Shown one piece after another: positions 1 to 61,491 of a stretch of 61,491 nucleotides of DNA (positions are counted from its first letter, which is position 1; each line of letters begins with the position of its first letter). This stretch comes from Actinomycetes bacterium. GTDB taxonomy: Bacteria > Actinomycetota > CALGFH01. Below the pieces are notes generated by a model that saw only the letters and a program-made list of their open reading frames with translations, made no database searches and was not told the DNA's origin. The DNA is taken from assembly GCA_036000965.1 (NCBI GenBank), contig DASYUT010000175.1, positions 1 to 61,491 of the forward strand, in the 5' to 3' direction. A program made the translations under genes and the position numbers.

Positions 1-95
1 CATCGCGCCCGGCGCGGGCTGACCGGTCCCGGGTCAAACGAGATCCCTTTGTCACCGTCACGCTGCACGCGCGGTCGCGCGGCCTCTGTGGTGTT

Positions 96-1385
96 GTGCA
101 GACCAGCGCCAACACCGTTCCACCCTCGCTGAACAGCTACCTCATCGACTCCGGCGGTGGCAGCGTCATCCGCGGTGCCCGGCACCTGGCCGCCGACCTG
201 GCCACGCCGCCACGCGTGCCATCCATGGTGGAGGCCGACGCGTTCGAGGTCGGCGCCAACCTCGCGGTGACCCCCGGCGCGGTCGTGCTGCGCACCCCGG
301 TGTTCGAGCTGCTGCAGTACCAGCCGCAGACGCCGACGGTGCGCCGCGTGCCCTTGCTCATCGTTCCGCCGACGATCAACAAGTACTACATTCTCGACCT
401 CGCCCCCGGACGCAGCCTCGTCGAGTACCTCGTCAGGAGCGGCCAGCAGGTCCTCGTCATCTCGTGGCGCAACCCCGACGCCCGGCACCGCGACTGGGGC
501 GCCGACGCCTACGGGCAGGCGATCGTCGAGGCACAGGAAGCGACGCAGCGGATCTGCCGCGCCGACCGGTCGCTGCTGCTGGGGCTGTGCTCTGGCGGGA
601 TCCTCGCGGCGATGGTGCTGGCATACCTGAGCGCCACGGGGCGGCAAGACCGAGTCGCCGGGTTCAGCTTGGCGGTGACGGTGCTCGACCAGGCCCGGGC
701 CGGGATGGCCGGCGTCGCCCTTGACGAGGCAACCGCGCAGGCGGCCATCGCCGCCTCCGCGGCGCGCGGCTACCTGGACGGCCGCGCCCTGGCCGAGGTG
801 TTCGCCTGGCTGCGTCCCGGGGACCTGATCTGGAACTACTGGGTCAACAACTACCTGCAGGGGCGCACGCCGCCGCCGTTCGACATCCTGTACTGGAACG
901 CCGACACGACCAGGATGCCCGCAGGGCTCCACCGGGACTTCGTCCGGCTCGCCGTCGACAACGCCCTCACCCACCCCGGCGCTGCCAGCATGCTCGGCTC
1001 GCCGGTGGACCTGGCCAAGCTCGACGTGGACGCGTACGTCGTCGCCGGCATCGCCGACCATCTCTGCCCCTGGCAGTCCTGCTACCGCAGCACCCAGCTG
1101 CTCGGCGGCCGCTCCCGGTTCGTGTTGTCCACCAGCGGCCACGTTGCCTCGATGGTCAACCCACCCGGGAACGAGAAGTCCAGCTTCCGGACCGCGGGGG
1201 ACAGCCCGCCGGACCCCGCCGACTGGCTGGGCCAGGCGACCACCGAGCGCGGATCGTGGTGGCCCGACTACGTCCGCTGGCTCGAGCAGCGCGGCGGCGG
1301 GGAGAAGGCCCGACCTCGGCGGCTGGGCGCCGCCGGCTTCCGCCCGGTCGACCCCGCCCCCGGCACCTACGTCCTGGACCGTTGA
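96..1385 (+). CDS. phaC: Poly(3-hydroxyalkanoate) synthase, N-terminus uncertain
   Basis: Polymerises hydroxyacyl-CoA into PHA storage granules. The alpha/beta-hydrolase core is clear: a lipase-like box GLCSGG with nucleophile Cys at about residue 165, catalytic Asp near 321 (GIADH) and His near 349 (SGH), plus the family block from PSMVEADAFEVG to LLIVPPTINKYYILDLAPG. Family members usually have about 560-600 residues. Only the catalytic part lies here, and the reading frame stays open to the left edge, so GTG at 96 is the first visible start and the real N-terminus may lie outside the window. The next gene is a PHA depolymerase 9 bp downstream, which supports the role. The function is firm; the start is not. 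Confidence 0.88.
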   Translation: MQTSANTVPPSLNSYLIDSGGGSVIRGARHLAADLATPPRVPSMVEADAFEVGANLAVTPGAVVLRTPVFELLQYQPQTPTVRRVPLLIVPPTINKYYILDLAPGRSLVEYLVRSGQQVLVISWRNPDARHRDWGADAYGQAIVEAQEATQRICRADRSLLLGLCSGGILAAMVLAYLSATGRQDRVAGFSLAVTVLDQARAGMAGVALDEATAQAAIAASAARGYLDGRALAEVFAWLRPGDLIWNYWVNNYLQGRTPPPFDILYWNADTTRMPAGLHRDFVRLAVDNALTHPGAASMLGSPVDLAKLDVDAYVVAGIADHLCPWQSCYRSTQLLGGRSRFVLSTSGHVASMVNPPGNEKSSFRTAGDSPPDPADWLGQATTERGSWWPDYVRWLEQRGGGEKARPRRLGAAGFRPVDPAPGTYVLDR

Positions 1386-1394
1386 GGCGCGGAC

Positions 1395-2225
1395 GTGCAA
1401 GGGCCGGTGCGCACCGTGGCGGTTGGGGGCCAGCACGTGCGGGTGGCGGTTCGTCGCGGCGACGGGACCCGCACCCCGCTGGTGCTGGCCAACGGCATCG
1501 GTGCCAGCCTGGAGCTGCTGCAGCCGTTCGTCGACGCCCTCGACCCCTCGATCGAGGTGGTTCGCTTCGACGTCCCTGGCGTGGGTGGCTCACCGTTGCC
1601 GAGGGTCCCCTACCGGCTGCCGGCACTGGCGCGGCTGCTTGCCCGCCTCCTCGACCAGCTCGGCCACCCGGTCGTGGACCTGCTGGGCGTCTCCTGGGGT
1701 GGTGGCCTGGCCCAGCAGTTCGCGCTGTGCCAGCGCCGCCGCTGCCGACGGCTGGTCCTGGCCGCCACCGGCACGGGCATGCTGATGGTGCCGGGCCGGC
1801 CGACGGTCCTGGCGCGGCTGGCCACGCCCCGCCGGTACCTGGACCCCGACTACCACCAGCGCATCGCCGCCGGCATCTACGGCGGGACCATACGCTCAGA
1901 CCCGGCCCGGGCGCGAGCGCTGCTGCACGGCCAGACCCGCGTTGGCCCGCGGCGCGGCTACCTCTACCAGCTGGTCGCCGCTGCCGGCTGGACCAGCCTG
2001 CCGTTGCTGCCCTGGATCGGGCAGCCGACGCTGCTGCTGGCCGGCGACGACGACCCGATCGTCCCGCTGGTCAACGCCCGCATCATGGGGCGCCTGCTGC
2101 CCGACGCCCAGCTGCACGTCTACCACGGCGGCCACCTCGGCCTGGTTACCGAGGCGGCCGAGCTCGCCCCGGTGGTGGACCGGTTCTTGCGCCGCGACCA
2201 CCGCAGCGTCGACGCTGCTCCCTGA
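1395..2225 (+). CDS. phaZ: Intracellular PHA depolymerase
   Basis: Alpha/beta-hydrolase that releases hydroxyacids from intracellular PHA. The nucleophile elbow GVSWGG puts Ser at about residue 100. The late blocks AGDDDPIVPLVNARIM and HGGHLGLV carry the acid and the His. The stretch RRGYLYQL..AGWTSLPLL and the length (276 aa) match the medium-chain PhaZ family of Pseudomonas rather than secreted depolymerases, and there is no signal peptide. The start is GTG, 9 bp after the synthase stop, so both genes are probably on one mRNA. It could be a related granule hydrolase, but the neighbourhood makes PhaZ the best reading. Confidence 0.86.
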   Translation: MQGPVRTVAVGGQHVRVAVRRGDGTRTPLVLANGIGASLELLQPFVDALDPSIEVVRFDVPGVGGSPLPRVPYRLPALARLLARLLDQLGHPVVDLLGVSWGGGLAQQFALCQRRRCRRLVLAATGTGMLMVPGRPTVLARLATPRRYLDPDYHQRIAAGIYGGTIRSDPARARALLHGQTRVGPRRGYLYQLVAAAGWTSLPLLPWIGQPTLLLAGDDDPIVPLVNARIMGRLLPDAQLHVYHGGHLGLVTEAAELAPVVDRFLRRDHRSVDAAP

Positions 2226-2252
2226 CTATGCCCGCCGAGGAGGTGGTCTCCC

Positions 2253-3434
2253 ATGCCGACCGACCCGCCCGCCGACGCCGACTTCTACGCCCTGGAGCTG
2301 CTGCTCGACGACCAGGACCGCGCGCTGCTGCACCGCGTGCGGACCTTCATGGAAAAGGAGGTGGAGCCGATCATCAACCGCTACTGGACCAGGGCGAAGT
2401 TCCCCCACGAGCTCGTGCCCGGCCTGGCCGAGCTGGGCATCGCCGGACTTCCGTACCGCGGCTACGGCTGTGGGGGCAAAAGCCCGCTGCTGGACGGCAT
2501 GGTCGCAATGGAGCTGGCCCGCACCGACCCGTCGATCGCGACCTTCAACGGCGTCCACAGCGGCCTGGCGATGGGCTCGATCTATGTATGCGGCTCGGAG
2601 GAGCAGCGACAGCGCTGGCTGCCGGCCATGGCCCGCATGGACAAGATCGGCGCGTTCGGGCTCACCGAGCCCGAGGTCGGCTCGGGCGCGTCGCGTGGCC
2701 TTGCGACCACCGCCCGCCGCGACGGCGACACCTGGGTGCTGGACGGGCGCAAAAAGTGGATCGGCAACGCCAGCTTCGCCGACCTCACCGTCATCTGGGC
2801 CAGGGACGTCGCAGACGGCCAGGTCAAGGGGTTTGTCGTCGAGGCAGGCACGCCCGGGTTTGCGACCGAGGATCTCAAGGACAAGATCGCGCTGCGGGTG
2901 GTGCAAAACGCCCGCATCACCCTGGACGGCGTGCGGGTCGCCGAGGCCAACCGGCTGCAGCAGGCCACCTCCTTCCGCGACACCGCCCAGGTGCTGCGGA
3001 TGACCCGGGCGGGGGTGGCCTGGATGGCGGTCGGCTGCGCCCGCGGCGCCTACGAGCACGCCCTGGCCTACGCCGTCGAGCGCGAGCAGTTCGGCCGGCC
3101 CATCGCCGGGTTCCAGCTGGTCCAGGACCTGCTGGTGCGGATGCTGGGCAACATCACCGCCTCGGCGGCGCTGTGCGCCCGGCTGTCACAGCTGCAGGCC
3201 GCGGGGCTGGCCAGGGACGAGCACGCCTCGTTGGCGAAGGCGTTTTGCACCGTGCGCATGCGCGAGACGGTCGGGTATGCCCGGGAGCTGCTGGGCGGCA
3301 ACGGCATCCTGCTCGAGCACCACGTCGGCCGGTTCGTCGCCGACGCCGAGGCCATCTACTCCTATGAAGGCACCCGCGAGATGAACACGCTGATCGTCGG
3401 CCGCGCCATCACCGGCATCAGCGCCTTCGTGTGA
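2253..3434 (+). CDS. Acyl-CoA dehydrogenase, glutaryl-CoA dehydrogenase/ACX4-like
   Basis: FAD-dependent acyl-CoA dehydrogenase of 393 aa. It shows the FAD/substrate block GLTEPEVGSG, the KKWIGNASFADL segment and a catalytic Glu at about residue 372 in YEGTREMNTL. These blocks resemble glutaryl-CoA dehydrogenases and the plant short-chain acyl-CoA oxidase ACX4 more than classical medium-chain enzymes, so transfer of electrons to oxygen or to ETF cannot be decided here. AGGAGG at 2238-2243 with a 9-base spacer fixes the ATG. It follows phaZ by 27 bp in the same direction. It may oxidise the acyl-CoA formed from mobilised PHA or supply monomers; that link is inference. Confidence 0.85.
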   Translation: MPTDPPADADFYALELLLDDQDRALLHRVRTFMEKEVEPIINRYWTRAKFPHELVPGLAELGIAGLPYRGYGCGGKSPLLDGMVAMELARTDPSIATFNGVHSGLAMGSIYVCGSEEQRQRWLPAMARMDKIGAFGLTEPEVGSGASRGLATTARRDGDTWVLDGRKKWIGNASFADLTVIWARDVADGQVKGFVVEAGTPGFATEDLKDKIALRVVQNARITLDGVRVAEANRLQQATSFRDTAQVLRMTRAGVAWMAVGCARGAYEHALAYAVEREQFGRPIAGFQLVQDLLVRMLGNITASAALCARLSQLQAAGLARDEHASLAKAFCTVRMRETVGYARELLGGNGILLEHHVGRFVADAEAIYSYEGTREMNTLIVGRAITGISAFV

Positions 3435-3443
3435 ACGCCAGAG

Positions 3444-3474
3444 GGCCTGCGGCATGGAGCTGGCGCCGCAGGCC
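3444..3474. terminator. Bidirectional hairpin between convergent genes
   Basis: A perfect 10-bp stem (GGCCTGCGGC at 3444-3453, GCCGCAGGCC at 3465-3474) with an 11-base loop lies in the 72-bp gap between the acyl-CoA dehydrogenase and the convergent ABC permease. There is no U-tract, which is common in GC-rich actinobacteria. Termination is inferred from position and stem strength. Confidence 0.6.
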
Positions 3475-3506
3475 TCGGCGCGCTGGTGCGGCGCGCCGCC
3501 GCTGTG

Positions 3507-4313
3507 TCAGCCTCGCCGGTAGCGTGCCACGGCCAGGGGGGCGAAGACCGCCACGATGCCGGCTGCCCACAGCAGCGACCAGACCACGTAGAAGCCGGCG
3601 CCGTGGCCGAGCAGGGCTTCCGCGGCCGGGCCCTGGGTGAGCGCGCGGACCGCGTCCACCATCACCGTGATCGGCTGGTTCTCGGCGATGGTCTGGAGCC
3701 ATCCTGGCATCGTCTCGACCGGGACGTAGGCGCTGGACACGAACGTCAGCGGGAAGACCAGCAACGCCAGCCCCTGGGCGGCTTGGGCGTTGCCGGCGAA
3801 CAGCCCGAGGGTGATGAACAGCCACTCGAACGCGAACCCCAGCACCAGCAGCAGCCCGAAGGCGGCCAGCGCGTCCGGCACCGAGCCGTGGATGCGGAAG
3901 CCCACGGCGAAGCCGATGGCCGTGGTGATGGCCAGGCCCCACACCTGCATGGCGGTGTCGGCCAGCGCCCGTCCGGCCAGCACGGCGCTTCTTGGGATGG
4001 GCAGGGACCGGAGCCGGTCGACGAATCCCTGCTCGAGGTCCTCGGCCGCCCCGGTGGCGGCGCCCATGCCGGAGAACAGGATGCCGGTGGTGATGAACCC
4101 GGGCACGAGGAAGTCGACGTAGGCAAGGCCGCCCGCCCCGATCGCCCCGCCGAACACGTAGCGGAAGATCAGCAGGAACATGGCGCCCTGGATGGTGCCG
4201 AGGACCACCAGCTGGGGGGTGCGGAGGAACTTCAGCAGGCCTCGCTTGGCGATCCCGAGCGTGCTGGCCGGCAGCGTGGCCGAGGGTTGGATGGGTGGTG
4301 CGACGGTTGCCAT
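3507..4313 (-). CDS. ABC-2 type export permease (DrrB-like)
   Basis: Integral membrane subunit of a drug or lipid ABC exporter, 268 aa with about six hydrophobic segments. It has the ABC-2 layout: a polar N-terminus, a first helix near LVVLGTIQGAMFLLIF, a central EDLEQGFVDRLRSLPIPRSAVLAGRA coupling-type segment, and the FPLTFVSSAYVPVETMPGWLQTIAENQP block typical of DrrB proteins. It lies 20 bp downstream of its ATPase on the same strand and is surely co-transcribed. The substrate is unknown; the TetR partner suggests a toxic or antibiotic-like molecule. Confidence 0.85.
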   Translation of the reverse strand: MATVAPPIQPSATLPASTLGIAKRGLLKFLRTPQLVVLGTIQGAMFLLIFRYVFGGAIGAGGLAYVDFLVPGFITTGILFSGMGAATGAAEDLEQGFVDRLRSLPIPRSAVLAGRALADTAMQVWGLAITTAIGFAVGFRIHGSVPDALAAFGLLLVLGFAFEWLFITLGLFAGNAQAAQGLALLVFPLTFVSSAYVPVETMPGWLQTIAENQPITVMVDAVRALTQGPAAEALLGHGAGFYVVWSLLWAAGIVAVFAPLAVARYRRG

Positions 4314-4333
4314 GTCGGTCTCCTGTGGCAGTC

Positions 4334-5311
4334 TCAGGCCGCCGTGTGGCCGGCGGCGTTGTCGGGTGCTTGCTCGAGGGGCTGGCCGGTCAGCGCCAGG
4401 AAGACCTCGTCAAGGGTCGGGGGACGCAGGGAGATGTCGTCGACATCGGTCCCAATCGCATCCAGCGACTGCAGTGCGTCCCGGAGCCGGTCGGTGCCGG
4501 CCTCGACCGCGACGCTGACCCGGCGGGTGGCCTCCTCGACCTGCGCCTCGCCATGGTCCACAGCGGCCAGGGCGGCGGCCACCGTGGCCAGGTCGGTCCG
4601 GTCGCGCACGTGGACCTCGATCACGTTGCGGCCCGCCCGCTGCTTGAGCTCGGTGGGCGTGCCGGCCGCGACGGCCCGGCCGTGGTCGATGATCACGATC
4701 CGGCCGGCCAGGTGGTCGGCCTCGTCCAGGTACTGGGTGGTGAGCAGGACGTCGGTCCCCCGCTCGACCAGGGCGCGGATGGCGTCCCACAGCTCGATGC
4801 GGCTGCGGGGGTCCAGCCCGGTGGTCGGCTCGTCGAGCAGCAGCAGCCGCGGCGCGCCGACCAGGCTCGCCCCCAGGTCGAGCTTGCGCCGCATGCCGCC
4901 CGAGTAGGTCCGTGCCAGCCGGCCGGCCACGTCGGCCAGGCCGAGCTGCTCGAGCACCCTGGCGCTGTTGGCCCGAGCCGACCGCGCGTCCTGGCCGAAC
5001 AGGCGGGCCACCAGCTCCAGGTTCTCCCGTCCGGTCATGGCCGGCTCCACCGCGGCGGACTGCCCGGCCAGGCCGATGCTGCGCCGCACCGCTTGGGGCT
5101 CGCGGCGCACGTCGTGGCCGGCGACGCGCAGCTCGCCGGCGTCCGGGCGCAGCAGGGTGGCCACGGTGCGGACGAAGGTCGTCTTCCCGGCCCCGTTGGG
5201 GCCGAGCACGGCCAGGACCTGCCCCGGCTCGGCGACCAGGTCCAGCCCGTCGAGGGCGGCGGTCTTGCCGAACCGCTTGCGGAGGCCCACGGCCTCGATG
5301 GTCGGGGTCAT
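4334..5311 (-). CDS. ABC exporter ATPase (DrrA-like), two possible starts
   Basis: Cytoplasmic ATPase that drives the adjacent permease. It shows Walker A GPNGAGKTT near residues 37-45, signature YSGGM, Walker B LLLLDEPTTGLDP and the switch His region TTQYLDEAD, followed by the DrrA-type C-terminal domain ending in RPPTLDEVFLALTG. The ATG at 5311 (325 aa) matches the usual family length and has GGAAAGGAAG upstream. A second in-frame ATG at 5416 has a better Shine-Dalgarno (AGGAGG, 5-base spacer) and would add 35 residues with no resemblance I recognise. Divergent from its TetR regulator. Confidence 0.88.
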   Translation of the reverse strand: MTPTIEAVGLRKRFGKTAALDGLDLVAEPGQVLAVLGPNGAGKTTFVRTVATLLRPDAGELRVAGHDVRREPQAVRRSIGLAGQSAAVEPAMTGRENLELVARLFGQDARSARANSARVLEQLGLADVAGRLARTYSGGMRRKLDLGASLVGAPRLLLLDEPTTGLDPRSRIELWDAIRALVERGTDVLLTTQYLDEADHLAGRIVIIDHGRAVAAGTPTELKQRAGRNVIEVHVRDRTDLATVAAALAAVDHGEAQVEEATRRVSVAVEAGTDRLRDALQSLDAIGTDVDDISLRPPTLDEVFLALTGQPLEQAPDNAAGHTAA

Positions 5312-5480
5312 GCTGTCTCGCTTCCTTTCCGCCCTGCGCAGCGACCCGCGGGGAGCCGAGAACTGCTGGGCTCCCAGCTCCGTGACCGTCTCCCGGAGCC
5401 GCATCTCGTTGGTCATGCCGTCCTCCTCTGTCCGTTCGACCCGAGGGTCGAACACGCTTCCAGGCTTGGAACATCGTTCG

Positions 5481-5509
5481 AGTATGCGCGAACTGAGCTC
5501 GGTTGTCAA
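5481..5509 (-). promoter_or_regulatory. Sigma-70-type promoter of the DrrAB-like operon
   Basis: On the minus strand a perfect -35 TTGACA (5509-5504) is followed by a 17-base spacer and a -10 CATACT (5486-5481). Transcription would start near 5475, inside an operator-like repeat. This is one of the clearest promoters in the window. Confidence 0.7.
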
Positions 5510-5544
5510 ACGCTGTTCGAGTTCGGAACGATGTTCGTCTCTGA

Positions 5545-5550
5545 TACGAT
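5545..5550 (+). promoter_or_regulatory. -10 element for a leaderless tetR mRNA
   Basis: TACGAT ends 7 bases before the ATG at 5558, the spacing expected for transcription that begins at the start codon. No Shine-Dalgarno sequence precedes the gene, which agrees with leaderless translation. It overlaps the third operator-like repeat. Confidence 0.45.
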
Positions 5551-5557
5551 GTTCGCC

Positions 5558-6277
5558 ATGGAGACCAGCCCGGACCGATCGGTCCCAGAGCCGCCCTGGA
5601 AGGCCGCGCCGCGTGAGCGTCCGACCCGGGCCCCACTCACCCGGGAGGCCATCGTGGACGCGGCGCTCCGGGTCCTGGAGCGCGAGGGGGCCGACGGGCT
5701 CAGCATGCGTCGGGTCGCCGAGGAGCTCGGGACCGGCCCGGCCTCGCTCTACTGGCACGTCACCAGCAAAGACGAGCTGATCAACCTGCTGGTCGACCGG
5801 GTGGTCAGCGAGATCCAGGTCCCCCCGCCGGACCCCGCACGGTGGGAGGAGCAGCTCAAGGAGTGGATGGTCCAGGCCCGGCGGGTCTTCCAGCGCTACC
5901 CGGGCGTCGCCGGGCTCACCCTGGGCCGCATCCCCGTGGGTCCCAACCTTGTCCGGTGGACCGAGTGGCTGCTGGCCCTGCTCCGCGGCGCGGGGATCCC
6001 CGACCGCATCGCCGCCTACGCCGGCGACCTCGGGGGCCTGTACCTGGGCGCCTCCGCCTACGAAGAGAGCTTGGCCCTGCCCTCGCCGACCGGCGAGGAC
6101 CTCCCACCCGAGGAGATCCTGGCGATGTTCCGCGGCTACTACGAGTCCCTGCCGGCAGACCGGTTCCCCAACGTGCACGCGACCCTGGACGAGCTGTTCA
6201 GCGGCGGCCCGGACGAACGATTCGAGCTGGGACTCGAGGTCATCATCCGCGGCCTGGCCTCCTACATCCAGCGCTGA
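5558..6277 (+). CDS. TetR-family repressor of the adjacent exporter
   Basis: 239-aa regulator with an N-terminal helix-turn-helix (about residues 26-72, with MRRVAEELGTGPASLYWHV as recognition part) and a long ligand-binding C-terminal domain of the tetracycline-repressor type. In-frame ATGs also occur at 5531 and 5549. The 5558 start fits a leaderless transcript best. It is transcribed away from the ABC exporter operon across a shared region full of inverted repeats, the classic arrangement for local repression released by an exported drug. The ligand is unknown. Confidence 0.88.
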   Translation: METSPDRSVPEPPWKAAPRERPTRAPLTREAIVDAALRVLEREGADGLSMRRVAEELGTGPASLYWHVTSKDELINLLVDRVVSEIQVPPPDPARWEEQLKEWMVQARRVFQRYPGVAGLTLGRIPVGPNLVRWTEWLLALLRGAGIPDRIAAYAGDLGGLYLGASAYEESLALPSPTGEDLPPEEILAMFRGYYESLPADRFPNVHATLDELFSGGPDERFELGLEVIIRGLASYIQR

Positions 6278-6547
6278 CGTCCGCGCTCGGCGCCGGCCAC
6301 ACGCCACAAGAACCAGCGTCGGACCAACCACCCCAGTCCTAGAGCCGGTCAAGTAACACGGGGACTGCCGGACAGTGTGCTGCCATTTCTGCGTTTCCGC
6401 AGCTCAAACGGCTAAGAAGCCACATCCTCTGGCCCTCCCGTAGGAACGGGCTCGAGCACGATGCAGCTGCCTGGGCGGCCGAGCGATGAGTTCTTGTCCG
6501 AAGCCAGGTCTACTGTACGGTCGCCCACCTTCACGAAGGAGACGGTC

Positions 6548-7651
6548 ATGAGCGAAGTCCAGCAGCTGGTTCAGGAGGCCATCGACCAGGTGGTCGAGTC
6601 CGGAACCGAGCGAGGTGTCCAGGTCGCCGTCCACCGGCGCGGCGAGCAGGTGGTCGACGCCGTCGCGGGCGTCGCCGACCCGGCTACCGGACGTCCGGTC
6701 ACCTCCGACACCCCGTTCTACAACTTCTCGATCGGCAAGGGCGCGGCCTCGACCGTGGCACACGTCCTCGCCGAGCGGGGCCTGTTCGGGTACGACACGC
6801 CGGTCGTGGAGCTGTGGCCGGAGTTCGGCGCCCACGGCAAGCACGCCGTGACCGTGCGGCACGTCCTGAACCATTCGGCCGGTGTGCCAGGCATCCCGCT
6901 GGACACCACGCCGGAGGACCTGTGCGACTGGGACAAGATGTGCGCGGCGATCGCCGATGCCGAGCTGTGGTGGGAGCCCGGCACCAAGGTTGGGTATCAC
7001 GCCTACACCTTCGGCTACATCGTCGGGGAGATCGTTCGCCGCACCACCGGCAAGCCGATCTCGCAGGTCCTTCGGGAGGACGTTGCCGGGCCGTTGGGCG
7101 TGGCCGACGAGCTCTACTTCGGCATGCCGGCGTCAGAACACCACCGGCTGGCTCGGTTGGAGGATACACCCGGCGCCGCCGACATGATGCCGGAAATGCC
7201 GCCTGACCTGCCGATGTTCAAGGCTGGGCCGCTGACGCTGTTCCCGACTGCCCAGCTGGGCAACCGTACCGACATCCTCGCAGCCGACATCCCCGCGGGC
7301 GGCAAGACCTCCGCCCGGGCCATCGCACGCATGTATGCCGCGCTGCTCGACGAGGTGGACGGCGTCCGGCTGATCTCGCCCCAACGGCTGCGCGAGGCAA
7401 CGGCCGTGGCGACCAGCGGCGTCGACGAAGTCTTCGGGATGCCGTCCGCGTGGGGACTGGGGTACTCCATCGGCCTTCCCGGCTCCACCGCGCAGGACAC
7501 GCCAACCGCGTTCGGCGTGGGCGGCGCCGGCGGGAGCTTCGCCTACGCCGACACCGCCACCGGGATCGCGTTCGCGTTGACCAAGAACCGGCTCACCGCC
7601 GACTTCACCACCGCGACCCAGATCAGCCAGCTCGTCACCGGGGCACATTGA
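6548..7651 (+). CDS. Beta-lactamase-family serine hydrolase (esterase-like)
   Basis: 367-aa protein of the class C beta-lactamase/EstB fold. The nucleophile motif S-x-x-K appears as SIGK about 60 residues in. The second motif is the Tyr-rich YHAYTFGY, and the late glycine-rich GGAGGSFAYAD replaces the usual KTG/HTG. There is no signal peptide, so a cytoplasmic esterase or peptidase is likelier than antibiotic resistance. The ATG at 6548 is chosen because GAAGGAGA (6535-6542) precedes it by 5 bases; the frame is open further upstream. It is monocistronic as far as can be seen. Confidence 0.85.
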   Translation: MSEVQQLVQEAIDQVVESGTERGVQVAVHRRGEQVVDAVAGVADPATGRPVTSDTPFYNFSIGKGAASTVAHVLAERGLFGYDTPVVELWPEFGAHGKHAVTVRHVLNHSAGVPGIPLDTTPEDLCDWDKMCAAIADAELWWEPGTKVGYHAYTFGYIVGEIVRRTTGKPISQVLREDVAGPLGVADELYFGMPASEHHRLARLEDTPGAADMMPEMPPDLPMFKAGPLTLFPTAQLGNRTDILAADIPAGGKTSARAIARMYAALLDEVDGVRLISPQRLREATAVATSGVDEVFGMPSAWGLGYSIGLPGSTAQDTPTAFGVGGAGGSFAYADTATGIAFALTKNRLTADFTTATQISQLVTGAH

Positions 7652-7724
7652 GCGTCCCACCCCAACCCCTCGGGTGGGGGCCAGACGCTGCCAACCAGCA
7701 GCCCTGCACACCGACCTGGACCGC

Positions 7725-7860
7725 ATGAAGGAACTGCTGCAGTCGGCGACCCATCGAGGCCGACCAGCAGCCATGGTGTCCTGAGTTCGACGGCGAGACC
7801 CGGGTTTCCTCGCTGCAGACCGGGATCTTCGCCGGTCCGGTCGGCAGCGGCGAGGCCTGA
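7725..7860 (+). pseudogene. Frameshifted remnant of an unidentified gene
   Basis: Two short coherent reading frames follow each other with a +1 shift: one with MKELLQSATH, then one with QQPWCPEFDGETRVSS and LQTGIFAGPVGSGEA ending at a stop. The second looks like the C-terminal tail of a real protein that I do not recognise. The rest of the 7652-7970 gap holds only this and a tandem repeat. Confidence 0.3.
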
Positions 7861-7895
7861 CCTCACGTCCCTGCGGCCCCAGCCGTCTACGAGGC

Positions 7896-7959
7896 GGGAC
7901 ACCAGGACAACGGGACACCAGGACAACGGGACACAAGGACAACGGGACACAAGGACAAG
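7896..7959 (+). repeat. Four 16-bp tandem repeats before the MGMT start
   Basis: Four consecutive units of GGGACACCAGGACAAC (the last two carry CACAAGG) run up to the ribosome-binding site AAGGAG at 7957-7962. They form the leader of the downstream methyltransferase gene. Confidence 0.85.
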
Positions 7960-7970
7960 GAGAAACCACG

Positions 7971-8471
7971 ATGGTCGCCGCCAACACCACCGTCGACTCG
8001 CCGATCGGCGAGCTCACCCTCGTTGCCGAGGACGGCAGGCTGATCGGCTTGTACTTCCTGCACCACTGGTACAAGCCAGACCCCGCCACCTTCGGCCCCC
8101 GTACCGACGCGGGATTCGACGAGGCCAAACACCAGCTCGCCGAGTACTTCGCCGGCGACCGGCAACGCTTCGACCTCCCGCTCGACGCCCGCGGGGACGA
8201 GTTCCAGCACCGCGTCTGGGACCTGATCGACCGCATCCCGTACGGGCAGACCGCCACCTACGGCGACCTCGCCCGCGAGCTCGGCGACCCGGCACTCGCC
8301 AAGGACGTCGGCGCGGCCGTCGGACGCAACCCGCTGTGCGTGCTCGTGCCCTGTCACCGCGTCGTCGGCAAAGACGGCAGGCTCACCGGCTACGCCGGCG
8401 GGCTGACGCGCAAGAGGTACCTCCTCGACCTGGAAGAGTCGGCCGCGGTGAGATCCACGAAACGCTTCTGA
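7971..8471 (+). CDS. ogt: Methylated-DNA-protein cysteine methyltransferase (MGMT)
   Basis: Suicide repair protein that takes alkyl groups off O6-alkylguanine. The acceptor Cys is at about residue 128 in VPCHRVV, preceded by the helix-turn-helix block IPYGQTATYGDLA and the asparagine hinge region VGRNPLC. The length of 166 aa is normal for Ogt-type enzymes. AAGGAG lies 8 bases before the ATG. It opens a run of genes with an ECF sigma factor, a second MGMT and a truncated 2OG-Fe(II) oxygenase, which together look like an alkylation-response cassette. The gap to the sigma gene is 42 bp. Confidence 0.92.
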   Translation: MVAANTTVDSPIGELTLVAEDGRLIGLYFLHHWYKPDPATFGPRTDAGFDEAKHQLAEYFAGDRQRFDLPLDARGDEFQHRVWDLIDRIPYGQTATYGDLARELGDPALAKDVGAAVGRNPLCVLVPCHRVVGKDGRLTGYAGGLTRKRYLLDLEESAAVRSTKRF

Positions 8472-8513
8472 CCGACCATCTCACGTTCCACCGCTCCCAG
8501 CCGTTTACACAGT

Positions 8514-9011
8514 GTGACAGGGAAGCAGCCATTCGAGGCCGTCGTCGCCGCCCACGGCGCGACCGTCCAGCGCGTGTGCAGGGCCGTCCTCGGCCCGGCC
8601 GACGCCGACGACGCGTGGGCCGAGACGTTCCTGGCCGCCCTCAAGGCGTACCCGGAGCTCCCCGACGACGCGAATGTCGAAGCATGGCTGGTGACGATCG
8701 CGCACCGCAAGGCAATCGACGTCACCCGCGCGGCAGCGCGCCGCGCGATCCCCGTCGCTGACGTCCCCGAGCGTCCCTCCGCGCAGCGGACGGACGGGCG
8801 CGACCTCGACCTCAGCGCGGCCCTCGCCGCCCTCCCACGCAGGCAACGGGAGGCCGTCGCCTACCACTACCTGGCAGGGATGCCCTACCGGGACGTCGCC
8901 GCCGTCATCGGCGGCACCACCGACGCCGCCCGCAGGTCGGCCGCCGACGGCATCGCCAACCTGCGGAAGAGCCATTCGGGTACCACAGTCCTGAAAGGAA
9001 AAACCCGATGA
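8514..9011 (+). CDS. ECF sigma factor between two MGMT genes
   Basis: 165-aa sigma-70 family factor. Region 2 spans about residues 6-70 (ADDAWAETFLAALKAYPEL and WLVTIAHRKAIDVTR), and region 4 spans about 100-155 (LPRRQREAVAYHYLAGMPYRDVAAVIGGTTDAARR). The start is GTG. Its stop overlaps the start of the second MGMT gene (ATGA at 9008-9011), so the two are translationally coupled. No anti-sigma gene is adjacent. A role in switching on alkylation repair is inferred from position alone. Confidence 0.85.
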   Translation: MTGKQPFEAVVAAHGATVQRVCRAVLGPADADDAWAETFLAALKAYPELPDDANVEAWLVTIAHRKAIDVTRAAARRAIPVADVPERPSAQRTDGRDLDLSAALAALPRRQREAVAYHYLAGMPYRDVAAVIGGTTDAARRSAADGIANLRKSHSGTTVLKGKTR

Positions 9012-9625
9012 CCACCGACTATCCCCCGGAAGTCAGAGACCTGTTCGAGGCCTACCCCGACGCCACCGAGGCAGAGCTCCGCCTTCTGCACGACCGCCTG
9101 GCCGACAGCGCGGACGCACAAGGCATCCTCGACGTGGCCTACCGCACGCTCGACACGCCCGTCGGGACGCTGCTGCTCGCGGCGACCGAGAAGGGGCTGG
9201 TCCGAGTCGCCTACGAGACCGAAGGCCACGACAAGGTCCTGGCAACCCTTGCCGCGCGGATCAGCCCGCGGATCCTGAACGCCCCCAAGCGGCTGGACGC
9301 CGCCGCGCGCGAGATCGACGAGTACTTCGCCGGCCTGCGTCACGGCTTCGACCTGCCGCTGGACTTCAGCCTGTCGAAAGGCTTCCGCCGCATGGTGCTC
9401 AACCACCTGCCCGACATCGCCTACGGTCACACCGCCAGCTACGCGGCCGTCGCCGCCGCGGCGGGCCACCCCAAGGCCGTTCGCGCGGTCGGCACGGCCT
9501 GTGCGACCAACCCTCTGCCCGTCGTTGTGCCCTGCCATCGCGTCGTCCGCTCCGACGGCTCCTTCGGCGGCTACCTCGGTGGGCCGGCAGCCAAGCAAAC
9601 CCTTCTGAGACTGGAGGCGGCATGA
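9008..9625 (+). CDS. Second MGMT with an N-terminal extension
   Basis: 205-aa methylated-DNA-protein cysteine methyltransferase. The acceptor Cys is at about residue 176 in VPCHRVV, and the DNA-binding block is IAYGHTASYAAVA. About 40 extra residues (PPEVRDLFEAYPDATEAELRLLHDRLA) precede the usual MGMT start. Such a segment could contact the co-encoded sigma factor, but that is speculation. It is coupled to the sigma gene by ATGA and overlaps the following oxygenase start at 9622-9625 in the same way, so three genes form a tight unit. Confidence 0.88.
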   Translation: MTTDYPPEVRDLFEAYPDATEAELRLLHDRLADSADAQGILDVAYRTLDTPVGTLLLAATEKGLVRVAYETEGHDKVLATLAARISPRILNAPKRLDAAAREIDEYFAGLRHGFDLPLDFSLSKGFRRMVLNHLPDIAYGHTASYAAVAAAAGHPKAVRAVGTACATNPLPVVVPCHRVVRSDGSFGGYLGGPAAKQTLLRLEAA

Positions 9626-9850
9626 CCACCACAACCACCGCGAAGCCGAGGGCCAAGACCCCGATGAAGAGCAAGGACGCCAACCAGTCGAGCCCGTGGA
9701 AGGACCGCGTCGACGGCGGCGACTGGGACCGCATCACCGGGGAGGTCAACGAGTACGGGTGCGCGCTGACGCCGCAGCTGCTCACCCCGGAGGAGACCGG
9801 GCGGACTGCCGCCCTCTACGACCAGGACAAGTACTTCCGGCCGAGGCCCA
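9622..9850 (+). pseudogene. Truncated 2OG-Fe(II) oxygenase (N-terminal fragment)
   Basis: The first 70 or so residues (WKDRVDGGDWDRITGEVNEYGCALTPQLLTPEETG...ALYDQDKYFR) match the N-terminus of a 2-oxoglutarate/Fe(II) oxygenase family that I associate with MGMT genes in actinobacteria. The resemblance stops at about 9838. Beyond it the frame reads low-complexity Pro/Arg/Ala, opposite the 3' end of the quinone oxidoreductase gene, and ends at 9996. The catalytic HxD...H core is missing, so the product should be inactive. Start coupled by ATGA to the second MGMT. Confidence 0.65.
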
Positions 9851-10810
9851 TCACCGCACCTCGAGCAGGGTCTTGCCCACGGTGGCCCGCGACTGGATGG
9901 CCGCATGCGCGTCGGCCGCCCGGTCCAGCGGGAACCGCTGCCCGATCACCGGACGCAACCGGCCAGCCGCCGCCTCGGCCAGCGCGCTCTCGGTGAACGC
10001 GCGCAGCTCCTCCGGCGTCGCCGGCAGCCCGCGCACCACCGTCACCCCACGATCCGCGGCGGCCTCGTCGGAGATGTCGGCCCACTGGCCGCTCGCGAGC
10101 CCGAAACTGAGCATCCGCCCACCACGGTCGAGCAGCTCGAACGCCGATCGACCGATGGCGCCGCCGACCCCGTCGAACACGACGTCCACCCCGCCGACGG
10201 CCTCACGGACCCGCTGCGTCCAACCCGGCTCCCGGTAATCGACCACCACGTCGGCACCCAGGTCGCGCGCCAGCTCGACCTTGCGTGCGCCGCCAGCCGC
10301 CGCGACGACCCTGGCGCCGGCAGCCCGCGCGAGCTGAACCAGCAACGTGCCCACACCGCCCGCCGCCGCTTCAACCAGTACCCGTTCCCCGCCGCGCAAT
10401 CCGACCGCTCGGACCAGCAACGTCGCCGTGCGCCCATCGGCCAGCAGCGCTACCGCGCTGTCGAGCTCTACACCGTCTGGCACCTCGACGAGTCCGCCGG
10501 CATCCACCGCAGCACGCTCGGCATAGCCGCCCGAACCGCCGGTGCTGCTGACCACCCGCTTGCCGACCAGTCCCTCGTCGGCTCCCGCACCAACCGACGT
10601 GACCACACCGCCAACGCCGTTGCCCAGGATCATCGGCAACACCGCCTTGAACGGCCCGACACCGCTCGCGCGGAACTGGGTCTCCACGAAGGTGATGTTG
10701 GCGAACGCCACCTCGATCAACGCCTGCCCGGGCCCGGCCACCGGATCCGGCGCGTCCGCCGCGACGAGCACCTCCGGCCCGCCGAATTCCCTCAACCACA
10801 CCGCGCGCAT
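9851..10810 (-). CDS. Zinc-type alcohol dehydrogenase/quinone oxidoreductase (MDR superfamily)
   Basis: 319-aa medium-chain dehydrogenase/reductase of the quinone oxidoreductase group. It has a GroES-like N-terminus (residues 25-110) and a Rossmann fold with AAAGGVGTLLVQLARAAGA near 148-166. It has no Zn-binding Cys cluster, consistent with NADPH:quinone reductases. GGAAGG precedes the ATG. It sits between two truncated genes (oxygenase fragment on one side, LuxR fragment on the other), as if it arrived as an insert or replacement. The natural substrate is unknown. Confidence 0.85.
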   Translation of the reverse strand: MRAVWLREFGGPEVLVAADAPDPVAGPGQALIEVAFANITFVETQFRASGVGPFKAVLPMILGNGVGGVVTSVGAGADEGLVGKRVVSSTGGSGGYAERAAVDAGGLVEVPDGVELDSAVALLADGRTATLLVRAVGLRGGERVLVEAAAGGVGTLLVQLARAAGARVVAAAGGARKVELARDLGADVVVDYREPGWTQRVREAVGGVDVVFDGVGGAIGRSAFELLDRGGRMLSFGLASGQWADISDEAAADRGVTVVRGLPATPEELRAFTESALAEAAAGRLRPVIGQRFPLDRAADAHAAIQSRATVGKTLLEVR

Positions 10811-10849
10811 GAGACCCTTCCGATCAGTTCAATTCCCACGATCAAGGCG

Positions 10850-11094
10850 GCGACGTGCTCCAGCACCTCGAGCTCGCGCGCGGTGAGCCCGAGGGCAGGC
10901 GAGTCCGCCCGCCGCCCGCGGCCCGCGCGGGGCACAGCGCGACCGAGCTTGCGCAGTTCACGAGCCGCCTCGTCGAGACGGCGCAACGCTCCGCAGCCGG
11001 AAGGCTGCTCGTAAGCGCGCTCGAGTGCGGAGATTGCGGCGTGCGGATCTTGGCACGCTGGGATGCCCCGCTGACCGGCCCCCGGGGTGCGCAT
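10850..11094 (-). pseudogene. LuxR-family regulator remnant, broken at both ends
   Basis: The frame encodes the end of a helical repeat region (HAAISALERAYEQ..., LDEAARELRKLG) and the first part of a LuxR helix-turn-helix (LTARELEVLEHVAA). It breaks off before the DNA-recognition helix, exactly where the leader of the quinone oxidoreductase gene begins. The upstream ATP-binding part of a large LuxR protein is absent. It should not make a functional regulator. Confidence 0.6.
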
Positions 11095-11103
11095 GGTGCA
11101 CCT

Positions 11104-11928
11104 TCAGCGTTTGCGTGCGACCCCGCCGTAGTGCGCGACCTCGACCGACACGCTGCTGGTCTGCGGGTCCGGCCGCCACTGCGAGCAGCTCACTACGCCC
11201 GGATCGAGCAGCTCCAGCCCGTCGAAGAACGGCACGAGCTCGTCACGGGTACGCAGCACCATCTTCGCCGCGGGTCCCTCGTTCCACAGCCGCAGCGCCT
11301 CGGTCATGACCTCGCCGTTGACCTCGGTAGTGGGGTGGGAGATGGCCAGGAAGCTACCCGGCGGCACCACGGCGAGGAGCCGGCGCACGATCGCGGCCAC
11401 CTCGTCGTTGTCCGGGACGAAGTTCAAGATCCCGAGCAGCATGATGGCGATCGGCTGGTCGAAATCCAGCGTCCGGCTGGCCGCGTCGAGGATCTTGTCG
11501 GGCTCCCGCAGGTCGGCGTCGATGTAGGCGGTGGCGCCCCGCGGGTCGCTGGTGAGCAGGGCACGGGCGTGGACCAGCACCATCGGGTCGTTGTCGACGT
11601 AGACGATCCGGCTGGACGGTTCCACCCGTTGGGCGACCTCGTGGGTGTTGTCGGCGGTCGGCAGGCCGGTGCCGATGTCGAGGAACTGGCGGATGCCCTC
11701 CACACCGGCCAGGTGCCGCACCACCCGGCTGAGGAACTCCCGGTCGGCGCGGGCCGATGTGACCATCTCCGGCACCATCGCCAGGATCTGGTCTGCGACC
11801 TCGCGGTCGGCGGGGAAGTTGTCCTTGCCACCCAGCTAGTAGTTCCACAGCCGAGCCGAATGCGGCACGCCCGTGTCGAGCTTCGTCGACGACGGTTCGT
11901 AGCTGGGGGTGGACGAGCTGTCGGTCAC
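11104..11928 (-). pseudogene. SAM-dependent methyltransferase (DUF574 type) with in-frame TAG
   Basis: The conserved family frame runs from GTG at 11928 (GGAGGGG just upstream) to 11104, 275 codons including the stop. It reads ...HSARLWNY, then TAG at 11838-11836, then LGGKDNFPADREVADQILAMVPEM and the SAM-binding LDIGTGLP. Homologues have WNYWLGGKDN, so one base change (TGG to TAG) in a Trp codon splits an otherwise intact gene. Everything after the stop is well preserved, including VYVDNDP and ISHPT. Either a young pseudogene, a readthrough case or a sequencing error. A shorter product from ATG 11778 would lack part of the N-terminal domain. Confidence 0.8.
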
Positions 11929-12063
11929 AAGAACCCCTCCGGAAGCGATGGGACATACACGACACGCGCGCGCAGCGTAGTCGTCTCGCCGACGGCGTGC
12001 TACCCCGGGGTCGTCCCCGATGGCGTCCTCGGAGGGGTTCGCGATCGCGCCGATCCTGAAGGG

Positions 12064-12107
12064 TGCGTAAAGGCGTTCATCAGGCTGCGTAAAGGCGTTC
12101 ATCAGGC
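12064..12107. repeat. Two 22-bp tandem repeats
   Basis: TGCGTAAAGGCGTTCATCAGGC occurs as two directly adjacent perfect copies (12064-12085 and 12086-12107) in the 545-bp gene-poor stretch between the broken methyltransferase and the SDR gene. No function is visible. Confidence 0.9.
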
Positions 12108-12178
12108 GCTGACCGAATATCCGCACCCTACGGCCAAGGCCGCGACGTGCCACAGAACCAGGCGGAGGAACTGACCGC

Positions 12179-12322
12179 TCAGCCCGCCGGCCGTACCTGC
12201 AGGTCGTCGGCCAGCTGGCGGATCTCTGCGGCCAGGTAGCGGCGGTGCGCACCAAGCGTCTTCAGGAACGGTGGACGCCTCCGCCCCGGCGACGGCCCCG
12301 CTTGCGGGTTGTTCGGCCGTCG
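12179..12322 (-). pseudogene. C-terminal scrap of an unidentified gene
   Basis: A minus-strand frame ending at 12179 reads FLKTLGAHRRYLAAEIRQL then ADDLQVRPAG and stop. It is amphipathic and looks like the tail of a real coding sequence, loosely like an internal helix of IS110-type transposases, but the match is too weak to name. It has no plausible start. Confidence 0.25.
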
Positions 12323-12473
12323 CGTGACCTACGCGGCCCTTCGAGGCGGCTCTTCGGCGGCGAGTACAAGCTCTAACCCCCCGAGCGTCGGTCTCGTGCT
12401 GTTGATCAGCGTGCCCGGCGGCTCACCGAGAGGAGCTGATCCGCTTCCGCGAGCCGTCGACGTAGCATGGAGC

Positions 12474-13406
12474 ATGGCCTGGACCACCGCGGACATCCCC
12501 GATCAGTCGCGCAGGGTCGCCGTGGTGACCGGCGCGAACGGCGGGCTCGGGCTCGAGGTCGCCAGGGAGCTCGCGCGGAAGGGCGGCCACGTCGTGACGG
12601 CGGTGCGCGACCAGGCGAAGGCGGAGGCGGCTCGCGCGTCGATCCGCGGCGAGATCCCGGACGCCTCGCTGGAGCTGCAGCCGCTCGACCTGGCGTCGCT
12701 GGCCTCGGTGCGCGAGGCCGCCGCGCGGATCCTCGCCGACCATCCCAGGATCGACCTCCTGGTCAACAACGCGGGCGTGATGGGCATCCCCGAGCGGCGC
12801 AGCGAGGACGGGTTTGAGATGCAGCTCGCCGTGAACCATCTCGGCCACTTCGCGCTCACCGCCCAGCTCCTACCGGCACTGCTCCGCAGCCCCGGCGCTC
12901 GCGTCGTCTCGGTCACCAGCACCGGCCGGCACGCCGGGCGCGCCCTCGACCCCGACAACCCCCACCTCACAGGCCGCTACGACCCCTGGCGGGCCTACGG
13001 GCAGTCGAAGCTCGCGAACGTGCACTTCGCGCTCGAGCTGGACCGGCGGTTCCGCGCGGCGGGCGTGCCGGCCAGGAGCATCGTCGTGCACCCGGGGTTC
13101 ACCAACACCGACCTGCAGGCGCGGAGCGTGCGCGAGAGCGGCGGCGGCCGCAGCCAGCGGTTCTTCCACGCCGCCGTCCGACGGTTGGGGATGACGCCGG
13201 CCCGAGGTGCCCTCGCGCTGCTGCGAGCGGCCACCGACCCGGGCGCCGTCGGCGGCGCCCTGTACACGCCGCGTTGGGTGAACTGGGGTGCGCCGGTGCG
13301 CCGGCCGCTGTTCGGTCGCTCCCGGAACCGGGATGCCATGGCCGCCCTCTGGGAGGTCTCGGAGCGCGAGACCGGGATCACCTTCGCCATCAAGCCGCCG
13401 CCGTGA
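12474..13406 (+). CDS. Short-chain dehydrogenase/reductase, retinol-dehydrogenase-like
   Basis: 310-aa classical SDR. It has NAD(P)-binding TGANGGLG near residues 20-27, structural NNAG, catalytic Ser region SVTSTGRH and active-site YGQSK. The C-terminal region (PGFTNTDLQARS, GALYTP) resembles the WWOX/retinol dehydrogenase-like group of SDRs common in actinobacteria. ATG at 12474 is preferred over longer in-frame alternatives because the Rossmann motif then sits at its normal distance. There is no ribosome-binding site, but TAGCAT lies 5 bases upstream, so the mRNA may be leaderless. Substrate unknown. Confidence 0.85.
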   Translation: MAWTTADIPDQSRRVAVVTGANGGLGLEVARELARKGGHVVTAVRDQAKAEAARASIRGEIPDASLELQPLDLASLASVREAAARILADHPRIDLLVNNAGVMGIPERRSEDGFEMQLAVNHLGHFALTAQLLPALLRSPGARVVSVTSTGRHAGRALDPDNPHLTGRYDPWRAYGQSKLANVHFALELDRRFRAAGVPARSIVVHPGFTNTDLQARSVRESGGGRSQRFFHAAVRRLGMTPARGALALLRAATDPGAVGGALYTPRWVNWGAPVRRPLFGRSRNRDAMAALWEVSERETGITFAIKPPP

Positions 13407-13496
13407 CACCCAGCGGCGCCACCGAGGCCACCGCTGCAGAACATCGGGTTGGGGTTCGCCGACTCCTCGGGGACCGGCTTCAGGACATCCCAACGT

Positions 13497-13652
13497 CTAC
13501 CCGATCACCGCCTCGTCGGCGGTGCCTTGGCGTGGAGAGAGACCCCAGCCGGACACCTCGAAGGTCTCGGCCAGCCAGTCCGGCGCGGCAACGGCGAGGG
13601 CCTCCAGCGCGGCCCGCAGGACGATAAGCTTCCACCCCAGTAGGAGCCGGCG
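13497..13652 (-). mobile_element. Transposase C-terminal fragment
   Basis: A minus-strand frame of about 50 codons ends at 13497. It contains LRAALEALAVAAPDWLAE, a block I associate with DDE transposases of GC-rich actinobacteria. No start, no catalytic residues and no terminal inverted repeats remain. It is a relic rather than an active element, lying between the SDR and the flavoprotein gene. Confidence 0.45.
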
Positions 13653-13670
13653 TTCGACGCGCACGGAGAG

Positions 13671-14660
13671 TTACGACCTCGACGGCAGGGAGCGCGAATC
13701 CCGGTAGCCGGTGACGGCGCGTTGGGTGTCCTCGGCGATCAGATCGGCGTTGATGGCAGCGGCCGCGGACACGCCACCGGCGGCTGCGGTGACGACCTGT
13801 GCGGTGAGGTCGGTGACGTTGCCGGCAACCCACACACCCGGGACTTCGGTCAGACCGGTGGGGTTGGCAGCGATGAATTCTCCGAGGCCGAGCGGGTGGG
13901 TGGTGGGGTGAAGCCCGAGGGTGGCCAACACCTGCGAGGAGGCCACGAACCGTGGGGAGACCACCACCGCCTGCCGGGCTATGACCGTGCCGTCGGACAG
14001 GTGCACCCCGGCGATGCGGTCGTCGACCACTTCGAGGGAGTCCACGATGCCGGTGACGACTCGGATGCCGCGGGCGGCCAGCTGCTCGGCCTGCTCGTCG
14101 GTCAGGGCTGCTGCGGTGTGTGTGAACAGCACGAGGTCGGACGTCCACTGCCGGAACAGCAAAGTCAGGTGGACGGCCCACGGTCCGGTGCCGAGGATGC
14201 CGACGGGCTGGTCGCGGATCTCCCACCCGTGGCAGTACGGGCAGTGCAGCACGTCCCGGCCCCACCGTTGCCGTACACCGGTGACGTCGGGCAGTTCGTC
14301 GACCAGCCCCGTGGTCACCAGCAACCGCCGGGCGGTGATGAGACTGCCGTCGTCGAGGGTCACGTCGAACCCGTCCGCAGTGCGGTGCGCGGTCCGGGCC
14401 TCGCCGTGGAACACGAGGCCACCGTAGTGGTCGACCTCCTTACGGCCGGTCTCGATCAGCTCGGCCGGGCTGATGCCGTCGCGGGATAGGAACCCGTGCA
14501 CACCGGCGGCGGGGGCGTTGCGCGGCGATCCCGCGTCGATCACGATCACGCAGCGTCGTGCCCGTCCCAGCACCACCGCTGCGCTCAAGCCGGCGGCGCC
14601 GCCACCGATCACCGCGACATCGAATCTCTGCGTCAACTGCTCTGCCAGTTCCTGGGTCAT
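13671..14660 (-). CDS. Thioredoxin-reductase-like FAD/NAD(P) oxidoreductase
   Basis: 329-aa flavoprotein. FAD-binding GGGAAGL is near residues 19-25. A redox-active CPYC is at about 140-143. The NAD(P) loop GTGPWAVHL follows at about 156-164, and the late FAD motif is GVWVAGNVTD. It resembles the small TrxR-like oxidoreductases found next to regulators and not the housekeeping trxB, since no thioredoxin gene is adjacent. The ATG at 14660 is chosen over upstream ATGs because GGAGGTGG lies just before it. Divergent from an XRE-cupin regulator 78 bp away, which probably controls it. Confidence 0.85.
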   Translation of the reverse strand: MTQELAEQLTQRFDVAVIGGGAAGLSAAVVLGRARRCVIVIDAGSPRNAPAAGVHGFLSRDGISPAELIETGRKEVDHYGGLVFHGEARTAHRTADGFDVTLDDGSLITARRLLVTTGLVDELPDVTGVRQRWGRDVLHCPYCHGWEIRDQPVGILGTGPWAVHLTLLFRQWTSDLVLFTHTAAALTDEQAEQLAARGIRVVTGIVDSLEVVDDRIAGVHLSDGTVIARQAVVVSPRFVASSQVLATLGLHPTTHPLGLGEFIAANPTGLTEVPGVWVAGNVTDLTAQVVTAAAGGVSAAAAINADLIAEDTQRAVTGYRDSRSLPSRS

Positions 14661-14714
14661 TGCGACCACCTCCACGACCACCATGCGGTCGCAAACACGG
14701 ATGCGCAAACATTC

Positions 14715-14729
14715 TTGCCGCTATGGCAA
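14715..14729. promoter_or_regulatory. Candidate operator of the XRE regulator
   Basis: TTGCC-GCTAT-GGCAA is a perfect 5-bp-arm inverted repeat in the 78-bp gap between the divergent flavoprotein and XRE-cupin genes. GCAAAC also recurs three times in this gap. Its position over the start of the regulator suggests autoregulation. Confidence 0.4.
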
Positions 14730-14738
14730 ACTAGGACC

Positions 14739-15320
14739 GTGGACGACAACCTGGACAGCGTGCTCACCGCTGTCGGACCCCGGCTGCGTACGCTACGGCG
14801 GCAACGTGAGACCACGCTGGCCAACCTGTCCGCGACGACCGGCATCTCGGTCTCCACCCTGTCCCGGCTGGAATCCGGCCAGCGCCGCCCCACCCTGGAA
14901 CTACTCCTGCCGTTGGCCCGGGCCTACGGGGTCCAGATCGACGAACTCGTCGGCGCACCGCCAACCGGCGACCCCCGAGTCCACCTGCGCCCGGTCACCC
15001 GCAACGGCATGACCATGGTGCCGCTGACCCGCCGCGCCGGGGGCATACAGGCCTACAAGCTGATCATTCCCACCGCCCGCCAGCCGGTCATCCCCGAGCC
15101 GCAAACCCATGAAGGCTACGAATGGGTCTACGTCCTCAGCGGGCGACTCCGACTGGTACTCGGCGATCACGATCTCGTGCTCACCCCGGGCGAAGCTGCC
15201 GAGTTCGACACCCGCGTGCCGCACTGGTTCGGCAGCGCCGACACTGTACCCGTCGAGGTCCTCAGCCTCTTCGGCCGACAGGGCGAACGCGCGCACCTAC
15301 GCGCGAGATCCCTGACATGA
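14739..15320 (+). CDS. XRE-family regulator with C-terminal cupin domain
   Basis: 193-aa transcription factor. The N-terminal helix-turn-helix (residues 12-66) is LRTLRRQRETTLANLSATTG then SVSTLSRLESGQRRPTLELL. The cupin domain follows from about residue 95, with EGYEWVYVLSGRLRLVLG and TPGEAAEFD. The cupin half usually senses a small ligand. The start is GTG; the same frame is open upstream but has no other sensible start. Transcribed away from the thioredoxin-reductase-like gene, its likely target. The 253 bp downstream to 15573 hold no gene that I can support. Confidence 0.86.
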   Translation: MDDNLDSVLTAVGPRLRTLRRQRETTLANLSATTGISVSTLSRLESGQRRPTLELLLPLARAYGVQIDELVGAPPTGDPRVHLRPVTRNGMTMVPLTRRAGGIQAYKLIIPTARQPVIPEPQTHEGYEWVYVLSGRLRLVLGDHDLVLTPGEAAEFDTRVPHWFGSADTVPVEVLSLFGRQGERAHLRARSLT

Positions 15321-15573
15321 CTAGAACGACGCCAAAGCCGGCCCGCCCAGATGCGATTCGCCAAGGTTCCCTAACGGCCAGCAGCAGCCCGCCTGACGTC
15401 CTCTTCTCGGCATGAGCGGACGTGCTGCGGCCACGACGCCCTCGACCGGCGTCACTCACAGCTACCAGAGCAAGGGGCATGGCAGGTAACGCGTCCGATC
15501 GTTCCAGACCTCCGGCGATCCACAGGTGTGGTCGCTTCTAACCGACACTGATCTTCGCCTCGGCCTAGACGTA

Positions 15574-16080
15574 ATGTCCAAACTCGTCGAAAAGTGGAGC
15601 CAGCTCCGGATCAGCTGCACCTACGGCATGCTGCTGTGCCTCTCGCGACCGCAGCGCGCCGCCTACCTGCTCGCCGACGTGCTCGGGCTGACCGACACCG
15701 ACGGTGCCGAGATCCTCGACTGCACCCGCGAGGCGTTCCGGCAGCGCGTCTCGAGAGCACGGCGCACCCTGCGGCAGGTGATCGACAACCGATGCGGTCT
15801 CATCGACCCAGCCAACCCGTGCCAATGCGGCCGCCAGATCGCCAGCAGCGAGGCCGCCGGCATTCTCAGCCGCGATCACCTGCCGCTCGCCCGCCATACC
15901 CGCGAGGAAGTGCGGGTGTGGATCGAACCCGTCGCGAAGCAGCTCGACTCCGTTGTCGCCATCGGCGACCTCTACCGCTTCGACCGCTTCGCCGCGCGCA
16001 GCTGCGCGGCGCCGACCAGTGGGCTGGTCGGCGCCGCTGACCAAGGCGTACGGCCACCCGCACGGGCGGGGTCGACGTAA
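15574..16080 (+). pseudogene. ECF sigma factor remnant lacking region 2
   Basis: The frame carries a region-4 block (LCLSRPQRAAYLLADVLG, then GAEILDCTREAFRQRVSRARRTLR) followed by the Cys-rich tail CGLIDPANPCQCGRQI of a known ECF subgroup. Region 2, which binds core polymerase and the -10 element, is missing upstream, where no coding sequence is visible. It is probably a 5'-deleted pseudogene, although an ATG at 15574 could still yield a 168-aa DNA-binding fragment. Confidence 0.6.
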
Positions 16081-16144
16081 CGATTCGCCCCGAATCGAGG
16101 GGGTGCGGGATGATGCGCGACCTGGAGGAGCGCGAGGAGATGAG

Positions 16145-16681
16145 GTGTGCATCGTGGCTGACGGAGCGGCAGTCGTCTCGGCGGCGGCAGCTCTGGTCGG
16201 CGCTGGCGCTGCGGCCTACGACATCTGGGTCAGACGCGAGGACCAACGCAGGGCGGAGGAGCGGCAGCGCGAGGAGCGAGAGCGCGTCCAAGCCAGCAGG
16301 GTGTTCGCGTGGGCGCGCGGCCTGGACGCGAACCGCTCCGCCTACCTGGTCCACGTCGAGAACAGGAGCGACGCTCCGATCTGGGAGCTGCTCGCGGTCG
16401 TTGAGCCGCAGCATCCCGGCCAGAGCGTCAGCGAGGGGTCGTGCGTTCTCGGCTTGCTGCCGCCCGGAAAGTCCGCCGAGCTGCCGGCGTCGGTGCGCGG
16501 GAGCTGGCCGGAGGACGACGCCAAGGCGAGAGTGGAGCTGGTCTTCACCGACGCCGATGGCCGAACGTGGCGGCGGCAGGGATCGGTCCTGGAGCGCGGC
16601 GAGGTGGTCGCCAGCGACGGAGGGCGGATGGCCCGCTGGCAGGCTCTGTCTGCCGGCCGATCGTCGCAGGCGATCTCCTAA
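16145..16681 (+). CDS. Hypothetical membrane-anchored protein
   Basis: 178 aa, no family recognised. An N-terminal hydrophobic segment (about residues 6-26, AAVVSAAAALVGAGAAAYDI) is followed by a charged, probably coiled-coil stretch rich in Arg and Glu (REDQRRAEERQREERERVQ). A beta-rich C-terminal domain then contains VHVENRSDAPIWEL and LLPPGKSAELPASV. This layout is common in actinobacterial proteins of unknown role. GTG at 16145 is chosen because GAGGAG precedes it by about 5 bases. It ends just before a strong bidirectional terminator. Confidence 0.65.
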   Translation: MCIVADGAAVVSAAAALVGAGAAAYDIWVRREDQRRAEERQREERERVQASRVFAWARGLDANRSAYLVHVENRSDAPIWELLAVVEPQHPGQSVSEGSCVLGLLPPGKSAELPASVRGSWPEDDAKARVELVFTDADGRTWRRQGSVLERGEVVASDGGRMARWQALSAGRSSQAIS

Positions 16682-16698
16682 GGGCTGCCGGACCGGAT

Positions 16699-16726
16699 GG
16701 CAGAGGGCCCGGCTGGGCCCTCTGCC
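16699..16726. terminator. Strong bidirectional terminator hairpin
   Basis: A perfect 12-bp stem (GGCAGAGGGCCC / GGGCCCTCTGCC) with a 4-base loop lies in the 61-bp gap between convergent genes ending at 16681 and 16743. It is placed to stop transcription from both sides. Confidence 0.8.
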
Positions 16727-16742
16727 ACTTCCCCTGGGGTCC

Positions 16743-17261
16743 CTACCGTACCTGGCCGCGGATCTCCCCTCCGGGGAAGTCCCCGGGACCGGTGTTTGGC
16801 GGCGCCACCCCGTCGTTGGTGTGCGCGTTGACGTAGGTGTTGCCGCTCTGCATCGCGGCGAGGACCGCCGCCAGGTCGGTCCAGCCGCACCCGTTGCCGG
16901 GGTCGGGAGCGGTGATCGTTCCCTCAGACAGCGTCCCGTTCACGGCCCCCCCCGCGGGAGCCCCCATGAACAGGGTGACGCCAACGGGGCCGTTGACCCC
17001 GACGGCACCGCAGTGGATGTGGGCCGCGAAGACGTTGTCGATGTTGGCCACGTTGACCTTGAACAGCAGCGCCGCCCCGTCCTCGCGGAGCTTGAACTTC
17101 GCCACCCCCACGGCCTGGGTGTCCCGCGCCGGGACCTCCTCGCCGCCGGAGAGCGTGGCTACGAAGTTGTCGCCGGCCGAGGCCGACGGCACCAGCGCCA
17201 GCGCCAGCAGCGCCAGCGCGAGCATGACAACGAGCACGATCATCCTGCGCATCCTGCGCAT
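16743..17261 (-). CDS. Secreted CHRD-domain protein
   Basis: 172 aa with a Sec signal peptide (MRRMRRM, then a long hydrophobic run ending ALVPSASAG) and one CHRD domain (FVATLSGGEEVPARDTQAVG, FKVNVANIDNVFAAHIHCG, GWTDLAAVLAAM, YVNAHTNDG, GGEIRGQV). CHRD domains occur in secreted bacterial proteins of unknown role and in chordin. The ATG at 17261 is preferred over 17288 because GGAAGGAGGGG lies directly upstream. It is 59 bp downstream of a PQQ-type sugar dehydrogenase on the same strand and is probably co-transcribed with it. Confidence 0.85.
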   Translation of the reverse strand: MRRMRRMIVLVVMLALALLALALVPSASAGDNFVATLSGGEEVPARDTQAVGVAKFKLREDGAALLFKVNVANIDNVFAAHIHCGAVGVNGPVGVTLFMGAPAGGAVNGTLSEGTITAPDPGNGCGWTDLAAVLAAMQSGNTYVNAHTNDGVAPPNTGPGDFPGGEIRGQVR

Positions 17262-17320
17262 TCTTCCCCTCCTTCCAGTTTGCCCCACTCGCGAGAGCGT
17301 CGAGCCTATCGTGAAACGGC

Positions 17321-18808
17321 CTACCGCCGGGCGATCTCGTGGATCGCGCCCTGCGACAGGGAGACCACGAAGAGGTTGCCGTTCGGCCCCGTCTCGATGT
17401 CGGTCACGATCCCGAAGTCCGTCCCGATGAGCAGGCTCTCGCTCTCGGTGATGTCGAACTTGTGGTTGTTGTCGGCGACCCTGTCCTCAAGCCGCGGATC
17501 GTCAACGGCGATCTTCCGGCGGTTCCCGGTCAGGTTGAAGTGGAACAGGGGCCCGCCTTCCAGGAACGTGCGGGCGGCGCCCACGAAGAGGTCTCCCTGG
17601 AACTGCGCTCCGAGGCTGCCGCTGTCCACAAAGCCGATGGCCGCCGGGGAAACCTCGAACTTCCAGCTGAACTCCGGGGCGCTGTACCGCGCGCCTGGCA
17701 GCGTGAACAGCCGCGACAGGGCCTCCCCGGGGGATCCGGCGATGTTGGTCGGCGGCCAGCGGACCTGCTGGAGCCCGAAGTAGGCCGTGCCCGTGACCGG
17801 GTCGACGCCCGAGCTGGTCTCGATGGCCTTGTACTGGGCGATGCGGTCCGGTGGCCCCTGGATCTGGACCCAGCCGGAGTTGAAGCCCGGCTCGACCCGG
17901 TTGAGTTCGGTGAAGGTATCGTCCCCGTTCTCCTCCTCCCACAGCGCACCGGAGATCGGGTCAACGGCCATCCCGAAGCTGTTGCGGAGCCCGTAGGCGA
18001 AGACCTTCTGGAGATTGGCGCCGACCTGCCCGCCGGTCTTGGCGCCGACGTCGAAGAAGGGGTTGTCGGAGGGCGTGGTGCCGTCGTCGTTCAGGCGCAG
18101 GATCACTCCGGTGAGATGGGCGTCGTCGGGCTGCGGGCCGCCGAACTGGTCGTCGGGCTGCCCGGGCCCGAAGGGCCCGTCGGGGAGGTTCTGCAGCTGG
18201 CCACGGCGGCCCGCGTCACCGACGAGGATGTACAGCTTCCCGTCGGGTCCGAACGTGAGCACCCCGCCGTCGTGGTTGCCGCGCTCGGGCTGACCGGCGT
18301 CCTGCTGCAGGGCACGGGTCCTGATGAGGTTCTGTGCAAAGGTCAGCGTGGCGCCGTCCCAGACGTAGCGGTCAACCCTGTTGCCCAGGAGCGGGGTCTG
18401 GCTGAGCACGTCGGTGTCCTGGCCGGTGCTGCTCTCGGTCCAGTAGAGGTAGACGCTCGGGTTGTGCGGGAAGCCCGGATGCAGCGCGATCCCCAGGAGC
18501 CCTCGCTCCGAGCCGAAGTTCACCGGCAGGTCCAGGACCGTGGACTGGATCGCTCCGCCCCCGACGCGCCGCACCTTCCCGGTGTTCTTCTCGAGCACGA
18601 GGATGTCGTCGGCCCCCAGGAACGCCAGGCTCGTCGGCGTGACGAGGCCGTCCACCAGCGTTCGCACCGACAGCCTCGGATGCAGGATCGTCGGGCCCTT
18701 GACCTGCGCGCCCCCGATGCCGCCGGGACCCACGACGAGCAGGCTCGAAAGGGCTACCAGGAGCACGGCGGCGCGGGCGGAGCGTCTCTTGCCGGCCATC
18801 GCAGTCAT
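17321..18808 (-). CDS. Secreted PQQ-dependent sugar dehydrogenase (glucose/sorbosone type)
   Basis: 495 aa with a signal peptide (KRRSARAAVLLVALSSLLVVG) and a six-bladed beta-propeller of the GSDH family: GLVTPTSLAFLG, GSERGLLGIALHPGF, NHDGGVLTFGPDGKLYILVGD, VFAYGLRNSFGMAVDP, WEEENGDDT and the closing FGIVTDIETGPNGNLFVVSL. Soluble PQQ aldose dehydrogenases have these blocks. No PQQ synthesis gene is in the window, so the cofactor must come from elsewhere or the enzyme may not bind it. ATGs at 18808 and 18799 both fit the GGAGAGGGG site. Confidence 0.84.
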   Translation of the reverse strand: MTAMAGKRRSARAAVLLVALSSLLVVGPGGIGGAQVKGPTILHPRLSVRTLVDGLVTPTSLAFLGADDILVLEKNTGKVRRVGGGAIQSTVLDLPVNFGSERGLLGIALHPGFPHNPSVYLYWTESSTGQDTDVLSQTPLLGNRVDRYVWDGATLTFAQNLIRTRALQQDAGQPERGNHDGGVLTFGPDGKLYILVGDAGRRGQLQNLPDGPFGPGQPDDQFGGPQPDDAHLTGVILRLNDDGTTPSDNPFFDVGAKTGGQVGANLQKVFAYGLRNSFGMAVDPISGALWEEENGDDTFTELNRVEPGFNSGWVQIQGPPDRIAQYKAIETSSGVDPVTGTAYFGLQQVRWPPTNIAGSPGEALSRLFTLPGARYSAPEFSWKFEVSPAAIGFVDSGSLGAQFQGDLFVGAARTFLEGGPLFHFNLTGNRRKIAVDDPRLEDRVADNNHKFDITESESLLIGTDFGIVTDIETGPNGNLFVVSLSQGAIHEIARR

Positions 18809-18912
18809 CCCCTCTCCGAAGACGGTGCTGCAGCGACACCTCATCCCAGCGTGCCCCCTACCAGGTCGCCTCGATCCCAAGGTGCCGACGTAGGTAATAC
18901 CGGCGAACGCCC

Positions 18913-18980
18913 CCGACGGATTGGCCCGACCGACGGATTGGCCCCACCCACGCACTGGCCCCCACCCACGCACTGGCTCC
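18913..18980. repeat. Short direct repeats between divergent genes
   Basis: Two copies of CCGACGGATTGGCCC and two of CACCCACGCACTGGC lie in the 309-bp gap between the sugar dehydrogenase and the ECF sigma gene. The gap has no coding sequence. A TACCGT element at 19104-19109, 8 bases before the sigma ATG, could give a leaderless transcript. Confidence 0.7.
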
Positions 18981-19117
18981 GACGCACTGTCCCGAGGAAT
19001 CAGCCGATCGGCTCCGTCGCAGGCCCCACACCGCATCGGGTAGGCTGACGGGCGAGGTCGCGCCGACGGTGACGCAGGGTCCCCGGTGTCCGACGGCCTC
19101 GCGTACCGTCGACGTGC

Positions 19118-19675
19118 ATGTGGTCGCTCTCGGATGAGTCGCTGCTGGCCGGGCTGGCCTCTGGGGAGCCCGAGCCCGCCGCGGCGTTCGTGCGCCGGTT
19201 CCAGGCTCGCGTCTACGGCCTTGCGCTCACGATCGTGGGCGACCCCCAATCCGCGGAGGACGTCGCCCAGGAGACGTTCATCCGAGCGTGGCGCTACGCA
19301 GCGGCCCACGATCCCGTACGGGGCCAGGTGTCGACCTGGCTGCTCACAATCGCCAGGAATCTCGCCGTCGACGCCCGTCGCCTGCGGCGCGCCACGCCGA
19401 TCGACCCCGACATGATCCTTGCGATGCCGATCCTGAGCCCCGAGGCGGGGCCGGAGGAGCAGGGACTGGCCAGCGAGGAGTCCCGGCGGCTGCGACGGGC
19501 GATCGCTGCGCTGCCCGAGGAGCAACGCCGAGCCCTGCTCCTGGCGGCCTTCCTGGGACGCACCGCCCGCGAGATCGGCGAAGCCGAGGGGATCCCGATC
19601 GGGACCGCCAAGACCAGGATCCGGGCGGCCCTGCTGAAGCTGCGCGCGGTCCTCGAGGTGGGCGATGACCGATAG
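19118..19675 (+). CDS. ECF sigma factor
   Basis: 185 aa. Region 2 spans residues about 20-90 (VYGLALTIVGDPQSAEDVAQ, FIRAWRYAAAHDP, VSTWLLTIARNLAVD), and region 4 spans about 125-178 (ALPEEQRRALLLAAFLGRTA, EIGEAEGIPIGTAKTRIRAA). The layout and motifs match SigK/RpoE-type factors with a zinc anti-sigma partner. The next gene starts 11 bp before this stop and encodes such an anti-sigma protein, so regulation is by membrane sequestration. The divergent sugar dehydrogenase/CHRD operon is a reasonable but untested target. Confidence 0.9.
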   Translation: MWSLSDESLLAGLASGEPEPAAAFVRRFQARVYGLALTIVGDPQSAEDVAQETFIRAWRYAAAHDPVRGQVSTWLLTIARNLAVDARRLRRATPIDPDMILAMPILSPEAGPEEQGLASEESRRLRRAIAALPEEQRRALLLAAFLGRTAREIGEAEGIPIGTAKTRIRAALLKLRAVLEVGDDR

Positions 19676-20357
19676 CCTTGGCTGTCACCAGGTCCGGGAG
19701 GTCGCGCCCGAGCTGGCCCTCGGCGTCCTCGCGGGGCAGGAGCGAGCCGAGGCGCTCCAGCACCTGGCCGGATGCAGCAGCTGCCGACGGCATGTTGCAG
19801 AGCTCGCCGAGGTGGCCGACGAACTGTTGCTCCTGATCCCGCCCCGGGAGCCGCCCGTGGGGTTCGAGTCACGCGTCGTGGCTCGGCTGACCGGCCGGGC
19901 GCCAACGGCCCGCAGACGGCGGCTTGTCGCGATGGCTGCTGCGGCCGTGCTGGCGGCGGCCCTGACCGCGACCGGCTTCCACCTGGCCACAAAGGAGGAC
20001 CGGCAGCTGGCGGCCCGGTACCGTCACACCCTCCAGCAGGCCAACGGCAGGTACTTCGGCGCGGTCCCGTTGCGCGACGCCGGCGGCCACCCGGCCGGCA
20101 ACGTGTTCGGCTACGAGGGCTCCCCTTCATGGATCTTCGTGGTGGTCAGCTCGTCCAACCGGTCCGGCGCCTACGCGGTCGAGGTCACCACCCACGACGG
20201 CAGGCGCTTCCCGCTCGGAACGCTCGTGGTGAGGGATGGCAGGGGGAGCTGGGGCCGGGCGCTCCCGGTCGCGCTGCGGGACGTGGCCCACGTGCGCTTT
20301 ACAACGAGCGACGGCAGTACCGGGTTCCAGGCGGCATTCCGCCGCCCCTCCCGCTGA
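19665..20357 (+). CDS. Membrane anti-sigma factor with zinc-finger domain
   Basis: 230 aa. The N-terminal anti-sigma domain carries the zinc motif HxxxCxxC at about His33, Cys37 and Cys40. A membrane helix follows at about residues 87-107 (VAMAAAAVLAAALTATG), and an extracytoplasmic beta-rich domain of about 120 residues ends the protein, as in RskA-type anti-sigma factors. The gene overlaps the sigma gene by 11 bp, so stoichiometric expression is expected. It should hold the sigma factor at the membrane until an outside signal triggers proteolysis; the signal is unknown. Confidence 0.88.
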   Translation: MTDSLGCHQVREVAPELALGVLAGQERAEALQHLAGCSSCRRHVAELAEVADELLLLIPPREPPVGFESRVVARLTGRAPTARRRRLVAMAAAAVLAAALTATGFHLATKEDRQLAARYRHTLQQANGRYFGAVPLRDAGGHPAGNVFGYEGSPSWIFVVVSSSNRSGAYAVEVTTHDGRRFPLGTLVVRDGRGSWGRALPVALRDVAHVRFTTSDGSTGFQAAFRRPSR

Positions 20358-20478
20358 CTGCCGGGTCGCCGTTGGCTGCAGCGCCGGCCACCGCCGGGGA
20401 TGCGCATGCGGGTGCGGTCCTAGAATCGTGGAGCAGGCACGCTCCCTGACCGCGACCGGGGAGCCCCGCACACGCTCC

Positions 20479-21261
20479 TCACGGTGCAGGCGCCTCGCGC
20501 GCCTCCGGGGTCTGGTTGAGGGCAGCGTAGGCGAGCCGCTCGATCAGCAGCGCGGCCTCGCGGGAGGACTCCGCGATCCGGTCGATGGCCTGGCAGGCGA
20601 CGGTGACCGCGAGCGCTGGCAGCGCGGCCAGCTCCGCGGCCAGCGCGAGCGCGCGCGGCAGCGGGTCGGGATCGTCGACGACCTCGGTGACCAGGCCGCG
20701 CCGGGCCGCCTCGAGGGCGTCGAGGCGGCGGCCGAGCAGGACCAGCTCCCGCGCAGCCAGCGGGCCGAGCGCGCGCACGACCCGGTACAGGCCGCCGGAG
20801 CTCGGCACGATGCCGAGGCCCACCTCGGGCAGGCCGAACACCGCCGAGGGAGCGGCCACGCGGAAGTCGCAGGCGAGCGCCAGCTCGAGGCCGCCGCCGA
20901 GGCACCAGCCGCTGACCGACGCGACCGTCGGCTGCGGGAGCTGCGCGAGCACTTCGTAGACCGCGCCGCTGCGGCGGTAGTACGCGGCGATCGCGTGCGG
21001 GTCGAGCCCGTTGACATCGCCGAGGTCCGCGCCGACGGAGAACGCCCGGGGTGAGCCGGCGACCACCACGGCGCGGCTCGACGTCACCGGCTCCCGCCCA
21101 AGCACGGCGAGCAGCGCCTCCTCCATGGCCGTGGAGATGGCGTTCAGCTTGCGCTCGCGGCGCAGGCGGATCAGCGCGATCCCGCCCTTGCCCTGCCCCG
21201 CCGCCGCGGCCGCGTCCACGGTGACCAGCGGCGCGGCTTCGGCCTCGCCGGTGCCGCCCAT
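20479..21261 (-). CDS. Enoyl-CoA hydratase/isomerase family protein
   Basis: 260-aa crotonase-fold enzyme. It shows the CoA-site block RKLNAISTAME, oxyanion-hole segments FSVGADLGDV and GWCLGGGLELALACDFRVA, then FGLPEVGLGIVPSSGG. The Glu expected near GGGLELAL is present, and a further acid residue lies in FGLPEVGLG, so hydration of a 2-enoyl-CoA is likely. It is the last gene of the long minus-strand operon, and its ATG overlaps the stop of the acyl-CoA dehydrogenase (TGATG). It should act directly after that dehydrogenase. Confidence 0.87.
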   Translation of the reverse strand: MGGTGEAEAAPLVTVDAAAAAGQGKGGIALIRLRRERKLNAISTAMEEALLAVLGREPVTSSRAVVVAGSPRAFSVGADLGDVNGLDPHAIAAYYRRSGAVYEVLAQLPQPTVASVSGWCLGGGLELALACDFRVAAPSAVFGLPEVGLGIVPSSGGLYRVVRALGPLAARELVLLGRRLDALEAARRGLVTEVVDDPDPLPRALALAAELAALPALAVTVACQAIDRIAESSREAALLIERLAYAALNQTPEAREAPAP

Positions 21262-22523
21262 CAGCCGTCGCCTGCCGCGGGCCCGGCAGACATGGCAACG
21301 GCCGCGGGCCCGGCGGCCACCGCAACGGCCGCGGGCCTGGCGGCCGGCTCTGGCGCCGGCATCGGCAAGGCGAGCAGCCCGGTGACGCCGCGCTTGCCGA
21401 CGTGGTTGCCGACGACCAGGCGCATGATCTCCGAGGTGCCCTCCCAGATGCGGTCGACTCGCAGCTCCCTGTAGAGACGCTCCACCGGGTTCTCGCGCAT
21501 GTAGCCACGGCCGCCGAAGATCTGCACGCAGCGGTCGACGACCCGCCCGGCGGCTTCGGAGGCGGCGACCTTGACCAGCGCGGACTTGGCGTGCAGCAGC
21601 TTCAGGTCGATGCCGTTGTCGGCCTCCCAGGCGACCTGGTGGTTGAGGGCGCGGTTGGTGGCGATGTCGATGGCGCAGTCGGCCAGCATCCCCTGGAGGA
21701 GCTGGTGGTCGACCAGGCGCCGGCCGAAGGTGCGCCGCTCCGTGGCCCACGCCGTGGCCAGCTCCAGCGCCCGCTCGGCCGCGCCGACGGTGCGGGCGGC
21801 GATCATCAGCCGCTCCTCCAGGAACCACGCCTTGGTCAGCTCGTAGCCCTGGCCAACCCCGCCGAGCAGGTGCTCGGGGCCGACGCGCACGTCGGCGAGC
21901 TCGATCTCGGGGTGCTCGTAGACGAAGGTGTGCATGTAGCGGGGGGTGCGCTTGGTGCGCACGCCGGGGGTGGCGGCGTCGACGATGAACAGGGTGGGGG
22001 CGCGCTCGGGCTGGACCAGGGCGAGCACCAGGATGTGGTCGGCGACGTCGCCGACGGTCACGAACCACTTCTCGCCGTTGAGGCGCCAGCCGTCGCCGTC
22101 GGGGGCCGCGGTGGTGGCAAGGGCGGTGGGGTCGGAGCCTGCGCCCGGCTCGGTGATGGCGACGCAGTCGCGCCGCTCGCCGCGGATCCCCGGCAGCAGC
22201 CAGCGCTCGCGCTGCTCGGGCGTGCAGGCCTTGAGCGCGTTGGCGGGCCGCCAGACCACGTCCCACAGCGCGTTGGTGAGCTTGCCCAGCTCTTCCTGGA
22301 CGACGAACTGCTCGAGCACCGACAGGCCGGCGCCGCCCCACTCGGCCGGCTGGTTGATGGCGGCCAGGCCCGAGGCGCGGACGCGCTCGCGGATGACCTG
22401 ATGGTCGCCGGGGCTGAGCCCGCCCTGCTCCTCACAGGCCTGCTCGTAGGTCATGAGGAAGCCCGCCAGCTCCCTCGCGGCCGCCTTCAGCTCGGCGAGC
22501 CGCGGCGTGTAACGGAAGTCCAT
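21261..22523 (-). CDS. Acyl-CoA dehydrogenase
   Basis: 420 aa. It has the N-terminal helical domain, the beta-domain AITEPGAGSDPTALATTA with LNGEKWFVTVGDVAD, and the C-terminal domain with RRTFGRRLVDHQLLQGMLAD and catalytic Glu in RIWEGTSEIMRLVVG. A 40-residue Ala/Pro-rich tail (APEPAARPAAVAVAAGPAAV) is unusual and has the same flavour as the linkers in neighbouring genes. AGGAG lies 6 bases before the ATG. It follows the acyl-CoA ligase and precedes the hydratase, a normal beta-oxidation order. Confidence 0.9.
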   Translation of the reverse strand: MDFRYTPRLAELKAAARELAGFLMTYEQACEEQGGLSPGDHQVIRERVRASGLAAINQPAEWGGAGLSVLEQFVVQEELGKLTNALWDVVWRPANALKACTPEQRERWLLPGIRGERRDCVAITEPGAGSDPTALATTAAPDGDGWRLNGEKWFVTVGDVADHILVLALVQPERAPTLFIVDAATPGVRTKRTPRYMHTFVYEHPEIELADVRVGPEHLLGGVGQGYELTKAWFLEERLMIAARTVGAAERALELATAWATERRTFGRRLVDHQLLQGMLADCAIDIATNRALNHQVAWEADNGIDLKLLHAKSALVKVAASEAAGRVVDRCVQIFGGRGYMRENPVERLYRELRVDRIWEGTSEIMRLVVGNHVGKRGVTGLLALPMPAPEPAARPAAVAVAAGPAAVAMSAGPAAGDG

Positions 22524-22540
22524 GCTTGCTCCTGGTCGGG

Positions 22541-22663
22541 CTGCTAGTCAGGCTCCTGGTCGAGTTCCTGGTCGAGTTCCTGGTTGGGCTGCTGGCTGGG
22601 CTCCTGGTCGGGCTGCTAGCCGGGTTCTTGGTCGAGTTCCTGGTCGGGCTGGTCGGGCTGGTC
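22541..22663. repeat. Degenerate direct repeats across the ligase 3' end
   Basis: Copies of CTCCTGGTCGGGCTGCTAG and GAGTTCCTGGTC are interspersed through the ligase stop region and the 92-bp gap to the dehydrogenase. On the minus strand they encode the repetitive tail DQPDQPDQELDQEPG of the ligase and provide the ribosome-binding site of the next gene. Confidence 0.7.
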
Positions 22664-25009
22664 GGGATCGTCGGAGGAGCGAAGGACGGCACGGGCGTCG
22701 AGGCCGACCGCGCCGCTGCCGCGCACGCGCACCAGCAGCGGGTTGACCTCGATCTCGTGCAGCTCGGGGTGGGCGGCGGCCGCCCGGGACAGCGCCGCGA
22801 CCGCCGCGGCGGCGGCGTCCACGTCGAGCGGCGGCCGCCCGCGGGCGCCGCCGAGGATCGCGGCGCCACGGAGCGAGGCGAGCAGTGCCCGGGCCTGAGC
22901 CTGGCAGACCGGGGCGAGCGCCAGGGCGACGTCGCCGAACAGCTCGGCATGGACACCGCCGAGGCCGACCAGCACCAGCGGCCCGAAGCGCGGGTCCCAG
23001 CGCGCGCCGGCCAGCAGCTCGGCACCGCCGCTGGTGTCGGCCATGCGCTCGACGCTGAGGCACGGCGGGTCGAGCCGCGCCCGCAGGTCCCCGACCGCCG
23101 CGGCCAGCTCCTCGGGGCCGCCCAGGTCGAGCAGCACGCCGCCGGCGTCGGACTTGTGGTCCAGGCCGAGCGCCTTGAGCACTACCGGGTAGCCGATCGC
23201 CTGGGCGACCGCGAGCGCCTCCTCGAGCGCGCCGGCCGGCGCGCCCGCCACGAACGGCAGGCCGTGCGCGGCCAGCAGCGCCCTCGCCGCCCAGTAGCCG
23301 CCGTCCCGAAGCGGCGCCTCGGGCGTGGGCAGGGCCGGTGGCCCGGCCGGGCCCAAGGTGCCGGCTGCGGCCGGGCCGGCAGCCGAGGCCGGGCCGGCAG
23401 CCGAGGCCGGGCCGGCAGCCGAGGCCGAGCCGGCAGCCGAGGCCGAGCCGGCAGCCGAGGCCGAGCCGGCAGCCGAGGCCGAGCCGGCACCACGCGCTGA
23501 GCCGGGATCGGGGGCACCACTCGGGCGCGGGTCGGGGCCCTTGGCGCCGCCGCGGCCCGCCAGGGCCGCCAGGGCCGCCAGGGCCGCCAGGGCCAGGACG
23601 GCCTCGTCCACGGTCGCGTACACCGGGATGCCGGCGGCGCGCAGGACGGCCGGAGCCTCCCGGGCCGCGTGCATGGTATGCACCACCACCGGCGGCCCGG
23701 AAGCCCGCACGGTCCGGGCCATCGTCTCGGCAGCGGCCAGCTCGCCGGCGGCGAGCTGTGGCGAGTAGCCCCCGTAGCCGCCGAAGTACCCGGTGACCAG
23801 CACCGCGTCGACCTCGGCGGCGACCTCGGCAGCGGGGTCGGTGAGCACGCCGAGGACACGGTTGAACGCGGAGATGTCCCGCTCGCCGGTGCCGGCCAGG
23901 TCGATCGGGTTGCCCACCGCCGCCGCGGGCGGCAGCTCGGCGCGCAGGCGGGCCTGCAGCGCGGCGCCGAACGCCGGGACCTCCAGGCCCGCGGCCTCCG
24001 CCAGGTCGGCGGCGACCGAGCCGTGCCCGCCGCCGTCGGCGAACACCGCCACCCGCCGCCCGCGCGGGCGGCGCGGCTGCACCAGCACCTGCAGCACGGT
24101 GGCCATCTGCGCCGGGGTGGCGACGCGGACGGCGCCGGCGGCCTCGCAGGCCGCGTCGACCACGGCGGCGTCGCTGGTGAGCGAGCCGGTGTGGGAGCGT
24201 GCGGCGCGGCGCGCCGCGCGGCTGGCGCCGACGGCGAGCAGCACGACCGGCTTGCCACGGCGCGCCGCGGCCGCAGCCGCGGCGGTCAGGCGCCGGCCAT
24301 CCTTGAAGTCCTCGCAGTAGACGGCGATGACCGCGGTGGCCTCGTGCTCCCCGTACGCGCCGACCAGGTCGCCCACGTCGACGTCGGCCTGGTTGCCGAG
24401 CGAGGCGAACCGCGAGTACCCCATGCCGTTGCGGGCGAGCAGCAGGCCGAGCTCCAGCGAGAGGTTGCCGCTCTGGGAGATCAGTCCGACGCACCCCGCC
24501 GGCAGGTCGTCGCTGGTCAGGTGCAGCTCGGCGGCGACGTCCATGACGCCGAGGCAGTTGGGGCCGAGCAGGGCGGCGCCCGCGGCCCGGACCCGCTCGA
24601 CCAGGGCGCGCTGGCGCGCCAGCCCCTCCGCGCCGGTCTCGCCGAGACCGGCGCTGATCCCGACGATGGCGCGGGCACCGGCCAGGAGCGCGCCGTCCAC
24701 CGCCTCCTCGAACCCGGCTGCGGGCACCGCAACCACGGCCAGGTCGACCGGCCCGGGCAGCGCCGCCAGACTCGGCCAGGTCCGCTGGCCGAGCACCTCC
24801 TCGCCGCGCCGGTTGACCAGGTACACCGGCCGGCGGTGACGGCCGCGCAGCGCGCGCGCGGCGAGCCAGTTGCCCCATTTGGACGGGTCGCTGGAGGCCC
24901 CGACGACCGCCACCGACGCGGGCGCGAACAGCGCCGTGAGGTCCCGGGTCCGGCCCGGCTCCGGGTGCCGGGGAGGCGTCACGGCGGCACTGGCCGCCTC
25001 GGCGGTCAC
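22616..25009 (-). CDS. NDP-forming acyl-CoA synthetase (ACD family)
   Basis: 797-aa single-chain enzyme that should activate a carboxylic acid to its CoA thioester with ATP or GTP, releasing NDP. In order: CoA-binding Rossmann domain (LFAPASVAVVGASSDPSKWG), two ligase-CoA domains with SQSGNLSLELG and the phosphorylated His region ARSHTGSLTSDAA, a repetitive Ala/Ser/Gly/Pro linker, and a C-terminal ATP-grasp domain (GYPVVLKALGLDHKSDAGGV ... HEIEVNPLLV). There is no acetyltransferase domain, so it is not a Pat-type fusion. It starts at GTG 25009, overlapping the reductase stop as GTGA. It probably activates the acid imported by the upstream ABC system. Confidence 0.88.
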   Translation of the reverse strand: MTAEAASAAVTPPRHPEPGRTRDLTALFAPASVAVVGASSDPSKWGNWLAARALRGRHRRPVYLVNRRGEEVLGQRTWPSLAALPGPVDLAVVAVPAAGFEEAVDGALLAGARAIVGISAGLGETGAEGLARQRALVERVRAAGAALLGPNCLGVMDVAAELHLTSDDLPAGCVGLISQSGNLSLELGLLLARNGMGYSRFASLGNQADVDVGDLVGAYGEHEATAVIAVYCEDFKDGRRLTAAAAAAARRGKPVVLLAVGASRAARRAARSHTGSLTSDAAVVDAACEAAGAVRVATPAQMATVLQVLVQPRRPRGRRVAVFADGGGHGSVAADLAEAAGLEVPAFGAALQARLRAELPPAAAVGNPIDLAGTGERDISAFNRVLGVLTDPAAEVAAEVDAVLVTGYFGGYGGYSPQLAAGELAAAETMARTVRASGPPVVVHTMHAAREAPAVLRAAGIPVYATVDEAVLALAALAALAALAGRGGAKGPDPRPSGAPDPGSARGAGSASAAGSASAAGSASAAGSASAAGPASAAGPASAAGPAAAGTLGPAGPPALPTPEAPLRDGGYWAARALLAAHGLPFVAGAPAGALEEALAVAQAIGYPVVLKALGLDHKSDAGGVLLDLGGPEELAAAVGDLRARLDPPCLSVERMADTSGGAELLAGARWDPRFGPLVLVGLGGVHAELFGDVALALAPVCQAQARALLASLRGAAILGGARGRPPLDVDAAAAAVAALSRAAAAHPELHEIEVNPLLVRVRGSGAVGLDARAVLRSSDDPDQPDQPDQELDQEPG
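23377..23487. repeat. 18-bp coding minisatellite in the ligase linker
   Basis: Six near-identical 18-bp units encode (Gly-Ser/Pro-Ala-Ser-Ala-Ala) repeats between the ligase-CoA and ATP-grasp domains. Because the unit is a multiple of three, copy number can change without a frameshift. Confidence 0.85.
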
Positions 25010-25872
25010 GGCGCGGCTCCCGGCTGAGGCCCGGACCCCTGGTCGGGCCCCGGCGCCGGGCCGGGCCCCGGGTCGGGCGGTGGTGCCGGCTCGCCCGCGC
25101 CCCAGGCGTCGGCGCCGCCGTCGACCAGGATGGTGCTGCCGGTGACGTAGGAGCCGCCCGGGGAGGCCAGGAAGGCGATGACCGCGGCGACCTCCTCGGG
25201 CCGGCCGAGGCGGCCCAGCGGGACCGCCGCGGCCCAGCGGGCGACGTCCAGGCTGGTGTACGCGGCGTCCAGCCCCTCGGTGAGGATCGTGCCGGGCGCG
25301 ACGCAGACGCTGCGGATGCCGTAGCGGCCCCACTCGAGCGCCAGGCCCGCGGCCAGGTTCTCGACCGCGGCGCGTGCGGCGGTGGCGTGGACCATGCCGG
25401 GGATGCCGCGCCGTGGCGAGAACGCCAGGAACACCACCACGCCGCCGCGGCGGGGCAGCATCGAGGCGTTGGCCACCTCGCGGGTGAGGTTCCAGGCCGC
25501 CTCGACCGCGAGGCGGTGCACCGCCCGCCAGCCGCCCACGGAGATTTCCTCGGCGGGCGCCATGAACTGCCCGCCAGCGTTGTTGACCAGCACGTCGACG
25601 CTGCCGAACCGCTCCAGGGCGGCGCCGACCAGCCGCGGCACGAACGCCTCGTCGCGGACGTCGCCCGCGACCGCCAGGCAGCAGCCCCCGGCCGCCTCGA
25701 TCTCGTGCCGCACCGCCTCCAGCGGCTCGGGCCGCCGGCCACAGACGGCCACCCGCGCGCCGCAGCCCGCGACCGCGAGCGCGGTGGCCCGGCCGATCCC
25801 GGTGCCCCCGCCGGTGACCAGCACGGTCCGGCCAGCGAGGGCGTCAGGGGCGAGCACGTCGAGCACGTTCAT
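25006..25872 (-). CDS. SDR-family enoyl/dienoyl-CoA reductase-like protein
   Basis: 288-aa SDR with TGGGTGIG cofactor motif and NNAGGQF. The usual catalytic YxxxK is absent: the site reads MVHATAARAAVENLAAGLALEW. This is close to peroxisomal trans-2-enoyl-CoA reductase (PECR) and 2,4-dienoyl-CoA reductases, which naturally use a different active site, so I read it as a CoA-ester reductase rather than a dead enzyme. It ends in a Pro/Gly-rich tail. It lies between the ABC ATPase and the acyl-CoA ligase, with GTGA overlap to the ligase, and may handle an unsaturated intermediate. Confidence 0.82.
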   Translation of the reverse strand: MNVLDVLAPDALAGRTVLVTGGGTGIGRATALAVAGCGARVAVCGRRPEPLEAVRHEIEAAGGCCLAVAGDVRDEAFVPRLVGAALERFGSVDVLVNNAGGQFMAPAEEISVGGWRAVHRLAVEAAWNLTREVANASMLPRRGGVVVFLAFSPRRGIPGMVHATAARAAVENLAAGLALEWGRYGIRSVCVAPGTILTEGLDAAYTSLDVARWAAAVPLGRLGRPEEVAAVIAFLASPGGSYVTGSTILVDGGADAWGAGEPAPPPDPGPGPAPGPDQGSGPQPGAAP

Positions 25873-25887
25873 CGAGCGGCGGTCCTT

Positions 25888-27774
25888 TTAGAATCTCGGC
25901 GTGTTCGCGAGCAGCTCCTGGGTGTAGGCGTCCCGGGGCCGTGACAGGACCGCGTCGACGTCGCCCAGCTCGGCGATGCGACCGCTCCGCAGCACCGCGA
26001 CCTCCTGCGCGACATGGCGGACCAGGCAGATGTTGTGGGTCACGAACAGCAGCGTCAGGCCCATCTCGCCCTGCAGGCGGCGCAGCAGCTCCACGATGGA
26101 CGCCTGCACCGAGACGTCGAGCGCGGAGGTCACCTCGTCGCAGATCAGCACGCTGGGCCCGGCGGCGAGCGCCCGCGCGATCGCCACGCGCTGGCGCTCG
26201 CCGCCGGAGAGCTGGTCGGGATAGCGGTCGAGCAGCTCCGGGCGGAGCGACACCTGGGCGAGCATCCGCCGCGCCTCGGCCCGGTGGTGCCGCGGGTCCA
26301 GGTCGGTCAGGGCGCGCAGCGGCTCGGCGACCGACTCCCCCACCGTCTTGCGGGGGTTCAGGGAGTTGTAGGGGCTCTGGAACACGTACTGCACCGCGCG
26401 CAGCATCTCGCGGCGGCGGCGGGCGTAGCCGGCGGGCAGGGGTGTGCCGCGCAGGCGCACCGTGCCGCTGTAGCGGTCGAGCAGCCCGGCGACGCAGCGG
26501 GCCAGGGTGGTCTTGCCGCTGCCGGACTCCCCCAGCAGGATCACGCAGCGGCCCGTGTCGACCCGCAGCGACACGTCCTCGAGCACCTGCCGCTCGCCGA
26601 AGGCGACGCGCAGGCCCTCCACCGACAGCATCGGCTCGGGGGCTGTCCCCGCCGTCGCCGCCGGCGCCCGCTCCGACAGCGTGACGCCGAGCGCCAGTTC
26701 CCCCACACGCACGCAGCGGGCCTGGTGGCCCGCTGCCACCTCGACGAGGTCGGGGAGCCGGCCGGTGCATGCCTCGCGGGTGTGCGCGCAGCGCGGCGCG
26801 AAGCGGCAGCCCGCCGGGCGCCGCGCCGGGTCGGGCGCGTGGCCGGGCATGCCGGCCAGCACACGCCTGCCCTCAAGGTCCGGCGCGGCCTTGATGAGCC
26901 CCTCGGTGTAGGGGTGAGCGGGCGTGTCCAGGACCTGCGCGGTCGGGCCGACCTCCACCAGGTTGCCGGCGTACAGGATCGCGACCCGCTGGGCGATCTC
27001 GGCGACCACGGCGAGGTCGTGGGTGATGTAGACGGCGGCGACGCCGTGCTCGGCGCACAGGCGCCGGACCGTGGCGAGCACGTGCGTCTGGGTGGTGACG
27101 TCCAGCCCGGTGGTCGGCTCGTCGAGCACGATGACCCGCGGCCGGCAGGCGAACGCCATGGCGATCGCGACGCGCTGCTGCTGCCCGCCGGACAGCTGGT
27201 GCGGGTAGCGGCGCAGCAGCCCCGGCTCGGCGCCGAGGCCGACCTCCACGAGCATCTCGGCGAGCCGCGACTCCCGCTGCGCCTCGCCGCTGCCGAAGCG
27301 GTGGGTGTCGAGGACCTCGCGGAGCTGCGCGCCGACCCGCAGGTTCGGGTTCAGGGCGCTGGCCGGGTCCTGCGGCACGTAGGAGATGACCTTGCCGCGC
27401 TGGCGCCGCAGCTCCCGAGGCGGGTGGCGGAGCAGGTCGGCCCCGCCGACGGTGACCGAGCCCGCGGTGATGCGCGTGCCGCGCTTGCAGTGGCCGAGCA
27501 TGGCCAGGCCCGCGGTGGTCTTGCCGGAGCCGGACTCCCCCGCGAGCCCGAGGATCTCGCCGTGGGCGACCTCCAGGTCGAGCGCCTCGACGAGGGTGAC
27601 CCCGCTCGAGCGCACCGCGACGGTCAGGCCCTGGACGCGCAGCGCGGCGGCCGGGGTGGCGGCGCCCGGGACCGGGGCACCTGGGCCCGGGGCGCCAGAG
27701 CCCGGGACCGGGGCACCAGAGCCCGGGAGGCCAGAGCCCGGGACGCCAGGGCCGGTGCGCGGCACCTGGTTCAC
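25888..27774 (-). CDS. Fused peptide-type ABC importer ATPase (DppD-DppF)
   Basis: 628 aa containing two complete ABC ATPase domains. The first has GESGSGKTT, LSGGQQQR, VIVLDEPTTGLDV and a following oligopeptide-transporter C-terminal domain with Cys-rich CRFAPRCAHTREAC. The second has GESGSGKTT, LSGGERQR and SVLICDEVTSALDV. Fused DppD/DppF proteins occur in several actinobacteria. A Pro/Gly repeat leader of about 40 residues (VPGSGLPGSGAPVPG) precedes the first domain. The start is GTG 27774, overlapping the permease stop (GTGA). It powers the two permeases upstream. Confidence 0.9.
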   Translation of the reverse strand: MNQVPRTGPGVPGSGLPGSGAPVPGSGAPGPGAPVPGAATPAAALRVQGLTVAVRSSGVTLVEALDLEVAHGEILGLAGESGSGKTTAGLAMLGHCKRGTRITAGSVTVGGADLLRHPPRELRRQRGKVISYVPQDPASALNPNLRVGAQLREVLDTHRFGSGEAQRESRLAEMLVEVGLGAEPGLLRRYPHQLSGGQQQRVAIAMAFACRPRVIVLDEPTTGLDVTTQTHVLATVRRLCAEHGVAAVYITHDLAVVAEIAQRVAILYAGNLVEVGPTAQVLDTPAHPYTEGLIKAAPDLEGRRVLAGMPGHAPDPARRPAGCRFAPRCAHTREACTGRLPDLVEVAAGHQARCVRVGELALGVTLSERAPAATAGTAPEPMLSVEGLRVAFGERQVLEDVSLRVDTGRCVILLGESGSGKTTLARCVAGLLDRYSGTVRLRGTPLPAGYARRRREMLRAVQYVFQSPYNSLNPRKTVGESVAEPLRALTDLDPRHHRAEARRMLAQVSLRPELLDRYPDQLSGGERQRVAIARALAAGPSVLICDEVTSALDVSVQASIVELLRRLQGEMGLTLLFVTHNICLVRHVAQEVAVLRSGRIAELGDVDAVLSRPRDAYTQELLANTPRF

Positions 27775-28712
27775 GGCGACACCTCCCGGTCCACCCCGGC
27801 GGACGCTTGCGCGAAGCCGTCGGCGAGCAGGTTCGTGCCGACGGTCAGGACCCCGATGGCGAGCACCGGGAGCAGCACCGGCCAGGGCTGCACGGTCAGC
27901 CCGATGCGGTTCTCGTTGATCATCAGCCCCCAGTCGGCCGCGGGGGGCTGGATGCCCAGACCGAGGAAGCTGAGCGCGGCGACGAACCCGATCGAGTAGG
28001 TGAAGCGCAGCCCCAGCTCGACCATGAGCGGTCCGGTGACGTTCGGCAGGATCTCGGAGAGCAGCACGCGGCGGCGCCGCACGCCCATCACCTGGACCGC
28101 CTTGACGAAGTCGCGCTGGGCCACGTCCACGCTGGCGGCGCGCATGACGCGCGCCACCCGCGGCGCGTGGGTGACGCCGATGACCAGCACAAGCAGCCAC
28201 TTCTTCGGCCCGAGGACGGTGATCGCGAGCAGCGCGAGCACCAGCTGCGGGAGGGCGAGCACCACGTCGTTGGCGCGCATCAGCAGCTCGTCCAGCACGC
28301 CGCCGAGGTAGCCGGCGAGCATGCCGACCAGCACGCCGAGCGTGACCCCGAGGACGGTGGCGAGCAGCGCCAGCAGCAGCAGCCAGCGCCCGCCGTACAG
28401 GAACCGGCTCAGCACGTCACGGCCGAGCGCGTCGGCGCCGAACGGCAGGCCCGCGCCGGGCCCCTGGTAGGGCCGCCCGGCGAAGTCCGTCGGCGACGTC
28501 GGCGCGAGCGGCGGCCCCACCACCGCGACCACGATGACCAGCACGGACAGCGCCAGCCCCACGCGGCTCTGGCGCAGGCGGAGCGCCTGCGCCAGCAGCG
28601 ACCGCAGCGGGCCCGGGTAGCGGTCCCGTAGCACGCTCCCGGGCGGGGCCGGTGCCGGTGCCGGTGCCGGGCCGGGGGGGATCGGGACCGGCCCCGGCGC
28701 GCTGGCGCTCAT
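27771..28712 (-). CDS. ABC importer permease, DppC/OppC type
   Basis: 313 aa with six predicted membrane helices. It has an N-terminal extension rich in Pro/Ala, then the OppC_N helix (RVGLALSVLVIVVAVVGPPL), the periplasmic FGADALGRDVLSRFLYG motif and the inner-membrane coupling loop region VKAVQVMGVRRRRVLLSEILPN. The final ADWGLMINENR block is typical of the C subunit. The ATG overlaps the DppB-type stop as ATGA. It pairs with the upstream permease to form the channel. Confidence 0.9.
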   Translation of the reverse strand: MSASAPGPVPIPPGPAPAPAPAPPGSVLRDRYPGPLRSLLAQALRLRQSRVGLALSVLVIVVAVVGPPLAPTSPTDFAGRPYQGPGAGLPFGADALGRDVLSRFLYGGRWLLLLALLATVLGVTLGVLVGMLAGYLGGVLDELLMRANDVVLALPQLVLALLAITVLGPKKWLLVLVIGVTHAPRVARVMRAASVDVAQRDFVKAVQVMGVRRRRVLLSEILPNVTGPLMVELGLRFTYSIGFVAALSFLGLGIQPPAADWGLMINENRIGLTVQPWPVLLPVLAIGVLTVGTNLLADGFAQASAGVDREVSP

Positions 28713-29662
28713 CGCAGCGACGTCCTGAGCCGGGCGTTGCCGAGGATCTGCACCATGTCGGCGAGCAGGTTCACGGCGACGTAGATGGCGGCGATGACCA
28801 CCGTGATCGCCTGCACCATGGGGACGTCGCGGTTGGCGACCGCGTCGACCAGGGCCTGGCCGATGCCCGGGTAGCGGAACAGGTACTCGATCACCACCAC
28901 CCCGCCGGCGAGCCAGGCGAGCTGCAGCGCGATCACCTGCGCGACCGGGCCGAGCGCGTTGGGCAGGGCGTGCCGCACGATGACCGTGCGCTCCGGCATG
29001 CCCTTGAGCCGGGCCATCTGCACGTACTCGCTGTCCAGCACCTCGATCATGGAGGCGCGCAGCATGCGGGTGATGTAGGGCGCCACCGCGAGGGTCATGG
29101 TGAGCACCGGCAGCACCAGCACGTCGAGCCGCGTCCACACCGGGTGGCCCGGCGTGGCCAGCGTCACCGCCGGGAAGACCCGGAACACCGTGGTGGACAG
29201 CAGCACCACCAGCGCGATGCCGATCACGAACTCCGGCAGGGCCGCCAGCACCAGCGTGACCACCGAGGTCGCGTGGTCGGCGAACCGGTCACGGCGCAGC
29301 GCACTCCAGGTGCCCGCGGCGACGCCGAGCACGGTCGAGACCAGCGCCGCGGCGGCCATCAGCACCAGCGAGTTGACCAGCCGGTCGCCGAGCAGGCGCG
29401 ACACCGGCTGCTGGTCGGCGAGGGAGCGGCCGAAGTCGCCGCGCACGGCGCCGCGGAGCCAGTGCAGGTACTGCGCGGCCGGGCTCTGGTCCAGGTGGAG
29501 CTGCTGGCGCAGGGCGGCGAGCCGCTCCGGGGTCGCCTCCCTGCCAAGGATCGCCCGGGCCGCGTCGCCCGGCAGCGCCTGGGTCAGCACGAACAGCACC
29601 AGCGAGACGAGCCACAGCGTCAGCAGTCCCAGCAGGAGCCTGCGCAGCAACAGCCGGAGCAT
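28709..29662 (-). CDS. ABC importer permease, DppB/OppB type
   Basis: 317 aa with six membrane helices and the classic B-subunit start (LRRLLLGLLTLWLVSLVLFV, then LPGDAARAILG), DFGRSLADQQPVSRLLGDRL, the coupling-loop block YVQMARLKGMPERTVIVRHALPN and the end motif FRYPGIGQALVDAVANRD. It lies 18 bp downstream of the binding-protein gene. Substrate specificity lies in that protein. Confidence 0.9.
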   Translation of the reverse strand: MLRLLLRRLLLGLLTLWLVSLVLFVLTQALPGDAARAILGREATPERLAALRQQLHLDQSPAAQYLHWLRGAVRGDFGRSLADQQPVSRLLGDRLVNSLVLMAAAALVSTVLGVAAGTWSALRRDRFADHATSVVTLVLAALPEFVIGIALVVLLSTTVFRVFPAVTLATPGHPVWTRLDVLVLPVLTMTLAVAPYITRMLRASMIEVLDSEYVQMARLKGMPERTVIVRHALPNALGPVAQVIALQLAWLAGGVVVIEYLFRYPGIGQALVDAVANRDVPMVQAITVVIAAIYVAVNLLADMVQILGNARLRTSLR

Positions 29663-29680
29663 GGTCGGAGCGTACCGTGC

Positions 29681-31267
29681 TCAGCCGAGCCACATGCGGC
29701 CGAAGCCGTAGCTGGTCAGCGGGATGCCGCTCTTGTCGGGGACCAGGCCGTTCACCTTGGACGAGTGGGCGTCCACCTGGTTGGTGAACGACCAGATGAT
29801 GTAGCCGCCGGAGTCGTGCTCGATCTTCTGGGCGTCGTGCAGGAGCTGGCGCCGCTTGGCCTCGTCGACCGTGCTGCCGGCACGGGTGACCAGGTCGATG
29901 AAGGTCGGGTCCTTCCAGTGCGTCTCGTTGTACGGCGAGGTCGGCAGGCTGCCCTGGGCGACCTGCGGCAGGTAGTTGCGGGTGAACCAGAAGTCCTGCG
30001 CGAAGTCCCACTTCAGGTAGTTGTCGCCGTAGAACACGCCGGAGTCGACCTTCTTGAGCTTGACGGTGACGCCCGCGTCCTGCGCCTGCCTGGCGAAGAC
30101 CTGGGCCGCCTCGACCGTGCCGGCGGCCACCTCGGAGGTGACCAGCTCGACGCGCAGGTCGCTGTGGCCGGCCTGGCGGAGCAGGGATTTGGCCTGGTCG
30201 AGGTCCTGGTGGCGCTGGGGCAGGTCACGCGCGAACATCGGGTCGAAGGGCGCGTAGAGGTCGTTGCCGATCTTGCCGTGGCCGGACAGCACCTGGTCGA
30301 CCATCTGCTGGCGGTCGACCAGCAGCCGCAGCGCCTGGCGGACGCGGACGTCGCTGAAGGGCGCGGCGTCGACCCGCATGGTGAACGGGATCCACGCACC
30401 GGTCTCGGACTCCAGCACGCGCAGCCCCGGGTTGGCCTTGACCACCGCGAGCTGGCCGAGCGGCACCTGGTCGATGACGTCGACCTGGCCGGACAGCAGG
30501 GCGTTGACCCGCGCGGTGTCGTCGGGGAAGTCGATGATGGTGAGCTGGTCGGCGTAGGGCTGGCCGCTCTGCCAGTAGCTGTCGTTGCGGACGAACACGC
30601 TCTGCTGCCCGGGCGTGAAGCTCTGGAACTTGAACGGCCCGGTGCCGACCGGCTTGGCCGGGTCGTAGCCGGCGGGCACGATGCCGGCCGCGTAGTTGGT
30701 GAGGTGGTCGTCGAGGATCACCGAGGGGGACTTGAGCCCGATCGCCAGGGTGTGGTCGTCGACCTTCTTGAGCGCCTCGAGGTCGATGATCGACAGCGCC
30801 GTGGCCTGGCTCTTGGGGCTCTTGGGGTCCAGGATGCGCTGGAAGGTGAAGCTCACGTCGTCGACCGTGAGCGGCTTGCCGTTGTGGAAGGTGACTCCCT
30901 GGCGCAGCTTCAGCGTCCAGGTCCGGGGGTCGGACGACGGCGTGAGCGACTCGGCGAGGGCCGGGCGGATCGAGTAGTCCGGGTTACGGGTGAGGAGGCT
31001 GTCGTAGAGGGCGAACACCCGCGCCTCGTCGGGATGGCTGACCGGGAGATGGGCGTCCACGGTGTCCTTGGCGCCACCGCCGACGATCCCGACGCGCAGG
31101 TTCCCGCCCCGCTTGGGCGAGCCGGCCGGCGCGGTCGCGCTCGTCTCGATGCCGCTGGAGCCGCCGCAGGCGCTGAGCAGCGGCGCGCCACCGACAGCCA
31201 CGGCGCCGAGCGCGGCCGTCTTGAGCAGGGACCGACGCGAGACGCGCCAGTCGAGCGGTGCGGTCAT
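29681..31267 (-). CDS. Peptide/opine-type substrate-binding lipoprotein
   Basis: 528-aa extracellular binding protein of SBP family 5. The N-terminus has a twin-arginine motif SRRSLLK and a lipobox LLSAC, so it is probably a Tat-exported lipoprotein. The mature part has PKRGGNLRVG, ALAESLTPSSDPRTWTLKLR, GVTFHNGKPLTVDDVSFTFQ, VGTGPFKF and VRQALRLLVDRQQMVDQVL. Family members bind peptides, sugars, opines or acyl compounds. Since the operon continues with acyl-CoA metabolism, the ligand may be an organic acid or acyl conjugate. AAGGAG precedes the ATG. First gene of the operon. Confidence 0.9.
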   Translation of the reverse strand: MTAPLDWRVSRRSLLKTAALGAVAVGGAPLLSACGGSSGIETSATAPAGSPKRGGNLRVGIVGGGAKDTVDAHLPVSHPDEARVFALYDSLLTRNPDYSIRPALAESLTPSSDPRTWTLKLRQGVTFHNGKPLTVDDVSFTFQRILDPKSPKSQATALSIIDLEALKKVDDHTLAIGLKSPSVILDDHLTNYAAGIVPAGYDPAKPVGTGPFKFQSFTPGQQSVFVRNDSYWQSGQPYADQLTIIDFPDDTARVNALLSGQVDVIDQVPLGQLAVVKANPGLRVLESETGAWIPFTMRVDAAPFSDVRVRQALRLLVDRQQMVDQVLSGHGKIGNDLYAPFDPMFARDLPQRHQDLDQAKSLLRQAGHSDLRVELVTSEVAAGTVEAAQVFARQAQDAGVTVKLKKVDSGVFYGDNYLKWDFAQDFWFTRNYLPQVAQGSLPTSPYNETHWKDPTFIDLVTRAGSTVDEAKRRQLLHDAQKIEHDSGGYIIWSFTNQVDAHSSKVNGLVPDKSGIPLTSYGFGRMWLG

Positions 31268-31293
31268 GAGCGGCTCCTTGAGCAGGGGGCCTC

Positions 31294-31403
31294 GACTGAC
31301 GCGTCAATCAAAGGTTAGGCTGCATCGCTTTGTCAATATCTCAGTTTCCTGCGGTGATGACCTGATCGGTCAGTCAAGATTCGCATCAAGTCATCACCGC
31401 AGG
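31294..31403. promoter_or_regulatory. Operator-like inverted repeats between SBP and TetR genes
   Basis: The 175-bp divergent region holds a perfect 14-bp inverted repeat (CCTGCGGTGATGAC at 31348-31361, GTCATCACCGCAGG at 31390-31403) and the palindrome TGACGCGTCA at 31297-31306. GACTGACGCGTCA (31294-31306) has a relative, GACTGACCGATCA, on the other strand at 31377-31365, which suggests two binding sites of one TetR protein. A minus-strand TTGACA at 31337-31332 is a possible -35. Confidence 0.55.
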
Positions 31404-31442
31404 GAGCAGTGCCGTCATGTCACAAGCGAGGAGTTCCCGTCG

Positions 31443-32102
31443 ATGACCGTCCCGTCCACGTCCAAGCCCACCCGCGAGGAGCAGCGCCGCCGCGCGATCC
31501 TGCGGGCGACCTGGCGGCTGATCTGCGAGCGCGGCTACCACAACGTCCGCGTCTCCGACATCGCCCACGAGGTCGGCACCAGCACCGGCACGGTCCACTA
31601 CTACTTCCCGGGCAAGGACGACGTCCTCGACCAGGCGCTGACCATCTCCTTCGAGCAGGCCTTCGCACGCCAGCACGAGGCGCTGTTCCCTCTGGGCGAC
31701 GCCCGCGACCGGCTCATCCGCCTGGTCGAGCTGCAGGTGCCCGACTCCCCGGAGGTGCGCGGCGAGTGGAGCGTGTGGCTGCAGTTCTGGAACGAGTCGG
31801 TGCTCCGCCCGGAGCTGCGCGACCGCAACCACGAGACCTACGAGCAGTGGCGCGACCTGGTGCGCCGCATCACCCTGCGGGGCCAGCGCGAGGGCGTCTT
31901 CAAGCAGGTCGACACCGAGGAGTTCGTCGCCCACTTCACCGCCCTGCTCGACGGCCTGGCGATCCAGGTGATGGCCGACTCCCCGGTGGTCTCGGCCGCC
32001 GCCATGCGCGCCCTGCTGCTCGCCTGGGTCAGGCGGGAGCTGTTCGTCGACCCCGGCTACGAGCCGCCCTGGCGGACCGGCCGCAACCGGCGCCGCCGCT
32101 AG
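31443..32102 (+). CDS. TetR-family regulator of the importer/CoA operon
   Basis: 219 aa. The N-terminal helix-turn-helix spans residues about 14-62 (AILRATWRLICERGYHNVRV, DIAHEVGTSTGTVHYYF). The C-terminal domain is of the BetI-like type (WLQFWNESVLRPELRDRNHE). GAGGAG lies 9 bases before the ATG. Divergent from the binding-protein gene across a region of inverted repeats, so it most likely represses the eight-gene operon. The inducer may be a CoA ester or the imported compound; this is not shown by sequence. Confidence 0.88.
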   Translation: MTVPSTSKPTREEQRRRAILRATWRLICERGYHNVRVSDIAHEVGTSTGTVHYYFPGKDDVLDQALTISFEQAFARQHEALFPLGDARDRLIRLVELQVPDSPEVRGEWSVWLQFWNESVLRPELRDRNHETYEQWRDLVRRITLRGQREGVFKQVDTEEFVAHFTALLDGLAIQVMADSPVVSAAAMRALLLAWVRRELFVDPGYEPPWRTGRNRRRR

Positions 32103-32273
32103 CGGGCCGGTCAAGTAGTGACCGGGGCAGCGCGGCGGTGCAGGAGTGTGGGCATGCGGTTTCGCACCTTTTACGCGTTAATGGCGTGCGTGTCGGGGAA
32201 GTCGGGCCTCACCGGCGGTGGGCGGTCGTGCGCCCCCGTCCGGTCGGTGTGAGCTCCTGCCAGGGAGGTGCCC

Positions 32274-33506
32274 GTGCGCTGGGCCGCGAGGGCTCGTTCT
32301 GCGCCTCGGGACGCCGGGCGTGCCGAGCTCGGGGGCGGGCCGAGGGCCGAGCGTCCCACCATCCTCCACGTCGTCGAATCCCTCGGCAGCGGGGTCACCA
32401 CCGCGCTCGAGGACTACCTGCGGAGCACGCCGGACTACGTCCACGTCGTGCTCGGCTGGCGGCGGCGCGGCGCGCAGACCGGGGACGAGCTGGCTCGGCT
32501 GGCCGCCGGCGTGCTGCCCCTCCCGGCCGGCCGGCTGGCCCAGCTCCGGGCCGTGCGCCGGTGGGTCGAGGAGCTGCGGCCCGACATCGTGCACGCCCAC
32601 TCCTCCTTTGCCGGCGTGTACGCGCGGCTGCTCCCGAGGAGGCTGGCCGGCGCGGTCGTCTACACGCCGCACGGGTTCTCTTTCGAGCGCCGCGACGTCC
32701 CGGCGCCGCTGCGGGCTGTGTTCTGGCTCGCCGAGGCTGCTCTCAGCCTCCGTAGGGCCGATGTCGCCGCGGTCGGCCCGCGCGAGGCCGAGCTGGCCAG
32801 GCGCCTTCCGGGCAGGCAGCACGTCACCTACGTGCCGAACGTCATCCGGCTCATGGAGCCGGTCAAGCCCCCCGCGGCCGCCGAGGAACCGGTCGAGCCG
32901 CCTGCGGCCGCCGAGGCGGGTGCGCCGCCGTGCCTGCGCCTGGCCACACTCGGCCGGATCACGCCGGCGAAGGACCCCGGGTTCTTCCGCCGTCTGGTCC
33001 TCCTCGGCCGCGAGCTGGGCCTGCCGCTCCGCTGGATCTGGGTTGGGGGCGGGGAGCCCGCCGAGGAGCAGCGGCTCCGGGACGCGGGCGTGGTGGTGAC
33101 GGGCTGGTCTTCGCGGCCGGCGGCGCTCGGCTGGCTGGCCACAGCGGACGTGTACGTGCACACCGCCGCCTGGGAGGGCTCGCCGGTGAGCGTCCTGGAG
33201 GCGGCCGCGCTCGGGCTGCCGATCGTGGCCCGGCGCAACCCGGCGCTGGCGGCCCTTGGCATGCCGTCGTCGGGCGAGACCCCGGAGGCGTTGATCGAGG
33301 CGATCGGCCCACTCGTCGACGGGCACTGCCGCGCGGAGCTGCGCAAGCACTCCGAGCGCCTGCTCCGCCAGCACCGCCCGGAGGCGCAGCGGGAGGCGCT
33401 CGAGCGCGTGTACGCGACGGCGCTGCGCACGGGCGCCGGCGGGCGGGCCGCGACCTCAGCAAAGGGCGGTGACGCAGGCCGCCGGGACCTCAGGAAGGGG
33501 CTGTGA
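32274..33506 (+). CDS. Glycosyltransferase family 4 (EPS locus)
   Basis: 410-aa GT-B glycosyltransferase. The acceptor-side Rossmann begins at ILHVVESLGSGVTTALEDYL, with PDIVHAHSSFAGVYARLL. The nucleotide-sugar side has LATLGRITPAKDP, WVGGG and the E-x7-E region HTAAWEGSPVSVLEAAALGLP. An Ala/Pro/Glu-rich insert (PPAAAEEPVEPPAAAE) joins the halves. GTG 32274 is preferred over GTG 32268 because AGGGAG (32262-32267) is then 6 bases away. Its 3' end overlaps the convergent glycosyltransferase by 17 bp. It probably adds a sugar to the EPS repeat unit. Confidence 0.85.
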   Translation: MRWAARARSAPRDAGRAELGGGPRAERPTILHVVESLGSGVTTALEDYLRSTPDYVHVVLGWRRRGAQTGDELARLAAGVLPLPAGRLAQLRAVRRWVEELRPDIVHAHSSFAGVYARLLPRRLAGAVVYTPHGFSFERRDVPAPLRAVFWLAEAALSLRRADVAAVGPREAELARRLPGRQHVTYVPNVIRLMEPVKPPAAAEEPVEPPAAAEAGAPPCLRLATLGRITPAKDPGFFRRLVLLGRELGLPLRWIWVGGGEPAEEQRLRDAGVVVTGWSSRPAALGWLATADVYVHTAAWEGSPVSVLEAAALGLPIVARRNPALAALGMPSSGETPEALIEAIGPLVDGHCRAELRKHSERLLRQHRPEAQREALERVYATALRTGAGGRAATSAKGGDAGRRDLRKGL

Positions 33507-34563
33507 CGCAGGCCGCGTAGCGTTCCCGGTAGCGCGCGAGCATGGTGTCCAGCGCCCACGCCCCGGACGCGCCGCGGGCCGCCCGCGACAGGCGCTCGGC
33601 GAGGCCCGGCTCGGTGAGCACGCGGTTGACGGCGGCGGCGACCGCGGCCGGGTCGCCGGGCGGGACCAGCAGGGCGGCGTCCGGCGGGACGACGTCGGCG
33701 ACGCCGTCGACCGCCGTCGCGACCACCGGGGCGCCGAGCGTGAGCGCCTCCAGCAGCGCCAGCGGCAGGCCTTCCCAGGCCGAGGTGGACACGACGCAGC
33801 GGGCCAGGCCGACGAGCGCGGCCGGCCGCTCCACCGCGCCGACGAACCGCACCCGGTCCCCTGCCGCGGCGGCCGTTGCCTCCAGCTCGGCCCGCAGCGG
33901 CCCGTCGCCGGCGACCAGCACGTCGGCATCCCGGATGTGCCGGGCGGCCTCGACCAGGGTCGGCCAGGCCTTCTGGGCGACCAGCCGGCCGATCCCGACC
34001 ACCAGCGGCCTGCTCCCGACCGCGAAGCGCTGCCGCACGGCCGCCAGCTCGGGCTCGGAGGGCCACTCCACGGCGGCGCCGTTGGTGATGACCTCGAGTC
34101 GGCCGGCCGGGAACCCGGCGGCCAGCAGCGAGCGGCCGACCGCCGGGGCGCAGGCGATCACCGTGCCGCCGGCGAGCCGCAGCAGGCGAGCGGCGGCGGG
34201 ATAGTCGGCCGGGGCCAGCCCGTGCAAGGTGGTGAGCAGCGCCGCTCGCCGGCCCGGGCGGGCGAGCGCCAGCGCCGCGGCCAGCGTCGCCCGCACGTTC
34301 TGGGCGTGCACGACCTCGGGCCGGAAGCGTCGCAGCACCGCAGCGAGCCGACCGGCCGCCCTGAGGGTGGCCGGCGCCGAGCGCTGGTCGAGGGGGACGA
34401 GCTCGTGCTGGGCCCCGGCCGCCCGGACCTGCTCGACCCAGGGGCCGCTGGCCGACGCCACCGTCACCGCGTCGCCGCGCCGGACCGCGTCGGCGGCGAG
34501 CTGTACGACGATGCGCTCGGCGCCGCCAGGGCGCATCGCCGCGACGACCAGCAGCAGCCTCAT
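33490..34563 (-). CDS. Glycosyltransferase family 4 (EPS locus)
   Basis: 357-aa GT-B enzyme: MRPGGAERIVVQLAADAVRR at the N-terminus, PEVVHAQNVRATLAAALALA, the donor-site VVGIGRLVAQKAWPTLVEAA, VAGDGPLR and E-x7-E in STSAWEGLPLALLEALTLGAP. It converges with the preceding transferase gene and overlaps it by 17 bp. Its start region is duplicated 32 bp upstream, which creates an 11-codon frame (MRLLLAAGRRL) whose TGA overlaps this ATG. That could couple or reduce its translation. Confidence 0.87.
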   Translation of the reverse strand: MRLLLVVAAMRPGGAERIVVQLAADAVRRGDAVTVASASGPWVEQVRAAGAQHELVPLDQRSAPATLRAAGRLAAVLRRFRPEVVHAQNVRATLAAALALARPGRRAALLTTLHGLAPADYPAAARLLRLAGGTVIACAPAVGRSLLAAGFPAGRLEVITNGAAVEWPSEPELAAVRQRFAVGSRPLVVGIGRLVAQKAWPTLVEAARHIRDADVLVAGDGPLRAELEATAAAAGDRVRFVGAVERPAALVGLARCVVSTSAWEGLPLALLEALTLGAPVVATAVDGVADVVPPDAALLVPPGDPAAVAAAVNRVLTEPGLAERLSRAARGASGAWALDTMLARYRERYAACVTAPS

Positions 34564-34607
34564 AAACGCCGCCCGGCGGCCAGCAGCAGCCTCATGAACG
34601 CCGCCCG
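34548..34607. repeat. Duplicated start-codon region of the glycosyltransferase gene
   Basis: A 28-bp segment at 34548-34575 recurs at 34580-34607 with one mismatch (32-bp offset). Each copy carries a minus-strand ATGAGGCTGCTGCTG. The outer copy produces a mini-ORF that ends on the real start codon. Confidence 0.85.
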
Positions 34608-34661
34608 AGGAATGGCGAGCGGCTTGGCACGCACCGACCAGCGCTCACAGGAGGTCTGCGG

Positions 34662-34727
34662 ATGACCACTAATTTGTCCAGACTTGGCGTTGTACGGTCC
34701 GGTTGGACGGGTATGCCAATATGGTGA
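34662..34727 (+). CDS. Possible 21-codon leader peptide before the EPS priming gene
   Basis: MTTNLSRLGVVRSGWTGMPI plus a final Trp, preceded by a consensus AGGAGG at 34649-34654 with a 7-base spacer. A 17-base hairpin follows 16 bases after the stop, and the priming transferase starts 258 bp downstream. No homology is claimed. The strong ribosome-binding site ahead of such a short frame, followed by a hairpin, resembles an attenuation or translational-coupling leader. It could also be a decayed gene start. The remainder of the 422-bp gap shows nothing else that I can support. Confidence 0.35.
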   Translation: MTTNLSRLGVVRSGWTGMPIW

Positions 34728-34743
34728 TCGATGCCAGTGGTTC

Positions 34744-34760
34744 GGGTGCCTGGAGCACCC
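34744..34760 (+). promoter_or_regulatory. Hairpin in the EPS leader
   Basis: GGGTGC-CTGGA-GCACCC forms a 6-bp stem with a 5-base loop, 16 bases after the small leader frame and 225 bp before the priming transferase gene. It may act in attenuation; there is no U-tract. Confidence 0.35.
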
Positions 34761-34985
34761 ACCGGTCGAAGGGGGGGAATGGTGGTCCTTCATTGGGGAC
34801 AACGCCCGCGGCCGAGCCGGCGTCGACGTGGTCCCCGCGATGGCATGCCGTGTCGCTCGTCCTGGTCTGCGCGCAGCGCGCCGTCACGCAGGAGCCATGC
34901 CGGTGCCCGCAGGGGATCTGGCTCGCGCAGTGACCGCTGGCCGTTGCCCGGCATCAGGTTCTGACGACGAGGGGTACAGCTGTCC

Positions 34986-36365
34986 ATGGTGGCCGAGTCC
35001 TCCGCGTTCCGTACCGAGACCGAGACGGGGACGATCTCACACCGCGGCGCCGGGCCGTTCCTGCCGGCGCTCGTCATTCCCGCCGCCGACGCGGTCATGC
35101 TGCTCGTCGCCGTGACGCTCTTCGGGCGCGGGAGCGGGCTGGGAACGGCCTATGGCGTCATGGTCTTCCTCACGCTTGCGGCCACCGGCACCCTGCGCCC
35201 CCGGCTCAACCCGACGCTCGGCCACGACCTTCCCGCGCTGCTCGGCCGGCTCGCCGTCCCGCTCCTGCTCCTCTCGGGCCTGGCGCTGCCGCTTGGCGTG
35301 TCCTCCGCCTCGCTCCAGGATCTGGTCCGGGTGGCGGCAGTGGCCACCGTGCTGGTCCCGGTGGAACGGTGTGTGACCTACGCGGCGATCCGTCTCGTCC
35401 GGGCGCGGGGGTATCTGCTCGAGCGGGCCTTGATCGTCGGTGCGGGCGAGGTCGGCGCACAGGTGCAGCGGGTCATCCAGGAGCACCGCGAGTACGGCCT
35501 GGTGCCCGTCGGGTTCGTGGACTCGTCTGAGGGCAGCGCTCTGGCGATGCCGATCCTCTGCGACGTGCACGCGTTCGCCTCCACGGTGAAGCGAGCCCAG
35601 GTGACGACCGTCATCATCGCCTTCGGCGCGATGGGCGACGAGGAGCTGGCAGGCATCCTCCGCGCGTGCGACGCCCTGCCGGTCGAGCTGTACGTCGTGC
35701 CACGGTTCTTCGAGCGGGGGGGCGCCCCGGCGGGCCTGTCCACCGAGGACGTCTGGGGCATCCCCCTGGTCTGGCTGCGACGACCGGCGCTGCGGCGGAC
35801 CACCCGCCTGACCAAGCGAGCGTTCGACCTGGTGCTGGCCACCGTGGGCCTGCTGCTGGCGGCGCCCGTGTTCCTTGCCGTCGCCGTGGCGGTGCGACGC
35901 TCGAGCCCCGGTCCGGTGTTCTTCCGGCAGCTCAGGATCGGCAGGGACGGGTGCCCGTTCGAGCTGCTGAAGTTCCGGACCATGCAGGTCAACAGTGACT
36001 CGGACACGACCTGGTCGGTGGTGGGCGACACGCGCATCACCAGGACCGGGATGTTCCTGCGGCGCACCTTCCTGGACGAGCTGCCGCAGCTCCTCAACGT
36101 CCTGCGGGGGGATATGTCACTGGTCGGCCCGCGGCCCGAGCGGCCCTACTTCGCCGAGCGCTTCGCCCAGGAGGTGCCGCGCTACGGCGACCGGCACCGG
36201 ATGCCCGGCGGCATCACCGGCTGGGCCCAGGTCCACGGGCTCAAAGGGGACACGCCCATCCTGGACCGTGCCAGGTTCGACAACCACTACATCGAGCACT
36301 GGTCGCTCTGTCGCGACGTCGTGATCGTCGCCCACACCTGCGCCAACATCCTGCTCCGCAGGTGA
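34986..36365 (+). CDS. EPS priming polyprenyl glycosylphosphotransferase
   Basis: 459-aa WcaJ/WbaP-type enzyme that starts repeat-unit synthesis by moving a sugar-phosphate onto undecaprenyl phosphate. Several N-terminal membrane helices (from about residue 25) are followed by a Rossmann-like CoA_binding_3 domain (RALIVGAGEVGAQVQRVI). A further membrane helix (FDLVLATVGLLLAAPVFLAVAV) leads into the catalytic domain: GPVFFRQLRIGRDGCPFELLKFRTM, RRTFLDELPQLLNVLRGDMS, LVGPRPERP and GITGWAQVHG. It is the only gene of this type here, so it should initiate the polymer made by the whole locus. Confidence 0.92.
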   Translation: MVAESSAFRTETETGTISHRGAGPFLPALVIPAADAVMLLVAVTLFGRGSGLGTAYGVMVFLTLAATGTLRPRLNPTLGHDLPALLGRLAVPLLLLSGLALPLGVSSASLQDLVRVAAVATVLVPVERCVTYAAIRLVRARGYLLERALIVGAGEVGAQVQRVIQEHREYGLVPVGFVDSSEGSALAMPILCDVHAFASTVKRAQVTTVIIAFGAMGDEELAGILRACDALPVELYVVPRFFERGGAPAGLSTEDVWGIPLVWLRRPALRRTTRLTKRAFDLVLATVGLLLAAPVFLAVAVAVRRSSPGPVFFRQLRIGRDGCPFELLKFRTMQVNSDSDTTWSVVGDTRITRTGMFLRRTFLDELPQLLNVLRGDMSLVGPRPERPYFAERFAQEVPRYGDRHRMPGGITGWAQVHGLKGDTPILDRARFDNHYIEHWSLCRDVVIVAHTCANILLRR

Positions 36366-36373
36366 CGGCCCCT

Positions 36374-36390
36374 CACCGCAGCCCGCGGTG
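36374..36390 (+). terminator. Hairpin after the priming transferase gene
   Basis: CACCGC-AGCCC-GCGGTG lies 9 bases after the stop in the gap to a convergent glycosyltransferase gene. The stem is short (6 bp), so termination is tentative. Confidence 0.4.
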
Positions 36391-36414
36391 GGCGCGGGTG
36401 ATCCCTGGCAGCGC

Positions 36415-36568
36415 TGCTGTCCGGGAGGTGGGAGCCTCACCACAGCGCGCCAGAGCGCCTGGTGGGCGATGTGATTCCGGGCAGCGCTGGTTCGGGAGGT
36501 CGGACCTCACCGCACTGGTTCGGGAGGTCGGACCTCACCGCAGCGCGCGCCAGAGCGCCTGGTGGGCG
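36415..36568. repeat. Nested direct repeats at the end of a glycosyltransferase gene
   Basis: A 28-bp unit (CTGGTTCGGGAGGTCGGACC...) is tandemly repeated at 36487-36514 and 36515-36542, with a diverged third copy at about 36415-36444. A 24-bp piece of the glycosyltransferase 3' coding end (36545-36568) is copied at 36445-36468. Each 28-bp unit contains the palindrome GAGGTC-G-GACCTC, and the second one includes the stop codon of the gene. Confidence 0.85.
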
Positions 36569-37629
36569 TCTGCGCAGGCGGCGACCGAGAAGCGCCGGGC
36601 CGCCGCCGCGGCCGCCTTGCCCAGTGTGTGGGCGAGGCCGGGATCGTCGGCCAGGGACGCCATCGCGGCGGCCAGAGCAGCTACGTCGTCGGGCGGGACC
36701 AGCAGCCCGGTCCCGTCGGCCAGCAGCTCGGGGACCGCGCCCACCCGCGAGGCGACGCAGGCGAGCCCGGCACCCATCGCTTCCATCAAGGCGAGGGGGA
36801 GGTTCTCGTTGACCGACGGCAGCACGAACGCCTCGGCCCGGGCGAGCTGCGTGGGCACGTCGGTGCGATACCCGGTGAACTCGACGACCGCGCCGACGCC
36901 GAGGGCGGCGGCCCGACGCTCGCACGCGATCCGCTCGTCGCCGTCGCCAACCAGCAGCAGCCGCAGGTGGGGTCGGGTCCGGGCCACGTCCGCGAAGGCG
37001 TCGACGAGGGTGGCGACCGACTTGGAGGGCGCGAAGGTCCCAACGGAGACGAACGTCCGAGCCGGGCCGGCCGGGGGCCGCGGCGCTGGCAGGGCTACCC
37101 CGTTCGGGACGACCCGGAGCTTCGCGGCGGGCACGCGCAGGCGTCGGCGCAAGAAGCCGGCCATCGCCGCCGACGGGGCCAAGGTGACGGCGACCCGCCG
37201 GGCCACCAGGGCGTCGGCGGCCAGCACGGCGGCCGACCCTGCGGTGGGGCGGCGGCCCGCGAGCGGGCCCTCCTCGACCCAGAGCCCGGCCGCGCCGTCG
37301 GGCACGCCATGGTAGGTGGCGGCCACCGGCGCCCCGGCGCGGGCGACCGTGGTGGCCGCGAGCGCCGCCCGCCGGTCCTGGGCGTGGACGACGTCGGGGG
37401 CCCAGCGGCGCAGGACCCGGCCGAGCTGCCGGCCGCCCCGCACGTCGGTCTTCGAGCGCACCCGGACCGGCCTGAGCAGGCCGGCGACGTCGCCGGCGCT
37501 GGTGAGCGGCTCTGGCCCGGCGATCATCACGGCGGGCCCTCCCGGACGCCCGGCCAGCTCCCGGGCCAGCGCGACGGTCAGGTCGACGGGACCGCCCCGG
37601 TCCTGGGTGAGGACGAAGGCGACCCTCAT
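36535..37629 (-). CDS. Glycosyltransferase family 4 (EPS locus)
   Basis: 364-aa GT-B enzyme: RVAFVLTQDRGGPVDLTVAL, PDVVHAQDRRAALAATTVA, a long acceptor domain, then VSVGTFAPSKSVATLVDAFA, LVGDGDERIACERR, FTGYRTDVPTQLARAEAFVL and E-x7-E in PSVNENLPLALMEAMGAGLA. It is coupled to the upstream deacetylase gene by an ATGA overlap at 37626-37629, and that gene is coupled to the polymerase gene in the same way. The three minus-strand genes form one operon read from near 39772. Confidence 0.88.
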   Translation of the reverse strand: MRVAFVLTQDRGGPVDLTVALARELAGRPGGPAVMIAGPEPLTSAGDVAGLLRPVRVRSKTDVRGGRQLGRVLRRWAPDVVHAQDRRAALAATTVARAGAPVAATYHGVPDGAAGLWVEEGPLAGRRPTAGSAAVLAADALVARRVAVTLAPSAAMAGFLRRRLRVPAAKLRVVPNGVALPAPRPPAGPARTFVSVGTFAPSKSVATLVDAFADVARTRPHLRLLLVGDGDERIACERRAAALGVGAVVEFTGYRTDVPTQLARAEAFVLPSVNENLPLALMEAMGAGLACVASRVGAVPELLADGTGLLVPPDDVAALAAAMASLADDPGLAHTLGKAAAAAARRFSVAACADAHQALWRALR

Positions 37630-38390
37630 CGCCGCCCGAGCCGCGCCCGCGCCGCGTCGACCGGGCGGAGGTAGTTGAGCCCGCCCCGCAGCGCCGCGGT
37701 GAAGGTCGCTGCGTCGAAGTCCTCGGCGAAGTTGCGGGGGATGCGCAGCGGGTCCACACCGGCCCGGGTCCAGCCCCTCATGGCGGTGACCGCGGTACGG
37801 AAGCCGGCGGCGGCCGCCGCCGCCCGGACGCGCGCGTCCAGGCGCCCGGCCGGGTAGGCGAAGCGCGTGCACGGCACACCGAGCAGGTCCTCGAGGTCCT
37901 CGCGGCTGCCGCGCACCTCCCGCTCGAGCTCGGCGTCGCTGCATGCGGTCAGGTCGGCATGGGTCCGCGAGTGGGCGCCGACGCTGACCCCGGCAGCGGC
38001 CATCTCGAGGAGCTGGGTCCTGGTCAGGCGGCCGGGGGCGCCGAGCAGCCGGCTGGGCACGTACACGGTGGCGGGCACCCGGTGCTCGACCAGGGGGCCG
38101 AGGGCGTTGGCGTGGTTGTCGGCCCAGGCGTCGTCGAAGGTGACGACCACCCCCCGCCACGGCGCCGTCCCGGCCACGAGCCGGTCGACGGCGTCGTCGA
38201 GGTTGAGGACGGGCTGCCGCTCGCGCTTCGCGTCGAGCTCCGCCATGTGGAGCAGGAACGCCTGCCTGCTCACGGCCAGCGGGCCGCCGTCGTCGTCGAC
38301 GCGGTGGTAGCCGAGCACCGCGACGGCCGCACCGCGGGGCAGGGGCCAGCGGGCCCACGCCCGGGCCAGCCACTGCATCGTGGGCCTCAT
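37626..38390 (-). CDS. Polysaccharide deacetylase (NodB homology domain)
   Basis: 254 aa. The NodB motifs are present: first metal-site TFDDAWADN with the catalytic Asp pair, the His pair in GAHSRTHADL, and FAYPAG. It begins with VAVLGYHRVDDDGGPLAVSR, a signature of PgaB/IcaB-like and WalW-type deacetylases found in EPS loci. No signal peptide is obvious, so it may act on lipid-linked intermediates inside the cell. ATGA overlaps on both sides place it between the polymerase and a glycosyltransferase. It probably N- or O-deacetylates the repeat unit. Confidence 0.87.
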   Translation of the reverse strand: MRPTMQWLARAWARWPLPRGAAVAVLGYHRVDDDGGPLAVSRQAFLLHMAELDAKRERQPVLNLDDAVDRLVAGTAPWRGVVVTFDDAWADNHANALGPLVEHRVPATVYVPSRLLGAPGRLTRTQLLEMAAAGVSVGAHSRTHADLTACSDAELEREVRGSREDLEDLLGVPCTRFAYPAGRLDARVRAAAAAAGFRTAVTAMRGWTRAGVDPLRIPRNFAEDFDAATFTAALRGGLNYLRPVDAARARLGRR

Positions 38391-39772
38391 GCGGTCCGGG
38401 TCCGGTCCACCCGGACACGGCCCGCCGGCCGCCCCCGCGCCAGCGTGGCGCCGATCGCTGGCAGGAGCCACAGCGGGGCGTAGAACTGCTCGGTCAGGAA
38501 CATCGCGCCCACCATCGCGACCACGAACCCCCCGGCCAGGGCGGACTGCAGGGCGTCGGCGTCCGGGTCGCCGGGGAAGCGCCGCCGCAGCCTCGACCAG
38601 GCCAGGGCGAGGTAGGCCAGGAACAGGGCGAGGCCGGGCGCGCCCAGCTCGGCGAGGACGCTCAGGTAGGCGTTGTGGGCAGCGAGCGCGCCCTCCCTGG
38701 AGTCGGGGGGCAGCGCGAACTCGTCGAACCTGGCCTCGAAGTTGCCCGGTCCGACACCGAGCACGGGGGAGCTTGCGAACTCCTCGAGCGCGACCCGCCA
38801 GGCGACCAGGCGCTGGTCGATGTTGCTCTGCGCCACGTGCCGTTTCTGGAGCAGAGCGGTCTCGACGCGCTCCGGCTGCAGGACGTAGGAGGTCAACGCG
38901 ACGGCGACCAGGCCGGCCACGGCGAAAAGGGCCCAGCGCAGGGGCAGCCGCCTGGTCGCGGCCGCCCACGCGCCCGCCACGACCAGCCCGACCAGCGCCG
39001 ACCTGGAGAAGGAGGCGAGGATGGCCGCGAGCATGGCCAGGAGCGCGAGCGCGGCGAACGCCCGGTGGAGCGGTCCCGCGGCCGAGCGGGCGCGGTGCAG
39101 GGCCAGCGGCACGGTGACCGCGAGCACGAAAGCGTAGTCGTTGGGGTCGTCGAGCGGGCCGTGTGCGCGCCCGTCGCCGGCGAGGAAGAAGCTGTAGAGC
39201 CCCACCAGCGCGGACGCTCCGCCGGCGGCCACGGCCACGTCGATCATCCGGGTCGCGGTGCGCCGGTCGCCGTCGACCGTCTGGACGACCAGGAAGACGA
39301 GCGCGAAGAAGGTGAGGTACCGCAGCGCCACCGTCGGCCCGGCGGCCTGGTCGTAGGCGGTGGCCAGCGACAGCGGGATCCAGGCGGCCAGCCCGGCCAG
39401 GGGCCAGAGCAGCGGGTCGCCGACGGCGGGATGGCGGGCGAGGCTCCAGCGGAGGAACCAGGCGGCGACCGCGAGCGCGCCGAGCAGCTTGCCCACGGTG
39501 ACGATGCCCGCGCCGACGGCGAGGTAGGAGTCGAAGTAGAACGACGCCACCAGGACCGCGACGGCGAACGGCAACCTCGCCGCGGCGAGCGCCAGGACCA
39601 CGGCGACGAGCACGCCCGTAAGCGCCCAGAGCGGGCTGTGGCTCGCGGCCAACGCCGCGGCGGCCGAGAGGGCGACCACGACGGCCACGGCGATGCCGCG
39701 GGCCCGCCTGTCCGCGAGCCGGGGAGGGATCGCGCGCGGCTCCTCGGCGGCCACCGTCGTTCGGAGCGGCAT
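38387..39772 (-). CDS. O-antigen ligase/polymerase family protein (Wzy-like)
   Basis: 461 aa with about 11 membrane helices and the Wzy_C signature: a large outside loop with QRLVAWRVALEEFASSPVLG, then VGPGNFEARFDEF and AHNAYLSVLAELGAPGLALF. In a locus with its own priming transferase, flippase and Wzz, polymerisation of lipid-linked repeat units is more likely than ligation to lipid A, which actinobacteria lack. First gene of a three-gene minus-strand operon that diverges from the wzz-kinase gene. Confidence 0.86.
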   Translation of the reverse strand: MPLRTTVAAEEPRAIPPRLADRRARGIAVAVVVALSAAAALAASHSPLWALTGVLVAVVLALAAARLPFAVAVLVASFYFDSYLAVGAGIVTVGKLLGALAVAAWFLRWSLARHPAVGDPLLWPLAGLAAWIPLSLATAYDQAAGPTVALRYLTFFALVFLVVQTVDGDRRTATRMIDVAVAAGGASALVGLYSFFLAGDGRAHGPLDDPNDYAFVLAVTVPLALHRARSAAGPLHRAFAALALLAMLAAILASFSRSALVGLVVAGAWAAATRRLPLRWALFAVAGLVAVALTSYVLQPERVETALLQKRHVAQSNIDQRLVAWRVALEEFASSPVLGVGPGNFEARFDEFALPPDSREGALAAHNAYLSVLAELGAPGLALFLAYLALAWSRLRRRFPGDPDADALQSALAGGFVVAMVGAMFLTEQFYAPLWLLPAIGATLARGRPAGRVRVDRTRTA

Positions 39773-39843
39773 CCTCGTACCCCCCAGGCAGCCGAGTCGG
39801 GACGACGCATTCTATCGCCGGCAGGACATCCGCCCGCTCCCGC

Positions 39844-39918
39844 ACGACCTGGACATCCCGCCCGCTTTCCTCACGACCTGGACATCCCGCCCCCTTCCCG
39901 CACGACCTGGACATCCCG
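39844..39918. repeat. Three 29-bp-spaced repeats in the divergent EPS promoter region
   Basis: ACGACCTGGACATCCCG occurs at 39844-39860, 39873-39889 and 39902-39918, exactly 29 bp apart, with a degenerate fourth copy near 39822. The array fills most of the 179-bp region between the divergent polymerase and Wzz-kinase genes. The even spacing (close to three helical turns) suggests same-face protein binding. Confidence 0.8.
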
Positions 39919-39939
39919 GCACGGCGGGCGGCTCCGACC

Positions 39940-39945
39940 TATGAT
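39940..39945 (+). promoter_or_regulatory. -10 element for a leaderless Wzz-kinase mRNA
   Basis: TATGAT (5 of 6 consensus bases) ends 6 bases before the GTG at 39952, and no Shine-Dalgarno sequence precedes that codon, so transcription probably starts at the GTG. The -35 area is taken up by the last 29-bp-spaced repeat, so an activator may be needed. Confidence 0.5.
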
Positions 39946-39951
39946 GTCGCC

Positions 39952-41283
39952 GTGCACACAGCCGAGCTCCTCCATGTGATCGCGCGCCGGAAGCTGGTCG
40001 CGATCCTCACCGCCGCGCTGGTCCTCGCCGGAGGAGTGCTCTTCCTGGTCTCACAGCCCCGCGTCTACGAGTCCAGCGCCTCGGTGGCGCTGGAGCCGGC
40101 GGCCCAGAGGCCCGACACGCTCGCCGCGTACGACGCGATCGTGACCAGGCTGCTGCCGCTGTACGCCACCAAGGTGCGCACCCAGACCTTCCTCGACCGG
40201 GTCGCGGCGCAGCTGCCAGAGCACCCCAACGGCAGGACCCTCAAGGGCAAGGTGTTCGCCGAGCCGGATCCCGCCGCCGCCGTGCTCAAGCTCGTCGCTC
40301 GCGCGAACGACCCGCAGCGGGCCGCCCGGCGGGCGGAGGTGACCACGCAGCAGTTCCTGTTCGAGCTGCAGGGCACGCGCATCGTCAGCTTCGAGGTCAT
40401 CGACCAGCCCAGGGTGCCTGACGCTCCGGTGAGCCCGCGGCCCTGGCTGGTCCTGGCGTCGTCGCTCCTTCTGGCCGCGTTCCTTGCCGTCGCGGTGGCG
40501 GTGGCCTGGGAGCGGCTGTTCGGCCACATCCACGACCTGGAGGAGCTGAGGCTGGCCTCCGGGGCGCTCGTCCTCGGCGCCGTTCCCAAGGAACGGCTGC
40601 TCAGACGCCCGGCGAGCGCACTGTTCATCGGCGACCCGACCATGGCAGTCGTCGAGGAGAGCCTGCGCAACATCCGGGTCGCCCTGCTCGGCCCGGGCCG
40701 GGGCACGCCGACGTTCCAGAAGGTCACGCTGACCAGCATCAACCCGGAGGAGGGGAAGTCGACGCTCACGGCCAACCTGGCCGTGGCCATCGCTGAGGTC
40801 GGCCTGCACGTGCTGGTCGTGGACGCCGACACCCACCGCCCACGTCAGCACGAGATCTTCGACCTGCCCAACGAGCAGGGCCTCAGCACGGCCGTCGACG
40901 TCGAGACGGCGTTGCAGACCACCAGCTTCCCCAAGGTCAGCGTCCTCACGGCAGGCCCGCGGCCGCAGCGGCAGAGCGAGATCGTTGGGCAGTACGTGCA
41001 CGTGGTACCCAAGCTGAACGAGTTCGCGGACTTCGTGATCGTCGACAGCGCGCCGCTGTCAGCCGCCGCCGACGTCCGGCTGCTGGCCGCGATGACCGAC
41101 GGGGTCGTGCTCCTGGTCCGGGCGGGTGCAACCTCCGCGGAGCAGCTCCGCCACGCCCTCCACGGGCTCGACGCCGTCGGTGTGCCCGTGCTCGGGCTCA
41201 TCCTGACGATGAGTTCGAGGCGTGTCGGCCGCTACTCCCCGTACAGGTACGCGTACGCCGAGCGGGCGTCCGGCCGCGACTAG
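39952..41283 (+). CDS. Wzz-type chain-length regulator fused to tyrosine kinase (BY-kinase)
   Basis: 443-aa membrane protein that co-ordinates polymer length and export. The N-terminal Wzz domain has one helix at about residues 15-33 and a second at about 165-185 after a PxxPxxP-like DQPRVPDAPVSPRPW. The kinase domain has Walker A SINPEEGKST, Walker A' VLVVDADTHRP and Walker B DFVIVDSAP. The C-terminus carries a tyrosine cluster (YSPYRYAYAE) for autophosphorylation, as in CpsD/Wzc. The start is GTG with no ribosome-binding site. It transcribes away from the polymerase gene. Confidence 0.9.
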   Translation: MHTAELLHVIARRKLVAILTAALVLAGGVLFLVSQPRVYESSASVALEPAAQRPDTLAAYDAIVTRLLPLYATKVRTQTFLDRVAAQLPEHPNGRTLKGKVFAEPDPAAAVLKLVARANDPQRAARRAEVTTQQFLFELQGTRIVSFEVIDQPRVPDAPVSPRPWLVLASSLLLAAFLAVAVAVAWERLFGHIHDLEELRLASGALVLGAVPKERLLRRPASALFIGDPTMAVVEESLRNIRVALLGPGRGTPTFQKVTLTSINPEEGKSTLTANLAVAIAEVGLHVLVVDADTHRPRQHEIFDLPNEQGLSTAVDVETALQTTSFPKVSVLTAGPRPQRQSEIVGQYVHVVPKLNEFADFVIVDSAPLSAAADVRLLAAMTDGVVLLVRAGATSAEQLRHALHGLDAVGVPVLGLILTMSSRRVGRYSPYRYAYAERASGRD

Positions 41284-41330
41284 GGCCCGCCGCTCGGCAA
41301 CACTGGCATCCTGGAAGGAGCCTGCCCAGG

Positions 41331-41372
41331 CCAGAGGGGTCGAGCTTGCACGCCAGAGGGGTCCAGCTTGCA
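41331..41372 (+). repeat. 22-bp duplication at a start codon
   Basis: CCAGAGGGGTCGAGCTTGCA at 41331-41350 recurs at 41353-41372 with one change. The second copy supplies the GAGGGG and the TTG used as the start of the next gene. Confidence 0.85.
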
Positions 41373-42690
41373 AAAGCTACCAAGCGGAGGGTCCTCAGGG
41401 TGGCGGGGCCTTGTCGGCCTCTGCCTCGTGCTCCTGCTCACGGTCGGCGGCTGCGAGACCCAGGCGCCGTCGGTGCGCGGGTCGGGCCCGGGGCCAGGCG
41501 CCGACCCGCGCATCCCGGGCCCGTACCGGCGCGGCGTCTGGCTGCTCCTCGACCACGGGGAGAACCGCCATGCCTGCCACGGGGACGGTGCCGGCCGCTA
41601 CCGGTACATCGTCGTGCAGTGGTACACCACCCGCGACGCCGCCTGCCCCCTCGAGCGGATCAAGGCGGCCAACCCCGGCGCCAGGGTGCTGGCCTACCAG
41701 AACATCGGGGCCATGATCGCCGGGCCGCACACCGACGGCAGGCCGTCGACCTGCGTCACCCAGGAGGAGGCGGCCGCCCACGACGCCGTGGCCCCGGGCG
41801 ACGCCTGGCACCTGCACGACCGGGCCGGGAACGTGCTGTCGTTCCACGACGAGTACGCCTACCTCGACCCGGGCAACGTCGGGCGCAGCTCCTACCAGGC
41901 GCAGTGCCTGCGCCGCCTGGCGCGGATCAAGGCCGACGGTTACGACGGCGTCCTCGGCGACGACGCCAACGTCTACCCCGGGCACGGGCTGGGTGAGGCC
42001 AGCGGCACGCCCTTGGACGAGTACCCCACCGACGCCGCCTACGGCGACGCCATGGTCGGGGCGATGCGCCGCATCGGCCCGGGCGCGAAGCGGCTCGGCC
42101 TGCTCGTCGTCCCGAACGTCGGCGCCGACCCTGGGACGCCGGCGCACCGCGGCAGGGCGCTGGCGATCGCGCGCGCGAGCTCCGGCTTCTTCCGGGAGTT
42201 CTGGACACGTTGGAAGGGCGCAGGGCCGGGCCACGGCGGCGCGGCGTGGGAGGCGGGCGCCACGCTCGCACAGCAGGTGGAGGCGCTCGGCAGACCGTTC
42301 ATCGCCAACACCTATGACGGGCCGGGCCCGAACGGCGCAGCCGCCGACCAGCAGTACGCGGTCGCGAGCTTCTGGCTGGTGTGGGACGGCCTGCTGGACG
42401 GCGGCTGGGGGTACAACGTCCTTGGCGATCCCGCGGCGGGGTTCTCGCCGGCCTGGGGCCCGGACCTCGGCGCGCCGTCCGACGCCGCGCGGGTGCGGGT
42501 CGGTGTGGGCTGGCAGCGCCGCTACGCCGCCGGCATCGCCGTGGTGAACCCGTCGCCGTCGGCGTCGCAGCGCTTCGAGCTCGGCGCCGAGTACCACAGG
42601 CCGGACGGGTCGGCCGCGACGACCGTGACCTTGCCGCCCATGAGCGGCATGGTACTCACGGGTGCGGAGACGGCCGGAGACCGCTCTTGA
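41368..42690 (+). CDS. Lipoprotein resembling hypothetical glycoside hydrolase family GHL15
   Basis: 440 aa with a lipoprotein signal (GLVGLCLVLLLTVGGC). The mature part looks like a TIM-barrel hydrolase: RGVWLLLDHGE, YRYIVVQWYTT, PGARVLAYQNIGAM, WHLHDRAGNVLSFHDEYAYL, GYDGVLGDDANVY, LLVVPNVGAD and FIANTYDG. The DD in GVLGDDAN would fit a catalytic acid. A beta-sandwich-like tail follows. The only upstream start in frame is TTG 41368, inside a duplicated segment. Its stop overlaps the flippase start (TTGA). In this locus it may trim or modify the exported polymer. No activity is proven for this family as far as I know. Confidence 0.7.
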   Translation: MQKLPSGGSSGWRGLVGLCLVLLLTVGGCETQAPSVRGSGPGPGADPRIPGPYRRGVWLLLDHGENRHACHGDGAGRYRYIVVQWYTTRDAACPLERIKAANPGARVLAYQNIGAMIAGPHTDGRPSTCVTQEEAAAHDAVAPGDAWHLHDRAGNVLSFHDEYAYLDPGNVGRSSYQAQCLRRLARIKADGYDGVLGDDANVYPGHGLGEASGTPLDEYPTDAAYGDAMVGAMRRIGPGAKRLGLLVVPNVGADPGTPAHRGRALAIARASSGFFREFWTRWKGAGPGHGGAAWEAGATLAQQVEALGRPFIANTYDGPGPNGAAADQQYAVASFWLVWDGLLDGGWGYNVLGDPAAGFSPAWGPDLGAPSDAARVRVGVGWQRRYAAGIAVVNPSPSASQRFELGAEYHRPDGSAATTVTLPPMSGMVLTGAETAGDRS

Positions 42691-44129
42691 GCCTCGGCCG
42701 GCGGGCCGTGCGGGGCACGCTCTGGGTCGGGGCGAGCTCATGGGTCAACCGGCTCGTCCTGCTGGTCGTCCTCGCCATGCTGGCGCAGCGGCTCAGCCCG
42801 CGGGAGTTCGGCATCCTGAGCGTCCTCGGCCTGGCCCGCAACGCCCTGGTCATCTTCGGCGGCTACGGGTTCGGCGACGCCGTGGTCTACCAGCGTGACC
42901 GGATCAGGCAGGCGGCCAGGACGGCCTTCACGATCACGACCGTCCTCGGCACGCTGCTGGGGCTCGCCCTGCTCCCCGCCGCCCCGGCGGTGGCGGCGTT
43001 CTTCCGCGTCCCGGAGGCCACCGGCCCGATCCGCGCCTACGCGCTCGTCATCGCCGTGGGCACCGCCGTGCGGGTCCCGCTGGCGATGCTCACCCGTGAG
43101 CTGGCGTTCGGCAGACGCTTCGTGCCCGAGGCGGTCGGCAGCGTCGCCGGGGGGCTGGTCACCATCGGCGCGGTGCTCAGCGGCAGAGGCGTCTGGTCGG
43201 TGGTCGTCGGCGACGCCGTGCGTGAGGTGCTGGTCTTCGCGCTCGTGTTCGTCGTCCTCCCCGAGCGGTTCGGGTTTGGCTGGGACCGTGGTCTCGCGGT
43301 GACGATGTGGCGGTACGCGCGGCACTCGCTGACCTCGGAGGTGTTCGAGTTCTCGCTGCAGAACGTCGACTACGCGCTCGTCGGGCGGCTCCTCGGGCCG
43401 GTGGCGCTGGGCTACTACACGCTGGCGTTCCGCGTCGCCATCCTGCCGTTCCTCGTGGTGACCTACGTGCTTGCCGGGGTGAGCTTCCCCTTCTACGCCC
43501 GGGCGGCCCCCGACCTCGAACGGGTACGCCACGCCTTCTACTCCACGCTGCGCCTGGGGATGGCGCTGACCGTGCTGCTCGCCGGCGGGCTGCTGTTCCT
43601 CGCCCCGGGCGTGCAGGTGCTCGGCAGCCAGTGGGAGCCGTCCGTCGCCACCGCCCGCGTGCTCGGGCTCTACGTGTGCCTGCGGTCGGCCGCGCACTTC
43701 ATGACCCCGCTGCTTGCGGCCACGGGGCACCCGGGCGCCGACGCCGCCCTGCGTGCCTGCTGGTTCGTCCTGCTCGCCTGCCTGGTCCTGCTCGTGGCCC
43801 CCGAGGGCATCACGGCCGTCGCGGGGGCCCAGGCCGTGGTCGCCGGCGTGCTGCTCGTCGCCTATGCCGAGGCCGCCCGGCGGCTCGTCGGGGTCCGTCC
43901 AGGCGTGGTGGCCGCCGTCCTCGGCCGGCTCGCCGTGGCGGTGGCCCTCGGCGGCGCCGTGGTGCTCGGCCTGCGGACGCTCGGCGGCGTCTGGGCGGCG
44001 GACGCGACCTGGCCGACGCTGCTGCTCCTCGGCACCTCGTTCACGCTCGCCTACGCCGCGGCGGCCTGGCTCCTGATGCCGGCGCTACGCGCCGACGTCC
44101 GGCGGCTGCGCACCCACCTCACTCGATGA
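42687..44129 (+). CDS. Polysaccharide flippase (Wzx-like, MOP superfamily)
   Basis: 480 aa with about 12-14 membrane helices. It contains WVGASSWVNRLVLLVVLAML, LSPREFGILSVLGLARNALV and the mid-protein block FSLQNVDYALVGRLLGPVAL followed by GYYTLAFRVAILPF typical of the Wzx/PST group. It should move lipid-linked repeat units across the membrane. The likely start is TTG 42687, overlapping the previous stop; GTG 42708 is an alternative. It converges with a GT2 gene 10 bp away. Confidence 0.88.
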   Translation: MSLGRRAVRGTLWVGASSWVNRLVLLVVLAMLAQRLSPREFGILSVLGLARNALVIFGGYGFGDAVVYQRDRIRQAARTAFTITTVLGTLLGLALLPAAPAVAAFFRVPEATGPIRAYALVIAVGTAVRVPLAMLTRELAFGRRFVPEAVGSVAGGLVTIGAVLSGRGVWSVVVGDAVREVLVFALVFVVLPERFGFGWDRGLAVTMWRYARHSLTSEVFEFSLQNVDYALVGRLLGPVALGYYTLAFRVAILPFLVVTYVLAGVSFPFYARAAPDLERVRHAFYSTLRLGMALTVLLAGGLLFLAPGVQVLGSQWEPSVATARVLGLYVCLRSAAHFMTPLLAATGHPGADAALRACWFVLLACLVLLVAPEGITAVAGAQAVVAGVLLVAYAEAARRLVGVRPGVVAAVLGRLAVAVALGGAVVLGLRTLGGVWAADATWPTLLLLGTSFTLAYAAAAWLLMPALRADVRRLRTHLTR

Positions 44130-44139
44130 CCGGGACGTT

Positions 44140-45114
44140 TCACTCCACGGTGAAGACGCGGTAGCGCCTGGTGGCCCGGTCGAGCTGGAGAGAGGTGCGG
44201 GGCGCGACCGCCATCGCGGCCAGGCCGAGGGTGAGCTTCAAGCCACCGCCCCGCAGCCCCTGCAAGGCCGCGAGCCGCGCGCGCCAGGGGTGGCCGTCGC
44301 CGGCGAGGGACCACACGTCGTGGTACCGCTTCCTGGCGCGCAGCGCGCGGAGCCCGCGCTCGGCGGCCGCCCGTTCCCATGGTGAGCTCGCCTCGGCAGC
44401 CGCCGCGGTGAGCACCGCGATGCCGTGCTCCACGATGGGCGCCGGGTCGACCGAGAGGCTGCCCGAGCGGACGCGGTGCAGGGCGGTCGGGTGGGAGGCC
44501 TCGGTCAGCCTCGCGCCGCTCCGCAGCATCCTGATCCACAGGTCCCAGTCCTCGGTGCCCAGGAAGCTGCGGAAGCCGCCCACCCGCTCGTACAGCGTGC
44601 GTGGGAAGAACCCGAAGCTGACGTAGTTGTACTGCAGCAGCGCGGCGAGCTGGCCCTCCGGGTCGGTGGGGATCGGCGGCCGCGCCCGCCGCCGCGCCAG
44701 GTCGATCCCGCGCCCCGGGATCCAGGCGAACTCCCGCGCGCTCACCAGCCCGGGGGCGCGCTCGTACGCCGCCGTCATCGTCTCCAGATGGTCGGGGAAC
44801 CACAGGTCGTCGGCGTCGAGCATCGCCAGCACGGGGGTGTCGGTGGCCAGGATCGCCCGATGGCGCGCCGGCCCGGGCCCGACGTTGCGCGCCAGGCGCA
44901 CGACCTCGACCGGCAGGTGGCCTTGCCAGCGCCGGGCCCGCTCGGCCGTGTCGTCGGTCGAGCCGTCGTCGGCGACCACGACCACGACCGGGGCGCGGGT
45001 CTGGCCGGCGACCGACGCAAGCGTCTGGTCCAGGTAGTGAGCGGCGTTGAACGCAGGGATGATGACCGCGACGTCCAGCGGGCGGTCCGGCGCCGTGGTG
45101 GAGGGCTCGGTCAT
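44140..45114 (-). CDS. Glycosyltransferase family 2
   Basis: 324-aa GT-A enzyme. The N-terminal part has VAVIIPAFNAAHYLDQTLAS, VVVADDGSTDDT, GPGPARHRAILAT and the metal-binding LDADDLWFPDH. The acceptor region has GGFRSFLGTEDWDLWIRML with ED...D as probable catalytic base. No membrane helix is needed. It is transcribed alone on the minus strand between the flippase and the FemAB-like gene. It most likely adds a residue or side branch to the EPS unit. Confidence 0.88.
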   Translation of the reverse strand: MTEPSTTAPDRPLDVAVIIPAFNAAHYLDQTLASVAGQTRAPVVVVVADDGSTDDTAERARRWQGHLPVEVVRLARNVGPGPARHRAILATDTPVLAMLDADDLWFPDHLETMTAAYERAPGLVSAREFAWIPGRGIDLARRRARPPIPTDPEGQLAALLQYNYVSFGFFPRTLYERVGGFRSFLGTEDWDLWIRMLRSGARLTEASHPTALHRVRSGSLSVDPAPIVEHGIAVLTAAAAEASSPWERAAAERGLRALRARKRYHDVWSLAGDGHPWRARLAALQGLRGGGLKLTLGLAAMAVAPRTSLQLDRATRRYRVFTVE

Positions 45115-45295
45115 TGACGGCGATCACAGCAGCAGGGGAGACGGTCCGTGGCTGACCCTACAGCAGCGGCCGGAACCTGCCAACCGGGACACCGGCGTGC
45201 CGTGGACCGGTGCGGCCGCGTCCCCTACAATCCGCTGGCCGGTGGGCGGCCAGCCGGGGCGCCAGGCGTAGTGCGGCGGCTCGAAAGGACGGCGC

Positions 45296-46471
45296 ATGGG
45301 CGACCAAAGCGGCCTGCAGCTTCTCGTGCAGCCCCGCCTCGGCGCGCTGGAGCGCGCCTGGGACGCCCTGGTCGAGCGCCTGCCCCTGCCCTCTCCGTTC
45401 CTGCGCTCGTGGTGGCTCGAGCAGACCGCGGGCGGCGTCCCCCGCTTCCTGCTGGTCATGGACGGGGATGAGCTGGCCGGCGGGCTCGCTCTGCAAGAGG
45501 AGCGGTGGCTCGGCGTGCCGCGCCTGCGCGTGATGGGCGCGGGCGCCCTCTGCCCCGACCACCTCGACGTCGTCGCGCTCCCCGGCCGCGAGCAGGACGT
45601 GCTCGCGGCGCTGGCCGCCTGGCTGCGCCGGCCCGGGTCGCGGGTGCTGGACCTCGAGGGCGTGGCCGGCGGCTCCCGCCTCGCGGCGGCGCTTCCCGGG
45701 CGGGTGCGCCGCGAGGTCGTCGCCGTGGCCCCATGGGCGCCTCTCGCGGCAGACCCCGGCGACTGGCTGCGCACCCGCCCGCGGGGCTTCCGCGCCACGC
45801 TCCGGAAGGCCACCCGGCGGCTCGAGCAGGAGGCGGCCGAGCACCGCGTGCTCCGAGACGGCTCGGTCGACGCCGCGCTCGCCACCCTGCGGCGCCTGCA
45901 CGGCGCGCAGTGGGGTGAGCGGTCCAACTTCCTGGCCGCCTACGACCAGTTCGCGGCGGCCAGCCGGGCCGGGGCGTCGCGCGGCGAGGTCGTGCTCCAC
46001 GAGCTCGCCGCGGGCGAGGTGGTCGTCGCCGCGGTGAGCTGCTTCGAACTCGCCGGCCGGGTGAGCCTTTACCAGAGCGGACGGCTGTCCGCGCACCGCT
46101 GGCGCAACGCGGCGACCGTCCTGCTCGCCAAGGTGGTCGAGGACGCCTGCCGGCACGGGCTGACCGAGGTCGACCTTCTCCGGGGCGACGAGCCGTACAA
46201 GGCGAACTTCGCCTCGGCCGCGCGGGAGATCGTGCGGCTCCAGGCCGCGCACGGGTCGGCCGGGCGCCTGGCACTGGCCGCGCTGGTCCTCGGCACCCGG
46301 GTGCGGACGCTGGCGGGGCGCCTCCTCCGGCAGGTCCGCACGCGGCTACGTCACCTCCGCACGCGGCTACGTCACCGGCGCGCGCTTCCTGCCCCGTTGG
46401 CCGCGGCGCAGCTGGTGCCGCAGGGCGTACGCGCGCATGGCGGTGACCTTGGCCCGGTCCACCAGCGGTGA
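45296..46471 (+). CDS. GNAT/FemAB-like acyltransferase (CelD type)
   Basis: 391 aa with the BioF2-like acetyltransferase fold seen in CelD and related EPS proteins. It shows PLPSPFLRSWWLEQTAGGVP, DHLDVVALPG, the central FRATLRKATRRLEQEA and WGERSNFLAAYDQFAAASRA, then VSLYQSGRLSAHRWRNAATV and GLTEVDLLRGDEPYKANFA. Such proteins move acyl groups onto sugars or lipids. The last 105 bp overlap the convergent cupin gene, and an in-frame 21-bp duplication doubles a 7-residue block (RTRLRHL). The C-terminal 35 residues may therefore be an extension past the original end. Confidence 0.78.
   Translation: MGDQSGLQLLVQPRLGALERAWDALVERLPLPSPFLRSWWLEQTAGGVPRFLLVMDGDELAGGLALQEERWLGVPRLRVMGAGALCPDHLDVVALPGREQDVLAALAAWLRRPGSRVLDLEGVAGGSRLAAALPGRVRREVVAVAPWAPLAADPGDWLRTRPRGFRATLRKATRRLEQEAAEHRVLRDGSVDAALATLRRLHGAQWGERSNFLAAYDQFAAASRAGASRGEVVLHELAAGEVVVAAVSCFELAGRVSLYQSGRLSAHRWRNAATVLLAKVVEDACRHGLTEVDLLRGDEPYKANFASAAREIVRLQAAHGSAGRLALAALVLGTRVRTLAGRLLRQVRTRLRHLRTRLRHRRALPAPLAAAQLVPQGVRAHGGDLGPVHQR
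46335..46376. repeat. 21-bp perfect tandem duplication shared by two convergent genes
   Basis: TCCGCACGCGGCTACGTCACC is present twice in a row. On the plus strand it adds seven codons to the acyltransferase; on the minus strand it lies at the end of the cupin gene and includes its stop codon. Confidence 0.9.
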
Positions 46472-47281
46472 CTGCCCCGGCCACCTGGGCGACAGGCGCA
46501 TGCGCCGCAGGCGCGCGTTGAACGCCTGCACCAGCGACTCCCGGTCGGTGTCGGGCGTGAAGAACGTGAGGGTGACCGAGACCGACACCGCGTCCCCGTT
46601 GCGCACCCAATGGGGAGTGACCGGCGGGATGTAGACGCCGGCGCCCCGCGTCAGGTCGAACGAGACGAGCTCGGGCGGTAGCGCCTCGACGCGTCCGTGG
46701 GAGCCGTCCCAGTACCGCACGACCTCGTGCTGCTCGGCCTGGGGCGTCTCGAACCTGCCGAACGTCAGCCGCTTCTGGCCGTGCATCTGCATGATGAGGC
46801 TGTGCTCGATGTCGAAGTGCGCGGGGGTCGTCGAACTCGGCGACGACACGAACACGAACCCGACCCGCCTGCGCATGTCCACGCCGCGCGCGGCGATGTG
46901 GGGCTCGACCTCGTCGAGGCAGTCGTCCATCAGCTTCGCGTAGGCCGGGTGCTGCTCGATGTTCAGCAGGGTCAGCCAGGAGCGGTTCTGGTCGAGGAGG
47001 CGGACGACGTCCCCGGGCCGGTCGAGCGCGCCGCGGGGCGGCCCTCCTTCCGGGACGAGCAGGGCCTGGTCCGCCGTGTCGTAGATGATCGAGTCCCTCG
47101 GCAGGGCGTCGGCCAGGTCGGCGATCGCCTCCAGGGTGAACAGCGGGTGGTCGGCGAGCCTGTGGCCGAACTCGACCGGCTGGCGCCGCCGGAACGCCTC
47201 GCCGAACCCCGTCCCCTCGAGCGCCATGAGCCCACCGGCCGGCGTGGGCCCTTCAGCCTCGTGACGCCGGGTCTGTGCCAT
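46367..47281 (-). CDS. JmjC-like cupin (putative Fe(II)/2OG oxygenase)
   Basis: 304 aa. The core is a double-stranded beta-helix with a metal triad suggested by HFDIEH (H-x-D) and the later His in TPHWVRN, with the surrounding FVSSPSSTTPAHFD, HGQKRLTFGRF and GAGVYIPPVTPHW. This is the pattern of cupin-like JmjC hydroxylases. The ATG at 47281 overlaps the upstream membrane-protein gene by 29 bp; ATG 47227 is an alternative. It might hydroxylate a lipid, amino acid or sugar in the EPS pathway. The substrate is unknown. Confidence 0.72.
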   Translation of the reverse strand: MAQTRRHEAEGPTPAGGLMALEGTGFGEAFRRRQPVEFGHRLADHPLFTLEAIADLADALPRDSIIYDTADQALLVPEGGPPRGALDRPGDVVRLLDQNRSWLTLLNIEQHPAYAKLMDDCLDEVEPHIAARGVDMRRRVGFVFVSSPSSTTPAHFDIEHSLIMQMHGQKRLTFGRFETPQAEQHEVVRYWDGSHGRVEALPPELVSFDLTRGAGVYIPPVTPHWVRNGDAVSVSVTLTFFTPDTDRESLVQAFNARLRRMRLSPRWPGQSPLVDRAKVTAMRAYALRHQLRRGQRGRKRAPVT

Positions 47282-48101
47282 GGGTCACCCCCCTGTTCGT
47301 CCCTTCGTGCCCCTGGTCCGGCAGGGTCGTCCTGCCGAGAGGGCCCTCGCCGTCGAGGTGGAGTTCCACCACGACCGTGTGCGTGACCCGCCGCAGGTAC
47401 AACAGCAGAGCGTAGAGGAAGACGACGATCCCGGCCATCTCGAGGGCTTCCTCGACGTGGGTTGCGACCATGTAGGCGAGGGTGTCCTTTCCATCCAGGC
47501 TCGCCAAATGGCCGCCGACCACCTCCACACCGAGGCTGCCACCGACGAACAACGCTCCGGCAAGCAGGAACCGGCGCCTCGTGGCCGCTGGAAGGCGCAT
47601 GAGGAACCCGCTGAACACGACGGCGGCGGCGACCACGAGGCCGGCTCCGACGACCACCCACGAGAACAGCGTGAACCTGCTGAACGCGCCGAGGTCGAGA
47701 CGGCCGACCAGCTCCTCGTGGAAGCTGAGCAGCTCGTCGAAGGCGAGGCCGAGGAAGACCAGCGACAGGAGCCGCCAGTGACGGCCATGGCGCGAGCCCC
47801 TCACCAGCCGCTCCGACCGTGCGATCACTGCCAGCAGGGCCGAGCAGGCGAGGATCGCGAGCGTCGAGTAGACGGAGGGGATGTTCATCTCCTTGTCCAC
47901 GTCGAACAGGCGCGCGGTGAAGTCCCGCAAGGGAAAGTCCGGCAGGAGGAGCACCGCGAGCCACCCCATGGCGGAGAGCAGCGTGAGGATTGCCACCACG
48001 AGTGCCAGGAGGCGAGCGACCCGCCCAGGCGAGAGGGAGATGTCGAGCTCCAGCCTCACGCCTGCCCCACTGCGCTGCTCGCTCCCCTGGGCCAGACCCA
48101 T
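47253..48101 (-). CDS. Integral membrane protein of unknown function
   Basis: 282 aa with about six to seven hydrophobic segments (ALVVAILTLLSAMGWLAVLL, YSTLAILACSALLAVIA, LLSLVFLGLAFDELLSFHEE, WVVVGAGLVVAAAVVFSGFL, FLLAGALFVGGSLGVEVVG, MAGIVVFLYALLLYL). Charged motifs inside or near helices (LAFDELLSFHEELVGRL and THVEEALEMAG) recall metal or lipid-binding sites of membrane enzymes, but I recognise no family. ATG 48101 is chosen because AAGGAG lies 6 bases upstream. It is co-transcribed with the cupin gene and closes the EPS region. Confidence 0.68.
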   Translation of the reverse strand: MGLAQGSEQRSGAGVRLELDISLSPGRVARLLALVVAILTLLSAMGWLAVLLLPDFPLRDFTARLFDVDKEMNIPSVYSTLAILACSALLAVIARSERLVRGSRHGRHWRLLSLVFLGLAFDELLSFHEELVGRLDLGAFSRFTLFSWVVVGAGLVVAAAVVFSGFLMRLPAATRRRFLLAGALFVGGSLGVEVVGGHLASLDGKDTLAYMVATHVEEALEMAGIVVFLYALLLYLRRVTHTVVVELHLDGEGPLGRTTLPDQGHEGTNRGVTHGTDPASRG

Positions 48102-48261
48102 GCCGCGGCTCCTTGATGTGCGCCGATGCTCCTGAGTTCCCATTCCACGGAGGCGCCAACCCTGGTGGCGAGGCTTTGGCGGCAGCTGGGAGGAGATCGG
48201 GAGGGGCGACGACCTCGCCGTCGAGCGACGCGGAGTGCCAACCGGCCTGCCGAGCGGTGGT

Positions 48262-48966
48262 TCATGGCGCGCCTGCTGGGGCGGGTGGCCAGGGGTCCAT
48301 CAAGCTGTCCCAGAACATCAGCTCATAGGACTGCAGCAGCCGGGCGGCATGCCGTGCCTGCGCTGGCGGGTCGCCCGCGGCCAGCCCGGCCTGGACCACG
48401 GCCAAGGCATGTTCCCGGAAGCCGGGTGCAGGCGTGGCGAAGAAGTCGAAGAAGGCCGTCGCCTCCGGCCCGGCGTCGTGCTGCCCGGCGAGCGCGGCCG
48501 AGACACGCCCGCAGTTCTCACCCCACGCGGCCAGGTTGGCCAGGAACGCCACCGCCACGTCGGTGGCTGACCCGTTCAACGCCAGCCACGCCACGAAGGC
48601 GGTGTACGCCTGGCCCCGCGCGCTTGGCTCCCGGTCGCCCAGGCTGGCCGGGTCCAGGCCGAGCCAGCGAGCGAACCCGGCCAGGTGCTCGAGCGCCGTC
48701 CCCTCCCCCTGGGCGAGCCCGAGGAACAGGTCGCCTGCAGGCGCTGCGGGGAAGCGCGCGGCCAGGAACGCGAAGCTGCGCCGGTCGCTGCCGATGATCG
48801 ACTGCTGTTCGGCCGCGAGATCGGCCAGCCGGTCACGCGCCACTCTGCCCTCGGCCAGTGCGGTCAGGAACGGATGACCGCGCACGGCGCGCTCGACCGG
48901 CTCGAGCTCCGCTTGCACGTCGGCGAGCAGGTCGGCGGCCGTAGGGTGGGCGGAAGCCTCCGGCAT
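48262..48966 (-). CDS. tenA: TenA/PqqC-family protein, probable thiamin-salvage enzyme
   Basis: 234-aa all-helical protein of the TenA/THI-4/PQQC superfamily (HPFLTALAEGRVARDRLADL, AAEQQSIIGSDRRSFAFLAA, ALEHLAGFARWLGLDP, WGENCGRVSAALAG, FRDHA-like FREHALAVVQAGL, ending SYELMFWDSLMDPWP). TenA hydrolyses aminopyrimidines so that the HMP moiety can be reused for thiamin. The family signature is divergent, and the best argument for TenA is the TPP-riboswitch-like leader just upstream. ATG 48966 has AAGGAGG directly before it; a longer start would run through the riboswitch. Confidence 0.72.
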   Translation of the reverse strand: MPEASAHPTAADLLADVQAELEPVERAVRGHPFLTALAEGRVARDRLADLAAEQQSIIGSDRRSFAFLAARFPAAPAGDLFLGLAQGEGTALEHLAGFARWLGLDPASLGDREPSARGQAYTAFVAWLALNGSATDVAVAFLANLAAWGENCGRVSAALAGQHDAGPEATAFFDFFATPAPGFREHALAVVQAGLAAGDPPAQARHAARLLQSYELMFWDSLMDPWPPAPAGAP

Positions 48967-48970
48967 CGTG

Positions 48971-49080
48971 CCTCCTTCGCTGGGATGCACCACGTCAGCT
49001 GGGATGCACCACGTCAGGTCCGGCGGGTGGGCTCCAGCTGACACCCTCTCAGCCCTGGCACGCGGACTTCCCGGTTGCTG
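48971..49080 (-). ncRNA. Probable TPP riboswitch with duplicated P4/P5 arm
   Basis: On the minus strand the leader contains the conserved THI-element pieces in order: CGGG (49073-49070, P2), GGGCTGAGA (ending 49047), the P2 partner CACCCG, GGACCTGA (ending 49014), then GTGG...CCCAGCGAAGG. The last segment runs into AAGGAGG, the ribosome-binding site of the TenA gene, so ligand binding would mask translation. The 19-bp unit TGACGTGGTGCATCCCAGC is present twice in tandem (48979-48997, 48998-49016), enlarging the pyrophosphate-sensing arm. The loop sequence differs from the usual consensus. Confidence 0.65.
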
Positions 49081-49113
49081 GCTGTCAGGAGCCTTTGAGA
49101 TCTCCCCGGGCGC

Positions 49114-49157
49114 GGTCATGAGAGCCTCCTTGCCGGCTCCGGGAGGTTCTCATGACC
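49114..49157. repeat. 16-bp inverted repeat upstream of the riboswitch
   Basis: GGTCATGAGAGCCTCC (49114-49129) and GGAGGTTCTCATGACC (49142-49157) pair over 16 bp with one G-T wobble and a 12-base loop. No gene covers it once the TenA start is placed at 48966. It could be a terminator for transcripts entering from either side or a protein-binding site. Confidence 0.7.
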
Positions 49158-49215
49158 GGCGAAGCTGAGGCAGCCTACACGCCCCGTGCGGCCTGCCTGC
49201 GCACGTAGCGACGCG

Positions 49216-49312
49216 TCGTGGCGCCACCTCCGCGTGGCCACCGGAGGACGACCCAGGTCGTGGCGCCACCTTCGCATGGACACCGGAAATGGACACCGGA
49301 GGACGACCCAGG
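49216..49312. repeat. Imperfect 42/55-bp direct repeat
   Basis: TCGTGGCGCCACC... ending GGACGACCCAGG occurs at 49216-49257 and again at 49258-49312, where an internal 13-base part (GGACACCGGAAAT / GGACACCGGAGG) is itself doubled. It lies in the 510-bp gene-free stretch between the TenA and fruR genes. Confidence 0.8.
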
Positions 49313-49412
49313 AGGATCGAAGGGCAACACCACGGTTCCTGCCCGGTCTGAATGGACATAACTGAGGGGACATGGCTGGGATTGAGGTACGAGGATTGCG
49401 GTACGATCGGTA

Positions 49413-49441
49413 TTGACTTCCCACACAAACAGCCGTATACG
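49413..49441 (+). promoter_or_regulatory. Promoter of the fructose PTS operon
   Basis: TTGACT (49413-49418), a 17-base spacer and TATACG (49436-49441) precede fruR. The surrounding DNA is clearly AT-richer than the rest of the window. GGTACGA occurs twice just upstream (near 49386 and 49400) and might be a FruR site. GGAG and the ATG at 49477 follow. Confidence 0.65.
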
Positions 49442-49476
49442 AATAGGAACACAGACTTAATCGACGGAGAATCCAC

Positions 49477-50238
49477 ATGTATGCGGAGCAACGGCAGCAG
49501 CGCATCGTGGAACTGGCCCGCAGCGCCGGGCGGGTCGACGTCGCCGCCCTGGTGGCCGAGTTCGAGGTGACCGCTGAGACCGTACGCCGGGACCTGACGG
49601 CGCTCGAGCGCCACGGCGTCCTGCGCCGTGTCCACGGCGGCGCCATCCCGGTCGAGCGGCTGGGGTTCGAGCCCGGCCTGGCCGCCCGCGACGCCGTCAT
49701 GACCGAGGAGAAGGAGCGGATCGCCAAGGCAGCCCTGGCGGAGCTGCCCACCGAGGGCTCGGTGCTCCTGGACGCCGGGACCACCACCGCCCGCCTGGCC
49801 GAACTGCTGCCCGGCGACCGGGACCTGACCGTGGTGACCAACGGGCTGCCGATCGCGCTCACCCTGTCGGTCCGCCCGGGGCTCACCCTGCGGCTGCTCG
49901 GCGGCCGGGTGCGCGGCCGGACGCTGGCCGTGGTCGACGACTGGGCCCAGCGGGACCTGCGGGAGATCTACGTCGACGTGGCGTTCGTCGGCACCAACGG
50001 CATCTCGCTCAAGCGCGGGCTGACCACGCCCGACCCGGCCGAGGCGGCCGTCAAGCGGGCTATGATCGCCGCCGCGAGGCGGGTGGTGGTGCTCGCCGAC
50101 CACACCAAGGTCGGCTCCGACCACTTCGCCAGATTCGGGAACTTGGAAGACGTCGACCTGCTGGTCACCGACTCCGGGCTGGGCGCCGCCCAGGTCGCCC
50201 GGCTCGAGACGGCCGGACTCGAGGTGGTGCGCGCATGA
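49477..50238 (+). CDS. fruR: DeoR-family repressor of fructose genes
   Basis: 253 aa. The N-terminal DeoR helix-turn-helix (residues 1-56) has RQQRIVELARSAGRVDVAAL, FEVTAETVRRDLTALERHGV and LRRVHGGAIP. The sugar-phosphate sensor domain has LLDAGTTTARLAELLP, VTNGLPIALTLS, AFVGTNGISLKRGLTTPDP and ADHTKVGSDHFARF. It opens the fructose PTS operon and is coupled to fruK by ATGA. Fructose 1-phosphate is the likely inducer by analogy with other DeoR-type FruR proteins. Confidence 0.92.
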   Translation: MYAEQRQQRIVELARSAGRVDVAALVAEFEVTAETVRRDLTALERHGVLRRVHGGAIPVERLGFEPGLAARDAVMTEEKERIAKAALAELPTEGSVLLDAGTTTARLAELLPGDRDLTVVTNGLPIALTLSVRPGLTLRLLGGRVRGRTLAVVDDWAQRDLREIYVDVAFVGTNGISLKRGLTTPDPAEAAVKRAMIAAARRVVVLADHTKVGSDHFARFGNLEDVDLLVTDSGLGAAQVARLETAGLEVVRA

Positions 50239-51179
50239 TCGTCACCCTGACACCGAACCCGAGCGTCGACCGGACGATCGAGGTGGATGCCCTGGTACGA
50301 GGGGCGGTGCTGCGGGCCCAGGCCTCGCGCGTCGACCCGGGCGGCAAGGGAGTCAACGTGTCCCGGGCGCTGGCCGCCAACGCGCGCAAGACGTACGCCG
50401 TGCTGCCGGCCGGAGGCTGGGAGGGCGACCAGCTGGCCGCCCTGCTCGCCCCGGAGGACGTCCCGGTCATGCTGGTCCCGGTCAGCGGCTCGATCCGTGC
50501 CAACGTCAGCGTGGTCGAACCGGACGGTACCGTGACCAAGCTGAACGAGCCCGGCCCCACCTTGAGCGAGGCCGAGCTCGAGGCGGTCACCGCCGCCACC
50601 GTGGCGGCCGCGGCCGGTGCCGACTGGGTGGCCGTGTCCGGAAGCCTCCCGCCCGGCACGCCCGTCGACTTCTACGCCCGCCTGATCCAGCGGCTCGGCC
50701 CGGCCTCGGTCCGGGCCGCGGTCGACACCAGCGGCCCGCCGCTGGTCGCCGCCCTGGCCGCCGGCCCGGACCTCATCAAGCCCAACCGGGAAGAGCTGGC
50801 CGAGGCGGCGGGTCGGCCGGTGACCACGCTCGGCGAAGCCGTCACCGCCGCCGAGGAGCTGCGTCGCCGCGGTGCCCGCACGGTGCTGGCCAGCCTCGGC
50901 GCGGACGGCGCGCTGCTGGTCGACGCCAGCGGAGCCGTGCACGGTGAGGCCCGGGTGGACCGGCCGCGAAGCGCCGTCGGCGCCGGCGACGCGCTGCTGG
51001 CCGGCTTCCTGGCCGGCGGTGGCAGCGGGCCCGAGGCCCTGGCCGAGGCGCTCGCCTGGGGGGCCGCCGCCGCCAGCCTGCCCGGCAGCCGGATGCCCCG
51101 GCCGGGCGACCTGGACCCGGCCGCCGTCCGGATCTCGACCCGCTTCGACCCCGACCAACCCCTGAAGGAACGGAGCTGA
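50235..51179 (+). CDS. fruK: 1-phosphofructokinase
   Basis: 314-aa PfkB-family kinase that turns fructose 1-phosphate into fructose 1,6-bisphosphate. It has the N-terminal substrate motif VTLTPNPSVDRTIEVDAL, GGKGVNVSRAL, IKPNREELAEAAGRPV and the C-terminal anion-hole/catalytic block SAVGAGDALLAGFLAG with the base Asp. It overlaps fruR by ATGA and precedes the EIIA gene by 4 bp. Its place inside the PTS operon fixes the substrate better than sequence alone. Confidence 0.93.
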   Translation: MIVTLTPNPSVDRTIEVDALVRGAVLRAQASRVDPGGKGVNVSRALAANARKTYAVLPAGGWEGDQLAALLAPEDVPVMLVPVSGSIRANVSVVEPDGTVTKLNEPGPTLSEAELEAVTAATVAAAAGADWVAVSGSLPPGTPVDFYARLIQRLGPASVRAAVDTSGPPLVAALAAGPDLIKPNREELAEAAGRPVTTLGEAVTAAEELRRRGARTVLASLGADGALLVDASGAVHGEARVDRPRSAVGAGDALLAGFLAGGGSGPEALAEALAWGAAAASLPGSRMPRPGDLDPAAVRISTRFDPDQPLKERS

Positions 51180-51183
51180 GCCC

Positions 51184-51636
51184 ATGGCGGACCTCATCAC
51201 CCCCGACCTCGTCGACCTCGATCTGGCCGCCGCCGACCGACACCAGGCGACCCGCTCGCTGGCCGAGCGGCTCCAGGCAGCCGGGCGCGTCACCGACCTC
51301 GACGGCTTCCTGGCCGACGTGCGTGCCCGGGAGGCGCAGATGCCGACCGGGATCGAAGGTGGCATCGGCATCCCGCACGCCCGCTCGGCGCACGTCACCG
51401 AGCCCACGCTCGGCTTCGGGCGCAGCACGGCCGGGATCGACTTCGGCTCCGACGACGGTCCGGCCGACCTGATCTTCCTCATCGCCGCCCCCGAGGGCGG
51501 CGGCGCCGAGCACATGAACATCCTCGCCTCCCTGGCCAGGAGGCTCATCCACGCCTCCTTCAAGGAGGCGCTGCGCACCGCCCCCGACCCGGAGGCCGTC
51601 GTCAACCTCATCAAGAAGGAGGTGCTGGGACAGTGA
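51184..51636 (+). CDS. fruA: PTS fructose-specific EIIA component
   Basis: 150-aa stand-alone EIIA of the fructose/mannitol type. The phosphorylated His is at about residue 65 in GGIGIPHARSAHV. It has the preceding block FLADVRAREAQMPTGIEG and the following FGSDDGPADLIFLIAAPEGG. It takes phosphate from HPr and passes it to the EIIB domain encoded next. It is linked to the EIIBC gene by a GTGA overlap. In many bacteria EIIA is fused to HPr or EIIBC; here it is separate. Confidence 0.93.
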   Translation: MADLITPDLVDLDLAAADRHQATRSLAERLQAAGRVTDLDGFLADVRAREAQMPTGIEGGIGIPHARSAHVTEPTLGFGRSTAGIDFGSDDGPADLIFLIAAPEGGGAEHMNILASLARRLIHASFKEALRTAPDPEAVVNLIKKEVLGQ

Positions 51637-53156
51637 AGATCGTCGCGGTGACGTCGTGTCCCACGGGAATCGCCCATACCTACATGGCGGCCGAGGCGCT
51701 CGAGCAGGCCGCCAAGGACGCCGGCCACGAGCTGAAGGTCGAGACCCAGGGCGCGGCTGGTGCCGAGCCGCTGCCCCCCGAGGACATCGCCAACGCCGAT
51801 GCGGTCGTGTTCGCCGCCGACGTCGAGGTCCGCAACCGCGAGCGGTTCGCCGGCAAGCCGCTCGTCCAGACGTCGGTCAAGCGTGCCATCAACGACGCTC
51901 CCGGTGTGCTCGCCGAGGTCGAGACGGCCGCCGAGCGCGGCGTGACGGCCGCCCCGGCCACCGCAGGGCCGGCCGACTCGCTGGTCGCCGATGCCGCGCC
52001 GGCGCTGGCCACCAAGGTCGACCAGCAGGCCCACCTGGGGATCCGGCTGCGCGGCTGGCTGATGACCGGCGTCAGCTACATGATCCCGTTCGTCGCCGCC
52101 GGAGGGATCCTGATCGCGCTCGCCTTCCTGCTCGGCGGCCCCGAGGTCGCCAACAAGGTCAACGGCGGGACCTTCGAGGGCGTCGAGTACCCCGCCGTCA
52201 CCGACCTGTCCAAGCTGGTCGTCCAGGCCGGCTGGGCGGGGCTGCTGTTCAAGATCGGCGCGACCTCGTTCTTCATGCTGGTGCCGATCCTGGCCGGCTT
52301 CATCGCCTACGCCATGGCCGACCGGCCGGGCCTCGTGCCCGGCATCGTCGCCGGCCTGCTCGCCAACGAGATCGGCGCCGGCTTCCTCGGCGGGCTCATC
52401 GGCGGCCTGCTCGCCGGCGCGATCGTCATGGCCATCAAGCGGGTCAAGGTGCCGCGCGGGGTCGCCGGCATCATGCCGGTGGTGGTCATCCCGCTCGTGT
52501 CCGCGCTGGTCGTCGGCGCGCTCATGCTGGTGGTGGTCGGCCAGCCGATCGCGGCGGCGACGGAGGGGCTGACCGACTGGCTGAACGGCCTGTCCGGCAC
52601 CAACGCCGTCGTGCTCGGCGTGCTGATCGGCCTGATGATGGCCTTCGACATGGGCGGCCCGGTGAACAAGGTCGCCTACGCCTTCGGGCTGGCCAGCCTG
52701 GCCAGCGGCAACCTCAAGGTGATGGCCGCCGTCATGGCCGCCGGCATGACCCCGCCGCTCGGCCTGGCGCTCGCCACCGTGGTCCGCCCCAAGCTGTTCA
52801 CCAGGGCCGAGCGGCAGGCCGGGGAGGCGGCCTGGCTGCTCGGGGCGTCGTTCATCACCGAGGGGGCGATCCCCTTCGCCGCCGGCGACCCGATCCGGGT
52901 GATCCCGTCGCTGATGCTCGGCAGCGCCGTCACCGGTGGCCTCTCCATGGTGTTCGGCTCCACGTCGCGGGCGCCGCACGGCGGCATCTGGGTGCTCGGG
53001 CTGGTCGGCAGGCCCCTGCTGTACCTGGTCGCCATCGTCGCGGGGACGATCGTGACCGCGGTCGTGGTGGCCCTGGCCAAGTCGATCGGGCGCCGGGTCC
53101 CCGCCGAGGCCGAGCCGGCCGTCATGCCGACCGGGACCGCGACGGCCACCGGGTAG
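51633..53156 (+). CDS. PTS fructose-specific EIIBC component
   Basis: 507 aa. The EIIB domain comes first, with phospho-Cys9 in VTSCPTGIAHTYMAAEAL, followed by an Ala/Thr-rich linker to about residue 135. The EIIC membrane domain (from about residue 140) has about ten helices and the motifs GVSYMIPFVAAGGILIALAF, FDMGGPVNKVAYAFG and FITEGAIPFAAGDP. It carries fructose across the membrane as fructose 1-phosphate. The start is GTG, overlapping the EIIA stop. A strong hairpin follows 28 bases after its stop. Confidence 0.93.
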   Translation: MKIVAVTSCPTGIAHTYMAAEALEQAAKDAGHELKVETQGAAGAEPLPPEDIANADAVVFAADVEVRNRERFAGKPLVQTSVKRAINDAPGVLAEVETAAERGVTAAPATAGPADSLVADAAPALATKVDQQAHLGIRLRGWLMTGVSYMIPFVAAGGILIALAFLLGGPEVANKVNGGTFEGVEYPAVTDLSKLVVQAGWAGLLFKIGATSFFMLVPILAGFIAYAMADRPGLVPGIVAGLLANEIGAGFLGGLIGGLLAGAIVMAIKRVKVPRGVAGIMPVVVIPLVSALVVGALMLVVVGQPIAAATEGLTDWLNGLSGTNAVVLGVLIGLMMAFDMGGPVNKVAYAFGLASLASGNLKVMAAVMAAGMTPPLGLALATVVRPKLFTRAERQAGEAAWLLGASFITEGAIPFAAGDPIRVIPSLMLGSAVTGGLSMVFGSTSRAPHGGIWVLGLVGRPLLYLVAIVAGTIVTAVVVALAKSIGRRVPAEAEPAVMPTGTATATG

Positions 53157-53184
53157 CACAGTCGCACAGGTGGCGCGATCGGCC

Positions 53185-53226
53185 GACGGTGCCCTCCGGT
53201 GGTCCCAGCTCCCGGAGGGCACCGTC
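53185..53226 (+). terminator. 15-bp hairpin between EIIBC and HPr genes
   Basis: GACGGTGCCCTCCGG (53185-53199) and CCGGAGGGCACCGTC (53212-53226) form a perfect 15-bp stem with a 12-base loop, 28 bases after the EIIBC stop. It has no U-tract. It may end or attenuate the upstream transcript so that ptsH and ptsI are expressed at a different level. Confidence 0.6.
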
Positions 53227-53233
53227 CAACCAT

Positions 53234-53334
53234 GAGGGCACCGCCCCAAACCCCGACGAAGAGGCAGCATCCCAACCCCACGAAGAGGCACCGTCCCAAC
53301 GAAGAGGCACCATCCCGACGAAGAGGGCACCGTC
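53234..53334 (+). repeat. Degenerate GAGGCACCGTC repeats before ptsH
   Basis: Copies of GAGG(G)CACCGTCC with an AACGAAGAGG-type spacer recur about every 20 bases through the leader of ptsH. Each copy repeats the 3' arm of the upstream hairpin. The last, GAGGGCACCGTC at 53323-53334, is fully complementary to 12 bases of the hairpin 5' arm and ends 6 bases before AGGAGG. Confidence 0.7.
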
Positions 53335-53354
53335 ACAACAAGGAGGTACCTGGT

Positions 53355-53625
53355 ATGGGAGCGACTCGACGGGTCGTCGTCGGCTCCAAGGTCGGGCTGC
53401 ACGCCCGCCCGGCCGCGCTGTTCGTGCAGACCGCCAGCAAGCTGCCTGTCAAGGTGACGGTCGCCAAGGAGGGCAGCGACCCCGTCGACGCCCGCAGCAT
53501 CCTGGCCGTGCTCGGCCTGGACATCCGCGGCGGCCAGGAGATCATCCTCGTCGCCGAGGGCGACGGTGCCGAGCAGGCCCTCGACGAGCTGGCCGCCCTC
53601 GTGGCCAAGGACCTGGACGCCCCCG

Positions 53626-53636
<11 letters not shown>
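53355..53636 (+). CDS. ptsH: Phosphocarrier protein HPr
   Basis: 93 aa. The phosphorylated His is at about residue 16 in GLHARPAALFVQTA. A Ser equivalent to the HPr-kinase site is in ARSILAVLGLDI. The fold-defining end GDGAEQALDELAALV is present. AGGAGG lies 8 bases before the ATG; the frame is open further upstream through the repeat leader. The ptsI start lies inside its 3' end (overlap 11 bp). It carries phosphate from EI to EIIA. Confidence 0.93.
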
Positions 53637-55302
<1,666 letters not shown>

Positions 55303-55467
55303 CCGGCCCGCGCCCCGCCTCTGAGCCAGGAGCGAGCCGCGCGCTGGCCGGCCGGCGCGGGCGCGCGGCGCGGTGACGTCGCGCTCCCGCGCGGTCCGCT
55401 CGCGGCAAGGGTCGGCCGTCTGGCAAACTCCTGGGCCGGGCGACGTGGAGCCCGGCCCGGCCGGGAG

Positions 55468-55503
55468 AACCAAGGGGAGGGAGCAAACCAAGGGGAGGGA
55501 GCA
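55468..55503 (+). repeat. Duplicated ribosome-binding region before adk
   Basis: AACCAAGGGGAGGGAGCA is present as two perfect adjacent 18-bp copies. The second copy provides GGAGG just before the ATG at 55508, so the gene has two candidate ribosome-binding sites in tandem. Confidence 0.88.
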
Positions 55504-55507
55504 GGGG

Positions 55508-56137
55508 ATGCGCGTGCTGCTGATCGGCCCGCCCGGGGCGGGCAAGGGCACCCAGGCGAGCCGGATCGCCGCCCACTTCGACCTCACCCGGATCGCCACC
55601 GGGGATGCGCTGCGCGAGGAGGTCGCCGGCGGCACCGAGCTCGGCCGGACCGCCAAGGCGTACATGGACCGCGGCGACCTGGTCCCCGACGAGCTGGTCA
55701 TCGCCATGACCCGCGACCGGGTGGTCAGGGCCAACACCGAGGGCGGCTACATCCTGGACGGCTACCCGCGCACGCTCGTCCAGGCCGAGGCCGCCTACCG
55801 CTGGGCCAAGGCCCGCGGGGTACCGTTCGACCTGACCCTGTTCTTCGAGATCGGCGAGGACGAGCTGCTGGCCCGGCTGGCCGGGCGGGCCAGCCAGGAG
55901 CACCGCAGCGACGACACCCAGCAGACCATCCGCCATCGCCTCGAGGTGTTCCGGGACCAGACCCTGCCGCTGGTCGACTTCTACCGGCAGCGCGGCATCC
56001 TGGTCCGCGTCGAGGCGGTCGGGCCGGTCGACGCCATCAGCGAACGGATCCTGGCCGCGCTCCACTGGTACAAGGCCAACGCCCTGGCCGCTGGCGCCGA
56101 CCGGCCCGAGTGGGCCTTCGGCCCGACCGAGGGGTGA
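55508..56137 (+). CDS. adk: Adenylate kinase, short-LID form
   Basis: 209 aa. P-loop GPPGAGKGTQ is at about residues 7-16. ATGDALREEVAGGTELG, the AMP-site DGYPRTLVQAE (usually DGFPR) and a short lid GRASQEHRSDDTQQTIRHRL follow, as in actinobacterial adenylate kinases without a zinc lid. A C-terminal tail of about 20 residues is extra. Genes for this enzyme usually sit beside secY in the ribosomal region; here it follows ptsI by 205 bp, so it may be a second copy or a relocated one. Confidence 0.9.
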   Translation: MRVLLIGPPGAGKGTQASRIAAHFDLTRIATGDALREEVAGGTELGRTAKAYMDRGDLVPDELVIAMTRDRVVRANTEGGYILDGYPRTLVQAEAAYRWAKARGVPFDLTLFFEIGEDELLARLAGRASQEHRSDDTQQTIRHRLEVFRDQTLPLVDFYRQRGILVRVEAVGPVDAISERILAALHWYKANALAAGADRPEWAFGPTEG

Positions 56138-56266
56138 CCCGGCACCCGGGCCACGCGTGTTGCCTCGGTCGCGGGAGGGCTGGGGCTGCGGCGCGTGGCG
56201 CGGCGGCAGGCGCCGGCCCCGTCCCGGACCTCCCCGATCGTCGCGACGCGCACGCCCGCCTCGCGG

Positions 56267-57469
56267 TCAGATGGAGACGGCCGCGTCGGTGACCAGCTCG
56301 GCCAGGCTGGGGTGGACGTGGGCGACCCGGGCGAGGTCGAGGTAGCCGGCCTCGAGCTCCATGGCCAGGGCGACCTGGGCGATCACCTCGCTGGCGCCCA
56401 CGCCTACCATGTGGGCGCCGAGGATCTCGCCGAACTCGGCGTCGACCACGAGCTTGAGGGCACCGGCGGCCTGGTCCAGGGTCAGCGCCCGCGGGCTGGC
56501 GGCCAGGTCGGCGAAGCCGACCGCGACCTCGACGCCGCGCGCGGCCGCCTCGGCTTCGGTGAGGCCGACCGCGGCCAGCTCGGGGCGGGTGTTGACGCTG
56601 CGCGGCAGGCGCTCCTCGCGGACCTTCACCGACCCGCCCAGGGCGTTGGCGGCGGCCGCCTGGCCCTGGGCGCTGGCCCGGTTGGACAGCCAGCGCGGCC
56701 CGGTCACGTCCCCGGCCGCGAACACCCCGGGCAGGCGGGTCCGGCACAGGGCGTCGACCTCGAGGCCGGGCAGGCTGGGCTCGCGGGTGTCGGCCGAGAG
56801 GGTGGCCTGGGCGGGGGCGTCGGGGGCGTCGGCGGCGAAGGCCACCCCCCGCTCCTCCAGCGCGAGCTGCACGAACCCGGCCAGGTCGGCGTCTTCGTCG
56901 GGCAGCACGCGCCCGTCCGGCGCGACCACGGTGACGCGGCTCCCGGCCGCAGCAAACAGGTCGGCCCACTCCAGCGAGAACCGTCCGGCCCCGAGCACCA
57001 CCAGGCTGCCGGGCACCGCGCTCAGCCCCATCACCGCGTCGTTGGACAGCGCGCCAGGGGGCGCGACCGAGCGGGCGCCGGCGGCGACCACGGTCGGGAC
57101 GCCCTCGTAGCCGTCGACCCCGCCGGGGCCGAGCGTTGCCGTGCGCTGCTCCACCGTGACCCGGGCGTAGGCGAGCCGGGCGCGGACCCCGGTGGCGACT
57201 GACTCGCTGGCCCTCGACGCCCAGGCCTGGACGCGGTCCCAGGCCAGGGCGGCGTCGCCCGCCTCGACCCCGAGCGCGGCGGCCCGGCGCAGCGCGAGCA
57301 GCAGGCCGGCCGAGGTGTGGTACGCGGCCGAGGGGATGCAGCCGGCATGGACGCAGGTGCCGCCGATCAGGCCCCGCTCGACCAGCACGACGTCGGCGCC
57401 CGCGCGCCGGCCGGCCAGCGCCGCGGCCACCCCGGCCGGACCGCCACCCACCACCACCAGGTCAGCCAC
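56267..57469 (-). CDS. acoL: Dihydrolipoamide dehydrogenase (E3), short form
   Basis: 400-aa flavoprotein, about 60 residues shorter than usual E3. FAD-binding GGGPAGVAAALAGRRAG is near residues 8-24, and the redox disulfide is C39/C44 in GGTCVHAGCIPS. The NAD domain has VLGAGRFSLEWADLFAAAGS but is shortened after it (AADAPDAPAQATLSADTREP). The second FAD motif is LPGVFAAGDVTGPRWLSNRA. The C-terminal dimer domain ends with the catalytic HVHPSLAELV. It is the last gene of the acetoin dehydrogenase operon and should reoxidise the lipoyl group of E2. Confidence 0.87.
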   Translation of the reverse strand: MADLVVVGGGPAGVAAALAGRRAGADVVLVERGLIGGTCVHAGCIPSAAYHTSAGLLLALRRAAALGVEAGDAALAWDRVQAWASRASESVATGVRARLAYARVTVEQRTATLGPGGVDGYEGVPTVVAAGARSVAPPGALSNDAVMGLSAVPGSLVVLGAGRFSLEWADLFAAAGSRVTVVAPDGRVLPDEDADLAGFVQLALEERGVAFAADAPDAPAQATLSADTREPSLPGLEVDALCRTRLPGVFAAGDVTGPRWLSNRASAQGQAAAANALGGSVKVREERLPRSVNTRPELAAVGLTEAEAAARGVEVAVGFADLAASPRALTLDQAAGALKLVVDAEFGEILGAHMVGVGASEVIAQVALAMELEAGYLDLARVAHVHPSLAELVTDAAVSI

Positions 57470-57484
57470 TGCCAGCCGCCGCCG

Positions 57485-57544
57485 GGTCAGCCACGCCAGA
57501 CACCAGGTCAGCCACGCCAGACGCCACCAGATCAGCCACGCCGG
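57485..57544. repeat. Three degenerate repeats between E3 and AcoX genes
   Basis: GGTCAGCCACGCCAGAC-type units begin at 57485, 57506 and 57530. They fill the 62-bp gap and run into the 3' end of the AcoX gene. Confidence 0.7.
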
Positions 57545-58539
57545 CCTCCATCCGCTCCGCCACGCCGGGCACCCTCCGCTCCGCCACTGCCGGCCGCCGC
57601 CGCGAGGGTGGCCCGGATGTCGACCACCCGGGGGCCGGTCAGGGTCACGGCCGCGCTCGCGCCGCCGTCCACGGCCAGCTCCCGCTCGCCGTCGAGGGCG
57701 ACCGTGCGGGCACCGCCGCCGAGCGTGACCGGCTCGCCGAGCGCGAGCAGCCGCCAGCTGGCGACCGGGACCCGCGCCACCACGCCGGGCGCGACCGCAG
57801 CGACCACCTCGGGCCCGTCCCCCAGCTCGACGTACAGGCCGGCGGGCTCGCCGGGGGCGAGGGGGCGGAGCTGGCCGCCGATGGCCGACAGGCCGACCGA
57901 CCAGGGCTCGGCCCGGGTCAGCACCAGCGCCAGGACCCGTCCCGGGTCCCAGATGGCTCTGGCCCCGACGAACGGGTCGGTGCAGGCGGCAGCGTCGATC
58001 AGCGCGAAGTCCGTTGTCCCGGTCGCCTCGACCTCCACGCGCTTGGCCCTGCTGGCCACCCGGTCCGGCTCGACCGCGCCGGTCGCGACCAGCCCGGCGG
58101 CGAGCCCGGCCACGGTGCCGTCGACCATCGTCGGGAACACGTTGTTGGTGCCGGTGGAGACCGCCACCAGCGGCACGTCGCCGCAGGCGGCGGCCACCGC
58201 CCGGTTGGTCCCGTCGCCGCCCAGCGTGACGATCGCGCCCACCCCGGCGGCGGCGAGCAGGCCGGCGGCCGCGGTGGAGTCCGACGCCCAGCCGTGGGCC
58301 CGGTGGCCGAGCGGCTCCATGGCGACCGGCGGGCGGCCGCCGTCGACCGCGGCGGCCATGATCCCGGCGTTGTCGGCCAGGTACACCACCGTGTCGACCC
58401 CGGCCGCGGCCAGGCCGTGGAGCACCCGGCGGACGATCGAGGCCTTCTCGTGGTTGGGCACCACCGACGCGTGGGCGGTGAGGCGGCGGATGTCCCGCCC
58501 TGCCGCCGGGTTCGCGATCAGGCCGACCGTCGCGGACAT
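57532..58539 (-). CDS. acoX: ATP-NAD kinase-fold protein, AcoX-like
   Basis: 335 aa. The N-terminus (TVGLIANPAAGRDIRRLTAH) and the GGDG motif at about residues 107-110 (TLGGDGTNRAV) with STGTNNVFP are those of the NAD-kinase/diacylglycerol-kinase fold. A conserved AcoX protein of this type is found in acetoin catabolic operons, where its exact task is unsettled. A Gly/Ala/Arg-rich tail ends the protein. It lies 18 bp after the E2 gene and before E3, and its presence is the main reason for calling this cluster aco rather than a pyruvate or branched-chain complex. Confidence 0.85.
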   Translation of the reverse strand: MSATVGLIANPAAGRDIRRLTAHASVVPNHEKASIVRRVLHGLAAAGVDTVVYLADNAGIMAAAVDGGRPPVAMEPLGHRAHGWASDSTAAAGLLAAAGVGAIVTLGGDGTNRAVAAACGDVPLVAVSTGTNNVFPTMVDGTVAGLAAGLVATGAVEPDRVASRAKRVEVEATGTTDFALIDAAACTDPFVGARAIWDPGRVLALVLTRAEPWSVGLSAIGGQLRPLAPGEPAGLYVELGDGPEVVAAVAPGVVARVPVASWRLLALGEPVTLGGGARTVALDGERELAVDGGASAAVTLTGPRVVDIRATLAAAAGSGGAEGARRGGADGGRRG

Positions 58540-58557
58540 CGCCGTCGGACCACCTGC

Positions 58558-59904
58558 CTATGCGCCGGTGCGCAGACGCTCGTCGAGCCCTTGCAGGAAC
58601 CGGGCGGCGGGGGCGCCGTCGACGATCCGGTGGTCGAAGGTGAGCGACAGCCACAGCAGGGGCCGGACCTCGACCCGGCCCTCGACCACCACCGGCTTGT
58701 CCACGATCCGGCCCACCCCGAGGATCGCGCACTGGGGCGGGTTCACGATCGGGGTGAACGCGTCGGCGCCGAAGCTGCCCAGGTTGGAGATGGTGAACGT
58801 GCCGCCCTCGACCTCGTCCAGGGACAGGGTTCCGGCCTGCGCCTTGGCGGCCAGGTCGGCCCGGTCCTTGGCGATCTCGGCCAGCGGGCGGCGGGCGGCG
58901 TCGCGGATGACCGGCACGATCAGCCCGTGGTCGAGGGCCACGGCCACACCCATGTGGACGGCGTCGGGCACGACGATGCCCTGCTCGGTCAGGGTGGCGT
59001 TCAGCAGCGGATGCGCGCCGAGCAGGCCGGCGACGGTCTGGACGAGCAGGTCGGTGTAGGTGAGGCGGAGCCCGGTGGCCTCCTCGAACCCGGCCGCGAA
59101 GGCGGCCCGCCTGGCCACCAGGCCGCCGGCCTCGACCTCCCGCGCGATGGTGACCTGGGCGGTGGTGCGCAGGCTCTCGGTGAGCCGCTCGGCCACGACC
59201 TTGCGGATCCCCACGAACGGCACGACCCGTCCGGACGGGGCTTGGGCAGCCGCCGATGCTTCGGCGCCGCCGGCCGCCGCCCCGGCCGCCGCCTCCGGTC
59301 CGGCCCCGGCCGCCCCGGCCGCCGCCTCTGGTCCGGCCACGGCGGTACCGGCCTCGGCGGCCTCGGCGAACGCCTCCACGTCGTCGACCATGATCCGCTT
59401 GCCGGGGGTGCCCGGCTGGACCAGGGCGATGTCGACCCCCAGCTCCCTGGCGCGGCGCCGGGCGGCCGGCGACGCCGGTGCCGGCACTCCCCCGCCGCCC
59501 TCCCGGGCCGCCCCGGCACCCGTGGCCGGGGTGGCGCCCGACACGGCGGGGACGGCGCCGGGCTGGGCCGGACCAGAGGCGGCGGCCGGCTCCCCGGCGG
59601 GCGGGACCGGACCGGCGGCGGCGGCCGGGGCGGCGGCCGGCGCCCCGGCGGGCGGGAACTGGTCGCCTTCGGCGCCGATCAGCGCGAGCAGCGCCCCGAC
59701 CGGCAGCTCGTGGCCGGGCTCGGCCACCACCCGGCCGAGGATCCCGGACGCGGTCGCGGGCACGACCGCGGTGATCTTCTCGGTGGACAGCTCGAACAGG
59801 TCGGCGCCCTCCTCGACCGGGTCGCCCTCCCCCTTCAGCCACTTGGTCACGGCGCCCTTTTTCATCGCCATGCCGAGCTTGGGCATGCGCACCTCGGTGA
59901 TCAT
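58558..59904 (-). CDS. acoC: Dihydrolipoamide acetyltransferase (E2)
   Basis: 448 aa. The lipoyl domain (residues 1-78) has the modified Lys at about 43 in STEKITAVV. A long Ala/Pro linker contains the peripheral-subunit-binding domain (ASPAARRRARELGVD, GTPGKRIMVDDVEAF). After a second Ala/Gly linker comes the catalytic acyltransferase core with FTISNLGSFGADAFTPIVNP and the active-site DHRIVDG. One lipoyl domain is typical of AcoC. It follows the E1beta gene by 13 bp. It accepts the acetyl group released from acetoin and passes it to CoA. Confidence 0.92.
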   Translation of the reverse strand: MITEVRMPKLGMAMKKGAVTKWLKGEGDPVEEGADLFELSTEKITAVVPATASGILGRVVAEPGHELPVGALLALIGAEGDQFPPAGAPAAAPAAAAGPVPPAGEPAAASGPAQPGAVPAVSGATPATGAGAAREGGGGVPAPASPAARRRARELGVDIALVQPGTPGKRIMVDDVEAFAEAAEAGTAVAGPEAAAGAAGAGPEAAAGAAAGGAEASAAAQAPSGRVVPFVGIRKVVAERLTESLRTTAQVTIAREVEAGGLVARRAAFAAGFEEATGLRLTYTDLLVQTVAGLLGAHPLLNATLTEQGIVVPDAVHMGVAVALDHGLIVPVIRDAARRPLAEIAKDRADLAAKAQAGTLSLDEVEGGTFTISNLGSFGADAFTPIVNPPQCAILGVGRIVDKPVVVEGRVEVRPLLWLSLTFDHRIVDGAPAARFLQGLDERLRTGA

Positions 59905-59917
59905 CGCGCTGCCCGGC

Positions 59918-60937
59918 TCACAGGGTGGCCCGCACCGCCTCGGCGACCCGTTGCGGCGTGGGGATGTAGAAGTCCTCGAGCACCGGCGAGAACGGCACCG
60001 GGGTGTGCGGGGCGGTCACGAGCTGGGGCGGGGCGTCCAGGTGGTCGAAGGCGCGGGAGGCCGCCAGCGCCGCGATGTCGGTTGCCATCGAGCAGCGCGG
60101 GTTGTCCTCGTCGACCACGACCAGGCGGCCGGTCTTGGCCACCGAGGCCAGGATCGCCTCGTCGTCCATGGGTGACAGCGTGCGCGGGTCCACGACCTCG
60201 ACCTCGATCCCGTCGCCGGCCAGCGTGTCGGCCGCCTCGAGCGCGAGCTGGACCATGCGGCCGATGGCGACCACGGTGGCGCCGTCGCCGGCGCGCTTCA
60301 CGTCGGCCCGGCCCAGCTCCACCACGTACTCGCCCTCGGGCACCTCGCCGGTGACGTCGTAGAGGAGCTTGTGCTCGAAGAACACGACCGGGTCGTCGTC
60401 GCGGATGGAGGCGGCGAGCAGCCCCTTGGCGTCGGCCGGGGTGGAGGGGACGACCGTCTTCAGCCCCGGCATGTGGGTGAACACCGAGTAGTGGCAGCCC
60501 GAGTGCTGCCCAGCGGCCCGGAAGCCGGCGCCGATCATCGTGCGGATGACCATGGGCACCCGCGCCCGGCCGCCGAACATGTACCGGAGCTTGGCGCCCT
60601 GGTTGAAGATCTGGTCCATGCAGACGCCGAAGAAGTCCACGAACATCAGCTCGGCGACCGGGCGCAGCCCGGTCGCGGCCGCGCCCACGGCGGCGCCGAT
60701 GAACCCGGACTCCGAGATCGGCGTGTCGAGCACGCGGTCGCGGCCGAACCGCTGCACGAGGCCCTTGGTGACCCCGAGGACCCCGCCCCAGGCGTCCTCC
60801 TGCTCGAACCCGGGGACGGTCGCGCCCCCGGCCACGTCCTCGCCCATGAGCAGCACGTCGGGGTCACGCTCCATCTCGAGGGCCAGGGCCTCGTTGATCG
60901 CCTCCCGGAAGGTGATGGTGCGGGTGGTGACGGCCAT
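59918..60937 (-). CDS. acoB: Acetoin dehydrogenase E1 component, beta subunit
   Basis: 339 aa. It has the transketolase-like pyrimidine domain (FREAINEALALEMERDPDVL, GEDVAGG, GGVLGVTKGLVQRFG, DTPISESGFIGAAVGAAATG) and the C-terminal transketolase domain (EVVDPRTLSPMDDEAI). The segment FVDFFGVCMDQIFNQGAKLR, then YMFGG, GAGFRAAGQHSG and VFFEHKLLYD, is closer to AcoB than to pyruvate dehydrogenase beta subunits. It lies 11 bp after the alpha gene. With the alpha subunit and TPP it cleaves acetoin to acetaldehyde and an activated acetyl unit. Confidence 0.9.
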   Translation of the reverse strand: MAVTTRTITFREAINEALALEMERDPDVLLMGEDVAGGATVPGFEQEDAWGGVLGVTKGLVQRFGRDRVLDTPISESGFIGAAVGAAATGLRPVAELMFVDFFGVCMDQIFNQGAKLRYMFGGRARVPMVIRTMIGAGFRAAGQHSGCHYSVFTHMPGLKTVVPSTPADAKGLLAASIRDDDPVVFFEHKLLYDVTGEVPEGEYVVELGRADVKRAGDGATVVAIGRMVQLALEAADTLAGDGIEVEVVDPRTLSPMDDEAILASVAKTGRLVVVDEDNPRCSMATDIAALAASRAFDHLDAPPQLVTAPHTPVPFSPVLEDFYIPTPQRVAEAVRATL

Positions 60938-60948
60938 GGCGGACCCCC

Positions 60949-61491
60949 TTACCGGTAGGAGACGTACACGTCGGTGAGCGTGTCCTCGGGGGGTGGCTGC
61001 GGGCTCTGCTCGGCGAAGGCGATCGCCTCGTCGACCGCGGCCTCGGCGGCCCGGTCGCGCTCCTCGACCTGCTCGGCGGTGAGCAGCCCGCGCTCCACCG
61101 CCTGCTTGGCGAAGAAGGTCAGCGGGTCGTGCTCGCGGTAGGCGGCCGACTGCTCGGCGGTCCGGTAGGTGATCTGGTCGCCCTCGAAATGGCCGAAGTA
61201 GCGCCAGGTCTTCGCCTCGATCAGGCTCGGGCCTTCGCCCCGGCGGGCCCTGGCCACCGCCTCCCCCGCCGCTTCGTACATGGCGATCACGTCGTAGCCG
61301 TCGACCGAGACGCCGGGGATGTTGTAGGAGCCGGCGCGGTCGGCGATGTTGCTCGCCGCGCAGTGGTAGCCGACCGGGGTGGACTCGGCGAAGCCGTTGT
61401 TCTCGGCGACGAAGATCACCGGCAGCTTCCAGATCGCGGCCAGGTTCATGCCCTCGTGGGTCGTGCCCTGCTCGGCCGCGCCGTCGCCGAA
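60949..61491 (-). CDS. acoA: Acetoin dehydrogenase E1 component, alpha subunit (partial)
   Basis: The frame runs off the right edge, so only about the last 180 residues are seen. They begin with the TPP/Mg motif FGDGAAEQG, then FVAENNGFAESTPVGYHCAA, the phosphorylation-loop-like region NIADRAGSYNIPGVSVDGYD and EAKTWRYFGHFEGDQITYR. These fit AcoA-type alpha subunits. The gene is followed by acoB, acoC, acoX and acoL on the same strand. The promoter and any AcoR-type regulator lie outside the window. Confidence 0.88.
   Translation of the reverse strand, partial: FGDGAAEQGTTHEGMNLAAIWKLPVIFVAENNGFAESTPVGYHCAASNIADRAGSYNIPGVSVDGYDVIAMYEAAGEAVARARRGEGPSLIEAKTWRYFGHFEGDQITYRTAEQSAAYREHDPLTFFAKQAVERGLLTAEQVEERDRAAEAAVDEAIAFAEQSPQPPPEDTLTDVYVSYR

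Follow-up and report, generated by a model that had tools for sequence, protein, structure and literature searches.

Two questions are raised by the stretch of DNA upstream of a TenA-family gene in this actinobacterial genome: whether it descends from a TPP riboswitch, and, if so, whether a perfect 19-bp duplication within it has left a working, enlarged aptamer or a switch in decay, the alternatives between which the first-pass annotation of this DNA did not choose. The leader, CAGCCAGCAACCGGGAAGTCCGCGTGCCAGGGCTGAGAGGGTGTCAGCTGGAGCCCACCCGCCGGACCTGACGTGGTGCATCCCAGCTGACGTGGTGCATCCCAGCGAAGGAGGCACGATG, lies in the window (the whole stretch that was analysed, 61,491 nt) between a divergent DeoR-family gene (plus strand, from 49477) and the TenA-family gene (minus strand, 48966-48262). 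Directly 5′ of the latter (ATG at 48966-48964), the landmarks of a THI element occur on the minus strand in the expected order, each motif at the place that the first-pass annotation had given it; the extent proposed there, 48971-49080, was about right, the match running from 49083 to about 48964. The features are given below, where R1 denotes a covariance model built from an alignment (A1) of 29 strong TPP elements collected from the phylum (taken to be Actinomycetota on the kinship and gene content of the genomes sampled).

48964-49083, minus strand: TPP-riboswitch-like (THI-element) leader, comprising aptamer core, ribosome-binding site and start codon (R1, 30.7 bits over 48955-49083; RF00059, 15.1 bits over 48975-49083).
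49070-49073, minus strand: 5′ strand of P2, CGGG, with its partner CCCG at 49027-49024 (sequence; aligned to P2 by R1).
49052-49067, minus strand: P3 hairpin GUCC...GGGC, pairing 49067-49064 with 49055-49052 and including one G-U pair (sequence; R1 alignment).
49047-49052, minus strand: CUGAGA, the pyrimidine-sensing element, intact (R1 alignment; sequence).
49029-49046, minus strand: P3a hairpin GGG...CCC, which includes GUCAGCUGG at 49042-49034 (R1 alignment; complementarity).
49029-49024, minus strand: CACCCG (sequence).
49014-49019, minus strand: ACCUGA, 5′ strand of P4 and J4/5 (R1 alignment).
48999-49017, minus strand: first copy of the 19-bp unit CTGACGTGGTGCATCCCAG (repeat search).
48980-48998, minus strand: second copy of CTGACGTGGTGCATCCCAG, identical to the first (repeat search).
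48994-49002, minus strand: CCAGCUGAC, new at the junction of the two copies and a perfect complement of GUCAGCUGG in P3a (fold and complementarity).
48971-48980, minus strand: GCGAAGGAGG, with GCG of the 3′ side of J4/5 followed by AAGG, which is both the 3′ strand of P4 and part of the ribosome-binding site AAGGAGG (sequence; R1 alignment).
48980-48974, minus strand: GCGAAGG (sequence).
48975-48971, minus strand: GGAGG (sequence).
48262-48966, minus strand: TenA-family gene, 234 aa, YExxFW motif kept (Pfam TENA_THI-4, 49.9 bits).

Neither a sigma-70-like promoter nor an intrinsic terminator was found in the leader, leaving a transcription-termination platform unsupported. The reading frame of TenA is open through the leader from 49119, and an in-frame N-terminal extension was rejected, orthologues starting near 48966. 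A search of the rest of the genome for similar leader DNA yielded a single 41-nt match, which lies outside the aptamer. A short distance 5′ of the aptamer, at 49113-49158, is a 17-bp inverted repeat (arms 94% complementary and 12 nt apart), and the rest of the genome gave no further copy of it. Two diverged direct-repeat families (31 nt at a spacing of 42, and 23 nt at a spacing of 55) occupy 49215-49312, between this palindrome and the DeoR-family gene.

The gene itself, scanned for families in the frame that starts at 48957 (residue 4), encodes a protein 41-59% identical over the alignment to five orthologues; no solved structure matching it by sequence was found. A search through genus, family, order and class gave three genomes, including the source, and the other two had no tenA gene. 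The leaders of orthologous tenA genes, named by the first-pass annotation as a place to look for the same element, gave a divided answer at these large distances: no TPP element was found near the gene in four of the five orthologues (L006, L007, L009 and L010), but the fifth (L008, from a Chloroflexi metagenome-assembled genome) belongs to a TPP-led operon, where it stands after cytX and before a thiaminase-II-type TenA. The source genome has its own TPP-led cytX locus and a second TenA-family match, and no match to ThiC in a 99% complete assembly, which together suggest that pyrimidine is salvaged rather than synthesised de novo; with an assembly of that completeness, the bacterium probably relies on salvage. 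One TGA was counted within the matched stretch of this second TenA-family match (C109). The leader thus lies upstream of a thiamine-salvage gene, as is usual for TPP riboswitches.

Rfam RF00059 had been proposed as the test of membership of the TPP family, and the native form, on which it was run, fell below its threshold. A scan of the window at gathering cut-offs gave no match. RF00059 scored the leader at 15.1 bits, below its gathering cut-off of 54.3, and because this corresponds to E = 7.4 over the whole genome, in which a higher score (20.3 bits) falls in sequence that reads like a lipoyl synthase gene, RF00059 alone would not settle the matter. Nor is the gathering score a necessary feature, since the lowest-scoring TPP elements of thiM-thiE-thiC operons reach only 33-37 bits with the same model. 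With the better-fitting phylum model, by contrast, the match was clear. R1 gave the leader 30.7 bits in the window (E = 1.1e-6; runner-up 8.5 bits) and placed it third in the 6.47-Mb genome (E = 1.1e-4), after two textbook TPP elements, those of cytX at 81.9 bits and thiO at 70.6 bits, and well ahead of the best chance-like match at 19.2, these E-values being rough. Elements outside the training set scored 27.7 to 76.5 bits with R1, and 30.7 bits is at the low end of genuine TPP elements. The weakest of them, L095 of genome G039, is a very divergent TPP-like leader with an odd P4/P5 region, upstream of an operon whose genes, named from their translations, are thiM-thiE-thiD; it may likewise be a decaying TPP element, or a variant one.

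The composition of the leader points the same way. Twenty-two of the 25 columns invariant across A1 are kept (CUGAGA, ACCUG, GCG and AGG among them) and three are lost; one of the invariant positions, a G, is either missing or shifted by an additional A that follows P2. A sequence-profile HMM gave 17.7 bits, and none of 500 mononucleotide shuffles exceeded 1.5. All residues that contact the ligand directly are retained, which suggests selection until recently. As in members of RF00059, P2, P3, CUGAGA, P3a, ACCUGA, P5, GCG and AGG follow one another in order and with the appropriate spacing, and the element runs straight into the ribosome-binding site of a thiamine gene. Within the pyrophosphate-binding arm, ACCUGA (49019-49014) and GCG (48980-48978) are both present, 19 nt further apart than usual. 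Unlike those members, the leader has a perfect 19-bp tandem duplication before P5, a loop, UGCAUC, that lacks the U-turn uridine, no clear P1, a score under the gathering threshold and a predicted fold that is not aptamer-like. Four, four, three and three pairs are possible in P2, P3, P4 and P5, respectively, but they are not favoured energetically, and the P1 switching helix is unrecognisable, three of its four pairs being non-standard in the R1 alignment. RsmW, microRNA and other weak Rfam matches were below their own cut-offs and were taken as chance. On sequence and model scores taken together, the leader is very probably a divergent member of the TPP riboswitch family, and the origin first proposed for it stands.

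The duplication is perfect. CTGACGTGGTGCATCCCAG is present twice, head to tail, at 49017-48999 and 48998-48980 (2 x 19 bp over 49017-48980, 19/19 identity), before the ribosome-binding site, just as the first-pass annotation had described. The annotation took the unit to include the P4/P5 arm, and this holds for P5 and for the 3′ part of the ACCTGA element, which are what was copied, but not for the whole arm, the 3′ strand of P4 (AAGG) being single-copy. In the R1 alignment the 5′ strand of P5 falls in the first copy and the 3′ strand in the second, and the net effect is equivalent to 19 nt inserted between ACCUGA and P5. By sequence-profile HMM (the model, in place of RF00059, in which forms of the leader were compared), the native two-unit leader scored 17.7 bits, a one-unit form 24.7 and a form with no unit 10.0, while 19-nt deletions elsewhere in the leader mostly left the score unchanged or lowered it. 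The duplication would therefore appear to disturb an ancestor that matched the family better. Among the open-access papers searched, none was found to describe a TPP riboswitch whose P5 is duplicated.

A second departure from the family is in the loop. In TPP aptamers L5 forms a UNR U-turn (PMC2258182), and the adenines of this loop contact P3 (PMC6414600). In the leader L5 is UGCAUC, with G at position 2, so that the U-turn uridine is lost and no UNR U-turn is present. Among the resolved loops of the other TPP elements compared (two from the same genome, further Actinomycetota elements and the Chloroflexi L008), position 2 was U in nearly all, C in two and never G, in agreement with the earlier remark that this loop is not the usual one. 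The C at loop position 6 and the P5 strand GUGG have precedent, since both occur in TPP element L116. Both copies of the unit carry the loop UGCAUC and a G-G mismatch at the base of P5, and because the copies are identical these changes are most likely older than the duplication, a point absent from the first-pass annotation. Homogenisation could also give identical copies, and the order of the two events is a reading of the repeat sequences.

Folding predictions give a picture of a leader that does not readily adopt the aptamer. Forcing the aptamer helices costs the native leader 15.5 kcal/mol (ViennaRNA), the highest penalty of 73 elements including the leader, in energies that ignore ligand and tertiary contacts and are a poor guide to riboswitch function. 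The mean probability of the aptamer pairs is 0.01 in the native leader, and with one unit the penalty falls to 11.1 kcal/mol. This measure also puts some genuine TPP elements (for example L008 and L100) at about 15 kcal/mol, which may reflect mispairing of their inserts by the automatic alignment. Where the copies meet, CCAGCUGAC matches the complement of GUCAGCUGG of P3a at all 9 positions, and the resulting helix belongs to the minimum-energy structure predicted for the 161-nt leader but not to that predicted for a shorter, 129-nt piece. With one unit, the longest complement to P3a is 5 bp, and in a post-hoc test at least 9 bp was reached by 0.6% of shuffled units. On these predictions, the duplication gave rise to a helix of 9 bp in competition with P3a.

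The reading preferred here, with a probability of roughly 0.55, is that the TenA leader is a divergent TPP aptamer on the ribosome-binding site, which lost the U-turn uridine of its loop and then acquired the 19-bp duplication, and which is now a weakened or dead switch. We infer its mode of action and history to be as follows. In the ancestral arrangement the TPP-bound aptamer would hide AAGG (the 3′ strand of P4 and part of AAGGAGG), lowering translation of TenA. First, L5 would have lost its U-turn uridine; the 19-bp tandem duplication would then have added a second P5-like segment between ACCUGA and P5, and with it the 9-bp helix in competition with P3a. At present TPP would most likely have little or no effect on the expression of tenA. 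Impairment is favoured because the U-turn uridine and three of the 25 invariant positions are lost, P1 is not clear and the folding penalty is the highest of the 73; the duplication probably weakened or broke the switch. Against this, L095 scores below the leader (27.7 bits), so that a low score alone does not amount to decay. A parallel is offered by the predicted TPP aptamers of diatom THIC genes, in which resemblance does not guarantee a response to thiamine (PMC9544697). These unresponsive elements have CUGAGA, the pyrimidine-binding motif of TPP aptamers, and the overall architecture in common with the leader (PMC9544697), but they are eukaryotic, lie in the 3′UTR, are conserved across a lineage and are not duplicated (PMC9544697).

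The alternative that survives best is a working, naturally enlarged aptamer that still represses tenA, in which the first copy forms an extra small hairpin and the second, with GCGAAGG, completes the pyrophosphate-binding arm. Such enlargement has natural counterparts at exactly the same place. The unpaired stretch from ACCUGA to P5 is 10-13 nt in nearly all of the 73 elements and 24-67 nt in five others than the leader, namely L098-L101, a single family preceding thiM-thiE-thiC operons, and L008, which precedes cytX and whose operon holds the orthologous tenA. Like the leader, these carry extra sequence between ACCUGA and P5, and an enlarged P4/P5 region is therefore natural among TPP elements; none of the five is a tandem copy of P5. 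The five inserts are hairpin-like, and the elements score below the RF00059 cut-off. That every direct ligand-contact residue remains in the leader also speaks for retained function. The natural inserts, however, are unrelated sequences resembling stable hairpins, with P5 and L5 canonical or nearly so, whereas each copy in the leader can form only a 3-bp stem (UGG/CCA), and forcing the two unit hairpins costs 27 kcal/mol. With the U-turn uridine lost and the junction pairing with P3a, a working enlarged aptamer is possible but rather unlikely, and of the two alternatives first proposed the evidence leans, on these predictions, towards an impaired or decaying switch, the genuine elements with extra hairpins still leaving room for function.

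Two further accounts give the new helix a function. In one, slippage would in a single event have given an ordinary TPP riboswitch a new expression platform: the resulting variant would work, with an additional P5-like hairpin and with P3a and the duplication junction joined in a switch helix of 9 bp; this seems improbable. Slightly less probable still is an altered switch in which the GUCAGCUGG/CCAGCUGAC helix is the ligand-free state, or in which the ligand has shifted towards free pyrimidine released by TenA. The presence of the helix in the best predicted fold of the 161-nt leader, and its rarity among shuffled units, would fit such a switch, as would an intact pyrimidine-sensing half beside a changed pyrophosphate-side arm; but the helix test was post-hoc and is without comparative support, and the C and G of GCG, which contact the phosphate directly, are unchanged.

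Short perfect duplications are themselves common in this genome. Nine of 14-45 bp were found in the 61-kb window, and 20 more in 205 kb of other contigs of the same genome. In all, 29 in 266 kb of the source genome compare with 6 in 215 kb of other Actinomycetota (conditional binomial p = 6e-4), counts that come from a non-random sample of contigs and include repeats inside genes. Further perfect tandem duplications in the window are at 7895-7934, 12064-12107, 18942-18977, 36487-36542, 46335-46376 and 55468-55503, among others. Since such duplications are a background feature of the genome, the one in the leader needs no special cause. Their number, together with the low RF00059 score and the better one at the lipoyl synthase-like gene, might suggest that the resemblance to a riboswitch is fortuitous and the direct repeat a protein-binding site or mere slippage, a view already largely refuted by the R1, HMM and invariant-column results, and very improbable for a match with a genome-wide R1 E-value of 1.1e-4 that precedes a thiamine-salvage gene with position, strand and spacing all as they should be; nor can a direct repeat account for the CUGAGA, P2 and P3 landmarks upstream of it.

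With the leader read as a divergent and probably impaired TPP aptamer, three points follow for the family. Searches with curated models miss elements such as this diverged TenA leader. The elements of the thiM-thiE-thiC operons and of cytX indicate that TPP riboswitches tolerate extra sequence between P4 and P5. The leader, whose gene has an orthologue in a TPP-led operon, is a modest example of riboswitch change, and a concrete case of such change by slippage, in which a recent, perfect duplication in the ligand-binding arm most likely came after an earlier change in the loop.
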